This document shows, piece after piece, positions 1-64,000 of a stretch of DNA of 64,000 bases (its first letter is position 1; each line of letters opens with the position of its first letter). The notes under the pieces were generated by a model, which saw nothing but the letters and a program-made list of their open reading frames with translations, had not been told where the DNA came from and searched no databases. Source of the DNA: Mesorhizobium sp. SARCC-RB16n (GTDB lineage: Bacteria; Pseudomonadota; Alphaproteobacteria; Rhizobiales; Rhizobiaceae); assembly GCF_008520305.1 (NCBI RefSeq), contig NZ_ML703269.1, positions 248,001 through 312,000 of the forward strand. Direction: 5' to 3'. A program made the translations under genes and the position numbers.

Positions 1-1527
1 GACGTCGCCGCCGCCGAGGTCGCTGGTCCCGGTTTCGTCAATCTGCGGCTCAAGGACGGTTTCTGGCAGGCGCATCTGTCGGCGCTTCTGGGCGAGGGCC
101 GTAACTATGGCCGCTCGGCGATCGGCGCCGGTCGCAAAACCAACGTCGAATATGTCTCGGCCAACCCGACCGGGCCGATGCATGTCGGCCATTGCCGGGG
201 TGCCGTCGTCGGTGACGCGCTCGCCAATCTGATGGCGTTCGCCGGCTACGACGTGACCAAGGAATATGTCATCAACGACGCCGGCTCGCAGATCGACGTG
301 CTTGGACGCTCCGCGATGCTGCGCTACCGCGAAGCGCTTGACGAGGATATCGGCGAGATTCCGCCGGGACTTTATCCCGGTGACTATCTCGTCTCCGTCG
401 GCGAGGCCCTGGTCAGGGAGTTTGGCCGTTCCTTGCTGCAGATGCCGGATGACGAGGCGCTGGCCGTCGTCAAGGACCGGACTATCGATGCGATGATGGC
501 GATGATCCGCGAGGATCTTGCGCTGCTCAACGTGCATCACGACGTGTTCTTTTCCGAACGCACGCTCCATGCCGACAATGCCAGGAAGATCCGCTCGGCG
601 ATCAATGACCTGACGCTGAAGGGCCATATCTACAAGGGCAAGCTGCCGCCGCCCAAGGGCGAGAAGCCGGACGACTGGGAAGATCGCGAGCAGACGCTGT
701 TCCGCTCGACCGCGGTCGGCGACGACATGGACCGGGCGCTGGTCAAGTCCGACGGATCGTTCACCTATTTCGCCGCCGATGTGGCTTACCTGAAGGACAA
801 GGTCGATCGCGGCTTCGTCGACCTGATCTACGTTCTCGGTGCCGACCATGGCGGCTATGTGAAGCGGCTGGAGGCGCTGGCGCGGGCGATTGCCGGCGAC
901 GACGTCAAGCTCACAGTCCTTTTGTGCAATCTGGTCAAGCTGTTTCGCGACGGCGAGCCGGTGCGCATGTCGAAGCGGTCCGGCGATTTCGTGACGCTGC
1001 GCGAGGTGGTTGAAGAAGTCGGACGCGATCCGATCCGCTTCATGATGCTCTACCGCAAGAACGATGCGCCGCTCGATTTCGACTTCGCCAAGGTGACCGA
1101 GCAGTCGAAGGACAATCCGGTGTTTTACGTGCAGTACGCCTCGGCGCGCTGCCATTCGGTGTTCCGGCAGGCGAGCGAACAGTTGGGGGAGGCGAATTTC
1201 GACCGCAACAAGCTGGCGGCCGCGGCAACATCGCTGACCGACGAAGGTGAAATCGGCCTGATCAGGAAGCTTGCAGAATATCCACGCCTGATTGAATCAG
1301 CGGCACTTGCGCTCGAGCCGCATCGGCTGGCATTTTATCTCTATGATCTGGCTTCCAGTTTCCATGGACACTGGAACCGTGGCACGGATAATCCGGACTT
1401 ACGTTTTGTTAAGGTTAACGACCGACAATTGACGCATGCCAGACTAGGGCTGGTGCAGGCTGTTTCGGATGTTCTGACGTCCGGCCTGACGTTGATCGGA
1501 GCCGCTGCGCCCACCGAAATGCGTTAG
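1..1527 (+). CDS. argS: Arginine--tRNA ligase, 5'-truncated by window edge
   Basis: Class I aminoacyl-tRNA synthetase that charges tRNA-Arg in the cytosol. The reading frame is open from base 1, so the true start lies before the window; about 508 codons are visible, and an alphaproteobacterial ArgRS of roughly 585 residues would lack about 75 N-terminal residues here. The HIGH signature is seen as MHVGH at 178-192, preceded by SANPTGP, and the KMSKS loop as RMSKR near 964-978. The C-terminal anticodon-binding helices ([15 protein letters not shown]) are present and the stop is intact. The SPOR gene follows on the same strand about 100 bp downstream, which is the usual rhizobial order. Confidence 0.97.
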
Positions 1528-1630
1528 GTTTGACTAAAAAACCTGTCACCTTTTGCCCACATTGCGCTGGTAAGGGCCAACCCTGCGCGACGTCCAAGGC
1601 GTCCGAATGAGTGCGAGTTCGGGAACAATA

Positions 1631-4600
1631 ATGGCAGACAGACCCCAGCTGAGAGTAGCCGACAACAACGACATCGCCGACGATGATCCGTTCGCGGAAC
1701 TGACCAGGATCATGGGTTTCGACCCGCGCCAGCCGGTCAAGCCGCAGGCACCGACCCAGCCGAAAGCCGGTGTCGTCGATCCGTCCGCCGGAGGGGACGA
1801 TTTCGACATCGATCTCGAGAAGGAGCTGATGGGCGAATTCGACGCTGCCGATAGCGTTGCTGCTCCAGTTGTCGAGACTCATGAGCCGGCATTCGAGCCG
1901 ACGGCCGTCGATGTGGCGGACGACGATCTTGCGCTGTCGCTCGATGACGATTTCCACCTGGACATGTCGGATGCCGATGACGAGGCCGTCGCCGCCAGCC
2001 ATGCGAACCATGGCGCTCCGGACGTTGTGCCGTCCGTCGAGCCTGCCTTCGATGCCGATTTCGACAATGCCGCAGCCAGTTCTCTCGAAGACGTTTCGCC
2101 CTTCGACGACGATCTGCCAATGGAGGACGAGCTTGCCGCCTCCCTCGACCAGGATTTCCATATCGAGGACGAGGCTGCCGAGACCCGGTATGCCGTTGAA
2201 TCGCCGGTTGCCGAAGTGCCGGTTGCCGTCGAGCCGACCTCCGACCATGAATTCGACGATGCGGTCGCGATCTCGCTCGAAGACGAGCTGATGCTCGGTG
2301 ACCATGCTGCGGATCAACGCCAAGCGGCTGCTGTCGAATACCCAGAACCTGTACTGGCCACAGCGAATGAAACCCAGGCGATCTCCGACGAGGATTTCGT
2401 AGGCCACTTCGACGATGCCATGGCCGATGTCGACGTGGATTTTGACGTTCAGGCGGATGAGCCAGAGGCTTTTGACGAGAAGCAAGCGCACGAGTTGCTT
2501 GCCGATGCCGTCGAGCCGACGGACGAGATTCCAGGCGCTGAAGCCGTTTCGGACGATGCTTTCGACCTGAATTTGGACGAGGCGTTTGCCCAGCCTGCCG
2601 AAGAGCCCGTCGCTGAAATCGCCGCGGTTCCCACGCAGTCGGCAGCGCCCGTGGCAACCATTGCGCCGCCGGTGCAAGCCATCAATTCCGACGAACGAAG
2701 CCTCGAAGACGAGTTGAACGCGCTTCTTGGCGCCATGACCGCGCGCACGCTGCCGTCGGCCAAGGAGCCGGTCACGGCTCAGCCCGTCGTGACCCAGCCG
2801 TCCGCGGCGACCGTTCAGCCGCCTCTCGCCGCGACAGCAAAGGCCGCGGAGGAACCCACCGATCTCGTTGGTGACCTCGACTGGGACCTCGATGAACCAG
2901 CATCCGAGGATGTGCATCACTCCGGCTCCGCCCAGGCCGCCGGCGTCAACTTCGACGACTTGTCGCTCGATGAACTTCAGGACCAGGATTTCGGCTCGGA
3001 TACCGCTGAACAGGGTGATGTCGATCTCGACAATGATGCCTTCGACGCCGCCTTGGCCAAAAGCCTCGATTCGCGCAACGAAACAGGGTCCCAGCGGGAT
3101 CAGGCCGATTCGCTCGATTGGCTGGCGGATCGCTCCGCACAGTCGGAGCCGGCCCGTTCTTGGAGCCGCGTGACACCGGTTCCCCAACAGCCGGCATTTG
3201 CCGCGCAGCCTGTCGCCTCGATGGCGGCCAGGACGCCAGCACCGGAAGCGACGACCGCGGTGCCGTCTTACCGTTCGGCCGAGCCGGTTGCAGCTGCTCC
3301 CTATATGGCTCCGGTGTCGGCGCCGCAGGCGCCGCAGTCCTCGCGCTATGAAGAGATGCCCGATGTCGAGACGGTCGATGTGCCGGAGCGCGTCGTGGCG
3401 TTGGCTGACGATCTCGACATTCCGGAGTTGCATTTCGAGGAAGATGAGCCGGCAGCAGCCGGTTATGACGATCTCGACGCCGAGTTCGCCAGCCTTTTGA
3501 CTGAAATGAATTCGGTCGAGGTCGCGCCTGCTCCTGCAGGCAACGCCGCCTATGCCGACGAATCCTACAATGTCGGGTTCAATACGGGATATGGCGCTGC
3601 CAATCCGGGACATGACGCTGTCAATCCGGGATATGAAAGGGCCAATCCCGGATACCAAGAACCCGCTTATCAGCCGGAAGCGCGGACCTATGCGGCACGG
3701 CCGGCGGAAATGCCTGCCCGTGCGGCGGCTTCGGGCTATGCCGATGCTGCCGAAGGATTCGATCTCGACAATCTGCCTGGCAGCCAGCCGGTTTCGCAGG
3801 CGGACGATTTTACCGTCGATGAACTCGACTACGATCCCGAACTGGACGAAGCGATGTCGGTTCCGGGCCTTGGCGAGCGGGAAGCCGCCAGGTCGTCGGG
3901 CCGGCGCGGCCTGTTCATTGCCGCGATTGTCGGTGCCGTTGCGGTCGCAGGCGGCCTTGGCGCCTTCGCGCTGTCTTTGGGCGGCAAGGGCGGCAGCGAA
4001 GCTCCGGTGATCGTCAAGGCCGACAATTCGCCGATCAAGGTCAAGCCGGCAAATCCGGGCGGCACCGTGGTGCCGAACCAGGACAACAAGGTCTATGACG
4101 CGGTGGTCAAGGGCGCGAAGCCCGCCGAGCCGGTCCAGCAGAAGCTCGTCACCAACACCGAAGAACCGGTGGACGTGCAGGCGAAGGACCCGGCCCGCGC
4201 CGTCGATCTTTCTCCCGGCCAGAACGATGCCGCCGGTACGAACGGCGGTGGCGAGGTTTCGACCGCTGGCGCGGCCCCGGCTGACAATGCGGCGCCCGCG
4301 CCCAAGTCGGAGGATCGCATCGCCCAGGTCCTGCAGGACGCCGACAAGGGTACCAATAACGACGTCGTTGCCGTTGCGCCGCGCAAGGTGAGGACCATGG
4401 TGGTCAAGTCCGACGGCTCACTGGTGGCGCGCGAGGACCCGGCACCGGCGGCACCGCAGGTGGCCGCGGCGGAGCCGACCGATCCGGCGCCGCAGCATGT
4501 GGCGCCTGCCGGCCAGGCCGAGGCCGGCCAGACTGCCACCGATCAGACTGGCACCGACCAAACTGGCACCGACCAAACTGACACCCTGGCGCCCGCCGCC

Positions 4601-5041
4601 GTGCAGGCCGACGATGCCCCGGCTCTGAAACCCGCCGCCAAGCCAGCCAAGGCTGAAGCCAAGGCGCAGTCGGCCAACACGCCAGCCAAGGTTGCGATCG
4701 CGCCGCAGCGTCCGTCCGACCAGCCGGTCGATGTGGTCGGCGAAGTCAAGCCCGATCAGGTCGCTTCCATCGATCCGGCCTCGACCGCGACCGGCAGCGG
4801 TTCGTGGTCGATACAGATCGCTTCGCAGCCGACGGTGGACAGTGCCCAGTCGACCTACCAGGATCTGCAGCGCCGCTATGGCAGCGTGCTTTCCGGCCGC
4901 ACGGCCAACATCGTCAAGGCCGAGATCGCTGGCAAGGGCACGTTCTACCGCGTCCGCGTTCCAGCCCAGTCGCGCAACGATGCCATCAATCTGTGCACCA
5001 GCTACAAGGCCGCTGGCGGCAACTGCTTCGTATCGCGCTAG
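1631..5041 (+). CDS. SPOR domain-containing membrane protein, very long acidic N-terminus
   Basis: Probable septal peptidoglycan-binding protein of about 1136 residues. A long acidic, low-complexity cytoplasmic region (residues about 1-755) repeats motifs of the type EDELAASLDQDF and DDLALSLDDDF. One transmembrane helix (about 758-782, LFIAAIVGAVAVAGG) follows, then a Pro/Ala-rich periplasmic linker with a short TDQTG tandem repeat, then a C-terminal SPOR domain (about 1057-1136, starting GSWSIQIAS). SPOR domains bind denuded glycan at division sites. An in-frame ATG at 1607 would add eight residues; 1631 is preferred because MADRPQLRVADN looks like the start of the structured N-terminus, but neither ribosome site is decisive. 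A strong terminator follows the stop. Confidence 0.88.
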   Translation: MADRPQLRVADNNDIADDDPFAELTRIMGFDPRQPVKPQAPTQPKAGVVDPSAGGDDFDIDLEKELMGEFDAADSVAAPVVETHEPAFEPTAVDVADDDLALSLDDDFHLDMSDADDEAVAASHANHGAPDVVPSVEPAFDADFDNAAASSLEDVSPFDDDLPMEDELAASLDQDFHIEDEAAETRYAVESPVAEVPVAVEPTSDHEFDDAVAISLEDELMLGDHAADQRQAAAVEYPEPVLATANETQAISDEDFVGHFDDAMADVDVDFDVQADEPEAFDEKQAHELLADAVEPTDEIPGAEAVSDDAFDLNLDEAFAQPAEEPVAEIAAVPTQSAAPVATIAPPVQAINSDERSLEDELNALLGAMTARTLPSAKEPVTAQPVVTQPSAATVQPPLAATAKAAEEPTDLVGDLDWDLDEPASEDVHHSGSAQAAGVNFDDLSLDELQDQDFGSDTAEQGDVDLDNDAFDAALAKSLDSRNETGSQRDQADSLDWLADRSAQSEPARSWSRVTPVPQQPAFAAQPVASMAARTPAPEATTAVPSYRSAEPVAAAPYMAPVSAPQAPQSSRYEEMPDVETVDVPERVVALADDLDIPELHFEEDEPAAAGYDDLDAEFASLLTEMNSVEVAPAPAGNAAYADESYNVGFNTGYGAANPGHDAVNPGYERANPGYQEPAYQPEARTYAARPAEMPARAAASGYADAAEGFDLDNLPGSQPVSQADDFTVDELDYDPELDEAMSVPGLGEREAARSSGRRGLFIAAIVGAVAVAGGLGAFALSLGGKGGSEAPVIVKADNSPIKVKPANPGGTVVPNQDNKVYDAVVKGAKPAEPVQQKLVTNTEEPVDVQAKDPARAVDLSPGQNDAAGTNGGGEVSTAGAAPADNAAPAPKSEDRIAQVLQDADKGTNNDVVAVAPRKVRTMVVKSDGSLVAREDPAPAAPQVAAAEPTDPAPQHVAPAGQAEAGQTATDQTGTDQTGTDQTDTLAPAAVQADDAPALKPAAKPAKAEAKAQSANTPAKVAIAPQRPSDQPVDVVGEVKPDQVASIDPASTATGSGSWSIQIASQPTVDSAQSTYQDLQRRYGSVLSGRTANIVKAEIAGKGTFYRVRVPAQSRNDAINLCTSYKAAGGNCFVSR

Positions 5042-5060
5042 ACGTCGATCCAATCCTTCA

Positions 5061-5095
5061 AAGCCGGCGCGGCCCAAGGCCGTGCCGGCTTTTTC
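5061..5095 (+). terminator. Intrinsic terminator after SPOR gene
   Basis: A 14-bp stem (left arm AAGCCGGCGCGGCC, one G-U wobble) closes a CAA loop and runs directly into TTTTT, 20 bp after the SPOR stop. Classic Rho-independent terminator; it separates the SPOR gene from nagZ. Confidence 0.85.
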
Positions 5096-5206
5096 ATATA
5101 GCGATATTCATATGCCTGACTTTTTCATGTGGAAGCATGTCTTGCAGCCCGCCGCATGCGGTCAGGGATGATTCCCTTTGACCGCGCGAAGCCCTAGACT
5201 CCTGAA

Positions 5207-6226
5207 ATGACCGAATCAAAATCCATGATCCTCGGCTGTGCCGGGAAATCGCTCACCCGCGAAGAAATCAGTTTCTATCGCAATGAATGCCCGTGGGCGT
5301 TCATCCTGTTTGCCCGCAATATCGGCGAGGCCGAGCAGATCCGCGACCTGGTCGCCGAAATGCGTGACTGTATCGGACGCCCGGACGCGCTGGTGTTCAT
5401 CGACCAGGAAGGTGGCAGGGTACAGCGCCTGCGGCCGCCGCTGGCGCCGAACTATCCGGCCGGCGGCGCGCTTGGGGCGCTGTGGCGCGACGATCACGAC
5501 GCCGGCGCCCGAGCCGCCTGGCTGATGGCGCGGCTGCATGCCTTCGACCTGCTGCGCTACGGCATTTCAGCGGATTGCCTGCCGGTGCTCGACGTTCCGA
5601 TCGAAGGGGCCAGCGATGTCATCGGCGCGCGCGCCTATGGCAAGGATCCGCGTCCGGTCATCGAACTTGGCCGCGCCGCGGTCGAGGGCCTGATGTCGGG
5701 CGGTGTGCTGCCCGTGATGAAGCATATTCCGGGACACGGCCGCGCCTTTGCCGACACGCATTTCGAACTGCCTGTCGTCGACGCCTCGCTCAGCGATCTG
5801 CAGCGGCACGACTTTGCTCCGTTCCGTGAGCTCAACCATCTGCCGATGGCGATGACCGCGCATGTCGTCTACAGCGCGATCGATCCCAAGAACCCGGCGA
5901 CCACGTCCGGCAAGGTCATCGACGAGATCATTCGACGCGAGATCGGCTTCGATGGACTGCTGATGAGCGACGACACCTCGATGAAGGCACTTTCTGGGGA
6001 TTTCCCGACAAAGGCGGCCTCGATCCTTGCGGCGGGCTGCGATCTGGTCCTTCACTGCAACGGTGTTTTTGAGGAGATGGCGGGCATCGCATCGCGCACC
6101 ACGGGGCTTGAAGGCAGGTCACTGGAGCGTGCCAAGCGGGCGATGACCTATATAAGCAAACGCGACGCGGCCGAAGAAACCGAGATCCGTGCCGAATTCG
6201 CCACCTATTTCGACGCGGTGGCCTAG
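5207..6226 (+). CDS. nagZ: Beta-N-acetylhexosaminidase NagZ
   Basis: Glycoside hydrolase family 3 enzyme that removes N-acetylglucosamine from muropeptides during cytoplasmic peptidoglycan recycling; its products influence AmpR-type beta-lactamase induction in other bacteria. The 339-residue length fits the family. The conserved KHIPGHG loop starts near residue 172 (histidine/aspartate general acid-base loop) and the nucleophile motif MSDDTSMKAL lies near residues 253-262. There is no signal peptide, consistent with a cytoplasmic enzyme. It begins an apparent co-directional run with scpA and scpB, with only 19 bp before scpA. Confidence 0.95.
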   Translation: MTESKSMILGCAGKSLTREEISFYRNECPWAFILFARNIGEAEQIRDLVAEMRDCIGRPDALVFIDQEGGRVQRLRPPLAPNYPAGGALGALWRDDHDAGARAAWLMARLHAFDLLRYGISADCLPVLDVPIEGASDVIGARAYGKDPRPVIELGRAAVEGLMSGGVLPVMKHIPGHGRAFADTHFELPVVDASLSDLQRHDFAPFRELNHLPMAMTAHVVYSAIDPKNPATTSGKVIDEIIRREIGFDGLLMSDDTSMKALSGDFPTKAASILAAGCDLVLHCNGVFEEMAGIASRTTGLEGRSLERAKRAMTYISKRDAAEETEIRAEFATYFDAVA

Positions 6227-6245
6227 CAAGAGGAAGTGACAGGCA

Positions 6246-7091
6246 GTGGCGGAAGCATTGGAAAGCAAGGCCGTGAAGGCCGCACCGATGGACCGCCTGT
6301 GGGCCGAGAACGATGAGTCGCGGCTGACGGGCGATCCGTCGCTGGTCGTCGACGTGGCCGGCTTCGAAGGCCCGCTCGATCTTCTCTTGCATCTTGCCCG
6401 CACCCAGAAGGTCGATCTGGCGCGCATTTCCATCCTGGCGCTGGTCGAGCAATATTTGACCTTTGTCGAGACGGCGAGGGCGCTGCGGCTCGAACTTGCC
6501 GCCGACTATCTGGTGATGGCAGCGTGGCTGGCCTTCCTCAAATCGAAGCTCCTGATCCCCAAGCAGCCGGGCGAAGAGGGCGAAAGCGGCGAGGAACTGG
6601 CGGCGGTGCTGCAATTCCGGCTGAAGCGGCTCGAAGCCATGCGCGATGCGTCGGCGCGTCTGGTCAACCGCAACCGGCTCGGCCGCGACGTGTTCGCGCG
6701 CGGCATGCCGGAAATGGTCATCATCGAAAAGCGCAACACCTATTCGGCTTCGCTTTACGATCTCTTGACCGCCTATGCCCAACAGCGGCAGAAGCAGGCG
6801 ATCACCAATGTGACGATCGCCAGGCGCGGCGTCTGGTCACTCAAGGACGCCCGCGACATCCTGATCCGGCTTATCGGCTCATTGCGCGACTGGACGACGC
6901 TCGACAGCTTCCTCATTCAATATCTGACCAGTCCGCAAGAGCGGCGCACCGCGATCGCCAGTTCGTTCGCGGCGACCCTGGAACTGGTGCGCGAGCGCAA
7001 GGTCGATATGCGGCAGGACGAGGTGTTCGCGCCGATCTACCTGCGCGACCACCGCGCACTGGCAATCAAGGCAGTCGAGGTGGCATCATGA
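6246..7091 (+). CDS. scpA: Segregation and condensation protein A
   Basis: Kleisin subunit that bridges the SMC heads of the bacterial condensin and works with ScpB in chromosome organisation. The 281-residue product has the typical N-terminal FEGPLDLLLHLARTQKVDL motif near residues 40-58, which contacts SMC, and a C-terminal winged-helix region (DEVFAPIYLRDHRALAIKA). The GTG at 6246, 19 bp after the nagZ stop, is the chosen start; an in-frame ATG at 6288 would be shorter. The gene overlaps scpB by four bases (ATGA), implying translational coupling. Confidence 0.94.
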   Translation: MAEALESKAVKAAPMDRLWAENDESRLTGDPSLVVDVAGFEGPLDLLLHLARTQKVDLARISILALVEQYLTFVETARALRLELAADYLVMAAWLAFLKSKLLIPKQPGEEGESGEELAAVLQFRLKRLEAMRDASARLVNRNRLGRDVFARGMPEMVIIEKRNTYSASLYDLLTAYAQQRQKQAITNVTIARRGVWSLKDARDILIRLIGSLRDWTTLDSFLIQYLTSPQERRTAIASSFAATLELVRERKVDMRQDEVFAPIYLRDHRALAIKAVEVAS

Positions 7092-7831
7092 GCGAACGCG
7101 CCAACGCTTCGGTTATCCCTTTCAAGATGGAAGATGAGCCGGAAGAGGGCGAGATCGACCAGAATCCGGCCGAGCGCCTGCATATGGCGGAAGCCGTGCG
7201 CATGGCCGAGGCGATCGTGTTCGCCAGCGCCGAGCCCGTCAGCGAAAAGCAGCTTGCCGCACGCCTTCCCGATGGCATCAACGTCGCCCTCGCCATGACG
7301 GAGCTGCAGCAGATCTACGCCCGGCGCGGCGTCAATCTGGTGCGGGTGGGCGACGCCTGGGCGTTCCGCACCGCCGGCGACCTGGCGTTCCTGATGAGCC
7401 GCGATACGGTGCAGCAGCGCAAGCTGTCGCGGGCGGCGCTGGAGGTGCTGGCGATCATTGCCTATCACCAACCGGTGACGCGCGCCGAGATCGAGGACAT
7501 CAGAGGCGTCGAGACCTCGAAGGGAACGCTGGACACGCTGCTCGAGACGGAATGGGTCCGCATGCGCGGCCGGCGCAAAACGCCCGGCCGTCCCGTCACC
7601 TATGGTACCACCGAAACCTTCCTCGATCATTTCGCGCTTGAGGAGATACGCGATCTTCCGGGTATGGAGGAACTGAAAGGCGCCGGCCTGCTATCGGGCC
7701 GCATGCCGTCGAACTTCTCCATCCCGCAGCCGCCGGCCGATCCCGACGCGCTGACCGAGGACGAGGATCCGTTGACCGACATCGATCTCGAGGAACTCGG
7801 TCTGCTGACGCCGCGCGTCACGGAAGATTGA
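7088..7831 (+). CDS. scpB: Segregation and condensation protein B
   Basis: Partner of ScpA in the SMC-ScpAB condensin; dimerises through winged helices and binds the ScpA linker. The 247-residue product includes the diagnostic stretch ALEVLAIIAYHQPVTRAEI and the following IRGVETSKGTLDTLL. It starts at the ATG overlapping the scpA stop. The frame stays open far upstream inside scpA, but that extension is a codon-bias shadow. A C-terminal acidic tail (ALTEDEDPLTDIDLEEL) is present beyond the core domain. A gap of about 180 bp separates it from tatA. Confidence 0.94.
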   Translation: MSERANASVIPFKMEDEPEEGEIDQNPAERLHMAEAVRMAEAIVFASAEPVSEKQLAARLPDGINVALAMTELQQIYARRGVNLVRVGDAWAFRTAGDLAFLMSRDTVQQRKLSRAALEVLAIIAYHQPVTRAEIEDIRGVETSKGTLDTLLETEWVRMRGRRKTPGRPVTYGTTETFLDHFALEEIRDLPGMEELKGAGLLSGRMPSNFSIPQPPADPDALTEDEDPLTDIDLEELGLLTPRVTED

Positions 7832-8010
7832 CCACGAGCGCCTATCAAAAGCCGCTTTACGCCTTTACATGCGCCGTTTGGTAGCGGGCCGCGTCGCTGA
7901 AAATGCGTGACATCCGACACCCTTTCATAAACTCTGTCGCGGTTGTGTTTGAATCCCAACGCGAAAACGCATAGATCATCGCCAGGGAAAACATTCGAGA
8001 GAGATTTGCT

Positions 8011-8232
8011 ATGGGTTCATTTTCGATTTGGCACTGGATGATCGTGCTGGTCATCGTGCTTCTGGTGTTCGGCCGCGGCAAGATCCCCGAGTTGATGGGC
8101 GACATGGCCAAGGGCATCAAGAGCTTCAAGAAGGGCATGGCCGACGACGACGTTGCCGACGACAAGCGTACCGTCGAGCACCGCGCCGACGAAACCGTTT
8201 CGGGCGTGAAGGAAAAGGCCAGCAAGAGCTGA
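8011..8232 (+). CDS. tatA: Sec-independent translocase protein TatA
   Basis: Pore-forming subunit of the twin-arginine translocase, which exports folded proteins across the inner membrane. The 73-residue protein has the expected short N-terminal membrane helix ([15 protein letters not shown]), the FG hinge and the amphipathic helix ([20 protein letters not shown]), then a charged tail. First gene of tatABC, with 29 bp to tatB. The upstream gap of about 180 bp is the likely place for the operon promoter, though no clear -35/-10 was identified. Confidence 0.95.
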
Positions 8233-8261
8233 GCCAAAAATTCTAGTCGGAACAGATTGCC

Positions 8262-9038
8262 ATGTTTGAAGTCGGCTGGACCGAAATGCTGGTGATCGCG
8301 ATCGTCATGATCGTGGTCGTCGGGCCGAAGGATCTGCCCAAGATGCTGCGCACCTTCGGCCGCACGACGGCGAAGCTGCGCGCCATGGCGGCCGACTTCC
8401 AGAAACAATTCAACGAGGCATTGAAGGAAGCCGAGCTCGACGACGTGAAGAAGTCGGTCGACGAGCTCAGGGGCCTGAGCCCGGTTGCCGAGATCCGGAA
8501 GCAGCTCAATCCGTTCGAACAGGCGGCGGCCGATGTGCGCGCAGGTGTCGACGCGGCGATGAAGCCGAAGCCGGCCGCTGATCCGGGAACGCCCGCCGCT
8601 TCGACGCCGCTGGCCGCCGAGCCGTTGAAGAATGGCGCAACGACAATGCCAGGCGTCAACGGCACGGATGTCGCGCCGCCGGCACCGATTTTCCCGGCGA
8701 TGACCGATGAATCGGTGGTGGCGACCTCCACGGAACCTGCCGTAGCGCCGAAGACAGCCAAGAAAACCGCCAAGACGGCACCGGCTGCAAAAGCTCCGTC
8801 CAAGGCCTCGGCGTCCGCGAAGGCGGTGACGGCAAAAGCCTCACCAGCGGTGACGGCAAAAGCCGCACCCGCGCCCAAGGCGTCGACAAAGCCCACGACA
8901 GCGGCAAGGGCTGATACCGCGGCTGTGACTAAGCCCGCCGGCAAGGCGACTGCTGCCAAGGCTGGGACGAAAGCCGAACCGAAGCCTGCTCAGGCGAAGA
9001 AGCCGGTGACCAAGAAGACGGCTGGAGCCGCCAAGTGA
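8262..9038 (+). CDS. tatB: Sec-independent translocase protein TatB
   Basis: TatB forms the twin-arginine signal receptor with TatC. The N-terminus (MFEVGWTEMLVIAIVMIVVV) and the GPKDLPKMLRTFGR hinge/amphipathic helix are diagnostic. The protein is long (258 residues) because of an alanine/lysine/proline-rich tail from about residue 160 onward, built of KA/PA-type repeats and probably disordered. Such tails vary between rhizobia and are not needed for the core function. The stop overlaps the tatC start by four bases. Confidence 0.94.
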   Translation: MFEVGWTEMLVIAIVMIVVVGPKDLPKMLRTFGRTTAKLRAMAADFQKQFNEALKEAELDDVKKSVDELRGLSPVAEIRKQLNPFEQAAADVRAGVDAAMKPKPAADPGTPAASTPLAAEPLKNGATTMPGVNGTDVAPPAPIFPAMTDESVVATSTEPAVAPKTAKKTAKTAPAAKAPSKASASAKAVTAKASPAVTAKAAPAPKASTKPTTAARADTAAVTKPAGKATAAKAGTKAEPKPAQAKKPVTKKTAGAAK

Positions 9039-9910
9039 GCGTTTCGGACAAGGAAAAGGACGAGATCGAGAAATCGTCCGCGCCGCTGATCGAGCATCTC
9101 ATCGAGTTGCGCCGTCGCCTGATCTGGTCGCTCGGCGGGTTCTTCGTTGCCTTCCTGGTTTGCTTCTTCTTCGCCAAGAGGCTGTTCAACCTTCTGGTCG
9201 TCCCCTTCAAATGGGCGACGAAGTGGGCGGGGCTCGATCCGCACAAGGTCGAGCTGATCTACACCGCGCCGCAGGAATTCTTCTTCACCCAGGTCAAGCT
9301 CGCCATGTTCGGCGGCATGGTCATAGCGTTCCCGCTGATCGCCACGCAAATCTACAAGTTCATCGCGCCCGGCCTCTACAAGAACGAGCGCAACGCCTTC
9401 CTGCCGTTCCTGATCGCGTCGCCCGTCCTGTTCCTGATGGGCGCTTCGCTGGTCTATTTCTTCTTCACGCCGATGGTGATGTGGTTCTTCCTCGCCATGC
9501 AGCAGGCCGGCACGGACGAGCAGGTGCAGATATCGCTGCTGCCGAAAGTGTCGGAATATCTCAGCCTGATCATGACGCTGATCTTTTCCTTCGGCCTGGT
9601 GTTCCAGCTGCCGGTGGTGACCAGCCTGATGACACGCGTCGGCATGCTGTCGTCCAAGGCGCTGGCCGAGAAGCGCAAATGGGCGATCGTCATCGCCTTC
9701 GTCGTCGCTGCCGTGCTGACCCCACCCGATCCGATGAGCCAGATCGGCCTAGCCATCCCGACCATCCTGCTCTACGAGGTCGCCATCTGGTCGTCCCGGC
9801 TGATCGAGCGAAGCCAGGAGCGCGAGCGTCTGGCACGCGAAAAGCAGGAGGCTGGTGAGACCGTCGCCGACAAGGCACCGGACGAGCCTCCGGCGCCAGC
9901 TGCCTCGTAA
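9035..9910 (+). CDS. tatC: Sec-independent translocase protein TatC
   Basis: Multi-spanning receptor of the Tat system that recognises the twin-arginine signal. The 291-residue sequence has the conserved cytoplasmic N-terminus (PLIEHLIELRRRL) and about six hydrophobic helices, including the segment LSLIMTLIFSFGLVFQLPVV. The start codon is GTG at 9035, overlapping the end of tatB. A charged, proline-rich tail of about 40 residues follows the last helix. A two-hairpin repeat element lies between this gene and serS. Confidence 0.96.
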   Translation: MSVSDKEKDEIEKSSAPLIEHLIELRRRLIWSLGGFFVAFLVCFFFAKRLFNLLVVPFKWATKWAGLDPHKVELIYTAPQEFFFTQVKLAMFGGMVIAFPLIATQIYKFIAPGLYKNERNAFLPFLIASPVLFLMGASLVYFFFTPMVMWFFLAMQQAGTDEQVQISLLPKVSEYLSLIMTLIFSFGLVFQLPVVTSLMTRVGMLSSKALAEKRKWAIVIAFVVAAVLTPPDPMSQIGLAIPTILLYEVAIWSSRLIERSQERERLAREKQEAGETVADKAPDEPPAPAAS

Positions 9911-9990
9911 GACGCCAGCGGCGGCGGAAAACGACAACCGCCGCCCGGCCTCATCTTGCATCGATCAAGGATGCGGTTTACGCCCTCTGG

Positions 9991-10082
9991 CTGAAACGCA
10001 TCGCCATCAAGGCGGTGCGTTTCAGTTTTTGTTTTGAGCATGTCGTTGTCCCAAAACCACTGCGCACTGTTGGGCGACATGC
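9991..10082. repeat. RIME-like double palindrome, copy 1
   Basis: Two adjacent inverted repeats. The first (9991-10025) pairs CTGAAACGCA with TGCGTTTCAG around an inner CGCC/GGCG stem. The second (10038-10082) pairs GCATGTCG with CGACATGC and contains CCCAAAACC and TTGGG arms. The second palindrome closely resembles the one at 48729-48775. The two-palindrome design matches rhizobial intergenic mosaic elements (RIME). The element ends 21 bp before the serS start, so it may lie in its 5' leader. Confidence 0.7.
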
Positions 10083-10103
10083 TACCCGAGGAGCGTTCAA
10101 ACC

Positions 10104-11408
10104 ATGCTTGACATCAAATGGATTCGCGACAACCCGAAGGCCCTTATCGAGGCGCTGGTGAAGCGCTCGTGGTCGTCCGAGGAGGCGCAGTCCACGGTCG
10201 ATGATCTGATCGCCCGGGATGAGGCGCGGCGCGGGCATGTCACCGAACTGCAGACCAAGCAGGAGCGCCGCAACGCCGCCTCGAAGGAGATCGGCAACGC
10301 CATGCGTTCGGGCGATGCCGCCCTTGCCGAAAAACTGAAAGCCGAAGTCGGCGAGATCAAGACCTTCATCCAGAATGGCGAGGCGCGTGAGCGCGAGCTC
10401 GACAAGGCGCTGAACGACGCGCTGGCGGTGCTGCCCAATGTGCCGTTCGACGACGTGCCGGTCGGCAAGGACGAGCACGACAATGTCGTCAGGCATATCG
10501 TCGGCAAGGCGCCGACGCGGCCGAACTGGGTGAAGGAGCATTTCGAGATCGGCGAAGCGCTCGGCATGATGGATTTCGAGCGTGCCGCGAAATTGTCGGG
10601 CTCGCGCTTCACCGTGCTGAAGAGCGGCCTGGCGCGGATGGAACGCGCGATCGGCCAGTTCATGCTCGACCTGCACACGACCGAACACGGCTATGAGGAG
10701 GTCATCCCGCCGCTGATGGTGAAGGACGACGTTCTGTTCGGCACCAACCAGTTGCCGAAGTTCGAGGAGGATCTGTTCTTCACGCCGCACGGGGAGGGCA
10801 GGCTTGGCCTGATCCCTACCGCCGAAGTGCCGCTCACCAATCTCGTGCGCGAGGAGATCACGGCGCATGAAAAGCTGCCGCTGCGCTACACCGCGCTGAC
10901 GCCCTGCTTCCGTTCGGAGGCAGGCTCGGCGGGCCGCGATACACGCGGCATGCTGCGCCAGCATCAGTTCTACAAGGTCGAGCTGGTGTCGATCACCGAC
11001 CAGGAATCCTCGCTCGCCGAGCATGAGCGGATGACGCAATGCGCCGAGGAAGTCTTGAAGCGGCTCGAACTGCCGTTCCGTACCATGGTGCTGTGCACCG
11101 GCGACATGGGCTTTGGCGCGCGCAAGACCTATGACATCGAGGTCTGGCTGCCCGGCCAGAACGCCTATCGCGAAATCTCGTCCTGCTCTGTCTGCGGCGA
11201 TTTCCAGGCGCGCCGCATGGACGCCCGCTACAAGGACAGAGACGGCAAGGGCAACCGCTTCGTCCACACGCTCAACGGTTCGGGCACCGCTGTCGGCCGC
11301 GCTCTCATAGCTGTCATCGAAAACTACCAGAATGAGGATGGCAGCGTAACCATTCCTGAAGTGCTGCGGCCTTACATGGGCGGCCTGGAAAAGATCGAAT
11401 CGAACTAA
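10104..11408 (+). CDS. serS: Serine--tRNA ligase
   Basis: Class II synthetase that charges tRNA-Ser and tRNA-Sec. The 434-residue product has an N-terminal coiled-coil arm (about residues 30-105, rich in E/K/A), motif 2 ([18 protein letters not shown]) and motif 3 ([18 protein letters not shown]). The ATG is preceded by GAGGAG at good spacing. The TAA stop shares its last base with the surE start codon, so serS, surE and pcm form a tightly coupled operon. Confidence 0.97.
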
Positions 11409-12166
11409 TGCGTATTCTTCTGACCAATGACGACGGCATTCATGCCGAGGGACTGGCGTCGCTCGAACGCGTCGCCCGCACGCTGTCCGACGATGTCTGG
11501 GTGGTGGCGCCGGAACAGGACCAGTCGGGCTATGCGCATTCGCTGTCGATCTCGGAGCCGCTGCGATTGCGCAAAATCGGCGAGAAGCATTTTGCCGTGC
11601 GCGGCACGCCGACCGATTGCGTCATCATGGGCGTCAAGAAGATCCTGCCTGGTGCACCCGACCTGATCCTGTCCGGCATCAACTCGGGCGCCAACATCGC
11701 CGACGACGTGACCTATTCCGGCACCGTCGCCGGCGCCATGGAAGGTGCTTTGCTCGGCATCCGCTCGATCGCGCTCAGCCAGGGTTACAGCTATGTCGGC
11801 GAGGACCGTGTCGTCCCTTATGAGACCACCGAAGCGCTGGCGCCGGCGCTGCTGAAGAAGCTCGTCGCGACGCCGCTGCCGGACGGCGTGCTGCTCAATG
11901 TCAATTTCCCCAACTGCCTTCCCGAGGAGGTGGCCGGCACGGTGGTCACCACGCAGGGCAAGCTGGTGCACAGCCTGTGGGTCGACGAGCGCCGCGACGG
12001 GCGCGGCCTGCCATATTACTGGCTGCGCTTCGGCCGCGAGCCTGTCGAGGGCAAGCAGGGAACCGACCTCTTTGCCCTGCGCAACCGGCTGGTGTCGGTG
12101 ACACCGTTGCAACTTGACCTTACCGCGCATGAGATCCGTGACCAGCTCAGCAAGGCGCTTGCATGA
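11408..12166 (+). CDS. surE: 5'/3'-nucleotidase SurE
   Basis: Metal-dependent nucleoside monophosphate phosphatase linked to stationary-phase survival. The N-terminus [16 protein letters not shown] carries the paired aspartates that bind the metal, and [19 protein letters not shown] supplies the remaining conserved asparagine and glycine-rich loop. Length of 252 residues is typical. It overlaps serS by one base and pcm by four (ATGA); surE-pcm pairing is widely conserved and suggests shared expression under protein and nucleotide damage. Confidence 0.96.
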
Positions 12167-12822
12167 ATCAAGGCTTTCCAATCGATGATCGCGAAGGATT
12201 TGCCGCTTTCCTGCTGCGCCTGCGCGGCAGGGGAATGGTGCCGAAGGCGCTGATCGCGGCTTTCGAAGCGACGCCGCGGCGCGGCTTCCTGACGGCGCAG
12301 TTCCATCCGATCGCCTGGTCGGATCGCATGCTGCCGATCGAATGCGGCGAAGCGATCGAAGGGGCTGACATGCAGGCGGCGGTGATCGCCGCACTCGCCA
12401 TCGAAGCGGGAAACCGCGTGCTCGAGATCGGCACCGGTTCCGGCTACACATCGGCTGTCATGTCGCGGCTGGCCGCGCGCGTCGTGACCGTCGATCGCTA
12501 CAAGACGCTGGTCGAGCAAGCCCGGCAGCGTTTCGAGGCGCTCGGCATCGGCAATGCCATCGTGCGCCAGGCCGATGGCTCCAACGGATTGCCCAATGAA
12601 GGGCCGTTTGACCGCATCGTCGCCTGGGCGGCATTCGACAGCCTGCCGCGCTTCCTGCTCGACCAGTTGTCGAGCGGCGGCATCGTCATCGCACCGATCG
12701 GACCGGAGGAGGGCGAGCAGGTGCTGGCCAAGCTCACCAAGGTCGGCAGCCGTTTCGAACGCGAGGATATCGGCATGGTGCGGCTGCAACCGATCCTGCG
12801 CAGTTTAGCAGCGGTTATCTAG
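12163..12822 (+). CDS. pcm: Protein-L-isoaspartate O-methyltransferase
   Basis: SAM-dependent enzyme that methylates isoaspartyl residues to start repair of aged proteins. The 219-residue sequence has the SAM-binding motif [19 protein letters not shown] (about residues 86-104) and the following acidic loop [10 protein letters not shown]. The substrate-side motif is [16 protein letters not shown]. It is the last gene of the serS-surE-pcm run, beginning inside the surE stop. About 165 bp with no gene or clear signal separates it from the lipoprotein downstream. Confidence 0.94.
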
Positions 12823-12987
12823 TTTCAGGCAGGCTGCCGATCTCTTTCGGGCCTAGGTTTCCGTACCGCCGACCGTCCCCAAATGTTTTAAGAAAATTTT
12901 CGTCGGATTCTAATGGGTTAACCGCCCAGTAACATTAACGCGCTTTAATCCTGTCCAGTTGGTGCAGCGTTTGTGCGGGTTAGTGCG

Positions 12988-14514
12988 ATGCAACTCAGTG
13001 TTTTGAAAGCAAATAGTCGCAATCTGGCGCGGGGCTGCGCTGTTCTGATGATTGCGGGCGCGGCAGCAGGGTGCAGTTCCCAGGCTTCGCGGTTCAACAG
13101 TGTCGACGACGTCTTCACATCCTCGACAAACAATCAGCGCGCCATCATCAACAAGCAGGATGCCGTGCAGCCCTATCCGGGCGATGTCTCGGCCGCTCCG
13201 CTCGACGGCAGCCACACGCAGTCGGTGAGCCGCTCCAGTCTCGAACCTGTTTCGAGCCGGCCCTTGCCGCCGCCGGCTTCCGCGCAGGCGGCTCCGGCGC
13301 TCGCGCCCGCCGCCAATCCGGTACGTGTCGCATCGGCGCCCGCTCTGGTGCGCCCGGCGCCGCATCTCGACAGGGCGACGACCGGCACTGTCGCGCCGAC
13401 CGCGAAGCCTTTCAAGAATGCCCAGCCGGACGAGCCGAAGATGGCCCAGGCCGGCACGCCGCACGCGACAGAAATCGTCGTCAGGGACGGCGAGACCCTT
13501 TCCGGCCTGGCGGCGCATTACAAGGTGCCGGCCGATGTCATCATGAAGGTGAACGGCCTGAGCCCGACCAAGGGGCTGAGGACCGGCCAGAAGATCGTCA
13601 TCCCGGCCTATGCCTATTCAAGCAAGGGCGAGCCGAAGGTTGCCGACGCAAAGCCGGCGAAAGAGCGCAAGCACGATCTGCCGGCCACCGCGCCGGACAA
13701 GGTGGCCGTGCTGCCGCAGCAACCGAAGCTGAAGGAAGGCAAGTCCGCCGCTCAGATCGATGCGTCGGCCGCGGCGAACCAGCCCAAGGAACCCAAGCCG
13801 GCGCAGGTGGCCAAGGCAACCGGCGCCGCCGGTACCTATACGGTCCAGTCCGGCGACACGATGTCCTCGATTGCCAGAAAGACCGGCGTCGGTGTGGTTG
13901 CGCTGAAGCAGGCCAACGGCATGAAGGATGGCATGTTGAAAATCGGCCAGACCTTGAAGGTGCCGGCCGGCGGAACGGCGACGGTCGCCAGCGCCAAGCC
14001 GGTGAAGGTCGATCCGGTGACCACCGCCACCACACAGCCGGCGGCAAAGGCCACACCTTCGGAAACGCTGGCATCCTACACGCCGCCGAAGAAGGACACG
14101 AAAGTCATCCAGCAGGCCGAGGACGACGAGGCGGTGGCGCCGGGTGCCACTGGTATCGGCAAAATGCGCTGGCCGGTCCGTGGCCGGGTGATCTCCGGCT
14201 TCGGATCCGGCAAGGACGGCGTCGACATCGCCGTGCCAACCGGCACGCCGGTCAAGGCGGCCGAGAATGGCGTGGTCATCTATGCCGGCAACGGGCTGAA
14301 GGAATTCGGCAACACGGTGCTGGTGCGTCACGAAAATGGCCTGGTCACCGTCTATGGCCATGCCAGCTCGATTGAGGTGCAGCGCGGCCAGAAGGTCAAG
14401 CGCGGCCAGGAAATCGCACTCTCGGGCATGAGCGGCACGACGGACTCGCCGAAGCTGCACTTCGAAGTGCGCAAGAACTCGGCTCCGGTCGATCCTTCAG
14501 CCTATCTCGAATAG
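12988..14514 (+). CDS. LysM/M23 lipoprotein, probable NlpD/DipM-like amidase activator
   Basis: Envelope lipoprotein of 508 residues. A signal peptide ends in a lipobox (AGAAAGCSS). Two LysM peptidoglycan-binding domains follow (about residues 155-201, RDGETLSGLAAHYKVP; and about 285-330, QSGDTMSSIARKTGV), then a C-terminal M23/LytM domain (about 394-505). The catalytic positions look degenerate: the first zinc site reads KDGVD where active enzymes have HxxxD, and the HxH motif reads KLHFEVR. This suggests an amidase activator like NlpD, EnvC or DipM rather than an active endopeptidase. ATG at 12988 is preferred over the in-frame GTG at 12973. An intrinsic terminator follows. Confidence 0.88.
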   Translation: MQLSVLKANSRNLARGCAVLMIAGAAAGCSSQASRFNSVDDVFTSSTNNQRAIINKQDAVQPYPGDVSAAPLDGSHTQSVSRSSLEPVSSRPLPPPASAQAAPALAPAANPVRVASAPALVRPAPHLDRATTGTVAPTAKPFKNAQPDEPKMAQAGTPHATEIVVRDGETLSGLAAHYKVPADVIMKVNGLSPTKGLRTGQKIVIPAYAYSSKGEPKVADAKPAKERKHDLPATAPDKVAVLPQQPKLKEGKSAAQIDASAAANQPKEPKPAQVAKATGAAGTYTVQSGDTMSSIARKTGVGVVALKQANGMKDGMLKIGQTLKVPAGGTATVASAKPVKVDPVTTATTQPAAKATPSETLASYTPPKKDTKVIQQAEDDEAVAPGATGIGKMRWPVRGRVISGFGSGKDGVDIAVPTGTPVKAAENGVVIYAGNGLKEFGNTVLVRHENGLVTVYGHASSIEVQRGQKVKRGQEIALSGMSGTTDSPKLHFEVRKNSAPVDPSAYLE

Positions 14515-14566
14515 AATAAAAAACGCAGATGCGGGCCGCCTGACCTCCAGTCCGGCCCGCCGGCTC

Positions 14567-14596
14567 AGCCCGCCCCGCAAGGAGCGGGCTTTTTCA
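14567..14596 (+). terminator. Intrinsic terminator after LysM/M23 gene
   Basis: AGCCCGCCCC pairs with GGAGCGGGCT around a GCAA tetraloop (ten pairs, one mismatch) and is followed by TTTT. It closes the long + strand block before the minus-strand oxidoreductase gene. Confidence 0.8.
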
Positions 14597-14622
14597 GTTT
14601 GCCAGATGGCAGTTTTCAAGGC

Positions 14623-15513
14623 TCAAAGATGATCGCGCAGCGTGTCGGCGATCATGACCTCGAGGCTGCTGGCCTCGATGCCGAGAAGTATCTCGGTGTC
14701 GGAAGTATCGACCAGCAAAGGGCTCTCGAAAAGATAGCTCATCTCGATGAGCTCATGCATGCCCAATGCTTCCATCTCGGCAGTGGAATAGGAACGGATT
14801 TCAGAAACCTCTTGTCGAAGCATCGCAGCGGTTTTCTGGATAAGCTGGCGGGGTGAGGCGTATTGCGAGGGAACGTGAAACGCTCGCCCCCATTCGCCCG
14901 TGTAACGGGAAGCCGCGACAAGTGTCCTGGCGACGTCCTTGGCGAAGGCCCAGGCATGGGTTGCGTCGAGGTTTCCAATGAAGGCAGTGGGTTTCCCCTT
15001 GATGATGGAGGGTAGCGCAACTAGGGAGAAGTAGCTGATGGCGCCATGTCCGAGATAGTCGCTGGACCGCACTTCGATCGCCGGTACATCGGCACGGACC
15101 GCCCGCTGCCACATGATCGTCCTTGCGGTTCCTTTCTTCGAAGTCGGGTCCAAGGGCAAGTCGGAACGAAGCGGGCTGTCGGCATTTTCCCCATAGCCAT
15201 AAAGGTTTCCAAGCACGATGAGCTTCGTGCCGACCGTTTCGGCCGCGCGCACGGTACCGTCGATGATGGGGAAGAAGTCGGTCGGCCACCTGTGATAGGT
15301 GGCCATGGCACACATGAAGATGGCATCGGCGCCCTGGCAGATACGCGCGAGTTCCGAAGCATCGGTCGCGTCGGCCTTTACGCCCCGCACGTTCTGCAAT
15401 GTGTTCGAACCGACGCTCCGGCTGGTGAGAACGACATCATGTCCCTCCTCGCCAACAAGGCGAGCGGTTTCGCGACCGACCGGGCCGGCTCCGACGACAA
15501 CATAGAAACTCAT
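14623..15513 (-). CDS. NAD(P)-binding epimerase/oxidoreductase (atypical SDR)
   Basis: Predicted 296-residue Rossmann-fold protein. The N-terminus (MSFYVVVGAGPVGRETARL) carries a GxGxxG-type nucleotide loop, and conserved NAD-dependent epimerase features follow (ADATDASELARICQGADAIF; LGNLYGYGE). The substrate is unknown. The open frame extends about 70 codons upstream of the ATG at 15513, but that part has no family character. It is divergent from the frameshifted AraC regulator starting at 15612, with about 100 bp between; by analogy with similar pairs the regulator probably controlled this gene. Confidence 0.85.
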   Translation of the reverse strand: MSFYVVVGAGPVGRETARLVGEEGHDVVLTSRSVGSNTLQNVRGVKADATDASELARICQGADAIFMCAMATYHRWPTDFFPIIDGTVRAAETVGTKLIVLGNLYGYGENADSPLRSDLPLDPTSKKGTARTIMWQRAVRADVPAIEVRSSDYLGHGAISYFSLVALPSIIKGKPTAFIGNLDATHAWAFAKDVARTLVAASRYTGEWGRAFHVPSQYASPRQLIQKTAAMLRQEVSEIRSYSTAEMEALGMHELIEMSYLFESPLLVDTSDTEILLGIEASSLEVMIADTLRDHL

Positions 15514-15611
15514 GGCATAACCTCTCGTCCAAGTTTGATGGAGAGGCGTGAGTACAGGTCCACGGCATTGAAAATCGCGCGGGAATTGCCAAGTCTTGAA
15601 CAGGTTTTGCC

Positions 15612-16447
15612 ATGAATCGAGAGAGCATGCGTTCGCAATACGCTTCGGCCCAAGCCGCGTCCGACGTAACAATGGCCGCCCGGCATGTCGAAGCCGGCGT
15701 CTACCGTCTGCCCCGGGCGCCACACCATCGCATCATGGTGCATGCCAGCGCGGCGACGCGCACCTACTGCAATCGGGTCGGACGATATTTCGTCAGGCGC
15801 GCCGGCGATATCGACCTGGTGCCGACCGGCCAGGAGGGCGGCTTCGAGGCCGAAACCTCGTTCGACACGATAGAGATCGCGTTGCAGCCAGCGCTGATGG
15901 AAAGGTGGCGGCGGAGCTTGGCGGCAAGGCACAAGCCTTGCGGTTCGACGCGCGTCACCTGCTTCGTGACCAGCGCATCGAACATCTCGCCCGAGCGCTC
16001 GAGAGCGAACTGAACGCAAACTCGCCGAGCGACCCTTTGTTTGCCGACAGCATTGGCGCCGCACTGGCGGTGAGGCTGCTTGGCCTCGGTGAACCTGATG
16101 TCGGTCGCACGAACCGCTTGTCGAATGCCCAGCTCCAGCGCGTGCTGGATCACATCGAGGCGGCTCTCCACGAGCCGCTTTCGATCCATCGACTAAGCCG
16201 AGTTGCCGGCGCGAGCAGCTCGCATTTGCGGACATGGTTCAAGGTGGCGACGGGCGTCACCCTGCACCGCTACGTGTTGCGACGTCGCGTCGAACGCGCA
16301 CGCGTTCTGCTGTTGCGAGGCGATCTCAGCACAAGCGAAGTGGCTGAAATGACGGGCTTCGCGCACCAGTCACATCTGGCGCACTGGATGCGTCGCGAGA
16401 TCGGCCAAACCCCGCGCGGCCTGCGACGGGATCAGCCGCCCAAATAG
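15612..16447 (+). pseudogene. AraC-family transcriptional regulator, frameshifted
   Basis: The N-terminal effector domain is read in one frame from ATG 15612 (MNRESMRSQYASAQAA to about residue 97, IALQPALMER). The C-terminal two-helix-turn-helix AraC domain is read in the +2 frame (LSIHRLSRVAGASSSHLRTW; then TSEVAEMTGFAHQSHLAHW). Restoring one G in the GG at 15904-15905 would give LQPALMERVAAELGGKAQ and a continuous protein of about 278 residues. As it stands the first frame stops at 16013. Either a real pseudogene or a base-call error. It is divergent from the oxidoreductase upstream. Confidence 0.82.
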
Positions 16448-16487
16448 CCCTTGCGCTTGATCGCGCTGGCGACGCGATGCGAACGCG

Positions 16488-17363
16488 TCAATCCTGCAGC
16501 GGTTTGCCGAGCCGGCCGGCCAAATCCTGGGTGAACTGCCAGGCGACGCGGCCGGAGCGGCTGCCGCGCGTCGTTGCCCATTCCAGAGCTTCGGCGCGCA
16601 ACTGCCCGGGGTCTATGTCGAGGCCATGATGGGTGGCATAACCATTGATCATATCGAGATATTCGTCCTGCGAACATTTGTGGAAGCCGAGCCACAGGCC
16701 GAAACGGTCTGACAGCGAGACCTTTTCCTCGACCGCTTCGGACGGGTTGATGGCGGTCGAGCGCTCATTGTCGATCATGTCGCGCGGCAACAGATGGCGG
16801 CGGTTCGAGGTGGCGTAGAAGATGACGTTGGCCGGGCGGCCCTCGACGCCGCCTTCAAGGGCTGCCTTCAGCGATTTGTAGGACGTGTCGTCATGATCGA
16901 AGGACAGGTCGTCGCAAAACAGGATGATGCGGAAAGGGGCCGCCTTCAGCAGGCCCATCAGCTTCGGCAGCGTATCGATGTCCTCGCGGTGGATTTCGAT
17001 CAGCTTCAGCGGCAGGCCGGATTTGGCCTTGGCGTTGATTTGTGCATGCACGGCCTTGACCAGCGACGATTTGCCCATGCCGCGCGAGCCCCACAACAGG
17101 ACGTTGTTGGCGGCGAAGCCGGCGGCGAAGCGCTTGGTGTTGTCGACGAGGATGTCGCGGACGCGGTCGACGCCGCGGATCAGGCCGATGTCGACGCGAT
17201 TGACCTTGCGCACCGGCTCCAGATAGCCGGGGTCGGCCTGCCAGACGAAGCAATCGGCCACGTTGAGGTCGGTTTCAGGCACCGGCGGCGGAGCGAGGCG
17301 GCTGACGGCCTCGATCAGGCGGTCGAGTTTCTGGTTCAAGGCGTCGATGCTGATATCGGTCAT
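16488..17363 (-). CDS. ATP-binding protein of the DUF815 (AAA) family
   Basis: P-loop ATPase of 291 residues. Walker A is LWGSRGMGKSSLVKA (about residues 91-105) and Walker B is RIILFCDDLSF (about 146-156); SNRRHLLPRDM resembles the sensor region of DUF815 proteins. The biochemical role of this family is not established. The frame stays open upstream to 17609 through repeat sequence, so the start at 17363 (MTDISIDALNQKLDRLIE) was chosen by family-like composition. It stands alone, divergent from yajC. Confidence 0.85.
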   Translation of the reverse strand: MTDISIDALNQKLDRLIEAVSRLAPPPVPETDLNVADCFVWQADPGYLEPVRKVNRVDIGLIRGVDRVRDILVDNTKRFAAGFAANNVLLWGSRGMGKSSLVKAVHAQINAKAKSGLPLKLIEIHREDIDTLPKLMGLLKAAPFRIILFCDDLSFDHDDTSYKSLKAALEGGVEGRPANVIFYATSNRRHLLPRDMIDNERSTAINPSEAVEEKVSLSDRFGLWLGFHKCSQDEYLDMINGYATHHGLDIDPGQLRAEALEWATTRGSRSGRVAWQFTQDLAGRLGKPLQD

Positions 17364-17400
17364 GTCAGGTCTTTTGCTTTGGTTCTTGCGGTGGCTGGCG

Positions 17401-17497
17401 GAACCGGTTCGATTCCGGCGGTTTCGAAACCGGTTGCAACCATTTGTTCGAACGTGATCTTTTCCGAAAACCGGCTCGCGCTTTTGGTGATCCTGCT
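17401..17497. repeat. RIME-like double palindrome, diverged copy 2
   Basis: Two inverted repeats in the gap between the divergent DUF815 gene and yajC. The first (17401-17435) pairs AACCGGTT arms. The second (17452-17497) contains TGATCTTTTCCGAAAACCGG and a matching GCTTTTGGTGATC arm, a sequence type that recurs in rhizobial intergenic regions. Same architecture as the repeats at 9991 and 48682 but of a different sequence subgroup. Confidence 0.55.
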
Positions 17498-17651
17498 CTA
17501 ACACGGCTAAACAGGCCGGAAAAGCAGCGGATTTGCCCGGCCGCGCAGTTGCATTGACAACTTTACCGACTATATTCCGGCCAAATTTCGCGGGGCCGCC
17601 AAATTCCACAAGACGGTTTGGCGGCTGTTTTCAAAATTCAGGAGTACCTCG

Positions 17652-17993
17652 ATGTTCGTGACACCGGCATACGCCCAAGGCATCGGCGGCGCCTCTCCCG
17701 ATATGTTCATCAGCATTTTGCCGTTTGTCCTGATTTTCGTGATCATGTATTTTCTGATCATCCGCCCGCAGCGCACGCAGCTGAAGAAGCGCGGCGAGAT
17801 GCTGGCGGCGGTTCGTCGCGGCGACACGGTCGTCACCGGCGGCGGTTTCGTCGGCAAGGTGACGAAGGTGATCGACGACAACGAGCTGGAGATCGATCTT
17901 GGCGGCGGCACGAAGGTGACGGCGCTGCGCTCGACGATCGCCGACGTGCGCGTCAAGGGCGAACCGGTCGCCAACCAGAACGCCAAGAAATAA
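17652..17993 (+). CDS. yajC: Preprotein translocase subunit YajC
   Basis: Small inner-membrane accessory subunit of the Sec translocon that associates with SecDF. The 113-residue product has one N-terminal membrane helix (ISILPFVLIFVIMYFLII) followed by RPQ, the usual boundary, and a small cytoplasmic domain with GDTVVTGGGFVGKVTKV. It lies directly upstream of secDF (51 bp gap), the standard order. Confidence 0.95.
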   Translation: MFVTPAYAQGIGGASPDMFISILPFVLIFVIMYFLIIRPQRTQLKKRGEMLAAVRRGDTVVTGGGFVGKVTKVIDDNELEIDLGGGTKVTALRSTIADVRVKGEPVANQNAKK

Positions 17994-18044
17994 CCAGATT
18001 CCAGGCGGAGCGATCCGCGGACACGCTCTGACGGACGACGCCAT

Positions 18045-20594
18045 ATGCTTTATTTCTCGCGCTTCAAGATGATCCTGATCTGGCTGGCCGTGGCCGCCAC
18101 AGTGATCCTCGCCGCGCCCAACCTGTTCCCCGCCAGCACGCTGGCCCAGCTCCCCAGTTGGGTGCCGAAGCGGCAGATGACGCTCGGCCTCGACCTGCAG
18201 GGGGGTTCGCACATCCTGCTGGAGATGAACCAGAACGATCTGATCAAGGATCGGCTGGAGACGGCGCGTGATGAAATCCGCACACTGCTGCGCGATGCCA
18301 AGATCGGATATACCGGCCTTGCCGGCACGGGCCGGACCTTGCAGGTCCGGATCACCGATCCAGCCCAACTCGATGCCGCAAAGAAGGCTTTGAAGAGCTT
18401 GACGGATCCTGTCGCCGCCGGCCTGTTCAGCGGCGGCTCCGTCCAGGAAATGTCACTGGACGATTCGGAGCCCGGCCTGCTCAAGTTCACCGTCACCGAC
18501 GCCGGCATCAAATACCGCACATCGACCGCACTGGAACAGTCGATCGAAGTGGTCCAGCGCCGCGTCAACGAACTCGGCACGACCGAGCCTATCGTGCAGC
18601 GGCAAGGTGACGACCGCATCCTCGTCCAGGTGCCTGGCCTGCAGGATCCGCAGCGGCTGAAGGAAATCCTCGGCCAGACCGCAAAGCTGACCTTCCAGAT
18701 GGTCGATCAGTCGATGCCGGTGCAGGACGCCCTCAAGGGACGCCCGCCGGCCGGCGATTCGGTGCTCTATTCGCAGGACGATCCGCCGGTTCCTTACCTG
18801 ATCGAGAATCGCGTCATCGTATCGGGTGAAAACCTCGTCGACGCGCAGGCGACGTACAATTCGCAGAACAACGAGCCGGTGGTTTCGTTCCGCTTCGATT
18901 CGAAGGGCGCCGCACGCTTCGGTCAGGCAACCGCGCAGAATGTCGGCAAGCTGTTCGCCATCATCCTCGACAACCAGGTGATCTCGGCGCCGCAGATCCG
19001 CGAGCCGATCCTCGGCGGCACGGGCCAGATCTCCGGCAATTTCACCGCCCAGAGCGCCAACGACCTCGCCGTGCTGCTGCGAGCCGGCGCGCTGCCGGCG
19101 ACGCTGACCGTCATTGAGGAACGGACCGTGGGTCCGGGCCTCGGCCAGGATTCGATCCATGCGGGCAAGGTCGCCGGCATCATCGGTTCGATCCTCGTCG
19201 TGGCGTTCATGTTCGTCGCCTACGGGTTCCTCGGCTTCCTCGCCAACATCGCGCTGGCGGTGCACGTGGCGATGATCGTCGGGCTGCTGTCGCTGCTCGG
19301 CGCGACACTGACCTTGCCCGGTATTGCCGGTATCGTGCTGACCATCGGCATGGCGGTCGATTCCAACGTGCTGATCTACGAGCGTATCCGCGAGGAGCGA
19401 CGCGCCGGTCGCTCGGTGATCCAGGCGATCGACACCGGCTTTTCGAAGGCGTTGGCGACCATCGTCGATTCCAACGTTACGTCGCTCATTGCGACAGTGG
19501 TGCTGTTTTATCTCGGTACCGGGCCGGTGAAGGGCTTTGCCATCACCTATGCGATCGGCATCCTGACCACAGTCTTCACCGCCTTCACCTTCACCCGCCT
19601 GCTGGTCTCGATCTGGCTGCGGCGTGCGCGTCCGAAGGAACTGCCGCGCGCACCGGTGACCTTCGTTCCACCTGGCACCAAAATTCCGTTCATGGGTATC
19701 CGCCGGTGGACGTTCGCGCTGTCGAGCACATTGTCGATACTGTCCGTCGTGTTGTTCATGAGCGTCGGCATCAATTACGGTATCGACTTCAAGGGCGGTT
19801 CGCTGATCGAGGTGCAGTCGAAGAGCGGCGATGCCAATCTCGGCGATATTCGCAGCAGGCTGACGGAACTGAACATCGGCGAAGTGCAGGTGCAGCAGTT
19901 CGGCACACCCAACGACGTGTTGATCCGCGTCGGCACGCAGGACGCGGGTGAAAATGCCGAGCAGACCGTGATCGACAAGGTGCGCGGCGAGCTGCAGGAC
20001 CAGTATAATTTCCGCCGTGTCGAAGTGGTGGGCCCGACGGTTTCCGGCGAACTGGCCAAGCAAGGCACGATAGCCATGATCGTCGCGCTGGCCGGCATCC
20101 TGATCTATGTCTGGTTCCGCTTCGAGTGGCAGTTCGCGGTCGGCGCCATCGTCGCGACGGTGCACGATGTGGTCATGACGCTCGGCTTCTTCGTCATCAG
20201 CGGGCTCGAATTCAACCAGTCGTCGCTGGCGGCGATCCTGACCATCATCGGTTATTCGCTGAACGACACGATCGTGGTCTATGACCGCGTCCGCGAGGAT
20301 CTGCGAAAATACAAGCGAATGCCGTTGCCGCAGCTGTTGAACAACGCCATCAACGAGACGTTGTCGAGAACGACGCTGACGTCCGTGACGACCAGCTTGG
20401 CGCTGCTGGCGCTGGTGCTGTTCGGCGGCGAAGTGATCCGCTCCTTCACGCTGGCGATGCTGTTTGGTGTCGTGTTCGGCACCTATTCCTCGATCTTCAT
20501 CGCGGCGCCGTTGCTGATCCTGTTCAAGCTGCGACCGCAGGCTTCGGCCGATGAGGAAAAGCCGGTCAACGGCGGCAAGGCGGTCGCGACCTGA
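18045..20594 (+). CDS. secDF: Protein translocase subunit SecDF (fused)
   Basis: Proton-motive-force-driven Sec accessory protein, here a single 849-residue SecD-SecF fusion as in many Rhizobiales. The SecD half has an N-terminal helix, the periplasmic P1 region (LGLDLQGGSHILLEM) and helices ending in the motif IGMAVDSNVLIYERIREE. The SecF half starts around residue 545 (GIRRWTFALSS), contains NYGIDFKGGSLIEVQ and ends with the paired motif IGYSLNDTIVVYDRVRED. Both halves keep the conserved aspartate/arginine motifs. The Mth938-like gene follows 19 bp downstream. Confidence 0.97.
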   Translation: MLYFSRFKMILIWLAVAATVILAAPNLFPASTLAQLPSWVPKRQMTLGLDLQGGSHILLEMNQNDLIKDRLETARDEIRTLLRDAKIGYTGLAGTGRTLQVRITDPAQLDAAKKALKSLTDPVAAGLFSGGSVQEMSLDDSEPGLLKFTVTDAGIKYRTSTALEQSIEVVQRRVNELGTTEPIVQRQGDDRILVQVPGLQDPQRLKEILGQTAKLTFQMVDQSMPVQDALKGRPPAGDSVLYSQDDPPVPYLIENRVIVSGENLVDAQATYNSQNNEPVVSFRFDSKGAARFGQATAQNVGKLFAIILDNQVISAPQIREPILGGTGQISGNFTAQSANDLAVLLRAGALPATLTVIEERTVGPGLGQDSIHAGKVAGIIGSILVVAFMFVAYGFLGFLANIALAVHVAMIVGLLSLLGATLTLPGIAGIVLTIGMAVDSNVLIYERIREERRAGRSVIQAIDTGFSKALATIVDSNVTSLIATVVLFYLGTGPVKGFAITYAIGILTTVFTAFTFTRLLVSIWLRRARPKELPRAPVTFVPPGTKIPFMGIRRWTFALSSTLSILSVVLFMSVGINYGIDFKGGSLIEVQSKSGDANLGDIRSRLTELNIGEVQVQQFGTPNDVLIRVGTQDAGENAEQTVIDKVRGELQDQYNFRRVEVVGPTVSGELAKQGTIAMIVALAGILIYVWFRFEWQFAVGAIVATVHDVVMTLGFFVISGLEFNQSSLAAILTIIGYSLNDTIVVYDRVREDLRKYKRMPLPQLLNNAINETLSRTTLTSVTTSLALLALVLFGGEVIRSFTLAMLFGVVFGTYSSIFIAAPLLILFKLRPQASADEEKPVNGGKAVAT

Positions 20595-20613
20595 CGCGCG
20601 GCGGGGTGACAGA

Positions 20614-21009
20614 GTGGCGACCGGCAAAGGCATCGTCATCCGCGAGGCGCATTTCCCCGGCCGCGCGCCGATCGAGGCCTATGGCAATGGCGGATTCCGC
20701 TTTGCCGACATGTCGCATCGCGGCTCGCTCCTGTGCCTGCCGTCCGGAATCCATGGCTGGGAGCCGGAAAATCCCTTGGCGCTGACGGCAGCGGATTTCG
20801 AAAAACTTCTGGCCGAGGCCGACAAGGTCGAGATCCTGCTGGTTGGCATGGGTCGGGATTTGCGACCGTTGCCGGCGGCGCTGCGGGCCACTCTGAAAGA
20901 GGCCGGCATAGCGTCCGACCCGATGTCGACCGGGGCCGCGGTGCGGACCTACAATGTCCTTCTGGCGGAAGACCGCGCCGTGGCTGCCGCGCTCATCGCC
21001 GTCGATTGA
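20614..21009 (+). CDS. Mth938-like (DUF498) domain protein, NDUFAF3 homologue
   Basis: A 131-residue protein of the Mth938 fold. Characteristic stretches are YGNGGFRFADMSHRGSLLCL and EILLVGMGRD, followed by STGAAVRTYNVLLAEDR. The mitochondrial homologue NDUFAF3 is a respiratory complex I assembly factor, and its bacterial relatives are known to sit near sec genes. GTG at 20614 is chosen; the frame extends back into secDF but that overlap lacks family sequence. The next gene, a phytoene-synthase-like protein, begins two bases after the stop, so the two are probably co-translated. Confidence 0.88.
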   Translation: MATGKGIVIREAHFPGRAPIEAYGNGGFRFADMSHRGSLLCLPSGIHGWEPENPLALTAADFEKLLAEADKVEILLVGMGRDLRPLPAALRATLKEAGIASDPMSTGAAVRTYNVLLAEDRAVAAALIAVD

Positions 21010-21010
21010 T

Positions 21011-21859
21011 ATGTCGCAGAATGCCAAAATCGTCATGGACGCGGTGCGCGCCGCCGATCGTGATCGCTATCTCACAGCACTCTATGCGCCTGCCGAGAAG
21101 CGCGATGGGCTGTTTTCGCTTTACGCTTTCAATGCCGAGATCGCCGGCATCCGCGACCGCATCCATGAGGCGTTGCCCGGCGAGGTACGGCTGCAATGGT
21201 GGCGCGATGTGATCGCCGCCGGCGGCGAGGCGGGCGCGGGCCATCCCGTTGCCGAAGCCTTGAACGCCACCATTACAGCGTTCAAGCTGCCGAAACTGGC
21301 CTTCGAGAACATGCTCGAGGCACGTGTCTTCGATCTCTACGACGACCCGATGCCATCGCGTACCGATCTGGAGGGCTATTGCGGCGAGACTGCAGCCGCG
21401 CTCATCCAGCTCGCGGCAATGGTGCTCGATCCCGTCGAGGCGCCAAGGTTTGCCGAACTGGCGGGCAGGGCGGGCTGCGCGCAGGCGATGACGGGCCTTT
21501 TGCTTCTGTTGCCGTTGCACCGCAGGCGCGGGCAATGTTTTATCCCGGCCGATATTCTGGCGGCCGCCGGTTCGTCGCCGGAAGAATTTGTTGCCGGCGA
21601 CGGCGGGCCTGGCGCCCCGCGCGCCGTGGCCGCGATGATCGCGCTGGCGCGCGAACACCTTTCCGCCTTCGAGCAAGGTGCTGCCGCGCTGCCGGGGTCG
21701 TTGCGTCCGGCATTCCTGCCGCTGGCGCTGTCACGCGCTTATCTCGACAAGATGGAAGGCTCGCGCCACTCACCGCTCGGCGGCGTGGCGCGGCTGTCGG
21801 CGTTACGCAGGCATTGGTTGCTGCTACGTCGTGCAGGCAAGGGCTGGCCGGCACTTTGA
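21011..21859 (+). CDS. Squalene/phytoene synthase family protein, NDUFAF6-like
   Basis: A 282-residue all-helical protein of the squalene/phytoene synthase superfamily. It shows the general pattern ALYAPAEKRDGLFSLYAFNA, RLQWWRDVI and EGYCGETAAALIQL. The two aspartate-rich DxxxD motifs used for prenyl diphosphate binding are weak or absent (the second site reads EGYCGETA), which fits the non-catalytic NDUFAF6-like branch rather than carotenoid synthesis; no other carotenoid gene is nearby. It begins two bases after the Mth938-like gene, so both may assist complex I assembly. Confidence 0.8.
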   Translation: MSQNAKIVMDAVRAADRDRYLTALYAPAEKRDGLFSLYAFNAEIAGIRDRIHEALPGEVRLQWWRDVIAAGGEAGAGHPVAEALNATITAFKLPKLAFENMLEARVFDLYDDPMPSRTDLEGYCGETAAALIQLAAMVLDPVEAPRFAELAGRAGCAQAMTGLLLLLPLHRRRGQCFIPADILAAAGSSPEEFVAGDGGPGAPRAVAAMIALAREHLSAFEQGAAALPGSLRPAFLPLALSRAYLDKMEGSRHSPLGGVARLSALRRHWLLLRRAGKGWPAL

Positions 21860-21941
21860 CGTAAACGTCAATCGTGATAAGGAGTCGCCCAGCCGGGAAC
21901 TTGTCGCCGAAGACGACACGCCGGTCCGGAGGAGGCCATCC

Positions 21942-22376
21942 ATGAGTTTGCCAGTATTGGTCGCGATCGTCGTCCTTGGCATTGCTCTGTCGGTCGCCGC
22001 CGTGCATTTCACCGGCGGCAGCAAGATGGTCACTCTGACCGGCGCGGATCAAGCGATAGGCCGTTTCGCGGAGGATTTTCCCGACGAGATTGCGACTGCT
22101 GTTCGACTAACCGCGGACAGCCGGTCCGCTTTTCTCGATCTTGGCCATGGCCGCACGGGCATCGTCCACGGTATCGGCGACTGCTTTCTGACCCGCGTCG
22201 TGACGCCTGGGGACGTCGTTGTGTCCAATGCTGACGAGACGAACACGATCCAGGTGCGGCTGAGGGATTTCACCTGGAAGGGCGGCCACTTCCGCTTCGC
22301 CAATGCCGCCGACGCGCGGGCCTTGCTGAACGCTCTTGGGCCGCGAGACACGAGTTCCGCCAAGGAGGCCGCGTGA
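21942..22376 (+). CDS. Hypothetical membrane-anchored protein
   Basis: Unrecognised 144-residue protein. It has one N-terminal hydrophobic helix (LPVLVAIVVLGIALSVAAV) and then a soluble domain of about 110 residues (RSAFLDLGHGRTGIVHGIGD; VQVRLRDFTWKGGHFRF-like beta-rich segments), suggesting a periplasmic domain. ATG at 21942 is preceded by GGAGGCC, a strong ribosome site, and the open frame upstream is ignored. The stop overlaps the start of the sterol desaturase-like gene (TGATG), so the two are coupled and perhaps function together in membrane lipid modification. Confidence 0.75.
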   Translation: MSLPVLVAIVVLGIALSVAAVHFTGGSKMVTLTGADQAIGRFAEDFPDEIATAVRLTADSRSAFLDLGHGRTGIVHGIGDCFLTRVVTPGDVVVSNADETNTIQVRLRDFTWKGGHFRFANAADARALLNALGPRDTSSAKEAA

Positions 22377-23326
22377 TGGACAGCTACGATTTTCCGCAGG
22401 TCACCCAACTGGCCATTCCGTTTTTCGTTGCAGCGATCCTGATCGAGCTATGGCTGGTGCGTACAGGTCGCGCCAAGGGCTCGTTCGAAACCCGCGACAC
22501 GCTGACCAGCCTGATGATGGGGACGGGCAATGTCGTCGCCGGGCTGCTGCTTGGCGTCGTCTCCTACTGGGCGCTGCTGTGGCTATGGCAGTTCCGTGTC
22601 TTCAATCTCGGCCTGTCGGTCTGGGTCTTCTTGGCCGCCTTCCTGCTCGATGATCTGCGCTACTATGTCTATCACCGCATTGCGCACCGGGTGCGCTGGG
22701 TGTGGGCGGAGCACGTCAACCATCATTCCAGCCAGCACTACAATTTGTCGACGGCGCTGCGGCAGAGCTGGACGGGCCTGTTTACTTTCATGTTCGTGCT
22801 GCAGGCGCCGCTGGTGCTGCTCGGCTTCCATCCGGCCGTGATTGCCTTCACCTTCGGCTTCAATCTCGTCTGGCAGTTCTGGATCCACACCGAGACGATC
22901 GGCAAGATGTGGGGCTGGTTCGAGTTTATCTTCAACACGCCGTCACACCACCGCGTCCACCACGCCACCAACCCGCGCTATCTCGACGCCAACTATGCCG
23001 GCACGCTGATCATCTGGGACCGCATGTTCGGCACCTTTGTCGAAGAGCTTGAAGAGGACCGGCCACGTTACGGCATCGTCAAGAACCTGGGCACCTTCAA
23101 CCCGCTGAAAGTGGCGTTCCACGAATGGATCGGCATGTTCAGGGATGCGTTCGCGCACGGTCTGACGCCGCGTGAGCGCCTGAACTACCTCATCAAGCCG
23201 CCAGGCTGGAGCCATGACGGTTCGCGGGAAACGTCGGAGAGTTTGAAGGCGGCTTATGTCAGGCGGAATCCCAGCGAAGCGGGGATGCCGGGGCTGCCGA
23301 TGGCAAGTGCCGAACCGGCCGAATAA
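22376..23326 (+). CDS. Sterol desaturase / fatty acid hydroxylase family protein
   Basis: Integral-membrane di-iron oxygenase of 316 residues. The histidine clusters are visible: YHRIAHRVRWVWAEHVNHHS (about residues 100-119) and HHRVHHATNPRYLDANY (about 196-212), with four or so membrane helices around them. Family members hydroxylate or desaturate lipids such as sterols, hopanoids, ornithine lipids or carotenoids; the substrate here cannot be told. Translationally coupled to the preceding hypothetical gene. Its stop faces the minus-strand toxin gene, only 5 bp away. Confidence 0.9.
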   Translation: MDSYDFPQVTQLAIPFFVAAILIELWLVRTGRAKGSFETRDTLTSLMMGTGNVVAGLLLGVVSYWALLWLWQFRVFNLGLSVWVFLAAFLLDDLRYYVYHRIAHRVRWVWAEHVNHHSSQHYNLSTALRQSWTGLFTFMFVLQAPLVLLGFHPAVIAFTFGFNLVWQFWIHTETIGKMWGWFEFIFNTPSHHRVHHATNPRYLDANYAGTLIIWDRMFGTFVEELEEDRPRYGIVKNLGTFNPLKVAFHEWIGMFRDAFAHGLTPRERLNYLIKPPGWSHDGSRETSESLKAAYVRRNPSEAGMPGLPMASAEPAE

Positions 23327-23331
23327 TTCTG

Positions 23332-23664
23332 CTACGATGGCTCGCTCGACCCGCCATCGCGCACTAGCGTTTCATAGTCGCGACCGCCGTAGAATATGTT
23401 GACGATGTGCACGAGATCATTGTCCACGACGTAAGCGATAATGGCGGAGTGTTCGAATGGAACGGTTCGCAAGCCCGGCACGATGTCGTCACGGGATCGG
23501 CCACCGCGGGGCGCGTTGCCGATGCTCTGGCATCGGTCTTCGATCCGAAGAACGAATTTCAATGCGACCTCAGGACTGCCGCTGGCCTCGGCGATGTGCT
23601 TGAAAATGTCAGCGAGGTCATTCCTTGCGTCTTCTCGATAGTCGACCTCAAGCCGCCGAATCAT
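23332..23664 (-). CDS. RelE/ParE-family toxin
   Basis: Type II toxin of 110 residues. The order of motifs fits ParE: YREDARNDLADIFKHIAE at the N-terminus, GRSRDDIVPGLRTVPFEHSA in the middle and VDNDLVHIVNIFYGGRDYE at the C-terminus. ParE members inhibit gyrase and RelE members cleave mRNA; sequence alone favours ParE. Start at 23664 (MIRRLEVDY) overlaps the antitoxin gene by 17 bases; an upstream in-frame start would lengthen the overlap. It is downstream of its antitoxin, the normal order. Confidence 0.87.
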   Translation of the reverse strand: MIRRLEVDYREDARNDLADIFKHIAEASGSPEVALKFVLRIEDRCQSIGNAPRGGRSRDDIVPGLRTVPFEHSAIIAYVVDNDLVHIVNIFYGGRDYETLVRDGGSSEPS

Positions 23665-23938
23665 CGGCACGGCTCGAATACTGGGCGAAAAGCCCATGCA
23701 GATGAGTGCGAATCTCGTCTCCTGAATGGCTTGGCCTCGTATCTTCGATCGAAGCCTTCACGCGCGCCCGGATCGAGGCCATACGCTCGGCATGTTCCTC
23801 TTCTTCGCGCCGGAAGGCGCGAAGGGCAGCCCGGATCACCTCGCTCGCTGAGCCGAAAGAGCCATCCTCGACTTTTTCACGAATCATACGCGCCATGGCG
23901 GGTGTGACGGTGACGGATAGTTTCTCAGCGGATTCCAC
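23648..23938 (-). CDS. ParD-like ribbon-helix-helix antitoxin
   Basis: Antitoxin of 96 residues. The N-terminal ribbon-helix-helix (EKLSVTVTPAMARMIREKV, then GSFGSASEVIRAALRAFRR) binds DNA and autoregulates; the charged C-terminus (EEEEHAERMASIRARV) should bind the toxin. GTG at 23938 is chosen because AGGAG lies seven bases upstream; an in-frame TTG at 23959 is weaker. It forms a two-gene operon with the toxin. Confidence 0.85.
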   Translation of the reverse strand: MESAEKLSVTVTPAMARMIREKVEDGSFGSASEVIRAALRAFRREEEEHAERMASIRARVKASIEDTRPSHSGDEIRTHLHGLFAQYSSRADDSAA

Positions 23939-24011
23939 GTGTCGGCTCCTGCGGTGCAAAGTAGGATACTATACCATTTTACGCCCTGATCCAAACTGAT
24001 GTAGCAATCCG

Positions 24012-25424
24012 CTATTCTGCGGCCTCAGCCGTTAGTGCAGGTAGTCCCAGCCATTCGCGGCAGTCGGCCCGCGCACGCGACGTGATGGCATGACGCTTCG
24101 CTATCGTTTTGTCCTTGCCGCGCAGACGCTTGCCTTCGACTTTCTGCGCTTCAACAGGTGGAAACAGGCCGAAATTTACGTTCATCGGCTGGAAGGAACG
24201 CTTGCCCGGTTCGTCATCCGAAACGATATGGCCGCCGGTAATGTGGTTAAGCAGCGCGCCGAAGGCCGTGGTGAGCGGCGGAAGGGACGGTGCATGGCCA
24301 AGTCGTTCGGCGGCCGCGAAGCGTCCTGCGAGCAGGCCGATGGCCGCACTTTCCACATAGCCCTCGCAACCGGTGATCTGGCCGGCAAAGCGCAGGCCTG
24401 GGCGAGACTTCAGCTGCAGCGAGTTGTCGAGCAAGGTCGGGGAGTTGATGTAGGTGTTGCGGTGCAGGCCGCCGAGGCGGGCGAAGTCGGCGTTTTCCAG
24501 GCCCGGAATGGTGCGGAAGACACGGACCTGCTCGGCGTGCTTCAGCTTCGTCTGGAAGCCGACCATGTTGTAGAGCGTGCCCAGCGCATTGTCCTGCCGC
24601 AGTTGGACGACCGCATAGGCCTTTACCGTCGGGTTGTGCGCATTGGTCAGGCCCATCGGCTTCATCGGTCCATAGCGCAGCGTCTCGACGCCGCGTTCGG
24701 CCATGATCTCGATTGGCAGGCAGCCGTCGAAATAGGGCGTGCCTTCCCACTGCTTGAACTCGGTCTTCTGGCCGTCGACCAGCGCCTGCACGAAGGCAAG
24801 GTACTGGTCCTTGTCCATCGGACAGTTGATATAGTCCTTGCCGGTGCCGCCGGGCCCGACCTTGTCGTAGCGCGACTGGAACCAGCAGGTGTTCATGTCG
24901 ATCGTGTCGAAATGGATGATCGGCGCGATCGCATCGAAGAAGGCCAGCGCATCAGCGCCGGTCGCCTCGGCGATCGATTGGGCAAGCGATGGCGCGGTCA
25001 GTGGCCCGGTGGCGATGATCGCCTGATCCCACTCCGCCGGCGGCAGGCCGGGAACTTCCTCGCGCTCAATGGTGATCAGCGGGTGTGCTTCGAGCTTTTT
25101 CGTCACGGCGTCGGAAAAACCGTCGCGATCGACGGCCAGCGCGCCGCCAGCCGGCACCTGGTTGGCGTCGCCAGCACTCATGATCAGTGAGCCGGCGAGC
25201 CGCATTTCGGCATGTAGCAGGCCAACGGCGTTGTTTTCGGCGTCATCGGAGCGGAAGGAATTGGAACAGACGAGTTCGGCCAGTCCATCGGTCTTGTGGG
25301 CGTCGGTACCGCGAACCGGGCGCATTTCATGCAAGATGACCGGGACGCCGGCCTCAGCCGCCTGCCACGCCGCTTCGGAGCCGGCAAGGCCGCCGCCGAT
25401 GATATGGATTGGATTGTTGCTCAT
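24012..25424 (-). CDS. trmFO: Methylenetetrahydrofolate--tRNA-(uracil-5-)-methyltransferase TrmFO
   Basis: FAD- and folate-dependent enzyme that makes m5U54 in the tRNA T-loop. The 470-residue product begins [18 protein letters not shown], the FAD-binding motif, and contains [20 protein letters not shown] and [14 protein letters not shown], typical of TrmFO/GidA relatives. Start at 25424 was chosen; the frame stays open to 25868 across the small-RNA array, but that part is repeat sequence, not protein. The array of CCUCCUCCC hairpins ends about 75 bp upstream of this start on the same strand. Confidence 0.95.
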
Positions 25425-25510
25425 GGCGCCGGAATAATCGCTTGCCGCCGCGATTGCAATTGTCGCGCGCGCGAAACGCTGGTTGGGAAAGCCACCCCTT
25501 GAAACAACAA

Positions 25511-25623
25511 CACCCGCCGGGGGAGGAGGTCCGGCGGGTGTCGTTTTGGGGGTCGACCCTCGGGAGGAGGTGAAGGCCGACCGTATTCGCCATCGCCGGG
25601 GAGGAGGTCGGCTTTGACGAAAT
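25511..25623 (-). ncRNA. CcsR/cuckoo-type sRNA, unit 1 (three CCUCCUCCC hairpins)
   Basis: Transcribed on the minus strand. Three stem-loops present ACCUCCUCCC in the loop, complementary to a Shine-Dalgarno sequence; motif sites are 25521-25530, 25562-25571 and 25599-25608. The hairpin at 25511-25540 has a perfect 10-bp stem (CACCCGCCGG with CCGGCGGGTG) and a 10-nt loop. Repeated CCUCCUCCC loops downstream of a DUF1127 gene are the hallmark of the Rhodobacter CcsR RNAs and the wider cuckoo RNA family. It is the copy furthest from the DUF1127 genes. Confidence 0.75.
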
Positions 25624-25657
25624 TCTTTTCGCCACTTTAACGAGGGGCGAAGCCTCT

Positions 25658-25679
25658 GGGGCAAATTTCGTTTTGCCCC
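25658..25679 (-). other. GC-rich spacer hairpin between sRNA units 1 and 2
   Basis: GGGGCAAA and TTTTGCCCC form a stem with a small TTCG-containing loop. An equivalent hairpin separates units 2 and 3. No U-run follows on the minus strand, so it looks like a processing or protective 3' stem of the upstream unit rather than a canonical terminator. Confidence 0.5.
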
Positions 25680-25689
25680 GGGGAAACAA

Positions 25690-25803
25690 CGCCCGCCGCG
25701 GGAGGAGGTGCGGCGGGCGCCGTTTGGGTGGCCAACCCTCGGGAGGAGGTGAAGGTTGGGCCTATTCGTCATCGCCGGGGAGGAGGTCGGCTTTGACGAA
25801 ATC
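25690..25803 (-). ncRNA. CcsR/cuckoo-type sRNA, unit 2 (three CCUCCUCCC hairpins)
   Basis: Second tandem copy, about 180 bp from its neighbours. Motif sites are 25700-25709, 25741-25750 and 25778-25787, all ACCUCCUCCC on the transcribed strand. The hairpin at 25690-25719 has a perfect stem, CGCCCGCCGC with GCGGCGGGCG, that differs from unit 1 by paired substitutions. The middle hairpin uses GGCC/GGCC ends where unit 3 uses GGTC/GACC, so stem pairing is kept while sequence changes. Confidence 0.75.
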
Positions 25804-25836
25804 TCTTTCGCCGTTTTTAAAAGGGGCGAAACCTCT

Positions 25837-25858
25837 GGGGCAAAATTCGTTTTGCCCC
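25837..25858 (-). other. GC-rich spacer hairpin between sRNA units 2 and 3
   Basis: Perfect nine-base stem, GGGGCAAAA with TTTTGCCCC, around TTCG on the + strand (CGAA in the transcript). Counterpart of the hairpin at 25658-25679; probable 3' end or processing stem of sRNA unit 3. Confidence 0.5.
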
Positions 25859-25868
25859 GGGAAAACAA

Positions 25869-25978
25869 CGCCCGCCGCGGGAGGAGGTGCGGCGGGCGCC
25901 GTTTGGGTGGTCAACCCTTGGGAGGAGGTAAGGGCTGACCGTCTTCGCTTGGGTCGGGGAGGAGGTCGACCCAGCGAA
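25869..25978 (-). ncRNA. CcsR/cuckoo-type sRNA, unit 3 (promoter-proximal)
   Basis: First copy after the DUF1127 genes, starting within about 10 bases of the second stop codon. Motif sites are 25879-25888, 25920-25929 and 25957-25966. Stems are near perfect: 25869-25898 (10 bp), 25909-25940 (GGTCAACCCTT with AAGGGCTGACC, one mismatch) and 25944-25978 (TTCGCT and GGGTCG arms with one bulge). The third stem differs strongly from units 1 and 2 but still pairs, which argues for selection on RNA structure. Confidence 0.78.
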
Positions 25979-25984
25979 ATTCCG

Positions 25985-26125
25985 TTAGACAGCCCTGCGG
26001 GCGATGATCTTGATTTCGTCGCGGACGATACCGAGATCATGCAGCTGGCGGTTCGAAAGACGACCCAGCTCGGTAACCGTCTCGCGATAAACGCGCCAGT
26101 TACGATAGTTGCGGATCAGGTTCAT
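25985..26125 (-). CDS. DUF1127 small protein (second of tandem pair)
   Basis: Arginine-rich protein of 46 residues (begins MNLIRNYRNWRVYRETVTEL; ends KIIARRAV). The pattern LxxLSNRQLHDLGIVRDEI is the DUF1127 signature. The Rhodobacter protein CcaF1, also DUF1127 and encoded upstream of CcsR RNAs, is reported as an RNA-binding factor. A purine-rich AGAAGAG lies upstream of the ATG. About half its residues match the upstream paralogue, indicating local duplication. Its stop is followed almost at once by the first sRNA hairpin, so gene and RNAs are probably one transcript. Confidence 0.9.
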   Translation of the reverse strand: MNLIRNYRNWRVYRETVTELGRLSNRQLHDLGIVRDEIKIIARRAV

Positions 26126-26174
26126 TGTCGTTCTCTTCTTCTAAACTGGTTCGGACCATTCGCGGTCCGAAGAA

Positions 26175-26315
26175 TTAGACCGCCTTGCGAGCGACGTAAG
26201 GAATGTCGCTGCGGCTGATGCCGAGGTCGGTCAGTTCACGGTTGCTCAGGCGGCTCAGCTCGGACACGGTGTCACGGTAGCGGCGCCAGTTGCGGTAGTT
26301 GCGGATCAGGTTCAT
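26175..26315 (-). CDS. DUF1127 small protein (first of tandem pair)
   Basis: A 46-residue DUF1127 protein (begins MNLIRNYRNWRRYRDTVSEL; ends PYVARKAV). The core LSRLSNRELTDLGISRSDI is the standard family motif, closer to consensus than the downstream copy. An in-frame upstream extension is not family-like. Located 49 bp before the second DUF1127 gene; the pair and the sRNA array appear to form one stress-type operon. DUF1127 proteins are linked to RNA maturation and stress in alphaproteobacteria. Confidence 0.92.
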   Translation of the reverse strand: MNLIRNYRNWRRYRDTVSELSRLSNRELTDLGISRSDIPYVARKAV

Positions 26316-26366
26316 GGTAGTTCTCGTTTCGTCTTTCTTGCGGATCATTCCGTTTGTGTACGAACC

Positions 26367-26397
26367 ATAAATAGGGGGACCCATATCGATTTAAAAG
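26367..26397 (-). promoter_or_regulatory. Candidate RpoH-like promoter of the DUF1127-sRNA operon
   Basis: On the minus strand CTTTTAA (26391-26397) is followed after 15 bases by CCTATTTAT (26367-26375), itself preceded by C residues. This resembles heat-shock sigma (RpoH) -10 elements of alphaproteobacteria, though the -35 is a poor CTTGAA match. It lies about 50 bp before the first DUF1127 start. Inference only; the known CcsR operon is RpoHI/HII dependent. Confidence 0.35.
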
Positions 26398-26549
26398 CGC
26401 TATGGCTGCATGGCAGCAATGCAAATTGTGCAATGCAGCATTAACAAGCCTTCACGGACCTGACACAAAGAAGCCAGAATCAGAAAGTGCCGTGGCGTCA
26501 ATGGTTTGGCTGCGTCGGCTAAAAAGACGACCGGGTGGGGAGTGAGGAC

Positions 26550-27668
26550 ATGGCGGGGTACTCGACACGGCTCAGGGCCGACATTGAGCGATGGCGGCAG
26601 GCAGGGCTGATCGACGCCTCGACGGCTGATGTGCTGAGGCGCGACGTCGAGGTCAACGCCCGCCAATCGCTCAGCTTCGGCTCGATACTGGCGATGATGG
26701 CAGCGCTGCTCTTTGGGGCGGCCGTCCTGATCTTCGTTGCCGCCAATTGGGAAGCGATCCCGCGGCTGGCGCGGGTCGCCGCGCTTTTTACCATCATCCT
26801 TGCCGGCTATGTCGGCGGCGCGGTGCTGAAGACGCGTGACCATGCGGCAATCGGCGAAGCGCTCTGGATCGTGGCAGCGGCGGCTTTCGGCGGCTCGATC
26901 GCGCTGATCGGCCAGATGTACCATTTGTCCGGCGACGAGGCTTCGGCGCTGGTCACCTGGGGCGCCGGCACGGCTTTGGCGGCGGTGGCGTTACGCTCCA
27001 ACCCGCTGACCGTCGCGGCAGTCGGCATCGCCGACGCCTGGCTGTTCCTGAAAGGGTTCGACTATTATAGCCGTAGCGACTTTCCGCATGCCTTCGTCGG
27101 CATGGCGGTCGTGCTGTTTGCCGTCTCGTTCTGGACCCGCAGCCAGCCGGCGCGGCACCTGATCATCCTGTCGCTGCTCTTCTATCTCGTATTGCTGGCG
27201 ATGAACCACGCGACGCTGTCGGTGGCGATCCCGCTGGTCATCGTTTCGGCGCTGCTTTTCGCGGCTTCCGTCTTCGCACCGGAACCAGCCGACAGGATCG
27301 TGCAGCTCGGCGGCCGCTTACCCCTGCATGCGCTGCTCGGCTTTCTCACCGGCTTGGCCATCATCCAGTTCGAATTGGCCGATGAAAGCACCTATAACAG
27401 CGGCTTCACCATTGCCTCGGTGGTCGCACTCGCCGGCATCGTCGCGGCTATCGTGCTCGCAGGGCGCGAGAGCCGGGGGCTGCGCTGGCTCGCATATCTC
27501 GGCTTCGCCTTCGAACTCGCCATCATCTATGTCGTGACCTTGCAATCGATGCTCGATACGGCCGGATTCTTCCTGGCCGCCGCGGTGCTGCTCGGTGTGC
27601 TTGCGATCGTCATCATCCGCGTCGAAAAACGCATGAAGGGTCCAGCCACCGGGGGAGCCACGGCATGA
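26550..27668 (+). CDS. DUF2157 domain-containing membrane protein
   Basis: Polytopic inner-membrane protein of 372 residues. The soluble N-terminus (RADIERWRQAGLIDASTADV) is typical of DUF2157, followed by ten or more hydrophobic helices, e.g. ILAMMAALLFGAAVLIFVAA. Function of the family is unknown. ATG 26550 was chosen over an in-frame GTG at 26535, with GGGGAG just upstream. It overlaps the next gene by four bases; DUF2157 and GDYXXLXY genes are commonly paired. Confidence 0.87.
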   Translation: MAGYSTRLRADIERWRQAGLIDASTADVLRRDVEVNARQSLSFGSILAMMAALLFGAAVLIFVAANWEAIPRLARVAALFTIILAGYVGGAVLKTRDHAAIGEALWIVAAAAFGGSIALIGQMYHLSGDEASALVTWGAGTALAAVALRSNPLTVAAVGIADAWLFLKGFDYYSRSDFPHAFVGMAVVLFAVSFWTRSQPARHLIILSLLFYLVLLAMNHATLSVAIPLVIVSALLFAASVFAPEPADRIVQLGGRLPLHALLGFLTGLAIIQFELADESTYNSGFTIASVVALAGIVAAIVLAGRESRGLRWLAYLGFAFELAIIYVVTLQSMLDTAGFFLAAAVLLGVLAIVIIRVEKRMKGPATGGATA

Positions 27669-28249
27669 TGACCGGAAAGAGGCTTGTCATCTCGGCACTG
27701 GTGCTGGCGCTAGTCCAGATCGGATTCCTGGGCTGGATCATCGCTGGGCGGGCAGCGATCCTGCGCAACGGCAAGGAAGTACTGCTGAAGATCGAGCCGG
27801 TCGACCCACGCGACCTCTTGCGCGGCGACTATATCGTCCTCGGCTATAACATCTCGCGCATACCGGTGAAAATGATCGCCAACATTCCGCCGGACAAGCA
27901 GTCCAGCGACGACACGCCGATCACGGTCAGGCTGAAGAAGGGCGCTGACGGTTACTGGACGCCGACGACAGCCTGGTTCGGCAAGGCGCCAGGCCCGGCC
28001 GGCGCAGAGGAGGCAGACATATCAGGCCACGTCGCCGCGGGCTGGGACCTGCGCAGCGAAGGCGCGACCATCGCGCCGGACTACGGCATCGAGCGCTTCT
28101 ATCTGCCCGAAGGCGAAGGGATGGCGATCCAGAGCGACATGCGGGTGCGCCCGTTCGGGATCAAGCTGGCGCTAGCTGCCGATGGCACGGCTCAGATCAA
28201 GGCGCTGGTGGATGGCGACAAGACGCTGTTCGAGGAGCCGCTTTATTAA
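27665..28249 (+). CDS. GDYXXLXY domain-containing protein
   Basis: A 194-residue protein with one N-terminal membrane helix (LVISALVLALVQIGFLGWI) and a periplasmic domain. The name-giving motif is seen as LLRGDYIVLGYNIS near residues 55-68, and a second conserved block is GIERFYLPEGEG. Function unknown. The start overlaps the DUF2157 stop (ATGA), so the two are translated together and may form one envelope complex. Confidence 0.9.
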   Translation: MMTGKRLVISALVLALVQIGFLGWIIAGRAAILRNGKEVLLKIEPVDPRDLLRGDYIVLGYNISRIPVKMIANIPPDKQSSDDTPITVRLKKGADGYWTPTTAWFGKAPGPAGAEEADISGHVAAGWDLRSEGATIAPDYGIERFYLPEGEGMAIQSDMRVRPFGIKLALAADGTAQIKALVDGDKTLFEEPLY

Positions 28250-28308
28250 GTCGGGATGACGGACGATAACGGCGCCGGTCCTCAGTCGCCAAGGCTTCGG
28301 AGGACACT

Positions 28309-28362
28309 CCTTCGTCTAACGAGCTTCGTGTGGCCTGCCACCCGAAGCTCGTTAGACGAAGG
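28309..28362. repeat. 20-bp perfect inverted repeat beside tRNA-Leu
   Basis: CCTTCGTCTAACGAGCTTCG at 28309-28328 is the exact reverse complement of 28343-28362. The 14-base spacer itself forms a small GTGG/CCAC stem, so the whole is a nearly continuous hairpin of about 24 pairs. It starts one base beyond the encoded CCA of the tRNA-Leu gene, on the tRNA transcript. No T-run follows on either strand. Confidence 0.85.
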
Positions 28363-28363
28363 G

Positions 28364-28446
28364 TGGTGCGGGTAGAGGGACTCGAACCCCCACGATCTCT
28401 CGCCAGAACCTAAATCTGGTGCGTCTACCAGTTCCGCCATACCCGC
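28364..28446 (-). tRNA. tRNA-Leu (anticodon TAG)
   Basis: The reverse complement folds as a type II tRNA of 83 nt with encoded CCA. The acceptor is GCGGGTA with TACCCGC, the D-arm GGCGGAACTGGTAGACGC, the anticodon arm CCAGA-TTTAGGT-TCTGG giving TAG, a variable arm (CGAGAGATCG) and the T-arm GGGGGTTCGAGTCCC. The long variable arm plus anticodon TAG make leucine certain. Confidence 0.95.
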
Positions 28447-28804
28447 ATGACCCGGCAATCCCATGTAGCCATCATTCTGTCAATGTCAGAGACAAGATGT
28501 CAGGTCAGGCCGAAATGTGGTTATTCGCCTAAACGCGAAGACTGTTGAAAATTGGGCTCGCCTGTGACAAAAGGCGTGTCAAATGTGACGGGACGCGACG
28601 ATCCGCTTCTACAAGATGTGATAAGAAGTAGGAAAAACAAGAACTTATTCACATTTTGGAACGCAGTTTGGGAGAGTTTGAGCCGTATTTCCGGTCAAAT
28701 CGCCAGGTTCCGTACCAAAAGCCATTCCCGGCAAGAATTACCGGCAGGCTGTGAACGGCAGGGAGCCGTTTGGCAGCCTCATTGGTGAAAACAAAGGTTT
28801 TACG
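28447..28804. other. Gene-free leader region upstream of tig
   Basis: 358 bp between tRNA-Leu and tig, visibly more AT-rich than the surrounding genes from 28600 onward. It should contain the divergent promoters of the tRNA and tig. No convincing open frame, repeat or riboswitch-like structure was seen. Confidence 0.5.
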
Positions 28805-30280
28805 ATGCAGGTCACCGAAACACTCAATTCCGGTCTCAAGCGCGAGATCAAGATCACCGTGCCGGCAGGTGACATGGAAGCCAAGCTGATGGCGCGGCTG
28901 TCGGACGCTCGCGACAAGGTTCGCATCAACGGCTTCCGCCCGGGCAAAGTGCCGGTGCAGCACCTACGCAAGGTCTACGGCAAGTCGTTCATGGCCGAGG
29001 TCGTCAACGAGATCCTCAACGACTCGACCCGTTCCATCATCACCGGGCGCGGCGAAAAGGCCGCCATGCAGCCCGAGGTCATCATGACCGAGGACGAGAA
29101 GGAAGCCGAGAAGATCCTGGCCGGCGGCGCCGACTTCGAGTTTCGCCTCAACTATGAGGTCATTCCGGCGATCGAGATCAAGGATTTCTCCGACATCAAG
29201 GTGACGCGCCAGGTGTTCGACGTGCCGGATTCGGAAATCGACGACCAGGTCAAGCGCGTCGCTGAATCAGCGCGTAGCTACGAGCCGAAGACCGGCAAGG
29301 CCGCCGAAGGCGACCGCGTCACCATCGACTATGTCGGCAAGATCGCCGGCGAGGCTTTCGCCGGCGGCGCCGGCAACGATCAGCCGCTGGTGCTGGGCTC
29401 CAAGGAGTTCATTCCGGGCTTCGAGGAACAGCTGATCGGCACCAAGGCCGGTGACGAGAAGCAGGTCACCGTGACCTTCCCGGAAAACTACCAGGCGGCG
29501 CATCTGGCCGGCAAGGAAGCGACCTTCGACGTCACCGTCAAGGAAGTATCGAAGCCGGGCGAATTGGAAATCAACGACGAGACCGCCAAGAACCTTGGCC
29601 TGGAGTCGCTGGAGCGCCTGCGTGACATCGTGCGCGGCCAGATCGAGAACCAGTTCGGCTCGATGACGCGCCAGAAGGTCAAGCGCCAGTTGCTCGACCA
29701 GCTCGATGCTGCCTATTCGTTCGAAGCGCCGTCGAAGCTCGTCGAGGCGGAATTCAACAACATCTGGGCGCAGGTCAACCGCGATCTGGAAGCCGCCGGC
29801 CGCACCTTCGCCGACGAAGAGACGACCGAGGAAGAGGCCCGCGCCGAATACATGCGTCTTGCCGAGCGCCGCGTGCGCCTTGGCCTGGTGCTGGCCGAGA
29901 TCGGCGAGAAGGCCGGCGTCACCGTATCGGACGAGGAACTGCAGCGCGGCCTGTTCGAGCAGGTTCGCCGCTTCCCGGCCAACCAGCAGCAGGAAGCTTT
30001 CGAGTTCTATCGCAGCAACCCCGAGGCGCTGAATGCGCTCAGGGCGCCGATGTTCGAGGAGAAGGTTGTCGACCACCTGCTTGAGCAGATCTCTGTCACC
30101 GACGTCAAGGTCAGCAAGGAAGAGCTGATGGCCGACGATGAGGAGGCCGAAGCCACGACCAAGGCGAAGCCGGCCAAGAAGGCCGCCGCGAAGAAGGCCG
30201 ACGACAAGAAAGCGGACGACGCGGAAGAGCCGAAGAAGAAGGCCGCACCGAAGAAAAAGGCGGCCAAGGACGCCGAATAG
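28805..30280 (+). CDS. tig: Trigger factor
   Basis: Ribosome-bound chaperone with peptidyl-prolyl isomerase activity. The N-terminal ribosome-binding motif is [19 protein letters not shown] (about residues 41-59, the GFRxGKxP signature). The FKBP-like domain runs from about 160 to 245 ([20 protein letters not shown]), and the C-terminal arms follow. At 491 residues it exceeds the usual ~430 because of a lysine/alanine-rich tail from about 455, as in other rhizobia. Start [15 protein letters not shown] is canonical. A terminator follows 25 bp after the stop. Confidence 0.97.
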
Positions 30281-30304
30281 ACCGGACATTTCCAACGAAT
30301 TCCG

Positions 30305-30331
30305 AAAGGCTGCCTCCGGGCGGCCTTTTTC
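30305..30331 (+). terminator. Intrinsic terminator after tig
   Basis: AAGGCTGCC pairs with GGCGGCCTT (one G-U) around TCCG and runs into TTTTTC. Clear Rho-independent terminator. Confidence 0.87.
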
Positions 30332-30432
30332 GTTGCGAAACTGCAACATCGGATTCGTTCCTGATGGGCACCGGTGGCGATACGAAGCCTTGATCACTAT
30401 CTGGTTGGTTGGAAGACCAGAGGTAATTGGCG

Positions 30433-30957
30433 ATGTCGTTGCGGGTGTTCGTGGAACTGAGGCGCGCTGCCGCCACGGTGTTTTTCCTGGCCTTGGCCTG
30501 CGGCGCTGCCGGGGCCAGCACGGACAATTGGCGTTTCGACACCGGCAAAGACGGCCTCGTCACCGCGTCAGTCCATGCCACCAACAAGTTGATCACCGGG
30601 GGCGGCGCGCTGGGCTACAGCCCGGTGCTGACCATTGCCTGCCGGGCGGACGGCGAGCCGGCCTGGACCGAATGGCTGCAATTAAACGACGCAGTCTCCG
30701 CCAGCCGGAAAATCACTGTGTCGGTCACCATCGACAGGAACAGCAAATTCGACGAGAGCTGGTCCGTTGGCACGCGTGGCAGGCTGCTGATGCGCGATGG
30801 CGCCGATGGCGTAAAGCGCCTCGTTCCGGCAAACCGCCTGCTGCTGTCGTGGCGCTTCGGGCTGCTGTCCGGGCGCGGTCAGGCCGATTTCGATCTGGCC
30901 GGCTTCGGTGAGGCGGTCAGCCAGATTGCCGGCAGTTGCAAGACCGATCCGCCGTGA
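30433..30957 (+). CDS. Hypothetical secreted protein
   Basis: A 174-residue protein with an N-terminal signal peptide (AAATVFFLALACGAAGAS). The mature part has the pattern DNWRFDTGKDGLVTAS, SPVLTIACRADGEPAWTEW and ANRLLLSWRFGLLSGRGQADFDLAGF. This resembles the invasion-associated/TraB-like beta-sandwich proteins of alphaproteobacteria, but no family can be assigned with confidence. ATG 30433 chosen; an in-frame TTG at 30427 is less likely. Stands alone, convergent with radC. Confidence 0.7.
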   Translation: MSLRVFVELRRAAATVFFLALACGAAGASTDNWRFDTGKDGLVTASVHATNKLITGGGALGYSPVLTIACRADGEPAWTEWLQLNDAVSASRKITVSVTIDRNSKFDESWSVGTRGRLLMRDGADGVKRLVPANRLLLSWRFGLLSGRGQADFDLAGFGEAVSQIAGSCKTDPP

Positions 30958-31105
30958 TTGCGAAAGTGGCAGCCTTTTGGGCTGTCGCCGCCTCAAGAAT
31001 TGATCCGCGCAATGCGCGATATCGGCGTCGTTCTTTCCAAGATTGAATGATTTTCAAAATTCCGACCAAGGCATCACCCGCTCCGGCGGTGCTGCCTCGC
31101 GGGAT

Positions 31106-31867
31106 CTAGATCAGCAGCAGGCCCTTCATGCTGGAATAGCCTTTTCGCCCGATGATGATGTGATCGTGCACAGCGATACCCAGCCGCTTGGCCGCTTCGA
31201 TTATCTCTTTCGTCATCTCGATATCGGCGCGGGACGGCGTCGGGTCGCCCGAGGGGTGGTTGTGCACCAGGATGATCGCGGTTGCCGACAGTTCGAGCGC
31301 GCGCTTGACCACTTCCCTGGGATAGACAGGCGTGTGGTCGACCGTGCCGGTCTGCTGCACTTCGTCTGATATCAGCGCGTTCTTCTTGTCGAGGAACAGG
31401 ATGCGGAATTGCTCGCGCGCTTCGAACGCCATGGCCGAGCGGCAATAGTCCAGAAGCTGCTGCCATGAGGCCAGGACTTCGCGGCCATGGACCTCGCCGC
31501 GCGCCATGCGCTGGGCGGTCGCCGCGACGACCTTCAGCTCGAGCGCTACGGCCGGGCCGATGCCCTTGACCTCCTGCAACAGGCCGACGGGGGCGCCAAG
31601 CACTTCGGCGAAGGTGCCGAAGCGGGCCAGCAACGCCTTGGCGACCGGCTTGGTGTCGGCGCGCGGGATCAGGCGGAAGAGCAGGAGTTCCAGAAGTTCA
31701 TAGTCGGGCAAGGCATCCGCACCGGCCGAGGCAAAGCGTTCGCGCAGACGATCGCGATGGCCGAGATAATGCGGCTTTTCATCGACTGCCGCCTTGGCTT
31801 TCGCCGCCGGCCGCACTGGTACCTCTGAGAAGAAACTCCGCTCGTCGTCGTCGCCTTGTGTCGCCAT
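31106..31867 (-). CDS. radC: RadC family protein (JAB/MPN domain)
   Basis: A 253-residue RadC protein. An N-terminal helix-hairpin-helix part ([31 protein letters not shown]) precedes the JAB metalloprotease-like domain. The zinc site is visible as [14 protein letters not shown] with the downstream aspartate. Despite its name the family has no proven recombination-repair role. The frame is open upstream to 32056, but [16 protein letters not shown] at 31867 is the natural start. In rhizobia radC usually lies downstream of map, as here, though a small gene on the + strand now sits between them. Confidence 0.93.
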
Positions 31868-32116
31868 GTGCCGCCCGTATCCAGCCCGCAACCGAGCAAT
31901 GATCGATGATCCCCACGAAATACTAGGACGGCGGGCAGGGCGCGGTCGAGGTCTTTCAACGCTGTCGATCAACCAACAACCCGTCAAGCGGCTGGAGTCG
32001 CTTCCAGTCACGGCAAGGAATGAGCAGCCTCCGACTTCTACGCAATGTTGCGGCAATGGGAGTGCCGCAAGCTCTCGGTATCGTCATTGATAACGCCACG
32101 TTCAGAGAGAACCAAG

Positions 32117-32494
32117 ATGTCCAGGCTCATTCGTATCCTGCTGCCCGCCGGGCTGCTTCTGAGCTTCAGTCCTGCAATGGCTGCCCCGGCGATCGATGCC
32201 GCCGGCATCCGCCCGGATCAGAACCTACCGATCCATTTCATCCAATATGATGATCCCTGCACGGACGGCCGTTACAGCGACGGCAGGCCGCATAACTGCC
32301 GGGAGCTCCTACGCATGCTGGATCGCAGGGAGCGTTATCGGGAACGGCACGACTATTACCCGCGCGAACGTTACGATCCATGTACCGATGGCAGGGTTAG
32401 CGATGGCCGTCCGCGCAGTTGCCGGGAAATAATGCGGTGGTTCCGAGGCCAGAACGAGGACGAAGATTGGCGGCCACGCAAACACTGGAAGTAG
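32117..32494 (+). CDS. Small secreted cysteine protein with internal duplication
   Basis: A 125-residue exported protein: signal peptide MSRLIRILLPAGLLLSF...AMAA, then two copies of one motif, DPCTDGRYSDGRPHNCREL (about residues 46-64) and DPCTDGRVSDGRPRSCREI (about 86-104). Each copy has two cysteines, so two disulfides are plausible. An arginine/tyrosine-rich linker joins the copies. The family is not recognised. The ATG is preceded by AGAGAGAAC. It is inserted between the divergent-facing radC and map genes. Confidence 0.72.
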   Translation: MSRLIRILLPAGLLLSFSPAMAAPAIDAAGIRPDQNLPIHFIQYDDPCTDGRYSDGRPHNCRELLRMLDRRERYRERHDYYPRERYDPCTDGRVSDGRPRSCREIMRWFRGQNEDEDWRPRKHWK

Positions 32495-32557
32495 GCCGGC
32501 CGCTATTCAACGAAAAGACCCCAGGCAATAGAGGCCAAGACCTCGCCGCCCGGTCGC

Positions 32558-33385
32558 CTAGGCCGGCAAGCCGGGACGGTCCAGCTTTTTGGGCGACAGC
32601 GTGAAAATCTCGCAGCCGGTGTCGGTCACCCCGACCGTGTGCTCGTATTGCGCCGACAGCGAGCGGTCGCGTGTCACCGCCGTCCAGCCATCCGACAGGA
32701 CCTTTACATGCGGCCGGCCGAGATTGATCATCGGCTCGATGGTGAAGATCATGCCAGGGCGCATCTCCACGCCTTCATTGGCATTGCCGTAGTGCAGGAT
32801 GTTGGGCGCGTCGTGGAAGAGCTGGCCGACGCCGTGGCCGCAGAAATCGCGCACCACCGAGCAGCGCTCGGCTTCGGCATAAGTCTGGATGGCGGCGCCG
32901 ATGGCACCAGTGCGCGCACCTGGCCTGACGGCGGCGATGCCGCGCATCAAGCATTCGTGGGTGACCTCAAGCAGGCGTTCGGCCGCCCGTTTGATCGTGC
33001 CGACCGGATACATGCGCGAGGAATCGCCATGCCAGCCATCGAGGATGTAGGTCACGTCGATGTTGACGATATCGCCATCCTTCAGCGGCTTGTTGTCGGG
33101 AATGCCGTGACAGACGACATGGTTGATCGAGGTGCAGGACGATTTCGTGTAACCGCGATAGTTGAGCGTGGCCGGCAGTGCGCCGTGGTCCATGCCGAAC
33201 TCGAAGACGAAACGGTCGATCGTCTCCGTGGTGACACCGGGACCGACCATCGGCGCCAGCTCGTCAAGGCAGCGCGCGGTGAGGTCGCATGCCTTGCGCA
33301 TGCCGGCAAAGCCTTCCTCGCCATAGAGGCGGATCTGGCCGGTGTTTCTGAGCGGTGCCGTTGCGGCGTCGAGATAGGTGACCAT
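32558..33385 (-). CDS. map: Type I methionine aminopeptidase
   Basis: Metalloenzyme that removes the N-terminal methionine of new proteins. The 275-residue sequence contains YRGYTKSSCTSINHVVCHGI, the metal ligands in DIVNIDVTYILDGWHGDSSR, the His motif GHGVGQLFHDAPNI and the two glutamates in FTIEPMINLG and SAQYEHTVGVT. Start MVTYLDAATAPLRN at 33385; upstream sequence in frame is not family-like. It lies upstream of radC on the same strand. Confidence 0.95.
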   Translation of the reverse strand: MVTYLDAATAPLRNTGQIRLYGEEGFAGMRKACDLTARCLDELAPMVGPGVTTETIDRFVFEFGMDHGALPATLNYRGYTKSSCTSINHVVCHGIPDNKPLKDGDIVNIDVTYILDGWHGDSSRMYPVGTIKRAAERLLEVTHECLMRGIAAVRPGARTGAIGAAIQTYAEAERCSVVRDFCGHGVGQLFHDAPNILHYGNANEGVEMRPGMIFTIEPMINLGRPHVKVLSDGWTAVTRDRSLSAQYEHTVGVTDTGCEIFTLSPKKLDRPGLPA

Positions 33386-33585
33386 TTTGTCCGTATAGAA
33401 GGTGGCGCGCCGCAGGAGTGCGGGCGCGAAGATGCCACCAGATTTGGCACTTGGGAACGAAAGGTTCAAGGAAGAACTGCCTGATGCGGCCCCAGCCGCC
33501 CGGATATTCGCTTGCCGAGGCGATCCTTTCCCGGTTTTGCATGGCGTTGCTTTCCTTTGTGGCCGTCGTGCGTTAGGGCGGATTG

Positions 33586-34008
33586 ATGTTTTGGAGATCG
33601 CGTCCGTTGCCGGCGCCCAGGCGCGTCAGGTCGCTTGAAGCGCCACTGACGGCAGCCTGCTCATGTTTCATGGGCCTGGTGCTGCTGGCGATGCTGTGCC
33701 TCGGCCGGCCGGATACCCCCATCTCCTGGGATCCTGCGCAAGGCGGTGCCAGCGCCGGTCTGGAACGGTCGGGTGAGGCCGCAGCGCTGCTGCGTGTCAT
33801 CAACAAGGCGCAAGCGCTGGAGGTTGGCAGCGCCCGGCCAGTGCTCGCCAAGTTCGCCGGCGGCCATCCGGCCCTGCCGGTTCCACAGGCTGTTTTCCGC
33901 CGGCTCGAGCCGACATGGCCGGAGGTATCTGGTACCGGCCATGGGGCGACCTTCGCGCCCCGCGTGAGTGCCAACCAGCCGCGTGCGCCGCCGTCCACGC
34001 AAGCCTGA
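33586..34008 (+). CDS. Hypothetical protein with one membrane segment
   Basis: Unrecognised 140-residue protein. One hydrophobic stretch (SCFMGLVLLAMLCLG, about residues 26-40) suggests a membrane anchor or signal; the rest is proline- and alanine-rich with no clear motif. ATG 33586 with TTG three bases before it. A long frame exists on the opposite strand over the same bases, as is common at this GC content; the + frame is preferred because of the membrane segment. It opens a pocket of small orphan genes. Confidence 0.45.
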   Translation: MFWRSRPLPAPRRVRSLEAPLTAACSCFMGLVLLAMLCLGRPDTPISWDPAQGGASAGLERSGEAAALLRVINKAQALEVGSARPVLAKFAGGHPALPVPQAVFRRLEPTWPEVSGTGHGATFAPRVSANQPRAPPSTQA

Positions 34009-34119
34009 GCGGTCCGGGGCCGCACGTTCACCTCCATTCAAACTGTTTCGCGTCGCAACCCGTGCGGCGGCCGAGAGCCGCGCATTGGTGGCGCGGCGCG
34101 TCATTTTCGGATCATTGCA

Positions 34120-34359
34120 ATGCAACAGCGTATCAAGACATTCAAAAGCCTGTCATGTGCGGCCTCGGCTGCTTCATTTCTTTCCGTCCAGGCGTTCATC
34201 TGTATCGGAATTGTCTATTGGGTGATCGCCGAGACACTCCATTTGTCGGGAACCGGGGCGCTCGTCCTTGGCGCCCTATTCGCCTTGCCGTCGGCCTACG
34301 TTCTGCTGACGGTGACGCGCATGGCTTTCGATGCGGAGACCGACCTGGCCAACCAGTAA
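34120..34359 (+). CDS. Hypothetical two-helix membrane protein
   Basis: A 79-residue protein with two hydrophobic helices: SFLSVQAFICIGIVYWVIAE (about 19-38) and GTGALVLGALFALPSAYVLL (about 44-63). A short charged tail (RMAFDAETDLANQ) follows. No family recognised. The AT-richer start region and lack of a strong ribosome site leave some doubt. Confidence 0.55.
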   Translation: MQQRIKTFKSLSCAASAASFLSVQAFICIGIVYWVIAETLHLSGTGALVLGALFALPSAYVLLTVTRMAFDAETDLANQ

Positions 34360-34545
34360 TCGCGCTGCCGAGTGCGCCGAAGGGTCTGCCGGGCTGCTTG
34401 CCACCGGCAGGCCCTGACTTAGCCAGTTGCGGCAACGGCGGTCGCTTTCCGCAGTGACGACACATTTCCGTGGCACAAACCGCACGAGGCAACTTTTGAC
34501 GACGAGCGGCGTTGCTTGGGCGATGCCGGTTCGGGAGATTGTCGG

Positions 34546-34842
34546 ATGGACAGATTGCAATTCGAGGTGCCGGTGCGCATCGCACCAGGCCCAGGCTTGC
34601 CCGTCGAGGAAATCTACAGCGTCGAGCAGGCGCTCGATTTTCTGCAGGATTGGCCGGCGCGCCGGCAGGGACCGGTGTATCAGAAAGCCTTCAATGCCTG
34701 TTTCGGCGCCACGGTGGATGTGGTCAAGAGCGAAGACGCCTGCCGGGCGTTCATGGCGTTCTGCCGCGTCACCGGACTGATGGCCGGCGACATGATGGCG
34801 CTGAGCAAGCGCGGCGGCGAGGCGAGAGCACTGCAGGCCTGA
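34546..34842 (+). CDS. DUF982 domain-containing protein
   Basis: A 98-residue protein of a family almost confined to Rhizobiales. The pattern EEIYSVEQALDFLQDWPARR (about 20-39), GPVYQKAFNACFGA and SEDACRAFMAFCRVTGL matches DUF982. Function unknown; many rhizobia encode several copies. GGGAGA lies at good distance before the ATG. Part of the small-gene pocket between map and the Tad genes. Confidence 0.82.
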   Translation: MDRLQFEVPVRIAPGPGLPVEEIYSVEQALDFLQDWPARRQGPVYQKAFNACFGATVDVVKSEDACRAFMAFCRVTGLMAGDMMALSKRGGEARALQA

Positions 34843-34997
34843 GGGCCGCGTCGAATGTCCGGAGAACCAGCTCAGCTTCGAGCGCCCATGACAATTCGCG
34901 TGCAGCGACGCATCGGCCGTCGCCGTTAAGCTTCCGTTTCCACCTTCGCGGTTAGCCATTGCTTGTACGGCAATGGTTGATTCGTTGCGTCAGTTTC

Positions 34998-35273
34998 ATG
35001 GTTCGGAAGATGCCCTCAGAAAAAGTCCGTGCGTTCCCGATCGATCGTCAGCTGTTCTTGGTCAGGGAAGTTGCCGCCAGGCTCGGCAATCTGCATGGCG
35101 AGACCGCCACCTCCTTCTGGAAGGCAAAAGCGGCGGAGCTGCTCGATCTCGTTGTCGGGACGGGCCGGGACAGAATGGCAGCCAGTGACGAAGTACGCAG
35201 GTTCTTCCTGGCCGTGCAAAGAGAGCTTTCGGCTGGTGCGACCGTAGAAGAGGTCCCGATCCTTACCGCCTGA
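34998..35273 (+). CDS. Hypothetical small protein
   Basis: A 91-residue soluble protein rich in alternating hydrophobic and charged positions, predicted helical (FLVREVAARLGNLHGETATSF; EVRRFFLAVQRELSAGA). It resembles the small DUF6074-type proteins of Mesorhizobium in size and in the FPIDRQLFLVREVAARL opening, but the assignment is tentative. Start codon uncertain: ATG 34998 or ATG 35010, neither with a good ribosome site. Confidence 0.55.
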   Translation: MVRKMPSEKVRAFPIDRQLFLVREVAARLGNLHGETATSFWKAKAAELLDLVVGTGRDRMAASDEVRRFFLAVQRELSAGATVEEVPILTA

Positions 35274-35537
35274 AGTAAATCCTGCCCAGATAAGTCCGCG
35301 CCGTTTTTTCTCCAATGGTGCGCGAACTGCGCCTGTTTGCGCACCAAGGTGGTGGGAGCCAGGGATGATGAGCGCAGCCGCGTCTCGTTGTTTCGGACTG
35401 GTCGAAGCCGCGGTTCTCGGCATTTCAGGTCGTCAAGGTGGCAGCAATTGCGCTGCTTCGAGATATCAAAGTTAAATGCAGAGAAGGTGTTTGGTTGCTA
35501 ATGAATTGGTGGCGGGGGCTGCTCGGGAGGAGCGCCC

Positions 35538-35714
35538 ATGGATACACGAAATGTCGTAGCGAAAATGTCAGCCAAGCTGCTGAAGCATCGTGCCAACACC
35601 CAACCACTGCCCACGCGACCGGTCCGCGCATCGTTGGCTGACATTCCGCTCAGGCCACGGCAGAGGCCCGTCCATTGCCCATCGCCTCCGGCTCGGCCTG
35701 CCAGCAACATGTAG
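35538..35714 (+). CDS. Possible small arginine/proline-rich protein
   Basis: Candidate short gene of 58 residues (MDTRNVVAKMSAKLLKHRA, then a proline/arginine-rich tail ending PARPASNM). The main support is a strong ribosome site, GGGAGG about eight bases before the ATG. No homology recognised. It lies in the gap before the TadG gene. Confidence 0.32.
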   Translation: MDTRNVVAKMSAKLLKHRANTQPLPTRPVRASLADIPLRPRQRPVHCPSPPARPASNM

Positions 35715-35907
35715 CCAAGAGGTCGCGCGGGCTGCACGCTTGGCGACGCCGGAAATGCGTCATTTGCCGTCCGTGGCATGCCGAGAGGGGCCGCGTACCG
35801 AGGCTGGCTATTGAAGCCGAGGGCCGGCTAGCCAACGGACGCCTGGCAGAAAGTGAATCGAACTTTTTAGCGGTTCGTTCATACATGCGTGTTTTCTAAT
35901 TTATTCT

Positions 35908-37137
35908 ATGGCCCGCAACTGCTTCACCCGGATTCGGCTCATGGCGGCCGGCATGCGCCGCAGCAGAGCGGCGAATGTCGCCACCATCTTTGCCCTCACC
36001 CTGCCGATCGTCGTCGGTGCAGCGGGTTTTGGGGTGGAGACCTCCTATTGGTACTACAACAGTCTGAGATTGCAGGCCACGGCGGATGCCGCAGCCTATG
36101 CCGGCGCGCTGGAGCAGATCTCGGGTTCGGACACGCCGACGATCATCGCTGCCGCGACCCAGTCGGCCGCGACGAATGGCCTTGGCGCCGGCACGATCGT
36201 CGTCAATACGCCGCCTACATCCGGGCCGAACACGGCTAAGAACGCGGTTGAAGTGATCGTCAGTCAAAGACTCAATCGGATGTTCACCCAGATCTTCACT
36301 CAGAGCCAGGTTCCAGAACAGGCGAGGGCCGTAGCCCTCATCACCAATGCTTCGAAGGCCTGCATGCTCGCGCTCGATCCGACGGCCTCGAAGGCTGTGC
36401 TGTTTTCGGGCAACACCAACGTGAAGGTCACAGGCTGCTCGGTGATGGCCAATTCGATCGCCTCGGACGCCATCAAGCTTCAGGGATCGGCGGGGCTCCA
36501 GGTCGATTGCCTGATAACGGCAGGCGGCGTCTCTCTCAGCAATCCCGTCACCACCGTTTGCGCGGCCCCGATCACCCAGGCGCTGCCTGCCGCAGACCCA
36601 TTTGCCGGCCTGCCGGCCCCGGCGGCCTCGAACCCCTGCCAGAACGCCAACAAATCGGCGCTGGGGCCGGGGACGTTCTGTAACGGACTCAGTCTCAGTG
36701 GCAATGTCACGCTTCAGCCTGGAGTCTATGTCATCCAAGGTGGCGATTTCAAAGTGAATGCCAACGCCAATGTCTCCGGTGACGGCGTCACCATTTACCT
36801 CGCCGGCGCCTCGCGTGTATCGATGAATGGCAACGCCACCGTGAATCTGAGCGCGCCGACGTCCGGCACTTACTCGGGCGTGCTGATGTATGGCGACAGA
36901 ACGGCCACCGGCGGACAGAGCACCTTCAACGGCACAGCGACGTCGCTGCTGACGGGCGCGCTTTATTTTCCCAAGCAGCAGGTCAATTATCTCGGCAATT
37001 TCTCAGGCCAAAGTGGGTGCACTCAGGTCGTTGCGAATCTGATCCAATGGTCGGGTAGCTCAACCATCAATCAGGATTGCACGAGCCTCGGAATGCGCGA
37101 CATTCCCGCCACGCAGTCCGTAGCATTGGTCGAGTAA
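35908..37137 (+). CDS. TadG-like pilus assembly protein
   Basis: A 409-residue protein with the N-terminal Tad segment RSRAANVATIFALTLPIVVGAAGFGVE and the following SLRLQATADAAAYAGAL, which is typical of TadG/Flp-pilus minor proteins. The large C-terminal part is serine/threonine- and asparagine-rich and probably periplasmic (QPGVYVIQGGDFKVNANA, a beta-solenoid-like stretch). First of three co-directional Tad genes; the ATPase, secretin and prepilin peptidase genes are not in this window. Confidence 0.85.
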   Translation: MARNCFTRIRLMAAGMRRSRAANVATIFALTLPIVVGAAGFGVETSYWYYNSLRLQATADAAAYAGALEQISGSDTPTIIAAATQSAATNGLGAGTIVVNTPPTSGPNTAKNAVEVIVSQRLNRMFTQIFTQSQVPEQARAVALITNASKACMLALDPTASKAVLFSGNTNVKVTGCSVMANSIASDAIKLQGSAGLQVDCLITAGGVSLSNPVTTVCAAPITQALPAADPFAGLPAPAASNPCQNANKSALGPGTFCNGLSLSGNVTLQPGVYVIQGGDFKVNANANVSGDGVTIYLAGASRVSMNGNATVNLSAPTSGTYSGVLMYGDRTATGGQSTFNGTATSLLTGALYFPKQQVNYLGNFSGQSGCTQVVANLIQWSGSSTINQDCTSLGMRDIPATQSVALVE

Positions 37138-37143
37138 CTTCCG

Positions 37144-37584
37144 ATGGAACGACCATCAGCATCGATCCTGAGCGACGATGTGGGCGTTGCCGCGGTCGAG
37201 TTCGCATTGGTGCTTCCTTTCCTGTGCGTGGCGCTGCTCGGCATCCTGGACGGCTGGTCCTATGTGACCAGCTCGCTGTCGATGCGCGCCGGCGTGAAGA
37301 CCGCCGCGAATCTGGTCATGGAAGGATCGACCAGCGATACGGCGACCCAGGCCGTTGCAATCGCGAGCTGGGAAAAGCGGCCGGCGGACGGCCAGGTCAC
37401 TCTAAGCCGGATCTACATGTGCGGGGCGACCGTGGTCGACGCTTCCACCTTGTGCAGCGGGCCGAAGGCGCCATCGGTCTACGTTCAGATCCAGGCATCC
37501 GCCACTTGGGAGCCACCAGTTACCTTCGGCGTCTTTTCCACCTCCAGCACCATCGGCCACTTGGAGGTGATCCGTGTCCGCTAG
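37144..37584 (+). CDS. TadE-like pseudopilin
   Basis: A 146-residue TadE-family protein. The conserved N-terminal motif is [20 protein letters not shown], with the glutamate five residues after the G/A cleavage region, followed by the membrane helix. Two cysteines ([13 protein letters not shown]) may form a disulfide in the periplasmic part. It starts six bases after the TadG-like stop and overlaps the next TadE gene by 11 bases. Confidence 0.87.
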
Positions 37585-38041
37585 GGCTATTCCAAGGAAG
37601 GTCCCCAGTGGGTTTCCTTCCGGAATTGCGTCGATAGATAGCTCAAGAGCAAGCGCGTTCAGGCGGGATCGATCCGGTGGGGCCGGATTGGAATTCGCGC
37701 TCATAGCGCCATTCCTTATCATGCTATTGTTCGGAATCTTTGCCTTTGGCTGGTCGATGAACGCTGTCTCCAGCGTTCGCTATACGCTTGAGACGACGTC
37801 GCGTTCGCTGCAACTCCAGAACACGTTGTCCCAGGCTGCCCTCCAATCGATCGCGACGCAGAAACTGCAGGCCCTGGGCCTGCAGGATGTCAACGTCACG
37901 ATCGCGATCGATCCGGTGAGCGGCGGCTTTCGCATGGCGCATCTGACCGCCACCTATGCCTTCGTCATAGACTTCCCTTATTTCAACGCCTTCCCGATCA
38001 ATTACGCGACGACGGTTACCGTGCCGCTGGTCGGCAGTTAG
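37574..38041 (+). CDS. Second TadE-like pseudopilin
   Basis: A 155-residue TadE-family protein: [20 protein letters not shown] gives the prepilin-like motif and membrane helix, and the remainder is a small periplasmic domain. GTG start at 37574 overlaps the previous stop and has GGAGGTG upstream. It completes a three-gene tadG-tadE-tadE operon. No terminator was seen before tRNA-Cys. Confidence 0.87.
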
Positions 38042-38263
38042 ACATGTAGTCTGCCCAGACCACCAAGCCTCTGGCCTTGAGCCGCGCGGTCAGGCTGCAT
38101 GAATTTCCCTCATTGACGCGCATGCAATTCATCTCTGGCAGAAGAGTCCTGGGCTGCTCCTTTCCCCCATGTGACAGGATCTTTTCCACAGTCAGGCGTT
38201 GCCGAAATTTTTACCCAAGGCATCAAGAAACTTTAAACCTCTGCCCGTTACCAAAGCACGTAT

Positions 38264-38339
38264 GGCCTCGTGGCGGAGCGGCTACGCTAGAGACTGCAAA
38301 TCTCGGAAGCCTCGGTTCGATTCCGAGGCGAGGCCTCCA
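38264..38339 (+). tRNA. tRNA-Cys (anticodon GCA)
   Basis: A 76-nt cloverleaf with encoded CCA. The acceptor is GGCCTCG with CGAGGCC, the anticodon arm GAGA-CTGCAAA-TCTC giving GCA, and the T-arm CCTCGGTTCGATTCCGAGG. Discriminator base is U, the tRNA-Cys identity element. Confidence 0.92.
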
Positions 38340-38436
38340 AAATTCCGAAGCAGATGGGCTAGTGGTCGGGTGGGAGTAAGTCCCATCCCCGGTTCATTTC
38401 CGCGTCACAAGCGATTCCGCCTGGCTGCAAAAAGCT

Positions 38437-39576
38437 CTATCGGAACAGATATTTCGACACCTCCGGGTTGCCACGGCGCCACATCACATTGTCCAGGAAG
38501 TAGTGGTGCACGTTGATGAAAATCAACACGATGAAGAAGAACAGCGACGATCCCAGAACCTCCTGGTCATAGGGGATAAGGGCGGTCAGCGCGGTCGGAA
38601 TTAGCCAGAAAGCCAGACCGCCGAGGAGGAGGCCAGCACTGATGAACTCCAGAAGCCGCACCCTGTAGGCCGGACCAAGAACGGACAGGATTCCGGATGG
38701 CGGAACTCTGTCGGCATCGCGCCCGTCACGCTCGACATTGCTCTGGTAACGCCAGACCACCGCCAGGTACTGCAAGGAATGGAGCGCCGGCACCACGAGC
38801 AGCCAGAGCGGATTGGTCCTTACAATCAGAATCCAGAGATATAGCGACGCGGTGTAGGCGATGACGCCGTTATACGGCAGGCTGCCGCCATTCCTGCTCC
38901 AACGATTGATCAGCATCACGGCAGTGGCGGCCGTGGAGGCGGCCGCGGCCGACAACGCAATCGCATTGAGCCATGCAGGGGTGGCAAACGTATAATATTC
39001 CAGCCCCAGGTATTTTCCCTGGCTGACCGCCGTGTTCGTCTGAAGCCATGCGAACAACCAAACGGCATAGCTGTTGATCAGCAGGATTTTCTTGTCCGGA
39101 TCGGTGAAGAACCTTCGCTTCAGGACGGCATCCACCATCAACATGCCGTAGCCTTGCTTGACGTAGTGCCAGCCCACGAAAAAGAACATCGCGTTGGTTG
39201 CGTTTCCCAGCAGCCGGGCGTTCGCCGTTATCGAGCCATAGGCAAAAAATGCGCCCATGAGCAGGGGAACGACGATGCCGGCAAAGATATAGCGGATCTG
39301 GAGATTCCCTTCGTATCCGTCGCCGCGCAGCTTCCGCCCAAAATTGCGGTAGAAGAGTTGGTATGAGTGGGCGAAGTGCGGATAGTTGATCAGATAAGCC
39401 AGGAAAAGCATCGTTGCAGCCACAAGACCTTCGTACCTCAGTGGCACGAAGTACAGCGCCGGCAAAATCAGGAATGCGCTGCCGCCGAGCATCAGAAAGT
39501 CCGCGAGCGGACCAAAGAGATATCTTGGTGGCGTTGGCGTGGGAGCACGTAAATCCGCCGAAAGGTGAACTGTCAT
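38437..39576 (-). CDS. Unassigned polytopic membrane protein
   Basis: A 379-residue protein with about nine to ten hydrophobic helices, for example FLMLGGSAFLILPALYFVPL and AYLINYPHFAHSY. Conserved-looking polar motifs sit at membrane edges: NYPHFAHSYQLFYRNF, GWHYVKQGYG and a C-terminal NVHHYFLDNVMWRRGNPEV. Recurrent histidines and aromatic residues suggest a membrane enzyme or metal/cofactor site, but I do not recognise the family. GGGAG precedes the ATG at 39576 with good spacing. It stands alone between two tRNA genes. Confidence 0.8.
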   Translation of the reverse strand: MTVHLSADLRAPTPTPPRYLFGPLADFLMLGGSAFLILPALYFVPLRYEGLVAATMLFLAYLINYPHFAHSYQLFYRNFGRKLRGDGYEGNLQIRYIFAGIVVPLLMGAFFAYGSITANARLLGNATNAMFFFVGWHYVKQGYGMLMVDAVLKRRFFTDPDKKILLINSYAVWLFAWLQTNTAVSQGKYLGLEYYTFATPAWLNAIALSAAAASTAATAVMLINRWSRNGGSLPYNGVIAYTASLYLWILIVRTNPLWLLVVPALHSLQYLAVVWRYQSNVERDGRDADRVPPSGILSVLGPAYRVRLLEFISAGLLLGGLAFWLIPTALTALIPYDQEVLGSSLFFFIVLIFINVHHYFLDNVMWRRGNPEVSKYLFR

Positions 39577-39708
39577 ATTAGCGCTCCCTTCGCATCCATT
39601 TAACCACCGGCCTGTCTGCTCGAGAAGATAGAGGAGCTGGCGGTTAGTGGAAAGGCATGTGCATCTGCCGCAACGAAACGCGGGAGAGAGGCCGATGTCT
39701 GGAAGATC

Positions 39709-39783
39709 TGGTACGCCCAAGGGGAATCGAACCCCTGTTACCGCCGTGAAAGGGCGGTGTCCTAACCGCTAGACGATGGGCGC
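39709..39783 (-). tRNA. tRNA-Glu (anticodon TTC)
   Basis: The reverse complement folds as a 75-nt tRNA with encoded CCA. The acceptor GCGCCCA pairs with TGGGCGT (terminal G-U), the anticodon arm CCGCC-CTTTCAC-GGCGG gives TTC, and the T-arm is CAGGGGTTCGATTCCCCTTG. Confidence 0.95.
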
Positions 39784-39993
39784 GCTCAGACGAAGCGGCT
39801 TATACTGACGTTGCGCGCAACCGGCAACCCGTTAGGTGCCGCCTTGGACAACTTTTTTCCGGCCTTTGGAAACAGGGGCTTCATCACGACCGCGCGCCTT
39901 GGCGGTTAGTAGAAAACGCCTATCGCTTCGCCGTGGGATTATGGCATGCGGAGACTCCGGCCTGATAACAGGCTCCGGCCCGTCAAATCGCTG

Positions 39994-41244
39994 CTAGCCG
40001 TCGTCACCACCGCTGCGCCGGCGGCAGCGCCAGTTCCAGTCGCGCTCGGGGCCGACGTCGACATGGACCGATTCGGTGTGGCAATAGGTGCCGACGCCGC
40101 CGCGGCCGGGCATGGTCCTGATATAGTTCGCCAGCTCCCATTTGGAGACGCCGGGCACCTGGATGTCGGCGGCCGCACAATACATGTGCAGCGAATTTTT
40201 GGCGCCGTTGGCGCGGCGATTGCGGGCCGGGTCGCGATAGCCCGAAGTGACGACCATCTTGCGGCCGTAATGGCCTTCGATCGTCTTCAGCACGCGCACC
40301 AGGGATGGCTTCAGGCAGGCGACGTCCACACTCTCATTCTGCTTCAAGAGACCGTTGGGCGCCAGACGGGCCATGCCGGCCGCGGACGCAACCTGATAGC
40401 TGCCGCCCGAACCTTCGTCCTCATTGAGGTCGACGTCGCTTTCGTCGTCAAGGCCGGACTTGCGCTTGATCTCGAACAGGGCTGTCTGGCGCACGCCGGG
40501 CAGGGCGTCACTGCCGGTGATGTGCCCGGCATTGTCGCCGCCGAGCGAAGCCAGTTGCAGTGGCTTCTGCGTGGAATCAGCCGAGGCCAGTGTGATGATC
40601 GGTTTTGCCGCGGCCGGGGCAGGCTTGGCTAGTACGGTCGGCTGTTCGCCCGTTCGTGTGTTGACCAGCGGAGCGGGTGTTGCCGAAGCAGGGGTGGCGC
40701 CAAACATCGAGGCCAGGAAGCCCTTTTTCTTCGGCGCCTCGGCTTGCGGCATTTCGCCGGCGGTCACATAGACCGGATTGTTCATCACCGGTACCGCAGC
40801 CGGCTTCGGGGCGGTCACTGCGGCGTCGGCGGCAGCGATCTTCTGGGCGACCGCATCGGTCTGCTGCGCCGTCTGCGCCGGCTGCTGTAAGGACTGCGGT
40901 GTCTTTCCCGCGATCGCTTCCGCACCGGCCGGCATTGTAAGCGGGAAGGCGGCTTGCGGCTTGGCCATCGGCACGTAGGCAACTGTTTCGGGGAGCGCCG
41001 TGTCGCTTTCGCTCATCACGGTCGTCTGCTCTGTCGCCACCTGCAACGACGAATCGGCGGCGAGCGGCTTGCCCGTGGAGGCGGCGTGGATGTCCGATGC
41101 GGAAGCATTGTAGCCAGGCATTCCAACCGACATTGTCGGGTCGCCAGCCGATGTGCAGGAGGCCAGAAGCACGGAGCAGAGCGCTGCCACAATGGCGCGG
41201 CGTTCTCCCTTTGCGAGGCTCCATCCTGCTGATTTCAAAGTCAA
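39994..41244 (-). CDS. Lipoprotein with YcbK/DUF882-type M15 peptidase domain
   Basis: A 416-residue envelope protein. N-terminal lipoprotein signal (VAALCSVLLASCTS) is followed by about 250 residues of alanine/proline-rich linker and a C-terminal M15A-like domain (about 295-400). The zinc-site motifs are present: SLHMYCAAADIQVPG (HxxxxxxD) and TESVHVDVG (HxD), so it is probably an active metallopeptidase acting on peptidoglycan. Start is a TTG at 41244 with GGGGGAA just upstream; another TTG at 41238 is possible. Stands alone. Confidence 0.85.
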   Translation of the reverse strand: MTLKSAGWSLAKGERRAIVAALCSVLLASCTSAGDPTMSVGMPGYNASASDIHAASTGKPLAADSSLQVATEQTTVMSESDTALPETVAYVPMAKPQAAFPLTMPAGAEAIAGKTPQSLQQPAQTAQQTDAVAQKIAAADAAVTAPKPAAVPVMNNPVYVTAGEMPQAEAPKKKGFLASMFGATPASATPAPLVNTRTGEQPTVLAKPAPAAAKPIITLASADSTQKPLQLASLGGDNAGHITGSDALPGVRQTALFEIKRKSGLDDESDVDLNEDEGSGGSYQVASAAGMARLAPNGLLKQNESVDVACLKPSLVRVLKTIEGHYGRKMVVTSGYRDPARNRRANGAKNSLHMYCAAADIQVPGVSKWELANYIRTMPGRGGVGTYCHTESVHVDVGPERDWNWRCRRRSGGDDG

Positions 41245-41459
41245 ATTCCCCCTCGACGTCCGGTCGGTGCATCCGTGGCGCTGACTGCTATGTCCGCGTC
41301 AGGGTGACCTTTGTCTCCGATCCGGAAACGAGACCTGTGTCAAATCAGCAAGCCTGTAAGTTTTTTTGCAGCGAATGCCGGATTGCGGCTGCTTGATGGT
41401 TGACGACACCATTTCGCCCGCTTTTAGGGGGCCGTCAACTCACCAGACATTACAGTCCG

Positions 41460-43295
41460 TTACACACGCACCTTGACATAGGTACCGGGAGCATCTCCCA
41501 AGGTTTTCATATGCTTGCCGGGTTTGCGAGCAGGTACGCGGGTGTTGTCCTTGGCTTCTATCCAGCTTTGCCAGTGTGGCCACCAGGATCCCGGATGGTC
41601 GGTGGCAGAGGCTATCCACTGGTCGAAGTCGCCCTTCGGCGGTCCGCCGGTCCAGTACTGATATTTGTTGGATGCGGGCGGATTGACGACGCCCGCGATA
41701 TGGCCCGATCCCGCCATCACGTATTCGACCGGGCCGCCGAAATATTTCGAGCCGAGGAAGACAGACAGCGCCGGCGCGATGTGATCTTCCCTGGAGGCAA
41801 GGTTGTAGATTGGGATAGTGACATCGCCGAGCGAGACCGTGTGGCCCGCAAGTTCCATCGTCCCGCGCGAGAGGTTGTTCTCGAGATAGCAGTTGCGCAG
41901 GTAGAACGAATGGTTGGCCGCCGCCATGCGGGTCGAATCGGCGTTCCAGTAAAGCAGGTCGAAGGGCAGGGGATCCTTGCCGCGCATATAGTTGTTGACG
42001 ACATAGGGCCAGATCAGATCGCCGGAGCGCAGCATGTTAAAAGCGGTCGCCATCTTGGTGCCGTCGAGATAGCCCTTTTCGTTCATCGACTTTTCCACCG
42101 CCGCGACCTGTTCCTCGTCGACGAACACTTTCAGGTCGCCGGCATAGGTGAAGTCGACCTGCGTGGTGAAGAAAGTCACCGACTTGATGCGGTCGTCGCC
42201 TTCGCGAGCCATCAGCGCCAGTGCCGCCGCCAGCAGCGTGCCGCCGACACAATAGCCGATCGCGTTGACATCCCGCTCGCCGGTGGCCTTCTCGATCGTG
42301 TCGAGGCCGTATTGGAGGCCTTCCCTGATATAGGCTTCCCAGTTCTTGGCGCCGTGGCGTTCATCCGGATTGATCCAAGAGATGACGAACACGGTGTGGC
42401 CTTGCTCGATCGCCCAGCGGATGAAGGATTTCTGCGGGTTGAGGTCGAGGATATAGAACTTGTTGATCCAGGGCGGGCAGATCAGCAGCGGCCGCTTCAG
42501 CACCGTCTCGGTCGCCGCATCGTACTGGATGATCTCGGCGACATCGCTGCGGCCGACCACCTTGCCGGGCGTGGTGGCGATGTTCCTGCCGATCTCGAAG
42601 GGCGAATAGTCGGCCTGGCGCAATTTCAGGTCGCCCTTGCCGGCGGCGATGTCCTCGGCCAGCATCTTCATACCGCGCACCAGGTTTTCGCCGTTGGAGG
42701 CGACGGTTTCGCGGAACAGTTCGGGATTGGTCAGGATGAAATTGGACGGCGAGATAGCGTTGGATACCTGCTTGACGTAGAAGCTCGCCTTGTGGCGGGT
42801 ATGCTCGTCCAGGCCTTCGGCGTGGTCGACCAGTTCGGACGCCCAGCGCGAGGTGACGAGATAGGCCTGTTTGAGGAAGTCGAAGAAGGCGTTGCGGCCC
42901 CATTCCGGATCCTGGAAGCGCTTGTCGCCGCGCTCCGGCTTGACGGCATCGTCGGGACCTTCGGCATTGGGGCTGACGCGCTGGATGGCGTTGGCCCAAA
43001 CGGTCATATAGCCGGCGAACAGCCGCGTCTGCGCTTCGAGCGCGCGTTGCGGATCGGCAAGCCAGTATTCGCTGAGCTTGGAGAAGGTCTTGACCATGTC
43101 GACGACAGGCTCGGCGACGTGGTCGCGCACCTCACCCTTTTCGCGCGGTTCGGCCCAGGCGGACGCCGCCTTGCCGGCCTGCTCGATCATCCGCGCCATG
43201 TTCAGCGCGAAGCGTTCCGGGTCCTTCACCAGATATTGCTCGACCGTCGAAGGTCCGCCATCTTCCGCTTTGCCCGAATCGGGTGTTTTGGACAT
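41460..43295 (-). CDS. phaC: Class I poly(3-hydroxyalkanoate) polymerase PhaC
   Basis: Polymerises hydroxybutyryl-CoA into polyhydroxybutyrate granules. The 611-residue length is that of class I synthases. The lipase-like box with the catalytic cysteine is IGYCVGGTLLAAALA; the aspartate is in YNLASREDHIAP and the histidine in MAGSGHIAGVVNPP. The tryptophan-rich core (LICPPWINKFYILDLNPQKS) is conserved. ATG 43295 chosen. It is divergent from a small lipoprotein gene with about 100 bp between them; no phaA/phaB or regulator is in the window. Confidence 0.96.
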   Translation of the reverse strand: MSKTPDSGKAEDGGPSTVEQYLVKDPERFALNMARMIEQAGKAASAWAEPREKGEVRDHVAEPVVDMVKTFSKLSEYWLADPQRALEAQTRLFAGYMTVWANAIQRVSPNAEGPDDAVKPERGDKRFQDPEWGRNAFFDFLKQAYLVTSRWASELVDHAEGLDEHTRHKASFYVKQVSNAISPSNFILTNPELFRETVASNGENLVRGMKMLAEDIAAGKGDLKLRQADYSPFEIGRNIATTPGKVVGRSDVAEIIQYDAATETVLKRPLLICPPWINKFYILDLNPQKSFIRWAIEQGHTVFVISWINPDERHGAKNWEAYIREGLQYGLDTIEKATGERDVNAIGYCVGGTLLAAALALMAREGDDRIKSVTFFTTQVDFTYAGDLKVFVDEEQVAAVEKSMNEKGYLDGTKMATAFNMLRSGDLIWPYVVNNYMRGKDPLPFDLLYWNADSTRMAAANHSFYLRNCYLENNLSRGTMELAGHTVSLGDVTIPIYNLASREDHIAPALSVFLGSKYFGGPVEYVMAGSGHIAGVVNPPASNKYQYWTGGPPKGDFDQWIASATDHPGSWWPHWQSWIEAKDNTRVPARKPGKHMKTLGDAPGTYVKVRV

Positions 43296-43392
43296 GGTTC
43301 GCGGGGTTCCTCCGGAAGCGTTTTCTTGACATATTAACATGGGACATCCGACAGGGTCCAATCTCGCTTACCCCGGCTGCCAAGGAAACAAT

Positions 43393-43797
43393 ATGACGAT
43401 TAGGTTTGGCGAGACTGTTTTTTTCGGTGCCGGCCACTTTTGCCGCATCGGCGCGGCCATCATGCTCCTGGGCGTGGCCGGATGCTCGAGCACAAATACC
43501 GGCGGTCCGGTGCCGATGGCCACCGACGCGGGTCCGAAGGACACGGGCACCTTCCCGAACCTCAACATTCCGCCGCAGGTGGCGGCGAAACAGTTCACCG
43601 AGGCCGAGAAGAACGCCAAGCTCGCCCAACTGAAGGCCGACGAGAACGGGCAAGGCGCCAAGCAAGGCGCCAAGGGCGGCGGCGCGGCCGTCGCCAACCA
43701 GGCGGCGCTGACCGATCTCGCCAAGAAACACGGTCCGCAGACGCTGAAGCAGATCGAAGGCAAATGCGACCCCGCCCTCGACCCTACCTGCAAATGA
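43393..43797 (+). CDS. Hypothetical lipoprotein
   Basis: A 134-residue protein with a lipobox (MLLGVAGCSS, cysteine near residue 31). The mature part contains FPNLNIPPQVAAKQFTEAEK and an alanine/glycine/lysine-rich segment, predicted helical, ending in a CDPALDPTCK motif with two cysteines. No family function is known. AAGGAAAC precedes the ATG. Divergent from phaC and about 45 bp before the aminotransferase gene. Confidence 0.8.
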   Translation: MTIRFGETVFFGAGHFCRIGAAIMLLGVAGCSSTNTGGPVPMATDAGPKDTGTFPNLNIPPQVAAKQFTEAEKNAKLAQLKADENGQGAKQGAKGGGAAVANQAALTDLAKKHGPQTLKQIEGKCDPALDPTCK

Positions 43798-43841
43798 GTA
43801 TATAGCGCGCGCCCAACGCTCCCTTGCTGTCTGGAACTGAC

Positions 43842-45059
43842 ATGGAAGAATTTCACAAGGTCCGCCGGCTTCCGCCTTACGTGTTCGAGCAGGTCAACCG
43901 GCTCAAGGCCAGCGCCCGTTCGCGCGGTGCCGACATCGTCGACCTCGGCATGGGCAATCCGGACCTGCCGACGCCCAAGGCCATCGTAGACAAATTGTGT
44001 GAGGTGGTGCGCGATCCGCGCACGCACCGCTATTCCTCATCGCGCGGCATACCCGGCCTGCGCCGCGCCCAGGCCAACTACTATGCCCGCCGCTTCGGCG
44101 TGAAGCTCAACCCCGACACCCAAGTGGTGGCCACGCTTGGCTCGAAGGAAGGCTTCGCCAACATGGCGCAGGCGATCACCGCGCCCGGCGATGTCATCCT
44201 GTGCCCCAACCCGACCTATCCGATCCATGCCTTCGGCTTCATCATGTCGGGCGGCGTCATCCGCTCGCTGCAGGTCGAGCCCAATGACGGCTTCATTCCC
44301 GCGCTCGAGCGCGGCGTCCGACATTCGATCCCGAAACCGCTGGCGCTGATCCTCAACTATCCGTCGAACCCGACGGCATTGGTCGCCTCGCTCGATTTCT
44401 ACAAGGACGTGGTGGCCTTCGCCAAGAAGAACGACATCATCATCCTGTCCGACCTTGCCTATTCAGAAATCTATTTCGACGGCAATCCGCCGCCCTCGGT
44501 ATTGCAGGTGCCGGGCGCCATGGACGTCTGCGTCGAGTTCACCTCGATGTCGAAGACCTTCTCCATGCCCGGCTGGCGCATGGGCTTCGCGGTCGGCAAC
44601 GAGCGGCTGATCTCGGCGCTGACCCGGGTCAAATCCTATCTCGATTACGGCGCCTTCACGCCGATCCAGGTGGCGGCTGCGCACGCGCTCAATGGCGACG
44701 GCGCCGACATCGCCGAGGTGCGCGACATCTATCACAAGCGCCGCGACGTGATGGTCGATGCGTTCGGCCGCGCCGGATGGACCATTCCGGCACCAGCGGC
44801 CTCGATGTTCGCCTGGGCGCCAATCCCGGAGCCGTTCCGGCATCTTGGATCCCTCGAATTCTCCAAGCTGCTCATTGAGCACGCCGACGTGGCGGTGGCG
44901 CCCGGTGTCGGTTTCGGCGAGCATGGCGACGATTTCGTGCGCGTGGCGCTGGTCGAGAACGAGCACCGGATCCGCCAGGCGGCGCGCAACATCAAGCGGT
45001 TCCTGTCGACCAGCGCCAAGCAGCCCAACAACGTGGTGCCGCTTTCCGCCCACCGATAA
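43842..45059 (+). CDS. PLP-dependent aminotransferase, LL-diaminopimelate/alanine type
   Basis: Fold-type I class I/II aminotransferase of 405 residues. Visible landmarks are GMGNPDLPTP, LGSKEGFANMAQAI (PLP phosphate site), LNYPSNPTA and the lysine motif SMSKTFSMPGWRMGF. The sequence best fits the AlaC/DapL-like group; its exact keto-acid partner cannot be told. It lies 37 bp upstream of hom, so a role in aspartate-family amino acid metabolism is likely. Confidence 0.9.
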   Translation: MEEFHKVRRLPPYVFEQVNRLKASARSRGADIVDLGMGNPDLPTPKAIVDKLCEVVRDPRTHRYSSSRGIPGLRRAQANYYARRFGVKLNPDTQVVATLGSKEGFANMAQAITAPGDVILCPNPTYPIHAFGFIMSGGVIRSLQVEPNDGFIPALERGVRHSIPKPLALILNYPSNPTALVASLDFYKDVVAFAKKNDIIILSDLAYSEIYFDGNPPPSVLQVPGAMDVCVEFTSMSKTFSMPGWRMGFAVGNERLISALTRVKSYLDYGAFTPIQVAAAHALNGDGADIAEVRDIYHKRRDVMVDAFGRAGWTIPAPAASMFAWAPIPEPFRHLGSLEFSKLLIEHADVAVAPGVGFGEHGDDFVRVALVENEHRIRQAARNIKRFLSTSAKQPNNVVPLSAHR

Positions 45060-45096
45060 ATACAAATTCGATCTGATTTGAGGGGCGACGCCTTCC

Positions 45097-46410
45097 ATGG
45101 CTGAAGCACTGCGTGTTGGAATTGCCGGACTTGGCACGGTCGGTGCATCGGTGGCGCGCGTGTTGCGCGACAAGGCTGCGGAGCTGACCCGCCAATGCGG
45201 GCGCGACATCATCGTGTCGGCGGTTTCGGCACGCGACCGCAAACGCGACCGTGGCATCGATCTTGGCGCCGCGAATTGGTTCGACGATCCGGTGAAGATG
45301 GCGCAGACCGCCGAGATCGACGTTTTCGTCGAGCTGATCGGTGGCGATGAGGGGCCGGCGCGTGCCTCGGTGAAGGCTGCGCTCGAAGCCGGCCGCCATG
45401 TCGTCACCGCCAACAAGGCGCTGCTTGCCAAGCATGGCGTGGCGCTTGCCGAAATCGCCGAGAAGAAGGGCGTGCTGCTCAACTACGAGGCCGCGGTGGC
45501 AGGCGGCATCCCGGTGATCAAGACGATGCGCGAAGCGATGGCCGGCAACTCGGTCAACCGTGTGTTCGGCATTCTCAACGGCACCTGCAACTATATCCTG
45601 ACCCGCATGGAGGCCGAGGGCGTCTCCTTCGACGTCGTGCTGAAGGACGCGCAGCGGCTGGGGTATGCCGAAGCCGATCCGACCTTCGACATCGAGGGCC
45701 ATGACACCGCGCACAAGCTATCGATCCTGACCAGCCTTGCCTTCGGCACCAGGATTGCCGCCAACGACATCTACATGGAAGGCATTTCCAACATCACCCA
45801 GGCCGACATCCGCGCGGCAGGCGATCTCGGCTACCGGATCAAGCTGCTCGGCGTCGCCCAGCGCACCGAAAGCGGCATCGAGCAGCGCGTGCATCCTACC
45901 ATGGTGCCGACGGCTTCCGTCATCGCCCAGGTGCATGGCGTCACCAATGCGGTGGCAATCGAGACCGATATTTTGGGCGAACTGCTGCTCTCCGGCCCCG
46001 GCGCCGGCGGCAATGCCACCGCTTCGGCGGTCATCGGCGACGTGGCCGACATCGCCAAGAGCCGGCCGGGCTTCCAGCATGGTCCCGTCTTCGGCCGACC
46101 GGCGAAGGAGCTGAAACCCTACAAGAAGGCGCAGATGCGCAGCCATGCCGGCGGCTACTTCATCCGGCTGACCGTGCATGACCGCATCGGCGTCTTCGCG
46201 GCAATCGCCAAGCGCATGGCCGACAACGATATTTCGCTGGAATCGATCGTCCAGCATGCGGTCAACGGCGAGGCGGCGGCGCAGAAGACGGTGATCCTTG
46301 TCACCCACGAGACCACCGAGGCCGCCGTGCGCAAGGCCGTTGACGGCATCACCAAGGACGGCCATCTGACCGATAAGCCACAGGTCATCCGCATCGAGCG
46401 GGCAGGGTAG
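45097..46410 (+). CDS. hom: Homoserine dehydrogenase
   Basis: Third step of the aspartate pathway to threonine and methionine. The 437-residue protein has an NAD(P)-binding N-terminus (RVGIAGLGTVGASVARVL), the substrate domain (FGILNGTCNYILTRM; GYAEADPTFDIEGHDTAHKL) and a C-terminal ACT domain (about 350-430, YFIRLTVHDRIGVFAAIA), which normally provides threonine feedback inhibition. It follows the aminotransferase gene in a likely operon. Confidence 0.97.
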   Translation: MAEALRVGIAGLGTVGASVARVLRDKAAELTRQCGRDIIVSAVSARDRKRDRGIDLGAANWFDDPVKMAQTAEIDVFVELIGGDEGPARASVKAALEAGRHVVTANKALLAKHGVALAEIAEKKGVLLNYEAAVAGGIPVIKTMREAMAGNSVNRVFGILNGTCNYILTRMEAEGVSFDVVLKDAQRLGYAEADPTFDIEGHDTAHKLSILTSLAFGTRIAANDIYMEGISNITQADIRAAGDLGYRIKLLGVAQRTESGIEQRVHPTMVPTASVIAQVHGVTNAVAIETDILGELLLSGPGAGGNATASAVIGDVADIAKSRPGFQHGPVFGRPAKELKPYKKAQMRSHAGGYFIRLTVHDRIGVFAAIAKRMADNDISLESIVQHAVNGEAAAQKTVILVTHETTEAAVRKAVDGITKDGHLTDKPQVIRIERAG

Positions 46411-46539
46411 CAGGTAGTCCCGTTGCGTTGGGCATAGCCAGCGGTGGCACATTTCGGTTCGGCGAGTACATCCCGCCACCGCCCGGAACGAATTGGCGTC
46501 GGCGCCGTTCTCTTGGTCAGCAACCAAGGGAGCCACTTC

Positions 46540-46896
46540 ATGGCCGATACCAACAAATCCGATAGCCCTGACATCGGCGACATCCAGAAGACACTGGAAA
46601 AGCAGATCGCCGACCTGCGCAAGGAGATCACCAAGATCAACAAGAGCATTTCGGCTCGTAGCGCGGAAATGCTCGACGATGCCAGCGAACAGGCATCGGA
46701 TTTCTACGATACAGCCGCTTCCCGTGCCTCGCGGACAGCGCAGCAGTTGCGCAGCCAGGCCCAGGCGGTTTCGGAAGTCGCGCGAGAAAATCCGGGCACG
46801 ACGACCGCCGTGGTTGGCGTGATCGGCCTGCTCGGCTTTCTGGCCGGGATTGCCGTCGGCCAGTCGATGAACGACACGTCGCGCCGCTGGTATTGA
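46540..46896 (+). CDS. ElaB/YqjD/DUF883-like membrane-anchored protein
   Basis: A 118-residue protein with a long helical, probably coiled-coil N-terminus (EKQIADLRKEITKINKSI; QASDFYDTAASRASRTAQQL) and one C-terminal membrane helix (TAVVGVIGLLGFLAGIAVG). The layout matches DUF883 proteins, some of which tether ribosomes to the membrane in stationary phase. AAGGGA precedes the ATG. A GC-rich stem lies just after the stop. Confidence 0.83.
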   Translation: MADTNKSDSPDIGDIQKTLEKQIADLRKEITKINKSISARSAEMLDDASEQASDFYDTAASRASRTAQQLRSQAQAVSEVARENPGTTTAVVGVIGLLGFLAGIAVGQSMNDTSRRWY

Positions 46897-46910
46897 TCGC
46901 ACCGACACCC

Positions 46911-46933
46911 GAGCCGGCGTTGCCGGCTCGTTT
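46911..46933 (+). terminator. Probable terminator after DUF883-like gene
   Basis: GAGCCGGC and GCCGGCTC form a perfect 8-bp stem around GTT, followed by GTTTCCC. The T-run is short and interrupted, so strength is uncertain. Confidence 0.55.
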
Positions 46934-46966
46934 CCCATTTCAGGAAATCATTTGAAGGAGGGCACC

Positions 46967-47134
46967 ATGGCTTCGTCCGTGTTGATAGGTATCCTGATCA
47001 CATTTCTGGTCATCATTCTCGTTCTCTATCTGGTGCAGCGACTGCCGCTCGACGCCAGGATGAGACAGATCGTGCAGATCATCGTCATCATCATCGGCAT
47101 TATTTCGCTGCTTAAATACCTCGCGGTTTTCTAG
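46967..47134 (+). CDS. Thivi_2564-family small membrane protein
   Basis: A 55-residue protein consisting of two hydrophobic helices (SVLIGILITFLVIILVLYLV and IVQIIVIIIGIISLLKYLAV) joined by a short charged loop (QRLPLDARMRQ). This layout and loop match the Thivi_2564 family of unknown function. AAGGAGGG sits seven bases before the ATG at 46967. A strong terminator follows. Confidence 0.85.
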   Translation: MASSVLIGILITFLVIILVLYLVQRLPLDARMRQIVQIIVIIIGIISLLKYLAVF

Positions 47135-47163
47135 ACCGCGAAGGACGGTAATTGCCCGTTTCC

Positions 47164-47204
47164 TGCCGGCCCGGTTCGTCTCTGACCGGGCCGGCATTGT
47201 TTCA
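47164..47204 (+). terminator. Intrinsic terminator after small membrane protein gene
   Basis: TGCCGGCCCGGT pairs perfectly with ACCGGGCCGGCA (12 bp) around a 9-base loop and is followed by TTGTTTC. Confidence 0.75.
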
Positions 47205-47336
47205 AGAACGTGGTTCAATCGATTGATATTGCTATCCTTTCGATAAAACTCCCAGCAGGTCTTGCCGTTGTCATGCTCGTTTGACAAAACAAGCGCGCCT
47301 CCGGCGGGAGGCGACGTCAAACGAGGATTTGCCGAA

Positions 47337-48320
47337 ATGAATGTGGCCCAGAACATCGTCGCCGGCCTTGACCGGATACTCACCATGGAACTGGTGCGCG
47401 TCACCGAACGGGCTGCCGTCGCGGCCGCCCGGCTGCGCGGCCGCGGCGACGAGAAGGCTGCCGATCAGGTCGCCGTCGATGCCATGCGCGAGGAGCTCAA
47501 CCGCCTCGCCATCCAGGGCACGGTGGTGATCGGCGAGGGCGAGCGGGACGAGGCGCCCATGCTCTATATCGGCGAGGAGGTCGGTACCGGCAAAGGCCCG
47601 GCGGTCGATATCGCGCTTGATCCGCTCGAAGGCACGACGATTTGCGCCAAGAACCTGCCGAACGCGCTCGCCGTGATCGCGATCGCCGAGAAGGGCAGCC
47701 TGCTGTTCGCGCCCGACGTCTACATGGACAAGATCGCGGTCGGTCCGGGTTACGTCGAAGGCGTCATCGATATCGATGCCTCGCCGGCCGACAACATCGC
47801 CAGCCTCGCCCGGGCGAAGGGCGTCGCTGTGTCCGACATCACGGCCTGCATCCTCGACCGGCCGCGTCACGCCAAGCTGATCGACGCCGTGCGCGCCACG
47901 GGTGCCGCGATCCGGCTGATCGGCGACGGCGATGTCGCCGGCGTCATTCACACCACCGACCCGGAAGAAACCGGCATCGACATCTATCTCGGCACCGGCG
48001 GCGCGCCGGAAGGCGTTCTGGCCGCGGCCGCGCTGCGCTGCACTGGCGGCCAGATGCAGGGCAGGCTGATCCTCGATACGCCGGAGAAGATCGCACGCGC
48101 GGCAAAAATGGGGATTGCCGATCCGAAGCGGGTTTATCGGGCCGAGGACATGGCGCGCGGCGACGTGCTGTTCGCGGCCACCGGCGTCACCGACGGCAAC
48201 ATGCTGGCGGGCGTCAAGTTCGGCCGTACCTATATAACCACGCACACGATCGTCTTGCGCTCCTCATCGCGGACCGTGCGGGAGATCAAGGCCCGGCATC
48301 AGGATCCGGATAAGTTCTAA
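47337..48320 (+). CDS. glpX: Class II fructose-1,6-bisphosphatase GlpX
   Basis: Gluconeogenic phosphatase of 327 residues. Metal-site motifs are VVIGEGERDEAPML (about residues 62-75) and the substrate motif VDIALDPLEGTT (about 90-101); LFAATGVTDGNMLAGVKF is near the C-terminus. It may also act on sedoheptulose bisphosphate. ATG 47337 has CGAGGA upstream; the frame is open further upstream without family sequence. The hom-glpX-recJ order is typical of rhizobia. Confidence 0.96.
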   Translation: MNVAQNIVAGLDRILTMELVRVTERAAVAAARLRGRGDEKAADQVAVDAMREELNRLAIQGTVVIGEGERDEAPMLYIGEEVGTGKGPAVDIALDPLEGTTICAKNLPNALAVIAIAEKGSLLFAPDVYMDKIAVGPGYVEGVIDIDASPADNIASLARAKGVAVSDITACILDRPRHAKLIDAVRATGAAIRLIGDGDVAGVIHTTDPEETGIDIYLGTGGAPEGVLAAAALRCTGGQMQGRLILDTPEKIARAAKMGIADPKRVYRAEDMARGDVLFAATGVTDGNMLAGVKFGRTYITTHTIVLRSSSRTVREIKARHQDPDKF

Positions 48321-48391
48321 AGCCTGCTTGCGAAGCCGCACCGCAGTTGTTAGCCATCTGGCTGCATCTGAACCTGGCCGCGCAAGGACTA

Positions 48392-48619
48392 ATGATGAAG
48401 GCGTTCGACTGGCACGCGGATCCGATTTCGCGTGCCACTCCTGTCACGAAATCCTTTCGCAATACCCAGAACGTGCGCCGCTTTCTCACCCGCGAATGCG
48501 GCGACACGTTCAGGTTCGATCGATCCTTCATGGCCTGGCTCAAGGACGGTCGGGAAAAGACAATGGGAGATGCAGCCGACGAGTGGATCCAGCGCCAGGC
48601 TGAAAAGTGGAAAGCGTAG
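48392..48619 (+). CDS. DUF6434-like small protein
   Basis: A 75-residue soluble protein. The pattern KAFDWHADPISRATPVTKSF, NVRRFLTRECG and DRSFMAWLKDGREKTMGDAADEWIQ matches the SAP/DUF6434-type domain, whose function is unknown. AAGGA lies upstream of paired ATGs at 48392 and 48395. It stands between glpX and the repeat element before recJ. Confidence 0.72.
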   Translation: MMKAFDWHADPISRATPVTKSFRNTQNVRRFLTRECGDTFRFDRSFMAWLKDGREKTMGDAADEWIQRQAEKWKA

Positions 48620-48681
48620 TTCTTCTTGAATTCTTCTGCGATGCCTACTGCCGCGAGCCGCTTGGCTTTGCCCGGCTTTGA

Positions 48682-48775
48682 CCCTAAAGCGCGTCGCGTT
48701 AACGCGACGCGCTTTAGGGCGTTGTTTGTGCATGCCGTAATCCCAAAACCGCTGCGCACTTTTGGGCGACATGCA
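48682..48775. repeat. RIME-like double palindrome, copy 3
   Basis: The first palindrome is a perfect 38-bp inverted repeat (48682-48719) with arm CCCTAAAGCGCGTCGCGTT. The second (48729-48775) pairs TGCATG with CATGCA and carries CCCAAAACC and TTTTGGG arms, nearly identical in the middle to the copy at 10038-10082. Its end supplies an in-frame ATG (48771) upstream of recJ. Confidence 0.75.
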
Positions 48776-48809
48776 TTATCCTGCCGCCAACCATGAGTTG
48801 GCAAAGCGC

Positions 48810-50591
48810 ATGATGGGCGAAAGGCGCCTCTTCCTCGATGTCAGGCAGTCGGCAACCGGTCTCTCCTGGCAGCACCGGCTGACCGAACGGCAGGACATGA
48901 TCGCGCTTGCCATCGCGCAAGGTCATGGCGTGCCCGACATCGTCGCGCGCGTTCTTGCCGGACGCGGCGTTGCCGCCGATGATACCGAGCGATTTCTCGA
49001 CCCGACGATCCGCGACCTGTTGCCGAATCCGGCGTCGCTGACCGACATGGACAAGGCTGCGGCCCGCATCGCGGCAGCGGTGATGGCCAGGGAAAAGGTG
49101 GCGATCTTCGGCGACTACGATGTCGACGGTGCCGCTTCGTCCGCCTTGCTCAAACGGTTCCTGACGCATTTCTCGGTACCTTCGGAAATTTACATCCCTG
49201 ATCGCATCTTCGAAGGGTACGGTCCCAATCCGGACGCGATGCGCGAACTCGTCTCGCGCGGCGCGACGCTGATCGTTACCGTGGATTGCGGCACCAACAG
49301 TGCTGTTTCCGTCGATGCGGCCAATGAGGCCGGCGCCGACGTCGTGGTGCTCGACCATCATCAGGTTGGCGGCGCTTTGCCGGCGGCAATTGCCATCGTC
49401 AATCCAAACCGTGACGACGATCTTTCCGGGCAGGGCCACCTCTGTGCCGCCGGCGTGGTCTTCCTTGCGCTGGTACAAACCGCGAAGGTGCTGCGCGCGA
49501 TGACCGACGCCACGCCGCCGGACCTGCTTTCGTTGCTCGATCTCGTGGCGCTTGCCACCGTCTGCGACGTGGTGCCGCTCACCGGCGTCAATCGCGCTTT
49601 CGTCGTCAAGGGCCTGCAGGTGGCGCGGCAGCAGAAGAATGAAGGGATGGCTGCCCTTGCGCGGGTGTCACGCATCGGCGAGCCGATCGGTACCTTCCAT
49701 CTCGCCTATCTGATCGGCCCGCGCATCAATGCGGGCGGGCGCATCGGCGATGCGGCGCTCGGCAGCCGCTTGCTTGCAACGGACGATCCGGTCGAGGCGC
49801 TGACCATCGCCGAGACGCTCGACCGGTTGAACCAGGAACGGCAGCTGATGGAGCAGGAGATGCTCGCCGCCGCACGCGCCGAGGCCGATGCCGAGCTCGC
49901 GGGCGGCAGCGGCCCGGCGATCGTCGTCACCGCCAGCAACAACTGGCATCCCGGCATTGTCGGCCTGCTTGCCTCACGATTGAAGGATCATGCGCGCCGG
50001 CCGGCCTTTGCCATCGCCTTCAACGCTCTGGGCATCGGTACCGGTTCGGGCCGTTCGGTGTCGGGTTTCGATCTTGGCCGGCTGGTACGCGAAGCCGCCA
50101 ATGCCGGGCTCATCGTCAAGGGCGGCGGCCATGGCATGGCGGCCGGCATCACCGTGGAGCGGGCAAGGCTGGGCGAGCTCAGGGCCTTCTTCGAGGAGCG
50201 GGCGGCCGCCGACGTTTTCCGGTTGCAGGATGAGGAAAGCCTGGCGATCGATGGCGCGCTTGCCGCGGAGGGCGCGACGCTCGGCCTGCTCGATGCGCTG
50301 GAAAAGGCGGGGCCCTTCGGCGCCGGCCATGTCGCGCCGGTTTTCGTACTGCCGCGCCATCGGCTGGTCGATATCAGGCCGGTCGGCACCAACCATATTC
50401 GCGCCGACTTGCAGTCGGAGAGCGGCGGCCGCATCCAGGCGATCGCCTTTCGCGCCGTTGACACGGTGCTTGGCGAATTCCTGTTCAAGAACCGTGGCAA
50501 GACGGTGCATGTCGCCGGCTCGCTGTCGGGCAATTACTGGAACGGCAGCCGCACGGTGCAGTTTCGCATGATCGACGCTGCGCGGGCGTAG
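48810..50591 (+). CDS. recJ: Single-stranded-DNA-specific exonuclease RecJ
   Basis: 5'-3' ssDNA exonuclease for recombination and mismatch repair. The 593-residue protein has the DHH core: VAIFGDYDVDGAASSALL, then VTVDCGTNS and VVLDHHQVGG, then the DHHA1 region with IVKGGGHGMAAGITVE and an OB-fold-like C-terminus (VHVAGSLSGNYWNGSRTVQF). Start chosen at ATG 48810 (MMGERRLFLDV); the frame is open further upstream into the palindromic repeat, where the ATG at 48771 is a possible but less natural start. Confidence 0.93.
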   Translation: MMGERRLFLDVRQSATGLSWQHRLTERQDMIALAIAQGHGVPDIVARVLAGRGVAADDTERFLDPTIRDLLPNPASLTDMDKAAARIAAAVMAREKVAIFGDYDVDGAASSALLKRFLTHFSVPSEIYIPDRIFEGYGPNPDAMRELVSRGATLIVTVDCGTNSAVSVDAANEAGADVVVLDHHQVGGALPAAIAIVNPNRDDDLSGQGHLCAAGVVFLALVQTAKVLRAMTDATPPDLLSLLDLVALATVCDVVPLTGVNRAFVVKGLQVARQQKNEGMAALARVSRIGEPIGTFHLAYLIGPRINAGGRIGDAALGSRLLATDDPVEALTIAETLDRLNQERQLMEQEMLAAARAEADAELAGGSGPAIVVTASNNWHPGIVGLLASRLKDHARRPAFAIAFNALGIGTGSGRSVSGFDLGRLVREAANAGLIVKGGGHGMAAGITVERARLGELRAFFEERAAADVFRLQDEESLAIDGALAAEGATLGLLDALEKAGPFGAGHVAPVFVLPRHRLVDIRPVGTNHIRADLQSESGGRIQAIAFRAVDTVLGEFLFKNRGKTVHVAGSLSGNYWNGSRTVQFRMIDAARA

Positions 50592-50612
50592 CCGCGCCAG
50601 AAACCGCGCAAT

Positions 50613-51170
50613 TCACCCGGCGGGTGCATAACGCAGCAGCGTCACGCCCTGGGCTAGGCTCTGCGTGCCGACCGGTTTCAGCGTCAGCGACAGGCCGGAT
50701 TGGAAGTATGGCTTGCCGCCACCCAACACCACAGGATGCATGTAGAGCCGGTATTCGTCGATGAGACCGGCTCGTGCCAGAGAGGCCGCAAGATCGGCGC
50801 CGCCTAGAATGACAAGGCCATCGGCCTGCGCCTTGAGAGACCTTACCGTGTTCTCGGCATCGCCACTCCCCAGCCGGGCATTGAGCCCGACTTGTTGAAG
50901 CGTGGTCGAGAAGACGATCTTCGGCGTTTCGCGCCATGCGCGGGCAAAATCCCGCTCGACCTCGGTGGCGCCGGTCTCGCGCTCAGGGCTGTCCCAGAAG
51001 CGCATAGTTTCGTACATGCGCCGTCCGGCCAGCACGGCGGAGGCCTGTCTCATCATGTCGTTGAAATGCTGGTGCAGCTCCGCCTCGGGCACCGGCAAGC
51101 CGATGTCCTCGTCCGATCGGGCGATATAGCCGTCCAACGACGTCAGCATGGAATAGACAATCCTGGCCAT
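50613..51170 (-). CDS. Dihydrofolate reductase family protein (RibD C-terminal-like)
   Basis: A 185-residue protein of the RibD/DHFR-like superfamily. Typical elements are RIVYSMLTSLDGYIARSDED at the N-terminus, AVLAGRRMYETMRFW and DGLVILGGADLAASLARAGL with the LIDEYRLYMHPVVLGGGKPYF block. Substrate unknown; these are usually NADPH-dependent reductases. GGAGG lies six bases upstream of ATG 51170. Convergent with recJ. Confidence 0.9.
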   Translation of the reverse strand: MARIVYSMLTSLDGYIARSDEDIGLPVPEAELHQHFNDMMRQASAVLAGRRMYETMRFWDSPERETGATEVERDFARAWRETPKIVFSTTLQQVGLNARLGSGDAENTVRSLKAQADGLVILGGADLAASLARAGLIDEYRLYMHPVVLGGGKPYFQSGLSLTLKPVGTQSLAQGVTLLRYAPAG

Positions 51171-51262
51171 CGGCACCTCCGCTTTGATTGGCGCAGATCA
51201 CCATAACCAATTGCATTTTGCAATCAGTTTGTGCCGAAGCGAATAGAACTTGGTGAGATTAT

Positions 51263-52237
51263 CTAGGCGAGAACCGTCTGCAGCCGCGTCAGTTCACCGA
51301 TCTGCGCCATCGTCGCCTGATAGCCGAGTTGGATCGCCTCGTCGGCGCGGTGGAATTCGGTGAGGCCGATATGGCTGAGCTTGGGCTGCAGCGACATGTC
51401 GGGCGGATCGCCGGCAAGTCTCGCCCGTGAAATGCGGTCCTGGATGATGTTGAAGGCTTCGACCATCACGCCGGTGATGCCCAGACGCGTCTGGTGCGAT
51501 TGGTGTTGGGCGTCGACCTGGCCGGGCCTTGGCGCATCTTTTTCGATAAGCAGTTCGCCGGCACTGTGTTTGATCACTGCGGCGCGGCCGAACAGGTCGT
51601 AGTGGAGGTTGACCGCCACGACGAGCGGCTGCTCGTAGGCGCGGCAGACGGAAACGGGCACCGGATTGACCAGCGCTCCATCGACCAGCACGCGGCCGTT
51701 GCAATCGACCGGCTCGAACACGCCGGGTAGAGCATAGGACGCGCGCATGGCCGTGATCAGCGAGCCGCTCGACAGCCAGATCTCGTGGCCGGTACGGATT
51801 TCCGATGCGACGCAGACGAATGGTTTGGGCAGATCGTCGAAGCGGATACCGGCCACGTGCTCGCGCAGGCGCGCATCCAGTTTCATGCCGCCGAAGAGGC
51901 CGCTGCCGCGCAGGTTGAGATCGAGCAGGCCGAAGATGCGCCGCCTGGTGAGGCTGCGCGCGAACTCTTCCAGCTCATCCAGTTTGCCGGCGAGATAACA
52001 GCCGCCGACCAAGGCGCCGATCGAGGTGCCGGCGATCATGGAAACTTCGATGCCGGCCTCATCGAGCGCGCGCAGCACGCCGATATGGGCCCAGCCTCTG
52101 GCGCAACCGCCGCCGAGCGCGAGTGATATGCCTGTCTTCCTGGGAGATTTTGTTTCGGATGCGCCGCCGGCCGAGGACAGGCCGTTGGCCTCCCTGACAT
52201 CTGGTCTGTTACGCAATGACGCCCATTCGAGCATCAT
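51263..52237 (-). CDS. Patatin-like phospholipase family protein (RssA-like)
   Basis: Serine acyl hydrolase of 324 residues. The oxyanion loop is LALGGGCARGWAHIGVL (about 38-54), the nucleophile elbow is MIAGTSIGALVGGCYL (GxSxG), and the catalytic aspartate is in VDGALVNPVPV (DGA). Serine-aspartate dyad intact, so probably active. Paired ATGs at 52237/52234 follow GGGAG. Minus-strand neighbours downstream of hisI and folE. Confidence 0.93.
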   Translation of the reverse strand: MMLEWASLRNRPDVREANGLSSAGGASETKSPRKTGISLALGGGCARGWAHIGVLRALDEAGIEVSMIAGTSIGALVGGCYLAGKLDELEEFARSLTRRRIFGLLDLNLRGSGLFGGMKLDARLREHVAGIRFDDLPKPFVCVASEIRTGHEIWLSSGSLITAMRASYALPGVFEPVDCNGRVLVDGALVNPVPVSVCRAYEQPLVVAVNLHYDLFGRAAVIKHSAGELLIEKDAPRPGQVDAQHQSHQTRLGITGVMVEAFNIIQDRISRARLAGDPPDMSLQPKLSHIGLTEFHRADEAIQLGYQATMAQIGELTRLQTVLA

Positions 52238-52318
52238 GATCTCCCTTGTCCCGAGGCTAATATACGGACTGGCCGTATCGAAATGATGAATCTATGTGGT
52301 CGGTGTGAGGCAGAAGGT

Positions 52319-52780
52319 TCAAGCTGATGGCTTTCGATACGTGTTTTCCGCATCGAACAGCGGCTTGCTGCCGTCGTCGGCAAGCGTCCCCTTGCCGTCA
52401 ATCAGCCCCACCGTCCGATAAAAGCATGAACGTCGGCCAGTGTGACAAGTTGCGTCGTGGCCCAACACTTTGACGCGCAACCATATGGCGTCCTGGTCAC
52501 AATCCGTGAGCATCTCGACGACATGCTGGAAATTGCCCGAGGTTTGGCCCTTCTTCCAGAGCGTGTTGCGCGAGCGCGACCAGTAGTGGGCGATACCTGT
52601 CTCCAGCGTCAGCGCCAGCGCCTGCGCATTCATATGCGCGACCATCAGCAGCATGCCGTCGGCGGCGTCGGTGACAACGACGGTGACGAGACCGGCTGCA
52701 TCGAAGCGCGGCGAGAACACCGTGCCTTCCTCCAGCGTCTTCTTGTCTGACGGAGCTTTCGGGAATTCCAGTGCCGACAT
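52319..52780 (-). CDS. hisI: Phosphoribosyl-AMP cyclohydrolase
   Basis: Third step of histidine biosynthesis, opening the purine ring of PR-AMP. The 153-residue protein carries the diagnostic sequences [50 protein letters not shown] and the zinc ligands in [10 protein letters not shown]. It is not fused to HisE, as is usual in alphaproteobacteria. It lies 41 bp downstream of folE on the same strand. Confidence 0.96.
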
Positions 52781-52821
52781 TGCCGGTCTATTTTCCTGTT
52801 GACCGCGCGTCGGCAAGGGGC

Positions 52822-53457
52822 TTACGCCCCGCCGCCGCGCACCATGGTGACAAAACGAACCTGCTCCTCGGGCGTATCCTTGAAGACGCCGGTGAAGGTG
52901 GAGGTCAGCGTGGTGGAACCTTGCTTGCGGATACCCCGCATCGCCATGCACATGTGCTCGGCCTCGATCATCACGGCAACACCGCGCGGGTTGAGCACGT
53001 CCTGAATGACCCCAGCAATCTGGGCAGTCAGGGCTTCCTGCGTCTGCAGGCGATGGGCAAAGATATCGACGACGCGCGCGATCTTGGACAGGCCGACGAC
53101 CTTGCCGTCGGGCAGATAGCCGACATGCGCCTTGCCGATGATCGGCACCATGTGGTGCTCGCAATGCGAGTGGAACGTGATGTCCTTGACGATGACAAGG
53201 TCATCGTAGCCGGCGACCTCTTCGAAGGTACGGCCAAGCTCCTCGGCCGGGCACATATCGTAGCCGCCGAACATTTCACGGAACGCCTTGGCCACGCGCT
53301 TGGGTGTATCGATCAAACCCTCGCGATCCGGATTGTCGCCGGTCCAGCGCAGCAAGGTGCGCACGGCGGCCTCGACTTCAGCCTCGCTCGGGCGGTCGGT
53401 GACCGGCTTTTCCATGTAGGCGGACTGGGGCATGAGTTTCTTGATGACGGCATCCAT
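52822..53457 (-). CDS. folE: GTP cyclohydrolase I
   Basis: First enzyme of tetrahydrofolate biosynthesis. The 211-residue protein has the zinc- and substrate-binding motif [20 protein letters not shown], then [20 protein letters not shown], and the final zinc cysteine region [16 protein letters not shown]-terminal helices ([20 protein letters not shown]) are normal. It is the upstream gene of folE-hisI, divergent from the Fe-S scaffold gene with about 240 bp between starts. Confidence 0.97.
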
Positions 53458-53696
53458 AAAGGCGTCTCCCGTAGTCCCTCTCTGAGGAGGAACGAGTTGA
53501 ACGGACCACGACCTTTCGGTGTCGGAAACTCGCCCCGTTTCCAGCCCCGTAAGCGGCGTGAACTCCCCGGCAAGGACAGTGGCGGTCGCCGCCTTGTCGA
53601 TACCGGACTGCCAGCATTATATATGGTCGTGCCGAGCGATTGAAAGACGCAACAACGGCAATCGCTGTTCGCTTGGCGGCGACGGATTGGAAAATA

Positions 53697-54185
53697 ATGA
53701 TCAACGACGTCTACAACGCGAAAATTCTCGGTTTTGCCGGAAACATCGCCCGCATCGGCCGGCTCGATCATCCCGACGCGACCGCGAAGGCGCATTCCAA
53801 GCTGTGCGGCTCGACCGTTACCGTCGACCTCAAGATGGAGGACGACGTGGTCACCGACTTCGCCCACGACGTGAAAGCCTGCGCGCTCGGCCAGGCATCG
53901 TCTTCGATCATGGCGCAACATGTCATTGGCGCCAGCGCCGAGGAATTGCGCGCGGTGCGCGAGACCATGCTGAAGATGCTGAAGGAGAACGGCGCGCCGC
54001 CGGAGGGCCGCTTCGCCGACCTCAGCTATCTGGAGCCGGTGCGTGACTACAAGGCGCGCCATGCGTCGACCATGCTGACGTTCGACGCAGTGGTCGATGC
54101 CATCGGCCAGATCGAAAAGAAGCCGCCGACGAAGCGGCCTAGCGCCCGCCCGAATCGCGCCTGTTTTCGGCGAATTCGCTTCTGA
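53697..54185 (+). CDS. Iron-sulfur cluster assembly scaffold protein (NifU/IscU-like)
   Basis: A 162-residue NifU N-terminal-type scaffold. Cysteine positions expected for cluster assembly are visible in HSKLCGSTVTVDLK and VKACALGQASSSIMA; the third cysteine found in classical IscU is not obvious in the C-terminal half, so function could be modified. It is followed by a basic tail (KKPPTKRPSARPNRACFRR) that overlaps the end of the converging LysR pseudogene by 47 bases. The folE-scaffold-yidD-thrS order is typical of rhizobia, here interrupted. Confidence 0.87.
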   Translation: MINDVYNAKILGFAGNIARIGRLDHPDATAKAHSKLCGSTVTVDLKMEDDVVTDFAHDVKACALGQASSSIMAQHVIGASAEELRAVRETMLKMLKENGAPPEGRFADLSYLEPVRDYKARHASTMLTFDAVVDAIGQIEKKPPTKRPSARPNRACFRRIRF

Positions 54186-55054
54186 GCCAATCGGCGAACG
54201 CCGCGGCTGGCTCTGACAAATCGCTCAAACTCCTGGCCACCAGCCAATAGGCGCCGGACGCGACGTCGATGTCGAACGGCTTGACCAGTGCCCCGGTTGC
54301 CAGTTCTTCACCAATCTGCAGGAGATCGCCTAGCGCCACGCCGTGCCCAAGCAGCGCGGCCTGCTTCGAGAGCGAGGCGTCCGCAAGCATCGGGCCGCGC
54401 GCGGGCACGGCATGGGCGGGCACGCCCAGCCGCCTCGAACCACCGCGCCCAACCCTGGCGGTTTTCCTCGTGCAAAAGCGTGAAGCGAGCAAGGTCGGCC
54501 GGCTTCTCGAGGGCCAGGCCCGATGAAAGCAGTGCCGGCGACAGAACCGGCGAATCGACTGTCGAGGCCAGCCGCTCGGCCTCGCTCCGGAGCCATGACG
54601 TCGCGCTCGAACTGAAACGCAAGGCAAGTTCGGGCTGGTCGCCGCGGAACTCGATCAGCCTTGGGTCGACTTCGAGGGAGACGTCGATGTCGGGCCGCAA
54701 CTGCCGGAACCGGTTGAGCCTTGGCACCAGCCAAACGGCTGCAAGCGACGGTTCGACGCTGACGCGAACCACGGACTGGGCCGGAGTGGCGACCAGATCG
54801 CCGAGCAGACGATCGATTGCATCGAAACTCCTGACCAATTGAGCAAGCAGCCGGCGGCCCGCATCGGTCAGTTCGACGCGGCGATGGTGTCGTTCGAAAA
54901 GCGGTTGGCGCAGGAAGGTCTCGAGCTCGCGGATCTGCCGGCTGATCGCCGCCTGCGAGACGAAAAGCTCCTCGGCGGCCTTGCTGAAGCTCAAATGCCG
55001 GCCAGCCGCCTCGAAGCTCCTCAATGCCGTCAAGGGCAGGCGTCCACGCTTCAT
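54139..55054 (-). pseudogene. LysR-family transcriptional regulator, frameshifted
   Basis: The N-terminal winged helix is normal (LPLTALRSFEAAGRHLSFSKAAEELFVSQAAISRQI). The effector domain runs in frame to about residue 210 (GWARWFEAAG) and then jumps frame; the rest (VPAHAVPARGPMLADASLSK to ADWLRSEFAENRRDSGGR) is in another frame. Removing one base from the CCC at 54425-54427 on the + strand would restore a protein of about 304 residues. As present, the first frame stops at 54308. Pseudogene or base-call error. It sits between the Fe-S scaffold and yidD. Confidence 0.83.
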
Positions 55055-55146
55055 TTCGCATAACCCAGGATTATCCGAAGCGGAAATTATATTCGTTTGA
55101 AGGCGAAGGCCAGCGGCGGTCTAGTCGCGTCAAAGGAGACACGACC

Positions 55147-55305
55147 ATGGTCCAGTTCCTGAACATTCTCGGCGATGTCATGCGGATCGCGACGTTTCAA
55201 TGGCGTGACGAAAGGCGCGATGCGCGGCACCACGAAGAGTGGGCTCACCCTGGCCGGTGGGCACCTCCGACCGACCGGCAGCCATTCCGCCGTTACCGCC
55301 CGTGA
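55147..55305 (+). CDS. Small hypothetical protein
   Basis: A 52-residue protein (MVQFLNILGDVMRIATFQW, then a charged, proline/arginine-rich tail). AAAGGAGA lies close before the ATG, one of the best ribosome sites in this window, which is the main support. It is divergent from the LysR pseudogene with about 90 bp between, so it may have been its target. No homology recognised. Confidence 0.5.
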   Translation: MVQFLNILGDVMRIATFQWRDERRDARHHEEWAHPGRWAPPTDRQPFRRYRP

Positions 55306-55376
55306 CGGCAGGGCGAGCGGGATTGCGTTCTTCGGTGGAAGCTCACATCTATCATCTTGGAAACGCGGAGATCGCA

Positions 55377-55745
55377 GTGGGCGACCAGAACGGGCATGCG
55401 CATACGGCGCCGAGGCGCGGCCGCAACTGGCCCGGCCCGTGGCGTAAGACGCCCGGACGCCTGCTCGGCACGTCGCTCGTGCGACTTTACCAGCTGACGC
55501 TGTCCGGTTTTGTCGGCAATTCCTGCCGGCATCTGCCGACCTGTTCGGAATACGCGCATGAGGCGATCGCCCGTCATGGCCTTTGGGCCGGTGGCTGGAT
55601 GGGCTTGTTCCGTGTGCTGCGCTGCGGCCCATTCGGCACGCACGGCGTTGATCTCGTGCCGGAGGTGCTGGCGCCCCGCTACGCCTGGTACATGCCATGG
55701 CGGTACTGGCGGATCGGCCGTAAGCGCGGCGAAGCGCAGGGATGA
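55377..55745 (+). CDS. yidD: Membrane protein insertion efficiency factor YidD
   Basis: Small amphipathic protein that aids YidC-dependent membrane insertion. The diagnostic segment is LYQLTLSGFVGNSCRHLPTC followed by SEYAHEAIARHGLWAGGWMG, and RCGPFGTHGVDLVPE ends the domain. GTG at 55377 gives 122 residues with GGAG upstream; GTG 55335 is a longer in-frame choice. A histidine-containing N-terminal extension (GDQNGHAHTAPRRG) is usual in rhizobia. Confidence 0.9.
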   Translation: MGDQNGHAHTAPRRGRNWPGPWRKTPGRLLGTSLVRLYQLTLSGFVGNSCRHLPTCSEYAHEAIARHGLWAGGWMGLFRVLRCGPFGTHGVDLVPEVLAPRYAWYMPWRYWRIGRKRGEAQG

Positions 55746-55892
55746 GGGGGCTGGTCACGCCGCGCCGGCCGCGCCGGTTTACGATCCGGTAGGGTTAACG
55801 CAAGCCTGCACAACAACTGCGCATTTGAGACAAAATCGAGACAAGACACCTCGCTAAGCCGCTCGCGAACCCCCTTCTGGAGCGAGCAGAAA

Positions 55893-56711
55893 ATGCGCAA
55901 TGTCGATCGTCTTCCCTTTATCATGGCTGGTGTCCTGTTCCTGCTCGCCTGGCTGCTGGGATTTCCGATGCGCGCGCAGTCCGCGCCGCTCGGGGATGTG
56001 CAGTGCACGCTGATCGCCGATGCTGTAACCGGCAAAACGCTTTACCAGGACGGTACCTGCGACCGGCGCTTCAGCCCGGCATCAACGTTCAAGGTGCCGC
56101 TTTCGCTGATCGGCTACGACGCAGGCATCCTCACCGATGAACACACCCCGGCATGGGACTACAGGACCGAGTTCAACGCGGTGAAGCGCGACCAGAAAAC
56201 CGTCGATCCGACGATCTGGGAACGCGATTCCATCATCTGGTTCTCACGCGAGATCACCCGCAGGCTCGGCCGTGAGAAATTTGCCGGCTATGTATCCAAG
56301 TTCAAGTACGGCAACAGCGACGTTTCCGGCAATCCCGGCAAGGATGACGGGCTTACCCGCTCCTGGGTCAACTCCTCGCTCGAGATCACGCCGGTCGAAC
56401 AGGTTGCCTTCCTGCGGCAACTGCTCGCCGGCACGATGCCGGTGTCGGCCAAGGCGCATGAAATGACATGGGCCGTCATACCCAGCTTCAAGGCCGGCGA
56501 TTGGGCCGTCCAGGGGAAGACCGGCAGCACCAAGCTCGGCGAGGGCGGCAAGGACAAGCGCTCGCTCGGCTGGTTTGTCGGCTGGGCGCGGAAAGACGGC
56601 CGCCAGATCGTGTTCGCCCGGCTCGTCGTCGATACGAAGCGGACCGACATGCCGAAAGGGTTGGCGACGCGGGCCGCGTTCCTGAAAGACCTGCCGCGGC
56701 TGATTAAGTGA
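55893..56711 (+). CDS. Class D (OXA-type) beta-lactamase
   Basis: Periplasmic serine beta-lactamase of 272 residues with a signal peptide (MAGVLFLLAWLLGFPMRAQS). Active-site motifs: S64-T-F-K67 (SPASTFK), S113-I-I (variant of SxV), Y139-G-N, and K209-T-G. The tryptophan-containing element SWVNSSLEITPVEQ fits the family. All key residues are present, so it is probably active; it is likely a chromosomal, intrinsic enzyme since no mobile element is nearby. It interrupts yidD and thrS. Confidence 0.92.
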   Translation: MRNVDRLPFIMAGVLFLLAWLLGFPMRAQSAPLGDVQCTLIADAVTGKTLYQDGTCDRRFSPASTFKVPLSLIGYDAGILTDEHTPAWDYRTEFNAVKRDQKTVDPTIWERDSIIWFSREITRRLGREKFAGYVSKFKYGNSDVSGNPGKDDGLTRSWVNSSLEITPVEQVAFLRQLLAGTMPVSAKAHEMTWAVIPSFKAGDWAVQGKTGSTKLGEGGKDKRSLGWFVGWARKDGRQIVFARLVVDTKRTDMPKGLATRAAFLKDLPRLIK

Positions 56712-56855
56712 GCCGGGCTTTACGGCGGCGGCATCTGCCCATAAAAGACTGCCGCCGCCGGACGCTTCCGGCACCTGGCAGGTCGCAGCTCCCGAACCGC
56801 TGATATCTGCATTTTACCACCCGCGCTCGTTTGCGGGACTGGATAGGAGATACAC

Positions 56856-58832
56856 ATGCTGAATTCCGTTTCCCTGACATTTCCCGATGGCTCCGTGCGT
56901 GACTACGACGCAGCGATGACCGGCGCCGGGCTTGCCGAATCGATTTCGAAGTCGCTGGCCAAAAAGGCCGTGGCCTACGCCATCGACGGCACCGTGCGCG
57001 ACCTCAGTGATCCCCTCGGCAAATCCGGCAAGGTCGAGATCATCACCCGCGAAGACCCGCGCGCGCTGGAACTCATCCGCCATGACACCGCACACGTGCT
57101 GGCGGAAGCCGTTCAGGAGATATGGCCGGGAACGCAGGTGACCATCGGGCCGGTGATCGAGAACGGATTCTATTACGACTTTGCCCGCAACGAGCCGTTC
57201 ACCCCCGACGATTTCCCGGTGATCGAGAAGAAGATGCGCGAGATCATCGCGCGCAACAGGCCGTTCACAAAGGAGGTCTGGTCGCGCGACAAGGCAAAAA
57301 AGGTCTTTGCCGACAAGGGCGAGCGCTACAAGCTCGAACTGATCGACGCCATTCCCGAGGATCAGGATCTCAAGATCTATGCGCAGGGAGACTGGTTCGA
57401 CCTCTGCCGTGGTCCGCACATGGCCTCGACCGGCCAGATCGGCAACGCCTTCAAGCTGATGAAGGTGGCCGGTGCCTATTGGCGCGGCGACTCGAACAAC
57501 CCGATGCTGACACGCATCTATGGCACGGCCTGGGCCGACCAGGCGCAGCTCGAAGCTTACCAGACCATGCTGGAGGAGGCCGAGAAGCGCGACCACCGCA
57601 AGCTTGGCCGCGAAATGGATCTTTTCCATTTCCAGGAAGAGGGGCCGGGCGTCGTCTTCTGGCACGCCAAGGGCTGGAAGATGTTCCAGAACCTGGTCAA
57701 CTACATGCGTCGCCGGCTCGACGAACAGGGCTATCAGGAGGTCAACGCCCCGCAGGTGCTCGACAAGAGTCTGTGGGAGACGTCGGGCCACTGGGGCTGG
57801 TACCGCGACGCCATGTTCAAGGTGACGGTCGCCGGCGATGAAACCGACGATGACCGCGTCTTTGCGCTAAAGCCGATGAATTGCCCGGGCCACGTGCAGA
57901 TATTCAAGCATGGGTTGAAGTCTTACCGCGATCTGCCCGTTAAACTTGCGGAATTCGGCAATGTGCATCGCTATGAACCGTCGGGCGCGCTGCACGGGCT
58001 GATGCGCGTGCGCGGCTTCACGCAGGACGATGCCCATATCTTCTGCACCGAGGAACAGCTGGCGTCGGAGTGCCTGCGCATCAACGACCTGATCCTGTCG
58101 ACCTATGCCGATTTCGGTTTCGACGAAATCAGCGTCAAGCTGTCGACGCGGCCGGACAAACGCGTCGGCACTGACGAGGCCTGGGATCATGCCGAGGCGA
58201 TCATGGGCAGCGTGCTGGAGACGATCAGGACGCGCTCCGGCAATCGGATCAAGACGTCGATCAATCCGGGCGAGGGCGCCTTCTACGGGCCGAAGTTCGA
58301 ATATGTGCTGAAGGATGCCATCGGGCGCGAATGGCAGTGCGGCACGACGCAGGTCGATTTCAACCTGCCGGAACGTTTTGGCGCCTTCTATATCGGCTCG
58401 GATTCGGAGAAGAAGCAGCCCGTCATGGTGCACCGCGCCATCTGCGGTTCGATGGAGCGTTTCCTCGGCATCCTGATCGAGAACTATTCCGGCCATTTCC
58501 CGCTATGGTTCGCGCCGTTGCAGGTGGTGGTGGCGACGATCACTTCAGACGCCGACAGCTATGCGAACGAGGTCGTGGCGAAGCTGAAAGCCGCCGGGCT
58601 GTTGGCGGAAGCCGACCTACGCAACGAGAAGATCAACTACAAGGTCCGCGAACACTCGCTGGCCAAGGTGCCGGTCATCCTCGTCTGTGGCAAGCGCGAG
58701 GCGGAGGAGCAGACGGTCAATATCCGCCGGCTCGGCTCGCGCGACCAGGAATCGCTCGGTCTTGCCGAAGCGATCGAACGGCTGACCGACGAAGCGATCA
58801 CACCTGATCGGCGCCGCAAGCGCGCTGCTTGA
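56856..58832 (+). CDS. thrS: Threonine--tRNA ligase
   Basis: Class II synthetase for tRNA-Thr, 658 residues. It has an N-terminal TGS domain (about 1-65), the editing domain ([17 protein letters not shown]; zinc-like HxxxH), and the catalytic core with the zinc cysteine motif [10 protein letters not shown], motif 2 ([20 protein letters not shown]) and motif 3 ([19 protein letters not shown]). The C-terminal anticodon-binding domain follows. A strong terminator lies just after the stop. Confidence 0.97.
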
Positions 58833-58850
58833 TCAGAGCGTTCTCGATCG

Positions 58851-58881
58851 AATGGCGGTGGAGCGATCCACCGCCATTTTC
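58851..58881 (+). terminator. Intrinsic terminator after thrS
   Basis: AATGGCGGTGG pairs with CCACCGCCATT (11 bp) around AGCGAT and is followed by TTC. Confidence 0.8.
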
Positions 58882-58916
58882 ATATCCCTGTCACGGCGAC
58901 GTTGTACCGAAACGCT

Positions 58917-59855
58917 ATGCTCAAGCTGAAATTGCGCGAACGACCATTTCCCGAGCTTTCCTATGCCAATCCGCACCAGCCGGCTCTGGCGCGCTGGTTC
59001 ATTCATTCAGTGGAAGGCCTTTCGGGCCGCGACCGGTTCGCCGCGCTCTATGAATTCTGGCGCCATCAGGTTGTGCCGACCGGCGAGCGTGTGTTCAGCC
59101 GCATGCTGGACCTCATCGATGTGGGTGTGCGAACCCCCGATCAATGGCCGCCCGTGCAATTGCCCGACACGCCGCTGGTGATCATTGCCAACCATCCCTT
59201 CGGCATTGGCGACGGCATCGCCGTGCTCTCACTGGCAGAGCAACTCGGGCGACCTTTCCGCGTGATGATCCACAAGGATCTGCTCAGGATTCGCGAGATG
59301 GGGCCTTATTCGCTGCCAATCGACTTTTCCGAGACCAAGGACGCGGTGAAGAACAACATGGCGGTGCGCCATGAGGCGGTGCGGCTGCTGAAGGAGGGCG
59401 TCACCATCGTGGTGTTTCCGGCCGGTGGCGTCGCCACCGCGCCAAAGGGTTTTGGCCGCGCGCGCGACCTGCCATGGAAGATGTTTCCGGCCCGTCTCGT
59501 CCAGGAAGCCAAGGCCTCGGTCATTCCCATGCATTTCTCCGGCCAGAACGGCAGGCTTTTCCATCTGGTCAGTGGCCCGATGAACATGGCCGAGCGCGAC
59601 GGCCGTGTGGCCAAATTCGTCGGCAAAGCCTCGCTGACCTTGCGCACCTCGCTGCTCATCCGTGAATTCGCGCGACTGTCCGGCAAGGCGATCGAGGTGC
59701 GCGTCGGCAATGTGCTCAGCTGGAGCGAATTGGAACCGTTGCGCGACCGCAAAACGTTGCTCGATCGCTTGTATCGCGGCGTGTTCGACCTAGCGCCAGA
59801 GCTGCCACGTCGGCGCATCCCCTTCCTGCCGGCCCGAACCAAGCTCGCCGCCTAA
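58917..59855 (+). CDS. Lysophospholipid acyltransferase-like protein
   Basis: A 312-residue protein of the PlsC/LPLAT superfamily, related to ornithine-lipid acyltransferases and hemolysin-type acyltransferases. The catalytic motif reads NHPFGIGD, which has five residues between H and D instead of the usual four. Motif III is seen as VVFPAGGVATAPKGFGRARD and a later block is VIPMHFSGQNGRLFHL. Substrate unknown. ATG 58917 follows an in-frame TTG at 58902. It is convergent with the minus-strand gene downstream. Confidence 0.83.
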   Translation: MLKLKLRERPFPELSYANPHQPALARWFIHSVEGLSGRDRFAALYEFWRHQVVPTGERVFSRMLDLIDVGVRTPDQWPPVQLPDTPLVIIANHPFGIGDGIAVLSLAEQLGRPFRVMIHKDLLRIREMGPYSLPIDFSETKDAVKNNMAVRHEAVRLLKEGVTIVVFPAGGVATAPKGFGRARDLPWKMFPARLVQEAKASVIPMHFSGQNGRLFHLVSGPMNMAERDGRVAKFVGKASLTLRTSLLIREFARLSGKAIEVRVGNVLSWSELEPLRDRKTLLDRLYRGVFDLAPELPRRRIPFLPARTKLAA

Positions 59856-59858
59856 AGG

Positions 59859-60821
59859 CTAATCGGCGCCTTCTTCCGGATCCATGGCCGCCGCTTCGGT
59901 GGCGAGAACCTCGATCTCCTGATTCTGCCCGCCAACGACCGTGAAATCCTTCTGGTAGATCCGGTCGCGGTTTTTGGCGATGATTGTGTAATCGCCTTCG
60001 GCCAGCACCATGGAGGCGAAGGCGCCGACGGTTTCCTTGATTGGATCGCCGGATTCGTTGAGCAGCGACCAGGAGGTGTCGGCGATCGCTTCGCCACCCG
60101 CCTCGCGCACCAGCTTCATCGTGATCTCGGCGGCGTGATGCTCGACGGTGGCTTCGGTCAGCTTGCCGGCCTCGACGCGGATGTCGGATCGGATGACGGC
60201 GTTGACCGCGCCATAGGTGGAGACGACATGGTAGATGCCGGCGTTGAGCCGCACGACGCTGTTGGGTTCGACATCGGGAATGACCAGCGCACGGTCGCCA
60301 TTGGCCTTGGCGGTGCCCTCATAGATCGAAAAACGCAGTTTCTTCGGCGGAATGCGCACGCCGCCGGACAGGACCGCGTCGAGCTTCAAGCCGCCGGCAT
60401 CGAGCACCAGGCTTTCTCGCTTGGCGTCCTTGCCGACGGTGATGCGCTTGGTGGCGCCGGCGCGACCGTAGGAGGCGTGGACCAGATAGCTACCGGGTTC
60501 GAGCTGGAAGACGGCGCTGCCGCCATGCGCGGAGGCCACCATCGGCAATTTGCCGTTGACGGCTTCAGGCTTGAAGACGCGCCAGACGAGACCTCGGGTG
60601 ATGTCGGTGCCTTTGTCGGTCAACTGGGCCGACAGGGTGATGGCGCCACCGCCGCCAAGCGCCAGCGGGGTTTCGCTCTTGGGCGTCGCATAGCTCGAAA
60701 TTCCGGGAAGTTTCAGGTCGCCGACGCCATCCTTTTCCTGCGCAACAGCCATGGAGACCGGCAGCAGGAACAGCGCGGCGCAGAGCCGGACCAGGAAAAG
60801 ACGCAGTCGCCCCTCAAACAT
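59859..60821 (-). CDS. Hypothetical secreted protein with repeated beta domains
   Basis: A 320-residue exported protein. A signal peptide (LFLVRLCAALFLLPVSMAVA) is followed by three similar segments whose cores read PGSYLVHASYGRAGATKRIT, AGIYHVVSTYGAVNAVIRSD and EGDYTIIAKNRDRIYQKDFT. Each has the G-x-Y pattern of carboxypeptidase-regulatory or PEGA-like beta-sandwich domains. Ends in an acidic tail. No enzyme motif; perhaps a structural or adhesin-like envelope protein. Start 60821 (MFEGRLRLF) chosen; an upstream in-frame TTG is less likely. Confidence 0.75.
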   Translation of the reverse strand: MFEGRLRLFLVRLCAALFLLPVSMAVAQEKDGVGDLKLPGISSYATPKSETPLALGGGGAITLSAQLTDKGTDITRGLVWRVFKPEAVNGKLPMVASAHGGSAVFQLEPGSYLVHASYGRAGATKRITVGKDAKRESLVLDAGGLKLDAVLSGGVRIPPKKLRFSIYEGTAKANGDRALVIPDVEPNSVVRLNAGIYHVVSTYGAVNAVIRSDIRVEAGKLTEATVEHHAAEITMKLVREAGGEAIADTSWSLLNESGDPIKETVGAFASMVLAEGDYTIIAKNRDRIYQKDFTVVGGQNQEIEVLATEAAAMDPEEGAD

Positions 60822-60976
60822 GCCTTGCGTTGAAGCCCATGGCGGTGGCAATTTCAAGGCTTAAGAGTCCGATCCATGACTCTTCACCCCGGCGCCAGCG
60901 CGCCTTTGCCCGAGCCGCCCGAATTCGCGATGGTGCGCTTCAGCTCAAGACAGAGTGTTTTAGGAGACTTGCGCCC

Positions 60977-61561
60977 ATGGCGTCGCCGATCATCGACTTC
61001 CTGCTGACCCGAAATTCCGCACCGATTCCCGACCTCAGGGAGCCGGCGCCCGGCGACGCCGATATCGCGACGATGATTGCCGCCGCCACACGCGTGCCCG
61101 ACCATGGACGGCTCGAACCCTGGCGTTTCATCCTCTATCGCGGCGAGGCCCGCATCGAGATCGGCAAAAAGCTGGCGGCTCTGGCCGAAGAGCGGGAGGG
61201 GCCGTTGCCGGAAGGCCGTCGCAACCAGGAACTGGCGCGTTTCTCGCGCGCGCCGCTGGTGATCGGTGTCGTGTCTGTTGCCAGGGAAAACCCAAAAATC
61301 CCGCAATGGGAGATGTTCCTGTCCGGAGGCATGGCGGCGATGAACCTTATGATCGCGGCCAATGCGCTGGGCTATGGCACCAACATGATCAGCAACTGGT
61401 ATGCCGATGTGCCGGAGGGCAGGGCGATTCTCGGACTGGCGCCGCAGGAGCGCGTCGTCGGTTTTATTCATATCGGCTCCTATGCCGGGCCGGCACCGGA
61501 GCGGCCACGGCCCGATCCGGCCAAGCTCTATGCCGATTACGCCGGGCCTTGGGCGGGCTGA
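60977..61561 (+). CDS. Nitroreductase family protein
   Basis: FMN-dependent NAD(P)H oxidoreductase of 194 residues. Family landmarks are LLTRNSAPIPDLREPAPGD, ATRVPDHGRLEPWRFILYRG and GGMAAMNLMIAANALGYGTN with MISNWYADVPEGRAILGL. TAGGAGAC precedes the ATG. It ends immediately before the next start (TGAATG), so it forms a two-gene operon with the flavin reductase-like gene. Confidence 0.92.
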   Translation: MASPIIDFLLTRNSAPIPDLREPAPGDADIATMIAAATRVPDHGRLEPWRFILYRGEARIEIGKKLAALAEEREGPLPEGRRNQELARFSRAPLVIGVVSVARENPKIPQWEMFLSGGMAAMNLMIAANALGYGTNMISNWYADVPEGRAILGLAPQERVVGFIHIGSYAGPAPERPRPDPAKLYADYAGPWAG

Positions 61562-62170
61562 ATGTTCTACGAACCGTCCAAGGGGCACGGGTTGCCGCAC
61601 GATCCTTCGAAGGCGATCGTTGCGCCGCGCCCGATCGGCTGGATATCGACGCTGAACAAGGCCGGCGAGATCAATCTCGCGCCATATTCCTTCTTCAATG
61701 CCGTCTCGACCCGGCCTTTCATCGTCTGGTTTTCCTCCGAGGGCGAGAAGGACAGCGCTTCCTTCGCCCAGGAAACCGGCGAGTTCGTCGCGAATCTGGT
61801 CAGCCGCGACCTTGCGGAGAAGATGAACTACACGTCCGTCGACGCACCGCGTGGCGTCAACGAGTTCGTCTATGCCGATCTCGCCATGGTGCCCTCGCGT
61901 CTCGTCAAGCCACCGCGCGTGGCGGCGGCACCCGCGGCGCTCGAATGCCGGGTGACGGAAGTGTTTCGTCCAAAGGCGCTGGACGGATCGCCGACGAGCG
62001 CCTTCGTCGTCGTCGGTGAGGTGATCGGCGTGCACATCGACGATGCTTTCCTGAAAGACGGCCTGTTCGACATCACCAAGGCCGGCAATGTCGCTCGTCT
62101 CGGCTACATGGACTATGCCAGCGTCGATGAGGTCTTTTCGATGCGCCGGCCGCGCTGGGGCAAGGAATAA
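61562..62170 (+). CDS. Flavin reductase-like domain protein
   Basis: FMN-binding split-barrel protein of 202 residues. Typical sequences are IVAPRPIGWISTLNKAGEIN, LAPYSFFNAVSTRPFIVWFS and VVGEVIGVHIDDAFL. Members reduce flavin or bind it in monooxygenase systems. It abuts the nitroreductase gene, suggesting that the two act on related substrates. Confidence 0.93.
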   Translation: MFYEPSKGHGLPHDPSKAIVAPRPIGWISTLNKAGEINLAPYSFFNAVSTRPFIVWFSSEGEKDSASFAQETGEFVANLVSRDLAEKMNYTSVDAPRGVNEFVYADLAMVPSRLVKPPRVAAAPAALECRVTEVFRPKALDGSPTSAFVVVGEVIGVHIDDAFLKDGLFDITKAGNVARLGYMDYASVDEVFSMRRPRWGKE

Positions 62171-62188
62171 GGCTCCGAACTCGGTCCG

Positions 62189-62905
62189 TTACTGTGCCTT
62201 GCCGGCGCTCGTCCGCCGCCGGGCCGTCATGACGGCGCGCACATAGCCGGGCTCTCCGATCCGAATGCTTCCGTCAGGGAGGCCGAGTATACGGTCGAGG
62301 GCGATCTCGTAGAGCCTGACGCGTTTCTCCAAAACTTCGATCGCGATTTCCATGTCTGCGTCGCCGCCGCCGGTGATCGCCTTGGCGACGACATCATGCG
62401 TGGCCATGCCGAACTGCATGACGATGTCGGCGACACCCTCCGGGTCGAAGGTCCTGAAGGTGCCGTCTTCGACACCTTGCCGGATGATCTTGACCAGCAG
62501 GGGCGAAAACGATGCGCTGGCCGCCAGGTTGATGCGGTGGAAGAGCACGAGGTTCTCCGGCCGGAACAGGGTCTCGAAGAGCGCCCAGGCCTCCGGTGCG
62601 GTCTCGATCTTGGCCTGGCGCGATTGTGCGAGCAGCGCGTTCAGGCGAGCGAGCGGGTCGAGCCCGGGATCGCCAAGTATGCCCTTGACCCCAGCCAGTG
62701 CTTGTCTGGCGAACCGCTCGGCCAGTGCTTCCAGAAGGGCCTCCTTGGAAGCGAAGTAGTGATAAAAAGCCCCCTTCGAGATGCCGGCGGACGCAATCAC
62801 ATCGTTGAGGCTCGCTTTGTCGTAGCCTCGCGTCAGGAACAGGACCTGAGCATGGTCCAGCAGTTCTTCTCGTCTGAGCTCGGGATGCTTGATGACACGG
62901 GGCAT
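62189..62905 (-). CDS. TetR/AcrR family transcriptional regulator
   Basis: A 238-residue one-component repressor. The N-terminal HTH is classical (LRREELLDHAQVLFLTRGYD; SLNDVIASAGISKGAFYHYF; ASKEALLEALAERFA). The ligand-binding part is generic. Start MPRVIKHPE at 62905; an upstream in-frame start is less natural. It is divergent from the isoprenylcysteine-methyltransferase-like gene, and two operator-like palindromes lie between them. Confidence 0.93.
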   Translation of the reverse strand: MPRVIKHPELRREELLDHAQVLFLTRGYDKASLNDVIASAGISKGAFYHYFASKEALLEALAERFARQALAGVKGILGDPGLDPLARLNALLAQSRQAKIETAPEAWALFETLFRPENLVLFHRINLAASASFSPLLVKIIRQGVEDGTFRTFDPEGVADIVMQFGMATHDVVAKAITGGGDADMEIAIEVLEKRVRLYEIALDRILGLPDGSIRIGEPGYVRAVMTARRRTSAGKAQ

Positions 62906-62969
62906 GACGAACTTTCTGCACGCGATCACCGTCCTCGTCCAGTGGGGGCGCCAAGGGTCAGCTTGAATC

Positions 62970-63006
62970 ATAGACCATTGGTCGGTATAATAGACTGATG
63001 GTCTAT
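62970..63006. promoter_or_regulatory. TetR-type operators between divergent genes
   Basis: ATAGACCATTGGTC (62970-62983) and GACTGATGGTCTAT (62993-63006) form an imperfect inverted repeat; each half also contains its own palindrome (GACCATTGGTC, GACTGATGGTC). The overall arrangement resembles AcrR/NemR operators. It lies 65 bp before the tetR start and 42 bp before the methyltransferase start, so autoregulation plus repression of the neighbour is the simple reading. Confidence 0.72.
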
Positions 63007-63047
63007 TTTAGCCAATGCCAGCACAGGCATACAGCGGAAAGGCGATC

Positions 63048-63722
63048 ATGATCTCCAAATTGGTCCTGCAGACATTCCTCTGGTTCGGCGTCATGGGCGC
63101 GTTGCTGTTCCTGGCGGCCGGCACGCTGCACTGGCCCGGGGCGTGGGTCTATCTGGTGGTGATGGTGGTGCTCAGTCTCACCCTGGGCGTGGCGCTGGCC
63201 CGGCGTGACCCCGGCCTGATGAATGAGCGGCTGAGCCCTCCCATCCAGAAGAATCAGACGGCGGCCGACAAGGTTCTGCTGTCCATACTTCTACTTGCCA
63301 TCCTTGGCTGGCAGATATTCATGGGATTCGACTTCCGTTTCGGCTGGTCGGCGGTTCCCGTCTGGGTACAGGTGATTGGCGCCGCCGTGGTGCTACTCAG
63401 TATCTGGATCTGCTACCTGACCATGCTGGAGAACAGTTTCGCGGCACCGGTCGTCAAAATCCAGGACGAGCGCGGACAGCGCGTGATCACCACCGGCCCC
63501 TACAGCTACGTCCGCCATCCCATGTATGCCGGCGCCATCCTCTTTTTCGCCGGCACGGCACTCCTGCTTGGTTCCTGGTGGGGATTGCTGTCGGTGCTCG
63601 TGTTCGTTGTTCTCTTGGGCATCCGCACCTTCATCGAAGAGAAAACGCTTCGCGCTGGTCTGCGCGGCTACGACGACTATGCGGCCCAAGTTCGCTACCG
63701 CCTGATTCCGAGGGTCTGGTAG
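63048..63722 (+). CDS. Isoprenylcysteine carboxyl methyltransferase family protein
   Basis: Polytopic membrane protein of 224 residues with four to five helices. The C-terminal signature GPYSYVRHPMYAGAILFFAG followed by RTFIEEKTLRAGLRGYDDYA matches ICMT/PEMT-like methyltransferases. In bacteria their substrates are mostly unknown. GGAAAGG precedes ATG 63048; an in-frame ATG at 63015 is less likely. Adjacent TetR gene and operators suggest inducible expression. Confidence 0.9.
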   Translation: MISKLVLQTFLWFGVMGALLFLAAGTLHWPGAWVYLVVMVVLSLTLGVALARRDPGLMNERLSPPIQKNQTAADKVLLSILLLAILGWQIFMGFDFRFGWSAVPVWVQVIGAAVVLLSIWICYLTMLENSFAAPVVKIQDERGQRVITTGPYSYVRHPMYAGAILFFAGTALLLGSWWGLLSVLVFVVLLGIRTFIEEKTLRAGLRGYDDYAAQVRYRLIPRVW

Positions 63723-63725
63723 CGG

Positions 63726-64000
63726 TCAGGCGGAAACCCCGGCGGCCTTTGCTCGCGCCAGAAGCCGTTCGGCCAGCCGCAGGTGCGGGCGGTCGAACAT
63801 CTTGCCGTCGATGCCGACGACGCCGGGATTTCCCGCTGCCTCGAACGCCGCCACGATGGCGGCCGACTGTTTCACCGCTGCGGCCGAGGGCGTGAAGGCG
63901 GCGTTGATGACGGGCACCTGATCTGGATGGATTGCCATCTTGCCGGTGAAACCATCGCGCTCGGCCTCGGCGCACTCCACAGCAAAGGCCGCCATGTCGC
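63726..64000 (-). CDS. CoA-ester lyase (HpcH/HpaI aldolase/citrate lyase family), 5' end beyond window
   Basis: C-terminal about 91 residues of a protein whose start lies past base 64000. Visible motifs are GFTGKMAIHPDQVPVINAAF, a citrate lyase beta/malyl-CoA lyase signature, and a terminal GIDGKMFDRPHLRLAERLL. The sequence suggests a CitE-like or malyl-CoA lyase-type enzyme. It is convergent with the ICMT-like gene, three bases away. Confidence 0.88.
   Translation of the reverse strand, partial: DMAAFAVECAEAERDGFTGKMAIHPDQVPVINAAFTPSAAAVKQSAAIVAAFEAAGNPGVVGIDGKMFDRPHLRLAERLLARAKAAGVSA

Follow-up and report, generated by a model that had tools for sequence, protein, structure and literature searches.

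We found that the window, the whole 64,000-nt stretch of Mesorhizobium DNA analysed here, carries three tandem copies of the αr14 sRNA (NfeR1 family, cuckoo type) directly behind two short DUF1127 genes. In our view the array probably belongs to an operon of two DUF1127 genes, as its 3′ part: it would be co-transcribed with the genes and cut into sRNAs that act as anti-Shine-Dalgarno RNAs, with the copy number setting their dose. Unit 1 lies right behind a DUF1127 stop codon in 59 of 61 genomes of the genus and in the window, and an exact LsrB-type box is found in all 60 of these arrays, which together suggest a single LsrB/VtlR-driven precursor and not a promoter for each unit. The αr14 RNAs, the cuckoo RNAs and their association with DUF1127 (CIN1) are already published. 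The reading that leads from an LsrB box through DUF1127 to αr14, the genus-wide fusion and the chimera-like middle units may be new: a literature search, whose scope did not take in the 2015 cuckoo paper, found no paper naming both NfeR1 and DUF1127.

An Rfam scan of the whole window assigned RF02344 (αr14) to each of the three units at 90-94 bits over model positions 1-123, the gathering score being 58.8 bits, and reported no other family at the array. Besides the window, 10 of the 80 trmFO loci described below were scanned against Rfam. The array thus passes, with RF02344, the covariance-model check called for by the earlier note, which had read the region as a small-RNA array of CcsR or cuckoo type. 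The motif GGGAGGAGGT has nine exact copies, all on the plus strand between 25521 and 25966 and none elsewhere in the window; dinucleotide shuffling gives a mean of 0.04 copies, and 0 of 100 shuffles reach nine. When the minus strand is folded, ACCUCCUCCC is the exact 10-nt loop of nine strong hairpins, three in each 120-122-nt unit (Table 1), and for no unit did any of 200 shuffles fold equally well. Counting and folding confirm the nine copies and the three-by-three arrangement noticed from the letters alone, and the hairpin fold and the αr14 match support the proposed cuckoo type with anti-Shine-Dalgarno loops. The gene order DUF1127, DUF1127, RNAs also stands, both genes matching PF06568 on the strand of the RF02344 units. 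As for the extent first proposed (25501-26125), only 25505-25982 is RNA array; the rest includes the second DUF1127 gene (26125-25985).

Folding is strong on the plus strand too, though less distinct against shuffles (z -4.5, -2.8 and -4.7 for units 1 to 3, with 0, 3 and 0 of 200 shuffles as good); in the third unit its energy (-66.1) is lower than that of the minus strand. We nonetheless rejected the reading of plus-strand GGGAGGAGGT as nine Shine-Dalgarno sequences. The Rfam match is to the minus strand, the minus strand beats the plus strand against shuffles, and the exact loop motif is confined to the DUF1127/trmFO strand across the 80 trmFO loci.

Table 1. Features of the array and its surroundings, in minus-strand order (window coordinates)
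Feature	Position	Strand	Remarks
LsrB-type box TGCA-N6-GCAT (TGCACAATTTGCAT)	26419..26432	-	exact; 117 nt before shared DUF1127 ATG
VtlR-like motif CATTGCTGCCATGCA	26407..26421	-	2 mismatches to CAATGCAGCCATGCA; overlaps LsrB box by 3 nt
Promoter-like CTTTTA-N17-CTATTT	26369..26397	-	largely conserved among 60 arrays
First short DUF1127 gene	26175..26315	-	PF06568, 63.1 bits; 46 aa from shared start
8-bp hairpin between the DUF1127 genes	26150..26171	-	inverted repeat; fold z -2.3
Second short DUF1127 gene	25985..26125	-	PF06568, 56 bits; 46 aa; stop codon 2 nt before unit 1
GGAATTTCG at 5′ end of unit 1	25975..25983	-	candidate RNase E site
αr14 unit 1	25863..25982	-	RF02344, 93.7 bits; loops 25957-25966, 25920-25929, 25879-25888; fold -67.1 kcal/mol, z -9.0
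Spacer, units 1-2	25805..25862	-	58 nt; own hairpins; fold z -3.5
αr14 unit 2	25684..25804	-	RF02344, 89.7 bits; loops 25778-25787, 25741-25750, 25700-25709; fold -62.6 kcal/mol, z -7.1
Spacer, units 2-3	25627..25683	-	57 nt; own hairpins; fold z -3.3
αr14 unit 3	25505..25626	-	RF02344, 90.2 bits; loops 25599-25608, 25562-25571, 25521-25530; fold -63.3 kcal/mol, z -6.7
trmFO-type gene (GIDA family)	24012..25424	-	downstream of array; PF01134, 332 bits

The fold is maintained in relatives. Among the 65 strict units from the trmFO loci and the window, 58 have all three anti-Shine-Dalgarno motifs in hairpin loops of the minimum free energy structure and the remaining 7 have two of the three, while shuffling the letters outside the motifs placed three motifs in loops in 0 of 650 cases. 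For an alignment of 42 units RNAalifold gives 24 pairs, which belong to hairpins 2 and 3, and 20 of these 24 changed at least once on both sides; hairpin 1 is absent from this prediction, and the alignment has at least one badly placed row (L015). Cuckoo RNAs are defined by two to four hairpins in which a loop motif is conserved and the stems are not (PMC4504443). The array shows this hairpin number, the kept loop motif, variable stems and a short DUF1127 partner gene; the partner and the conserved-loop hairpins are common to it and to the cuckoo/CIN1 family as reported.

The closest likeness is to αr14/NfeR1 itself (Smr14C2 of Sinorhizobium meliloti), which is about 120 nt long, has three hairpins with CCUCCUCCC loops, is multicopy and has an LsrB-type motif in its controlling region. 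Unlike NfeR1, the copies here stand in tandem, joined to the 3′ end of the putative DUF1127 operon, and no ntrB target site was recognisable at the assumed ntrB start in 8 genomes. An NfeR1-like LsrB site with a sigma-70 promoter was not seen directly upstream of the units; a box and the promoter-like CTTTTA-N17-CTATTT lie upstream of DUF1127 instead. This leaves αr14 membership intact, since an own promoter is a feature of NfeR1 and not of the Rfam model.

To follow the arrangement beyond the window, we used 80 trmFO loci (81 with the window) and searched 61 genomes of the genus of locus L003. At least one strict αr14 unit is present in 41 of the 81 loci and none in 40. In 23 of the 41 the first motif lies less than 60 nt behind the sense end of DUF1127 (22 at 22-33 nt, L074 at 59 nt); in the other 18, αr14 is detached from the DUF1127 genes and lies upstream of them. 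Seventeen of these 18 loci carry titles of genera that we take to belong to the Rhizobiaceae, L016 being titled only Rhizobiales. Within the genus, 60 of 61 genomes have an αr14 match over the cut-off. Among the best 150 matches listed, runs of two units occur in 38 genomes, three in 19, four in one and single units in two, with no match for genome G040; an array of three units, which had been called unusually dense, is therefore common. Strict fused arrays are found in 59 of the 61 genomes (60 arrays with the window), array retrieval having left out G040, and their first loop motif follows the last DUF1127 sense codon by 22-27 nt (40 nt in one). A looser 61st array, L194 of genome G064, lies 26 nt behind DUF1127 and has a degenerate third loop. 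Genome G067 has, besides, a pair of units (L196) at the end of a contig, where the retrieved stretch contains no DUF1127 gene. In a class-wide sample searched with stricter filters, 1 of 190 genomes was over the cut-off, the reference genome itself, and 9 had matches at E <=0.001.

Spacing between units varies among relatives (unit spacings 130-226 nt). Aurantimonas sp. VKM B-3413 (L064, 2193-2687) carries a DUF1127 gene followed by four αr14 units with gaps of 5-6 nt; a T-rich tail is visible by eye on the last unit alone, as if it were the sole terminating unit. In genus array G043 the units are 9 nt apart. A GACGAA-N-TTCGTC repeat suspected from the spacers of relatives was dropped, the window having 0 matches even with one mismatch allowed.

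The first DUF1127 gene has a longest ATG frame that starts at 26384 and encodes 69 aa. Across the 60 arrays this longest frame measures 69 aa in 31, 57 in 14, 46 in 12 and 70, 75 and 78 in one each; as the frames vary and 12 of 60 arrays offer only the 46-aa start, we take the short start to be the common one. A stem-loop similar to the one between the two genes is kept in relatives, in some with altered letters (by eye). The trmFO-type protein is 91-96% identical in 8 loci titled Mesorhizobium, which marks the window as Mesorhizobium-like. On the same strand, a ParD/ParE-type toxin-antitoxin pair (23332-23959; PF03693, PF05016) is flanked by a fatty acid hydroxylase-type gene on one side and trmFO on the other. 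Elsewhere in the window, a THF-II riboswitch (53466-53504, minus strand; RF02977, 59.1 bits) lies just upstream of ORF 53457-52822, which resembles GTP cyclohydrolase I (folE) by eye.

The region before the first DUF1127 gene can be compared with the NfeR1 promoter. In PnfeR1 an LsrB motif of the same form, TGCA-N6-GCAT, begins at -72 (PMC10746234). From the box start to the -10 element we count 58 nt here, near the PnfeR1 distance, and the counterpart of CTTTTA-N17-CTATTT in PnfeR1 is CTTAGAC-N17-CTATAT. The exact NfeR1 -35 hexamer was not found upstream of DUF1127, where CTTTTA stands instead. Transcription would start near 26362. The overlapping motif CATTGCTGCCATGCA is the best of five matches in the window, at up to three mismatches, to the VtlR motif quoted in PMC12595884, with 2.68 expected. 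Taken alone the LsrB motif is weak, with 2 matches in the window where chance predicts 3.44. The box is exact in all 60 strict fused arrays, before the first DUF1127 gene, a count that does not amount to 60 independent observations because the species of the genus are closely related. Its neighbourhood is also largely conserved among the 60 arrays; the exact box is absent from the looser array L194. A relaxed motif occurs in 22 of the 23 fused trmFO loci, and 74 of 110 DUF1127 genes have a relaxed box in the 230 nt before them, where about 6 are expected at the 0.24 per kb found overall in those loci. Since many of these genes have no αr14, the box seems to be part of a general control of DUF1127, and αr14 here would seem to ride on the DUF1127-linked box and transcript.

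The best-surviving alternative, which we still judge unlikely, is that the αr14 units are independent genes, every one under a sigma-70 promoter of its own as in NfeR1, and that the DUF1127 genes are mere neighbours. NfeR1 does have its own promoter (PMC7143759, PMC10746234), αr14 stands apart in the 18 trmFO loci mentioned above, and of the 19 other αr14 copies retrieved from these genomes (L081-L099) none follows a DUF1127 gene, L100 being an array of the trmFO type. A relaxed LsrB box is found within 220 nt of 12 of 27 stand-alone units, that of L031 included. In Mesorhizobium, several stand-alone copies (L082, L084, L090, L092 and others) appear by eye to have in common a conserved stretch upstream that contains TGCA half-sites and may represent LsrB-type promoters of their own. 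At the array itself, individual promoters were searched for by box search, sigma-70 scan and codon conservation, and none was seen. Unit 1 starts 2 nt behind the stop codon and has no LsrB box there. A generic sigma-70 scan of 25400-26600 returned no promoter, neither at the units nor upstream of the DUF1127 genes, a result that also speaks against the promoter proposed in the operon reading. Near its end the fused DUF1127 gene is variable at several codons (share of the commonest, 38-70%), so that no conserved hidden -35/-10 pair is seen there. The gaps of 5-6 nt in Aurantimonas and 9 nt in G043 leave little room for promoters between units, and an LsrB box precedes the second gene in 0 of 10 closely spaced DUF1127 pairs.

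In the operon reading, transcription would most likely begin at a single promoter, activated by LsrB/VtlR and situated before the first DUF1127 gene, and the transcript would encode both short DUF1127 proteins and all three αr14 units. The precedent is the ccaF1 mRNA, from whose 3′ UTR CcsR1-4 are excised with RNase E (PMC8625941, PMC10253847). By analogy, the precursor would be cut, perhaps by RNase E, at A/U-rich stretches that precede the units; together with the terminator-like third hairpins, this would free RNAs about 120 nt long. Many fused linkers have a GAATTTCG-like stretch between stop codon and stem. A site of the RNWUU type occurs somewhere before the loop in 18 of 24 fused linkers. 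Each released RNA would show, in the computed fold, three identical ACCUCCUCCC loops able to pair with Shine-Dalgarno sequences and so block translation. A generic terminator scan found none at the units, its loop limit of 8 excluding these 10-nt loops. The terminator-like tails could also stop transcription before the later units, which speaks against the operon reading. In S. meliloti, northern blots reliably showed only one of the six αr14 copies (PMC7143759); expression of the array cannot therefore be assumed, and copies could be silent. Its transcription, processing and termination are all deduced here from sequence.

The earlier note had also matched the gene order to the Rhodobacter CcsR1-4 RNAs made with the DUF1127 protein CcaF1, a specific assignment that is not supported. 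A CcsR array in the strict sense, matured by a DUF1127 protein in the role of CcaF1, appears quite improbable. The likeness to ccaF1-CcsR1-4 of Rhodobacter sphaeroides is real: a DUF1127 gene is followed on the same strand by tandem homologous sRNAs, and DUF1127 with CcsR-like sRNAs has been named the CIN1 locus (PMC10253847, citing Reinkensmeier and Giegerich 2015). However, the curated family matched is αr14 (NfeR1), and the upstream site is LsrB-like, whereas the ccaF1-CcsR promoter is of the RpoHI/RpoHII type (PMC10253847). The Rhodobacter locus has four RNAs, for which interaction with Hfq has been reported (PMC8307010), in contrast to three αr14 units and two DUF1127 genes here; NfeR1 is Hfq-independent, and its chaperone, if any, is stated as an open question (PMC10746234). 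DUF1127 proteins are reported to act also via protein contacts (PMC12501420). By size alone, the second DUF1127 protein (46 aa) and the first (46 or 69 aa) do not differ cleanly from CcaF1 (71 aa). The VtlR/LsrB regulon of Brucella and rhizobia, with short DUF1127 genes, AbcR sRNAs and NfeR1, is alike in the VtlR/LsrB-like motif before the first DUF1127 gene; it differs in that the sRNA array here appears to ride on the DUF1127 transcript.

The three loops of NfeR1 redundantly silence ABC-transporter mRNAs and ntrB by covering their ribosome sites (PMC10746234), and the array likely shares this mode of action. That precedent also makes it very doubtful that the loops are a general decoy that titrates a protein or free RNA bearing Shine-Dalgarno sequences without pairing with chosen mRNAs, an idea for which the nine identical loops, the variable copy number and the rarity of perfect 10-nt sites before ATG can be cited. 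There are 12 such perfect loop complements in 8 genomes, 7 of which have one, compared to 1 in a reversed control; by eye most lie within other frames. Only two, in L129 and L136, resemble real gene starts (frames judged by eye), and hence we claim no target. In these two Mesorhizobium-type genomes, GGGAGGAGGTCA, a perfect loop complement, precedes the start of what looks by eye like a LacI-type regulator. A conserved ntrB target is not supported: no complementary 8-nt ribosome site was found at the dusB-ntrB junction in any of the 8 genomes, with ntrB identity and start assumed. That the array is a palindromic repeat family without RNA function is extremely improbable, although the spacers hold stem-loops too: strand and place are fixed relative to DUF1127 and trmFO and the loop motif is kept while stems change on both sides.

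The array also holds hints of how it may have grown. In unit 2 of the window, hairpin 1 is nearer to that of unit 3 and hairpin 3 nearer to that of unit 1. The 21 arrays of three or four strict units, that of the window among them, contain 22 middle units; in every one, hairpin 1 is closer to the last unit and hairpin 3 to the first, and in hairpin 2 the affinities are mixed. The middle units thus look like chimeras with a 5′ part from the last unit and a 3′ part from the first, the outcome expected of unequal crossover within an array of two units. Such crossover would alter the copy number and with it the dose. Selection by position, which would set hairpin 1 apart in the first unit and hairpin 3 in the last, could also produce the pattern, as could common descent of related arrays.

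NfeR1 has been reported to affect nodulation and nitrogen metabolism in Sinorhizobium, and in Mesorhizobium several copies of αr14 seem to be tied to DUF1127 genes with an LsrB/VtlR-like box. A speculative extension, to which we give little weight, is that one LsrB/VtlR transcript yields both the arginine-rich DUF1127 proteins and the αr14 copies, that DUF1127 is the partner so far lacking for sRNAs of the αr14/NfeR1 type, acting in their maturation or delivery, and that array length tunes the dose of anti-Shine-Dalgarno RNA relative to protein. If the operon reading is true, it would link short DUF1127 proteins and αr14 sRNAs, so far studied separately, and the question of a partner protein for αr14 would become directly testable.
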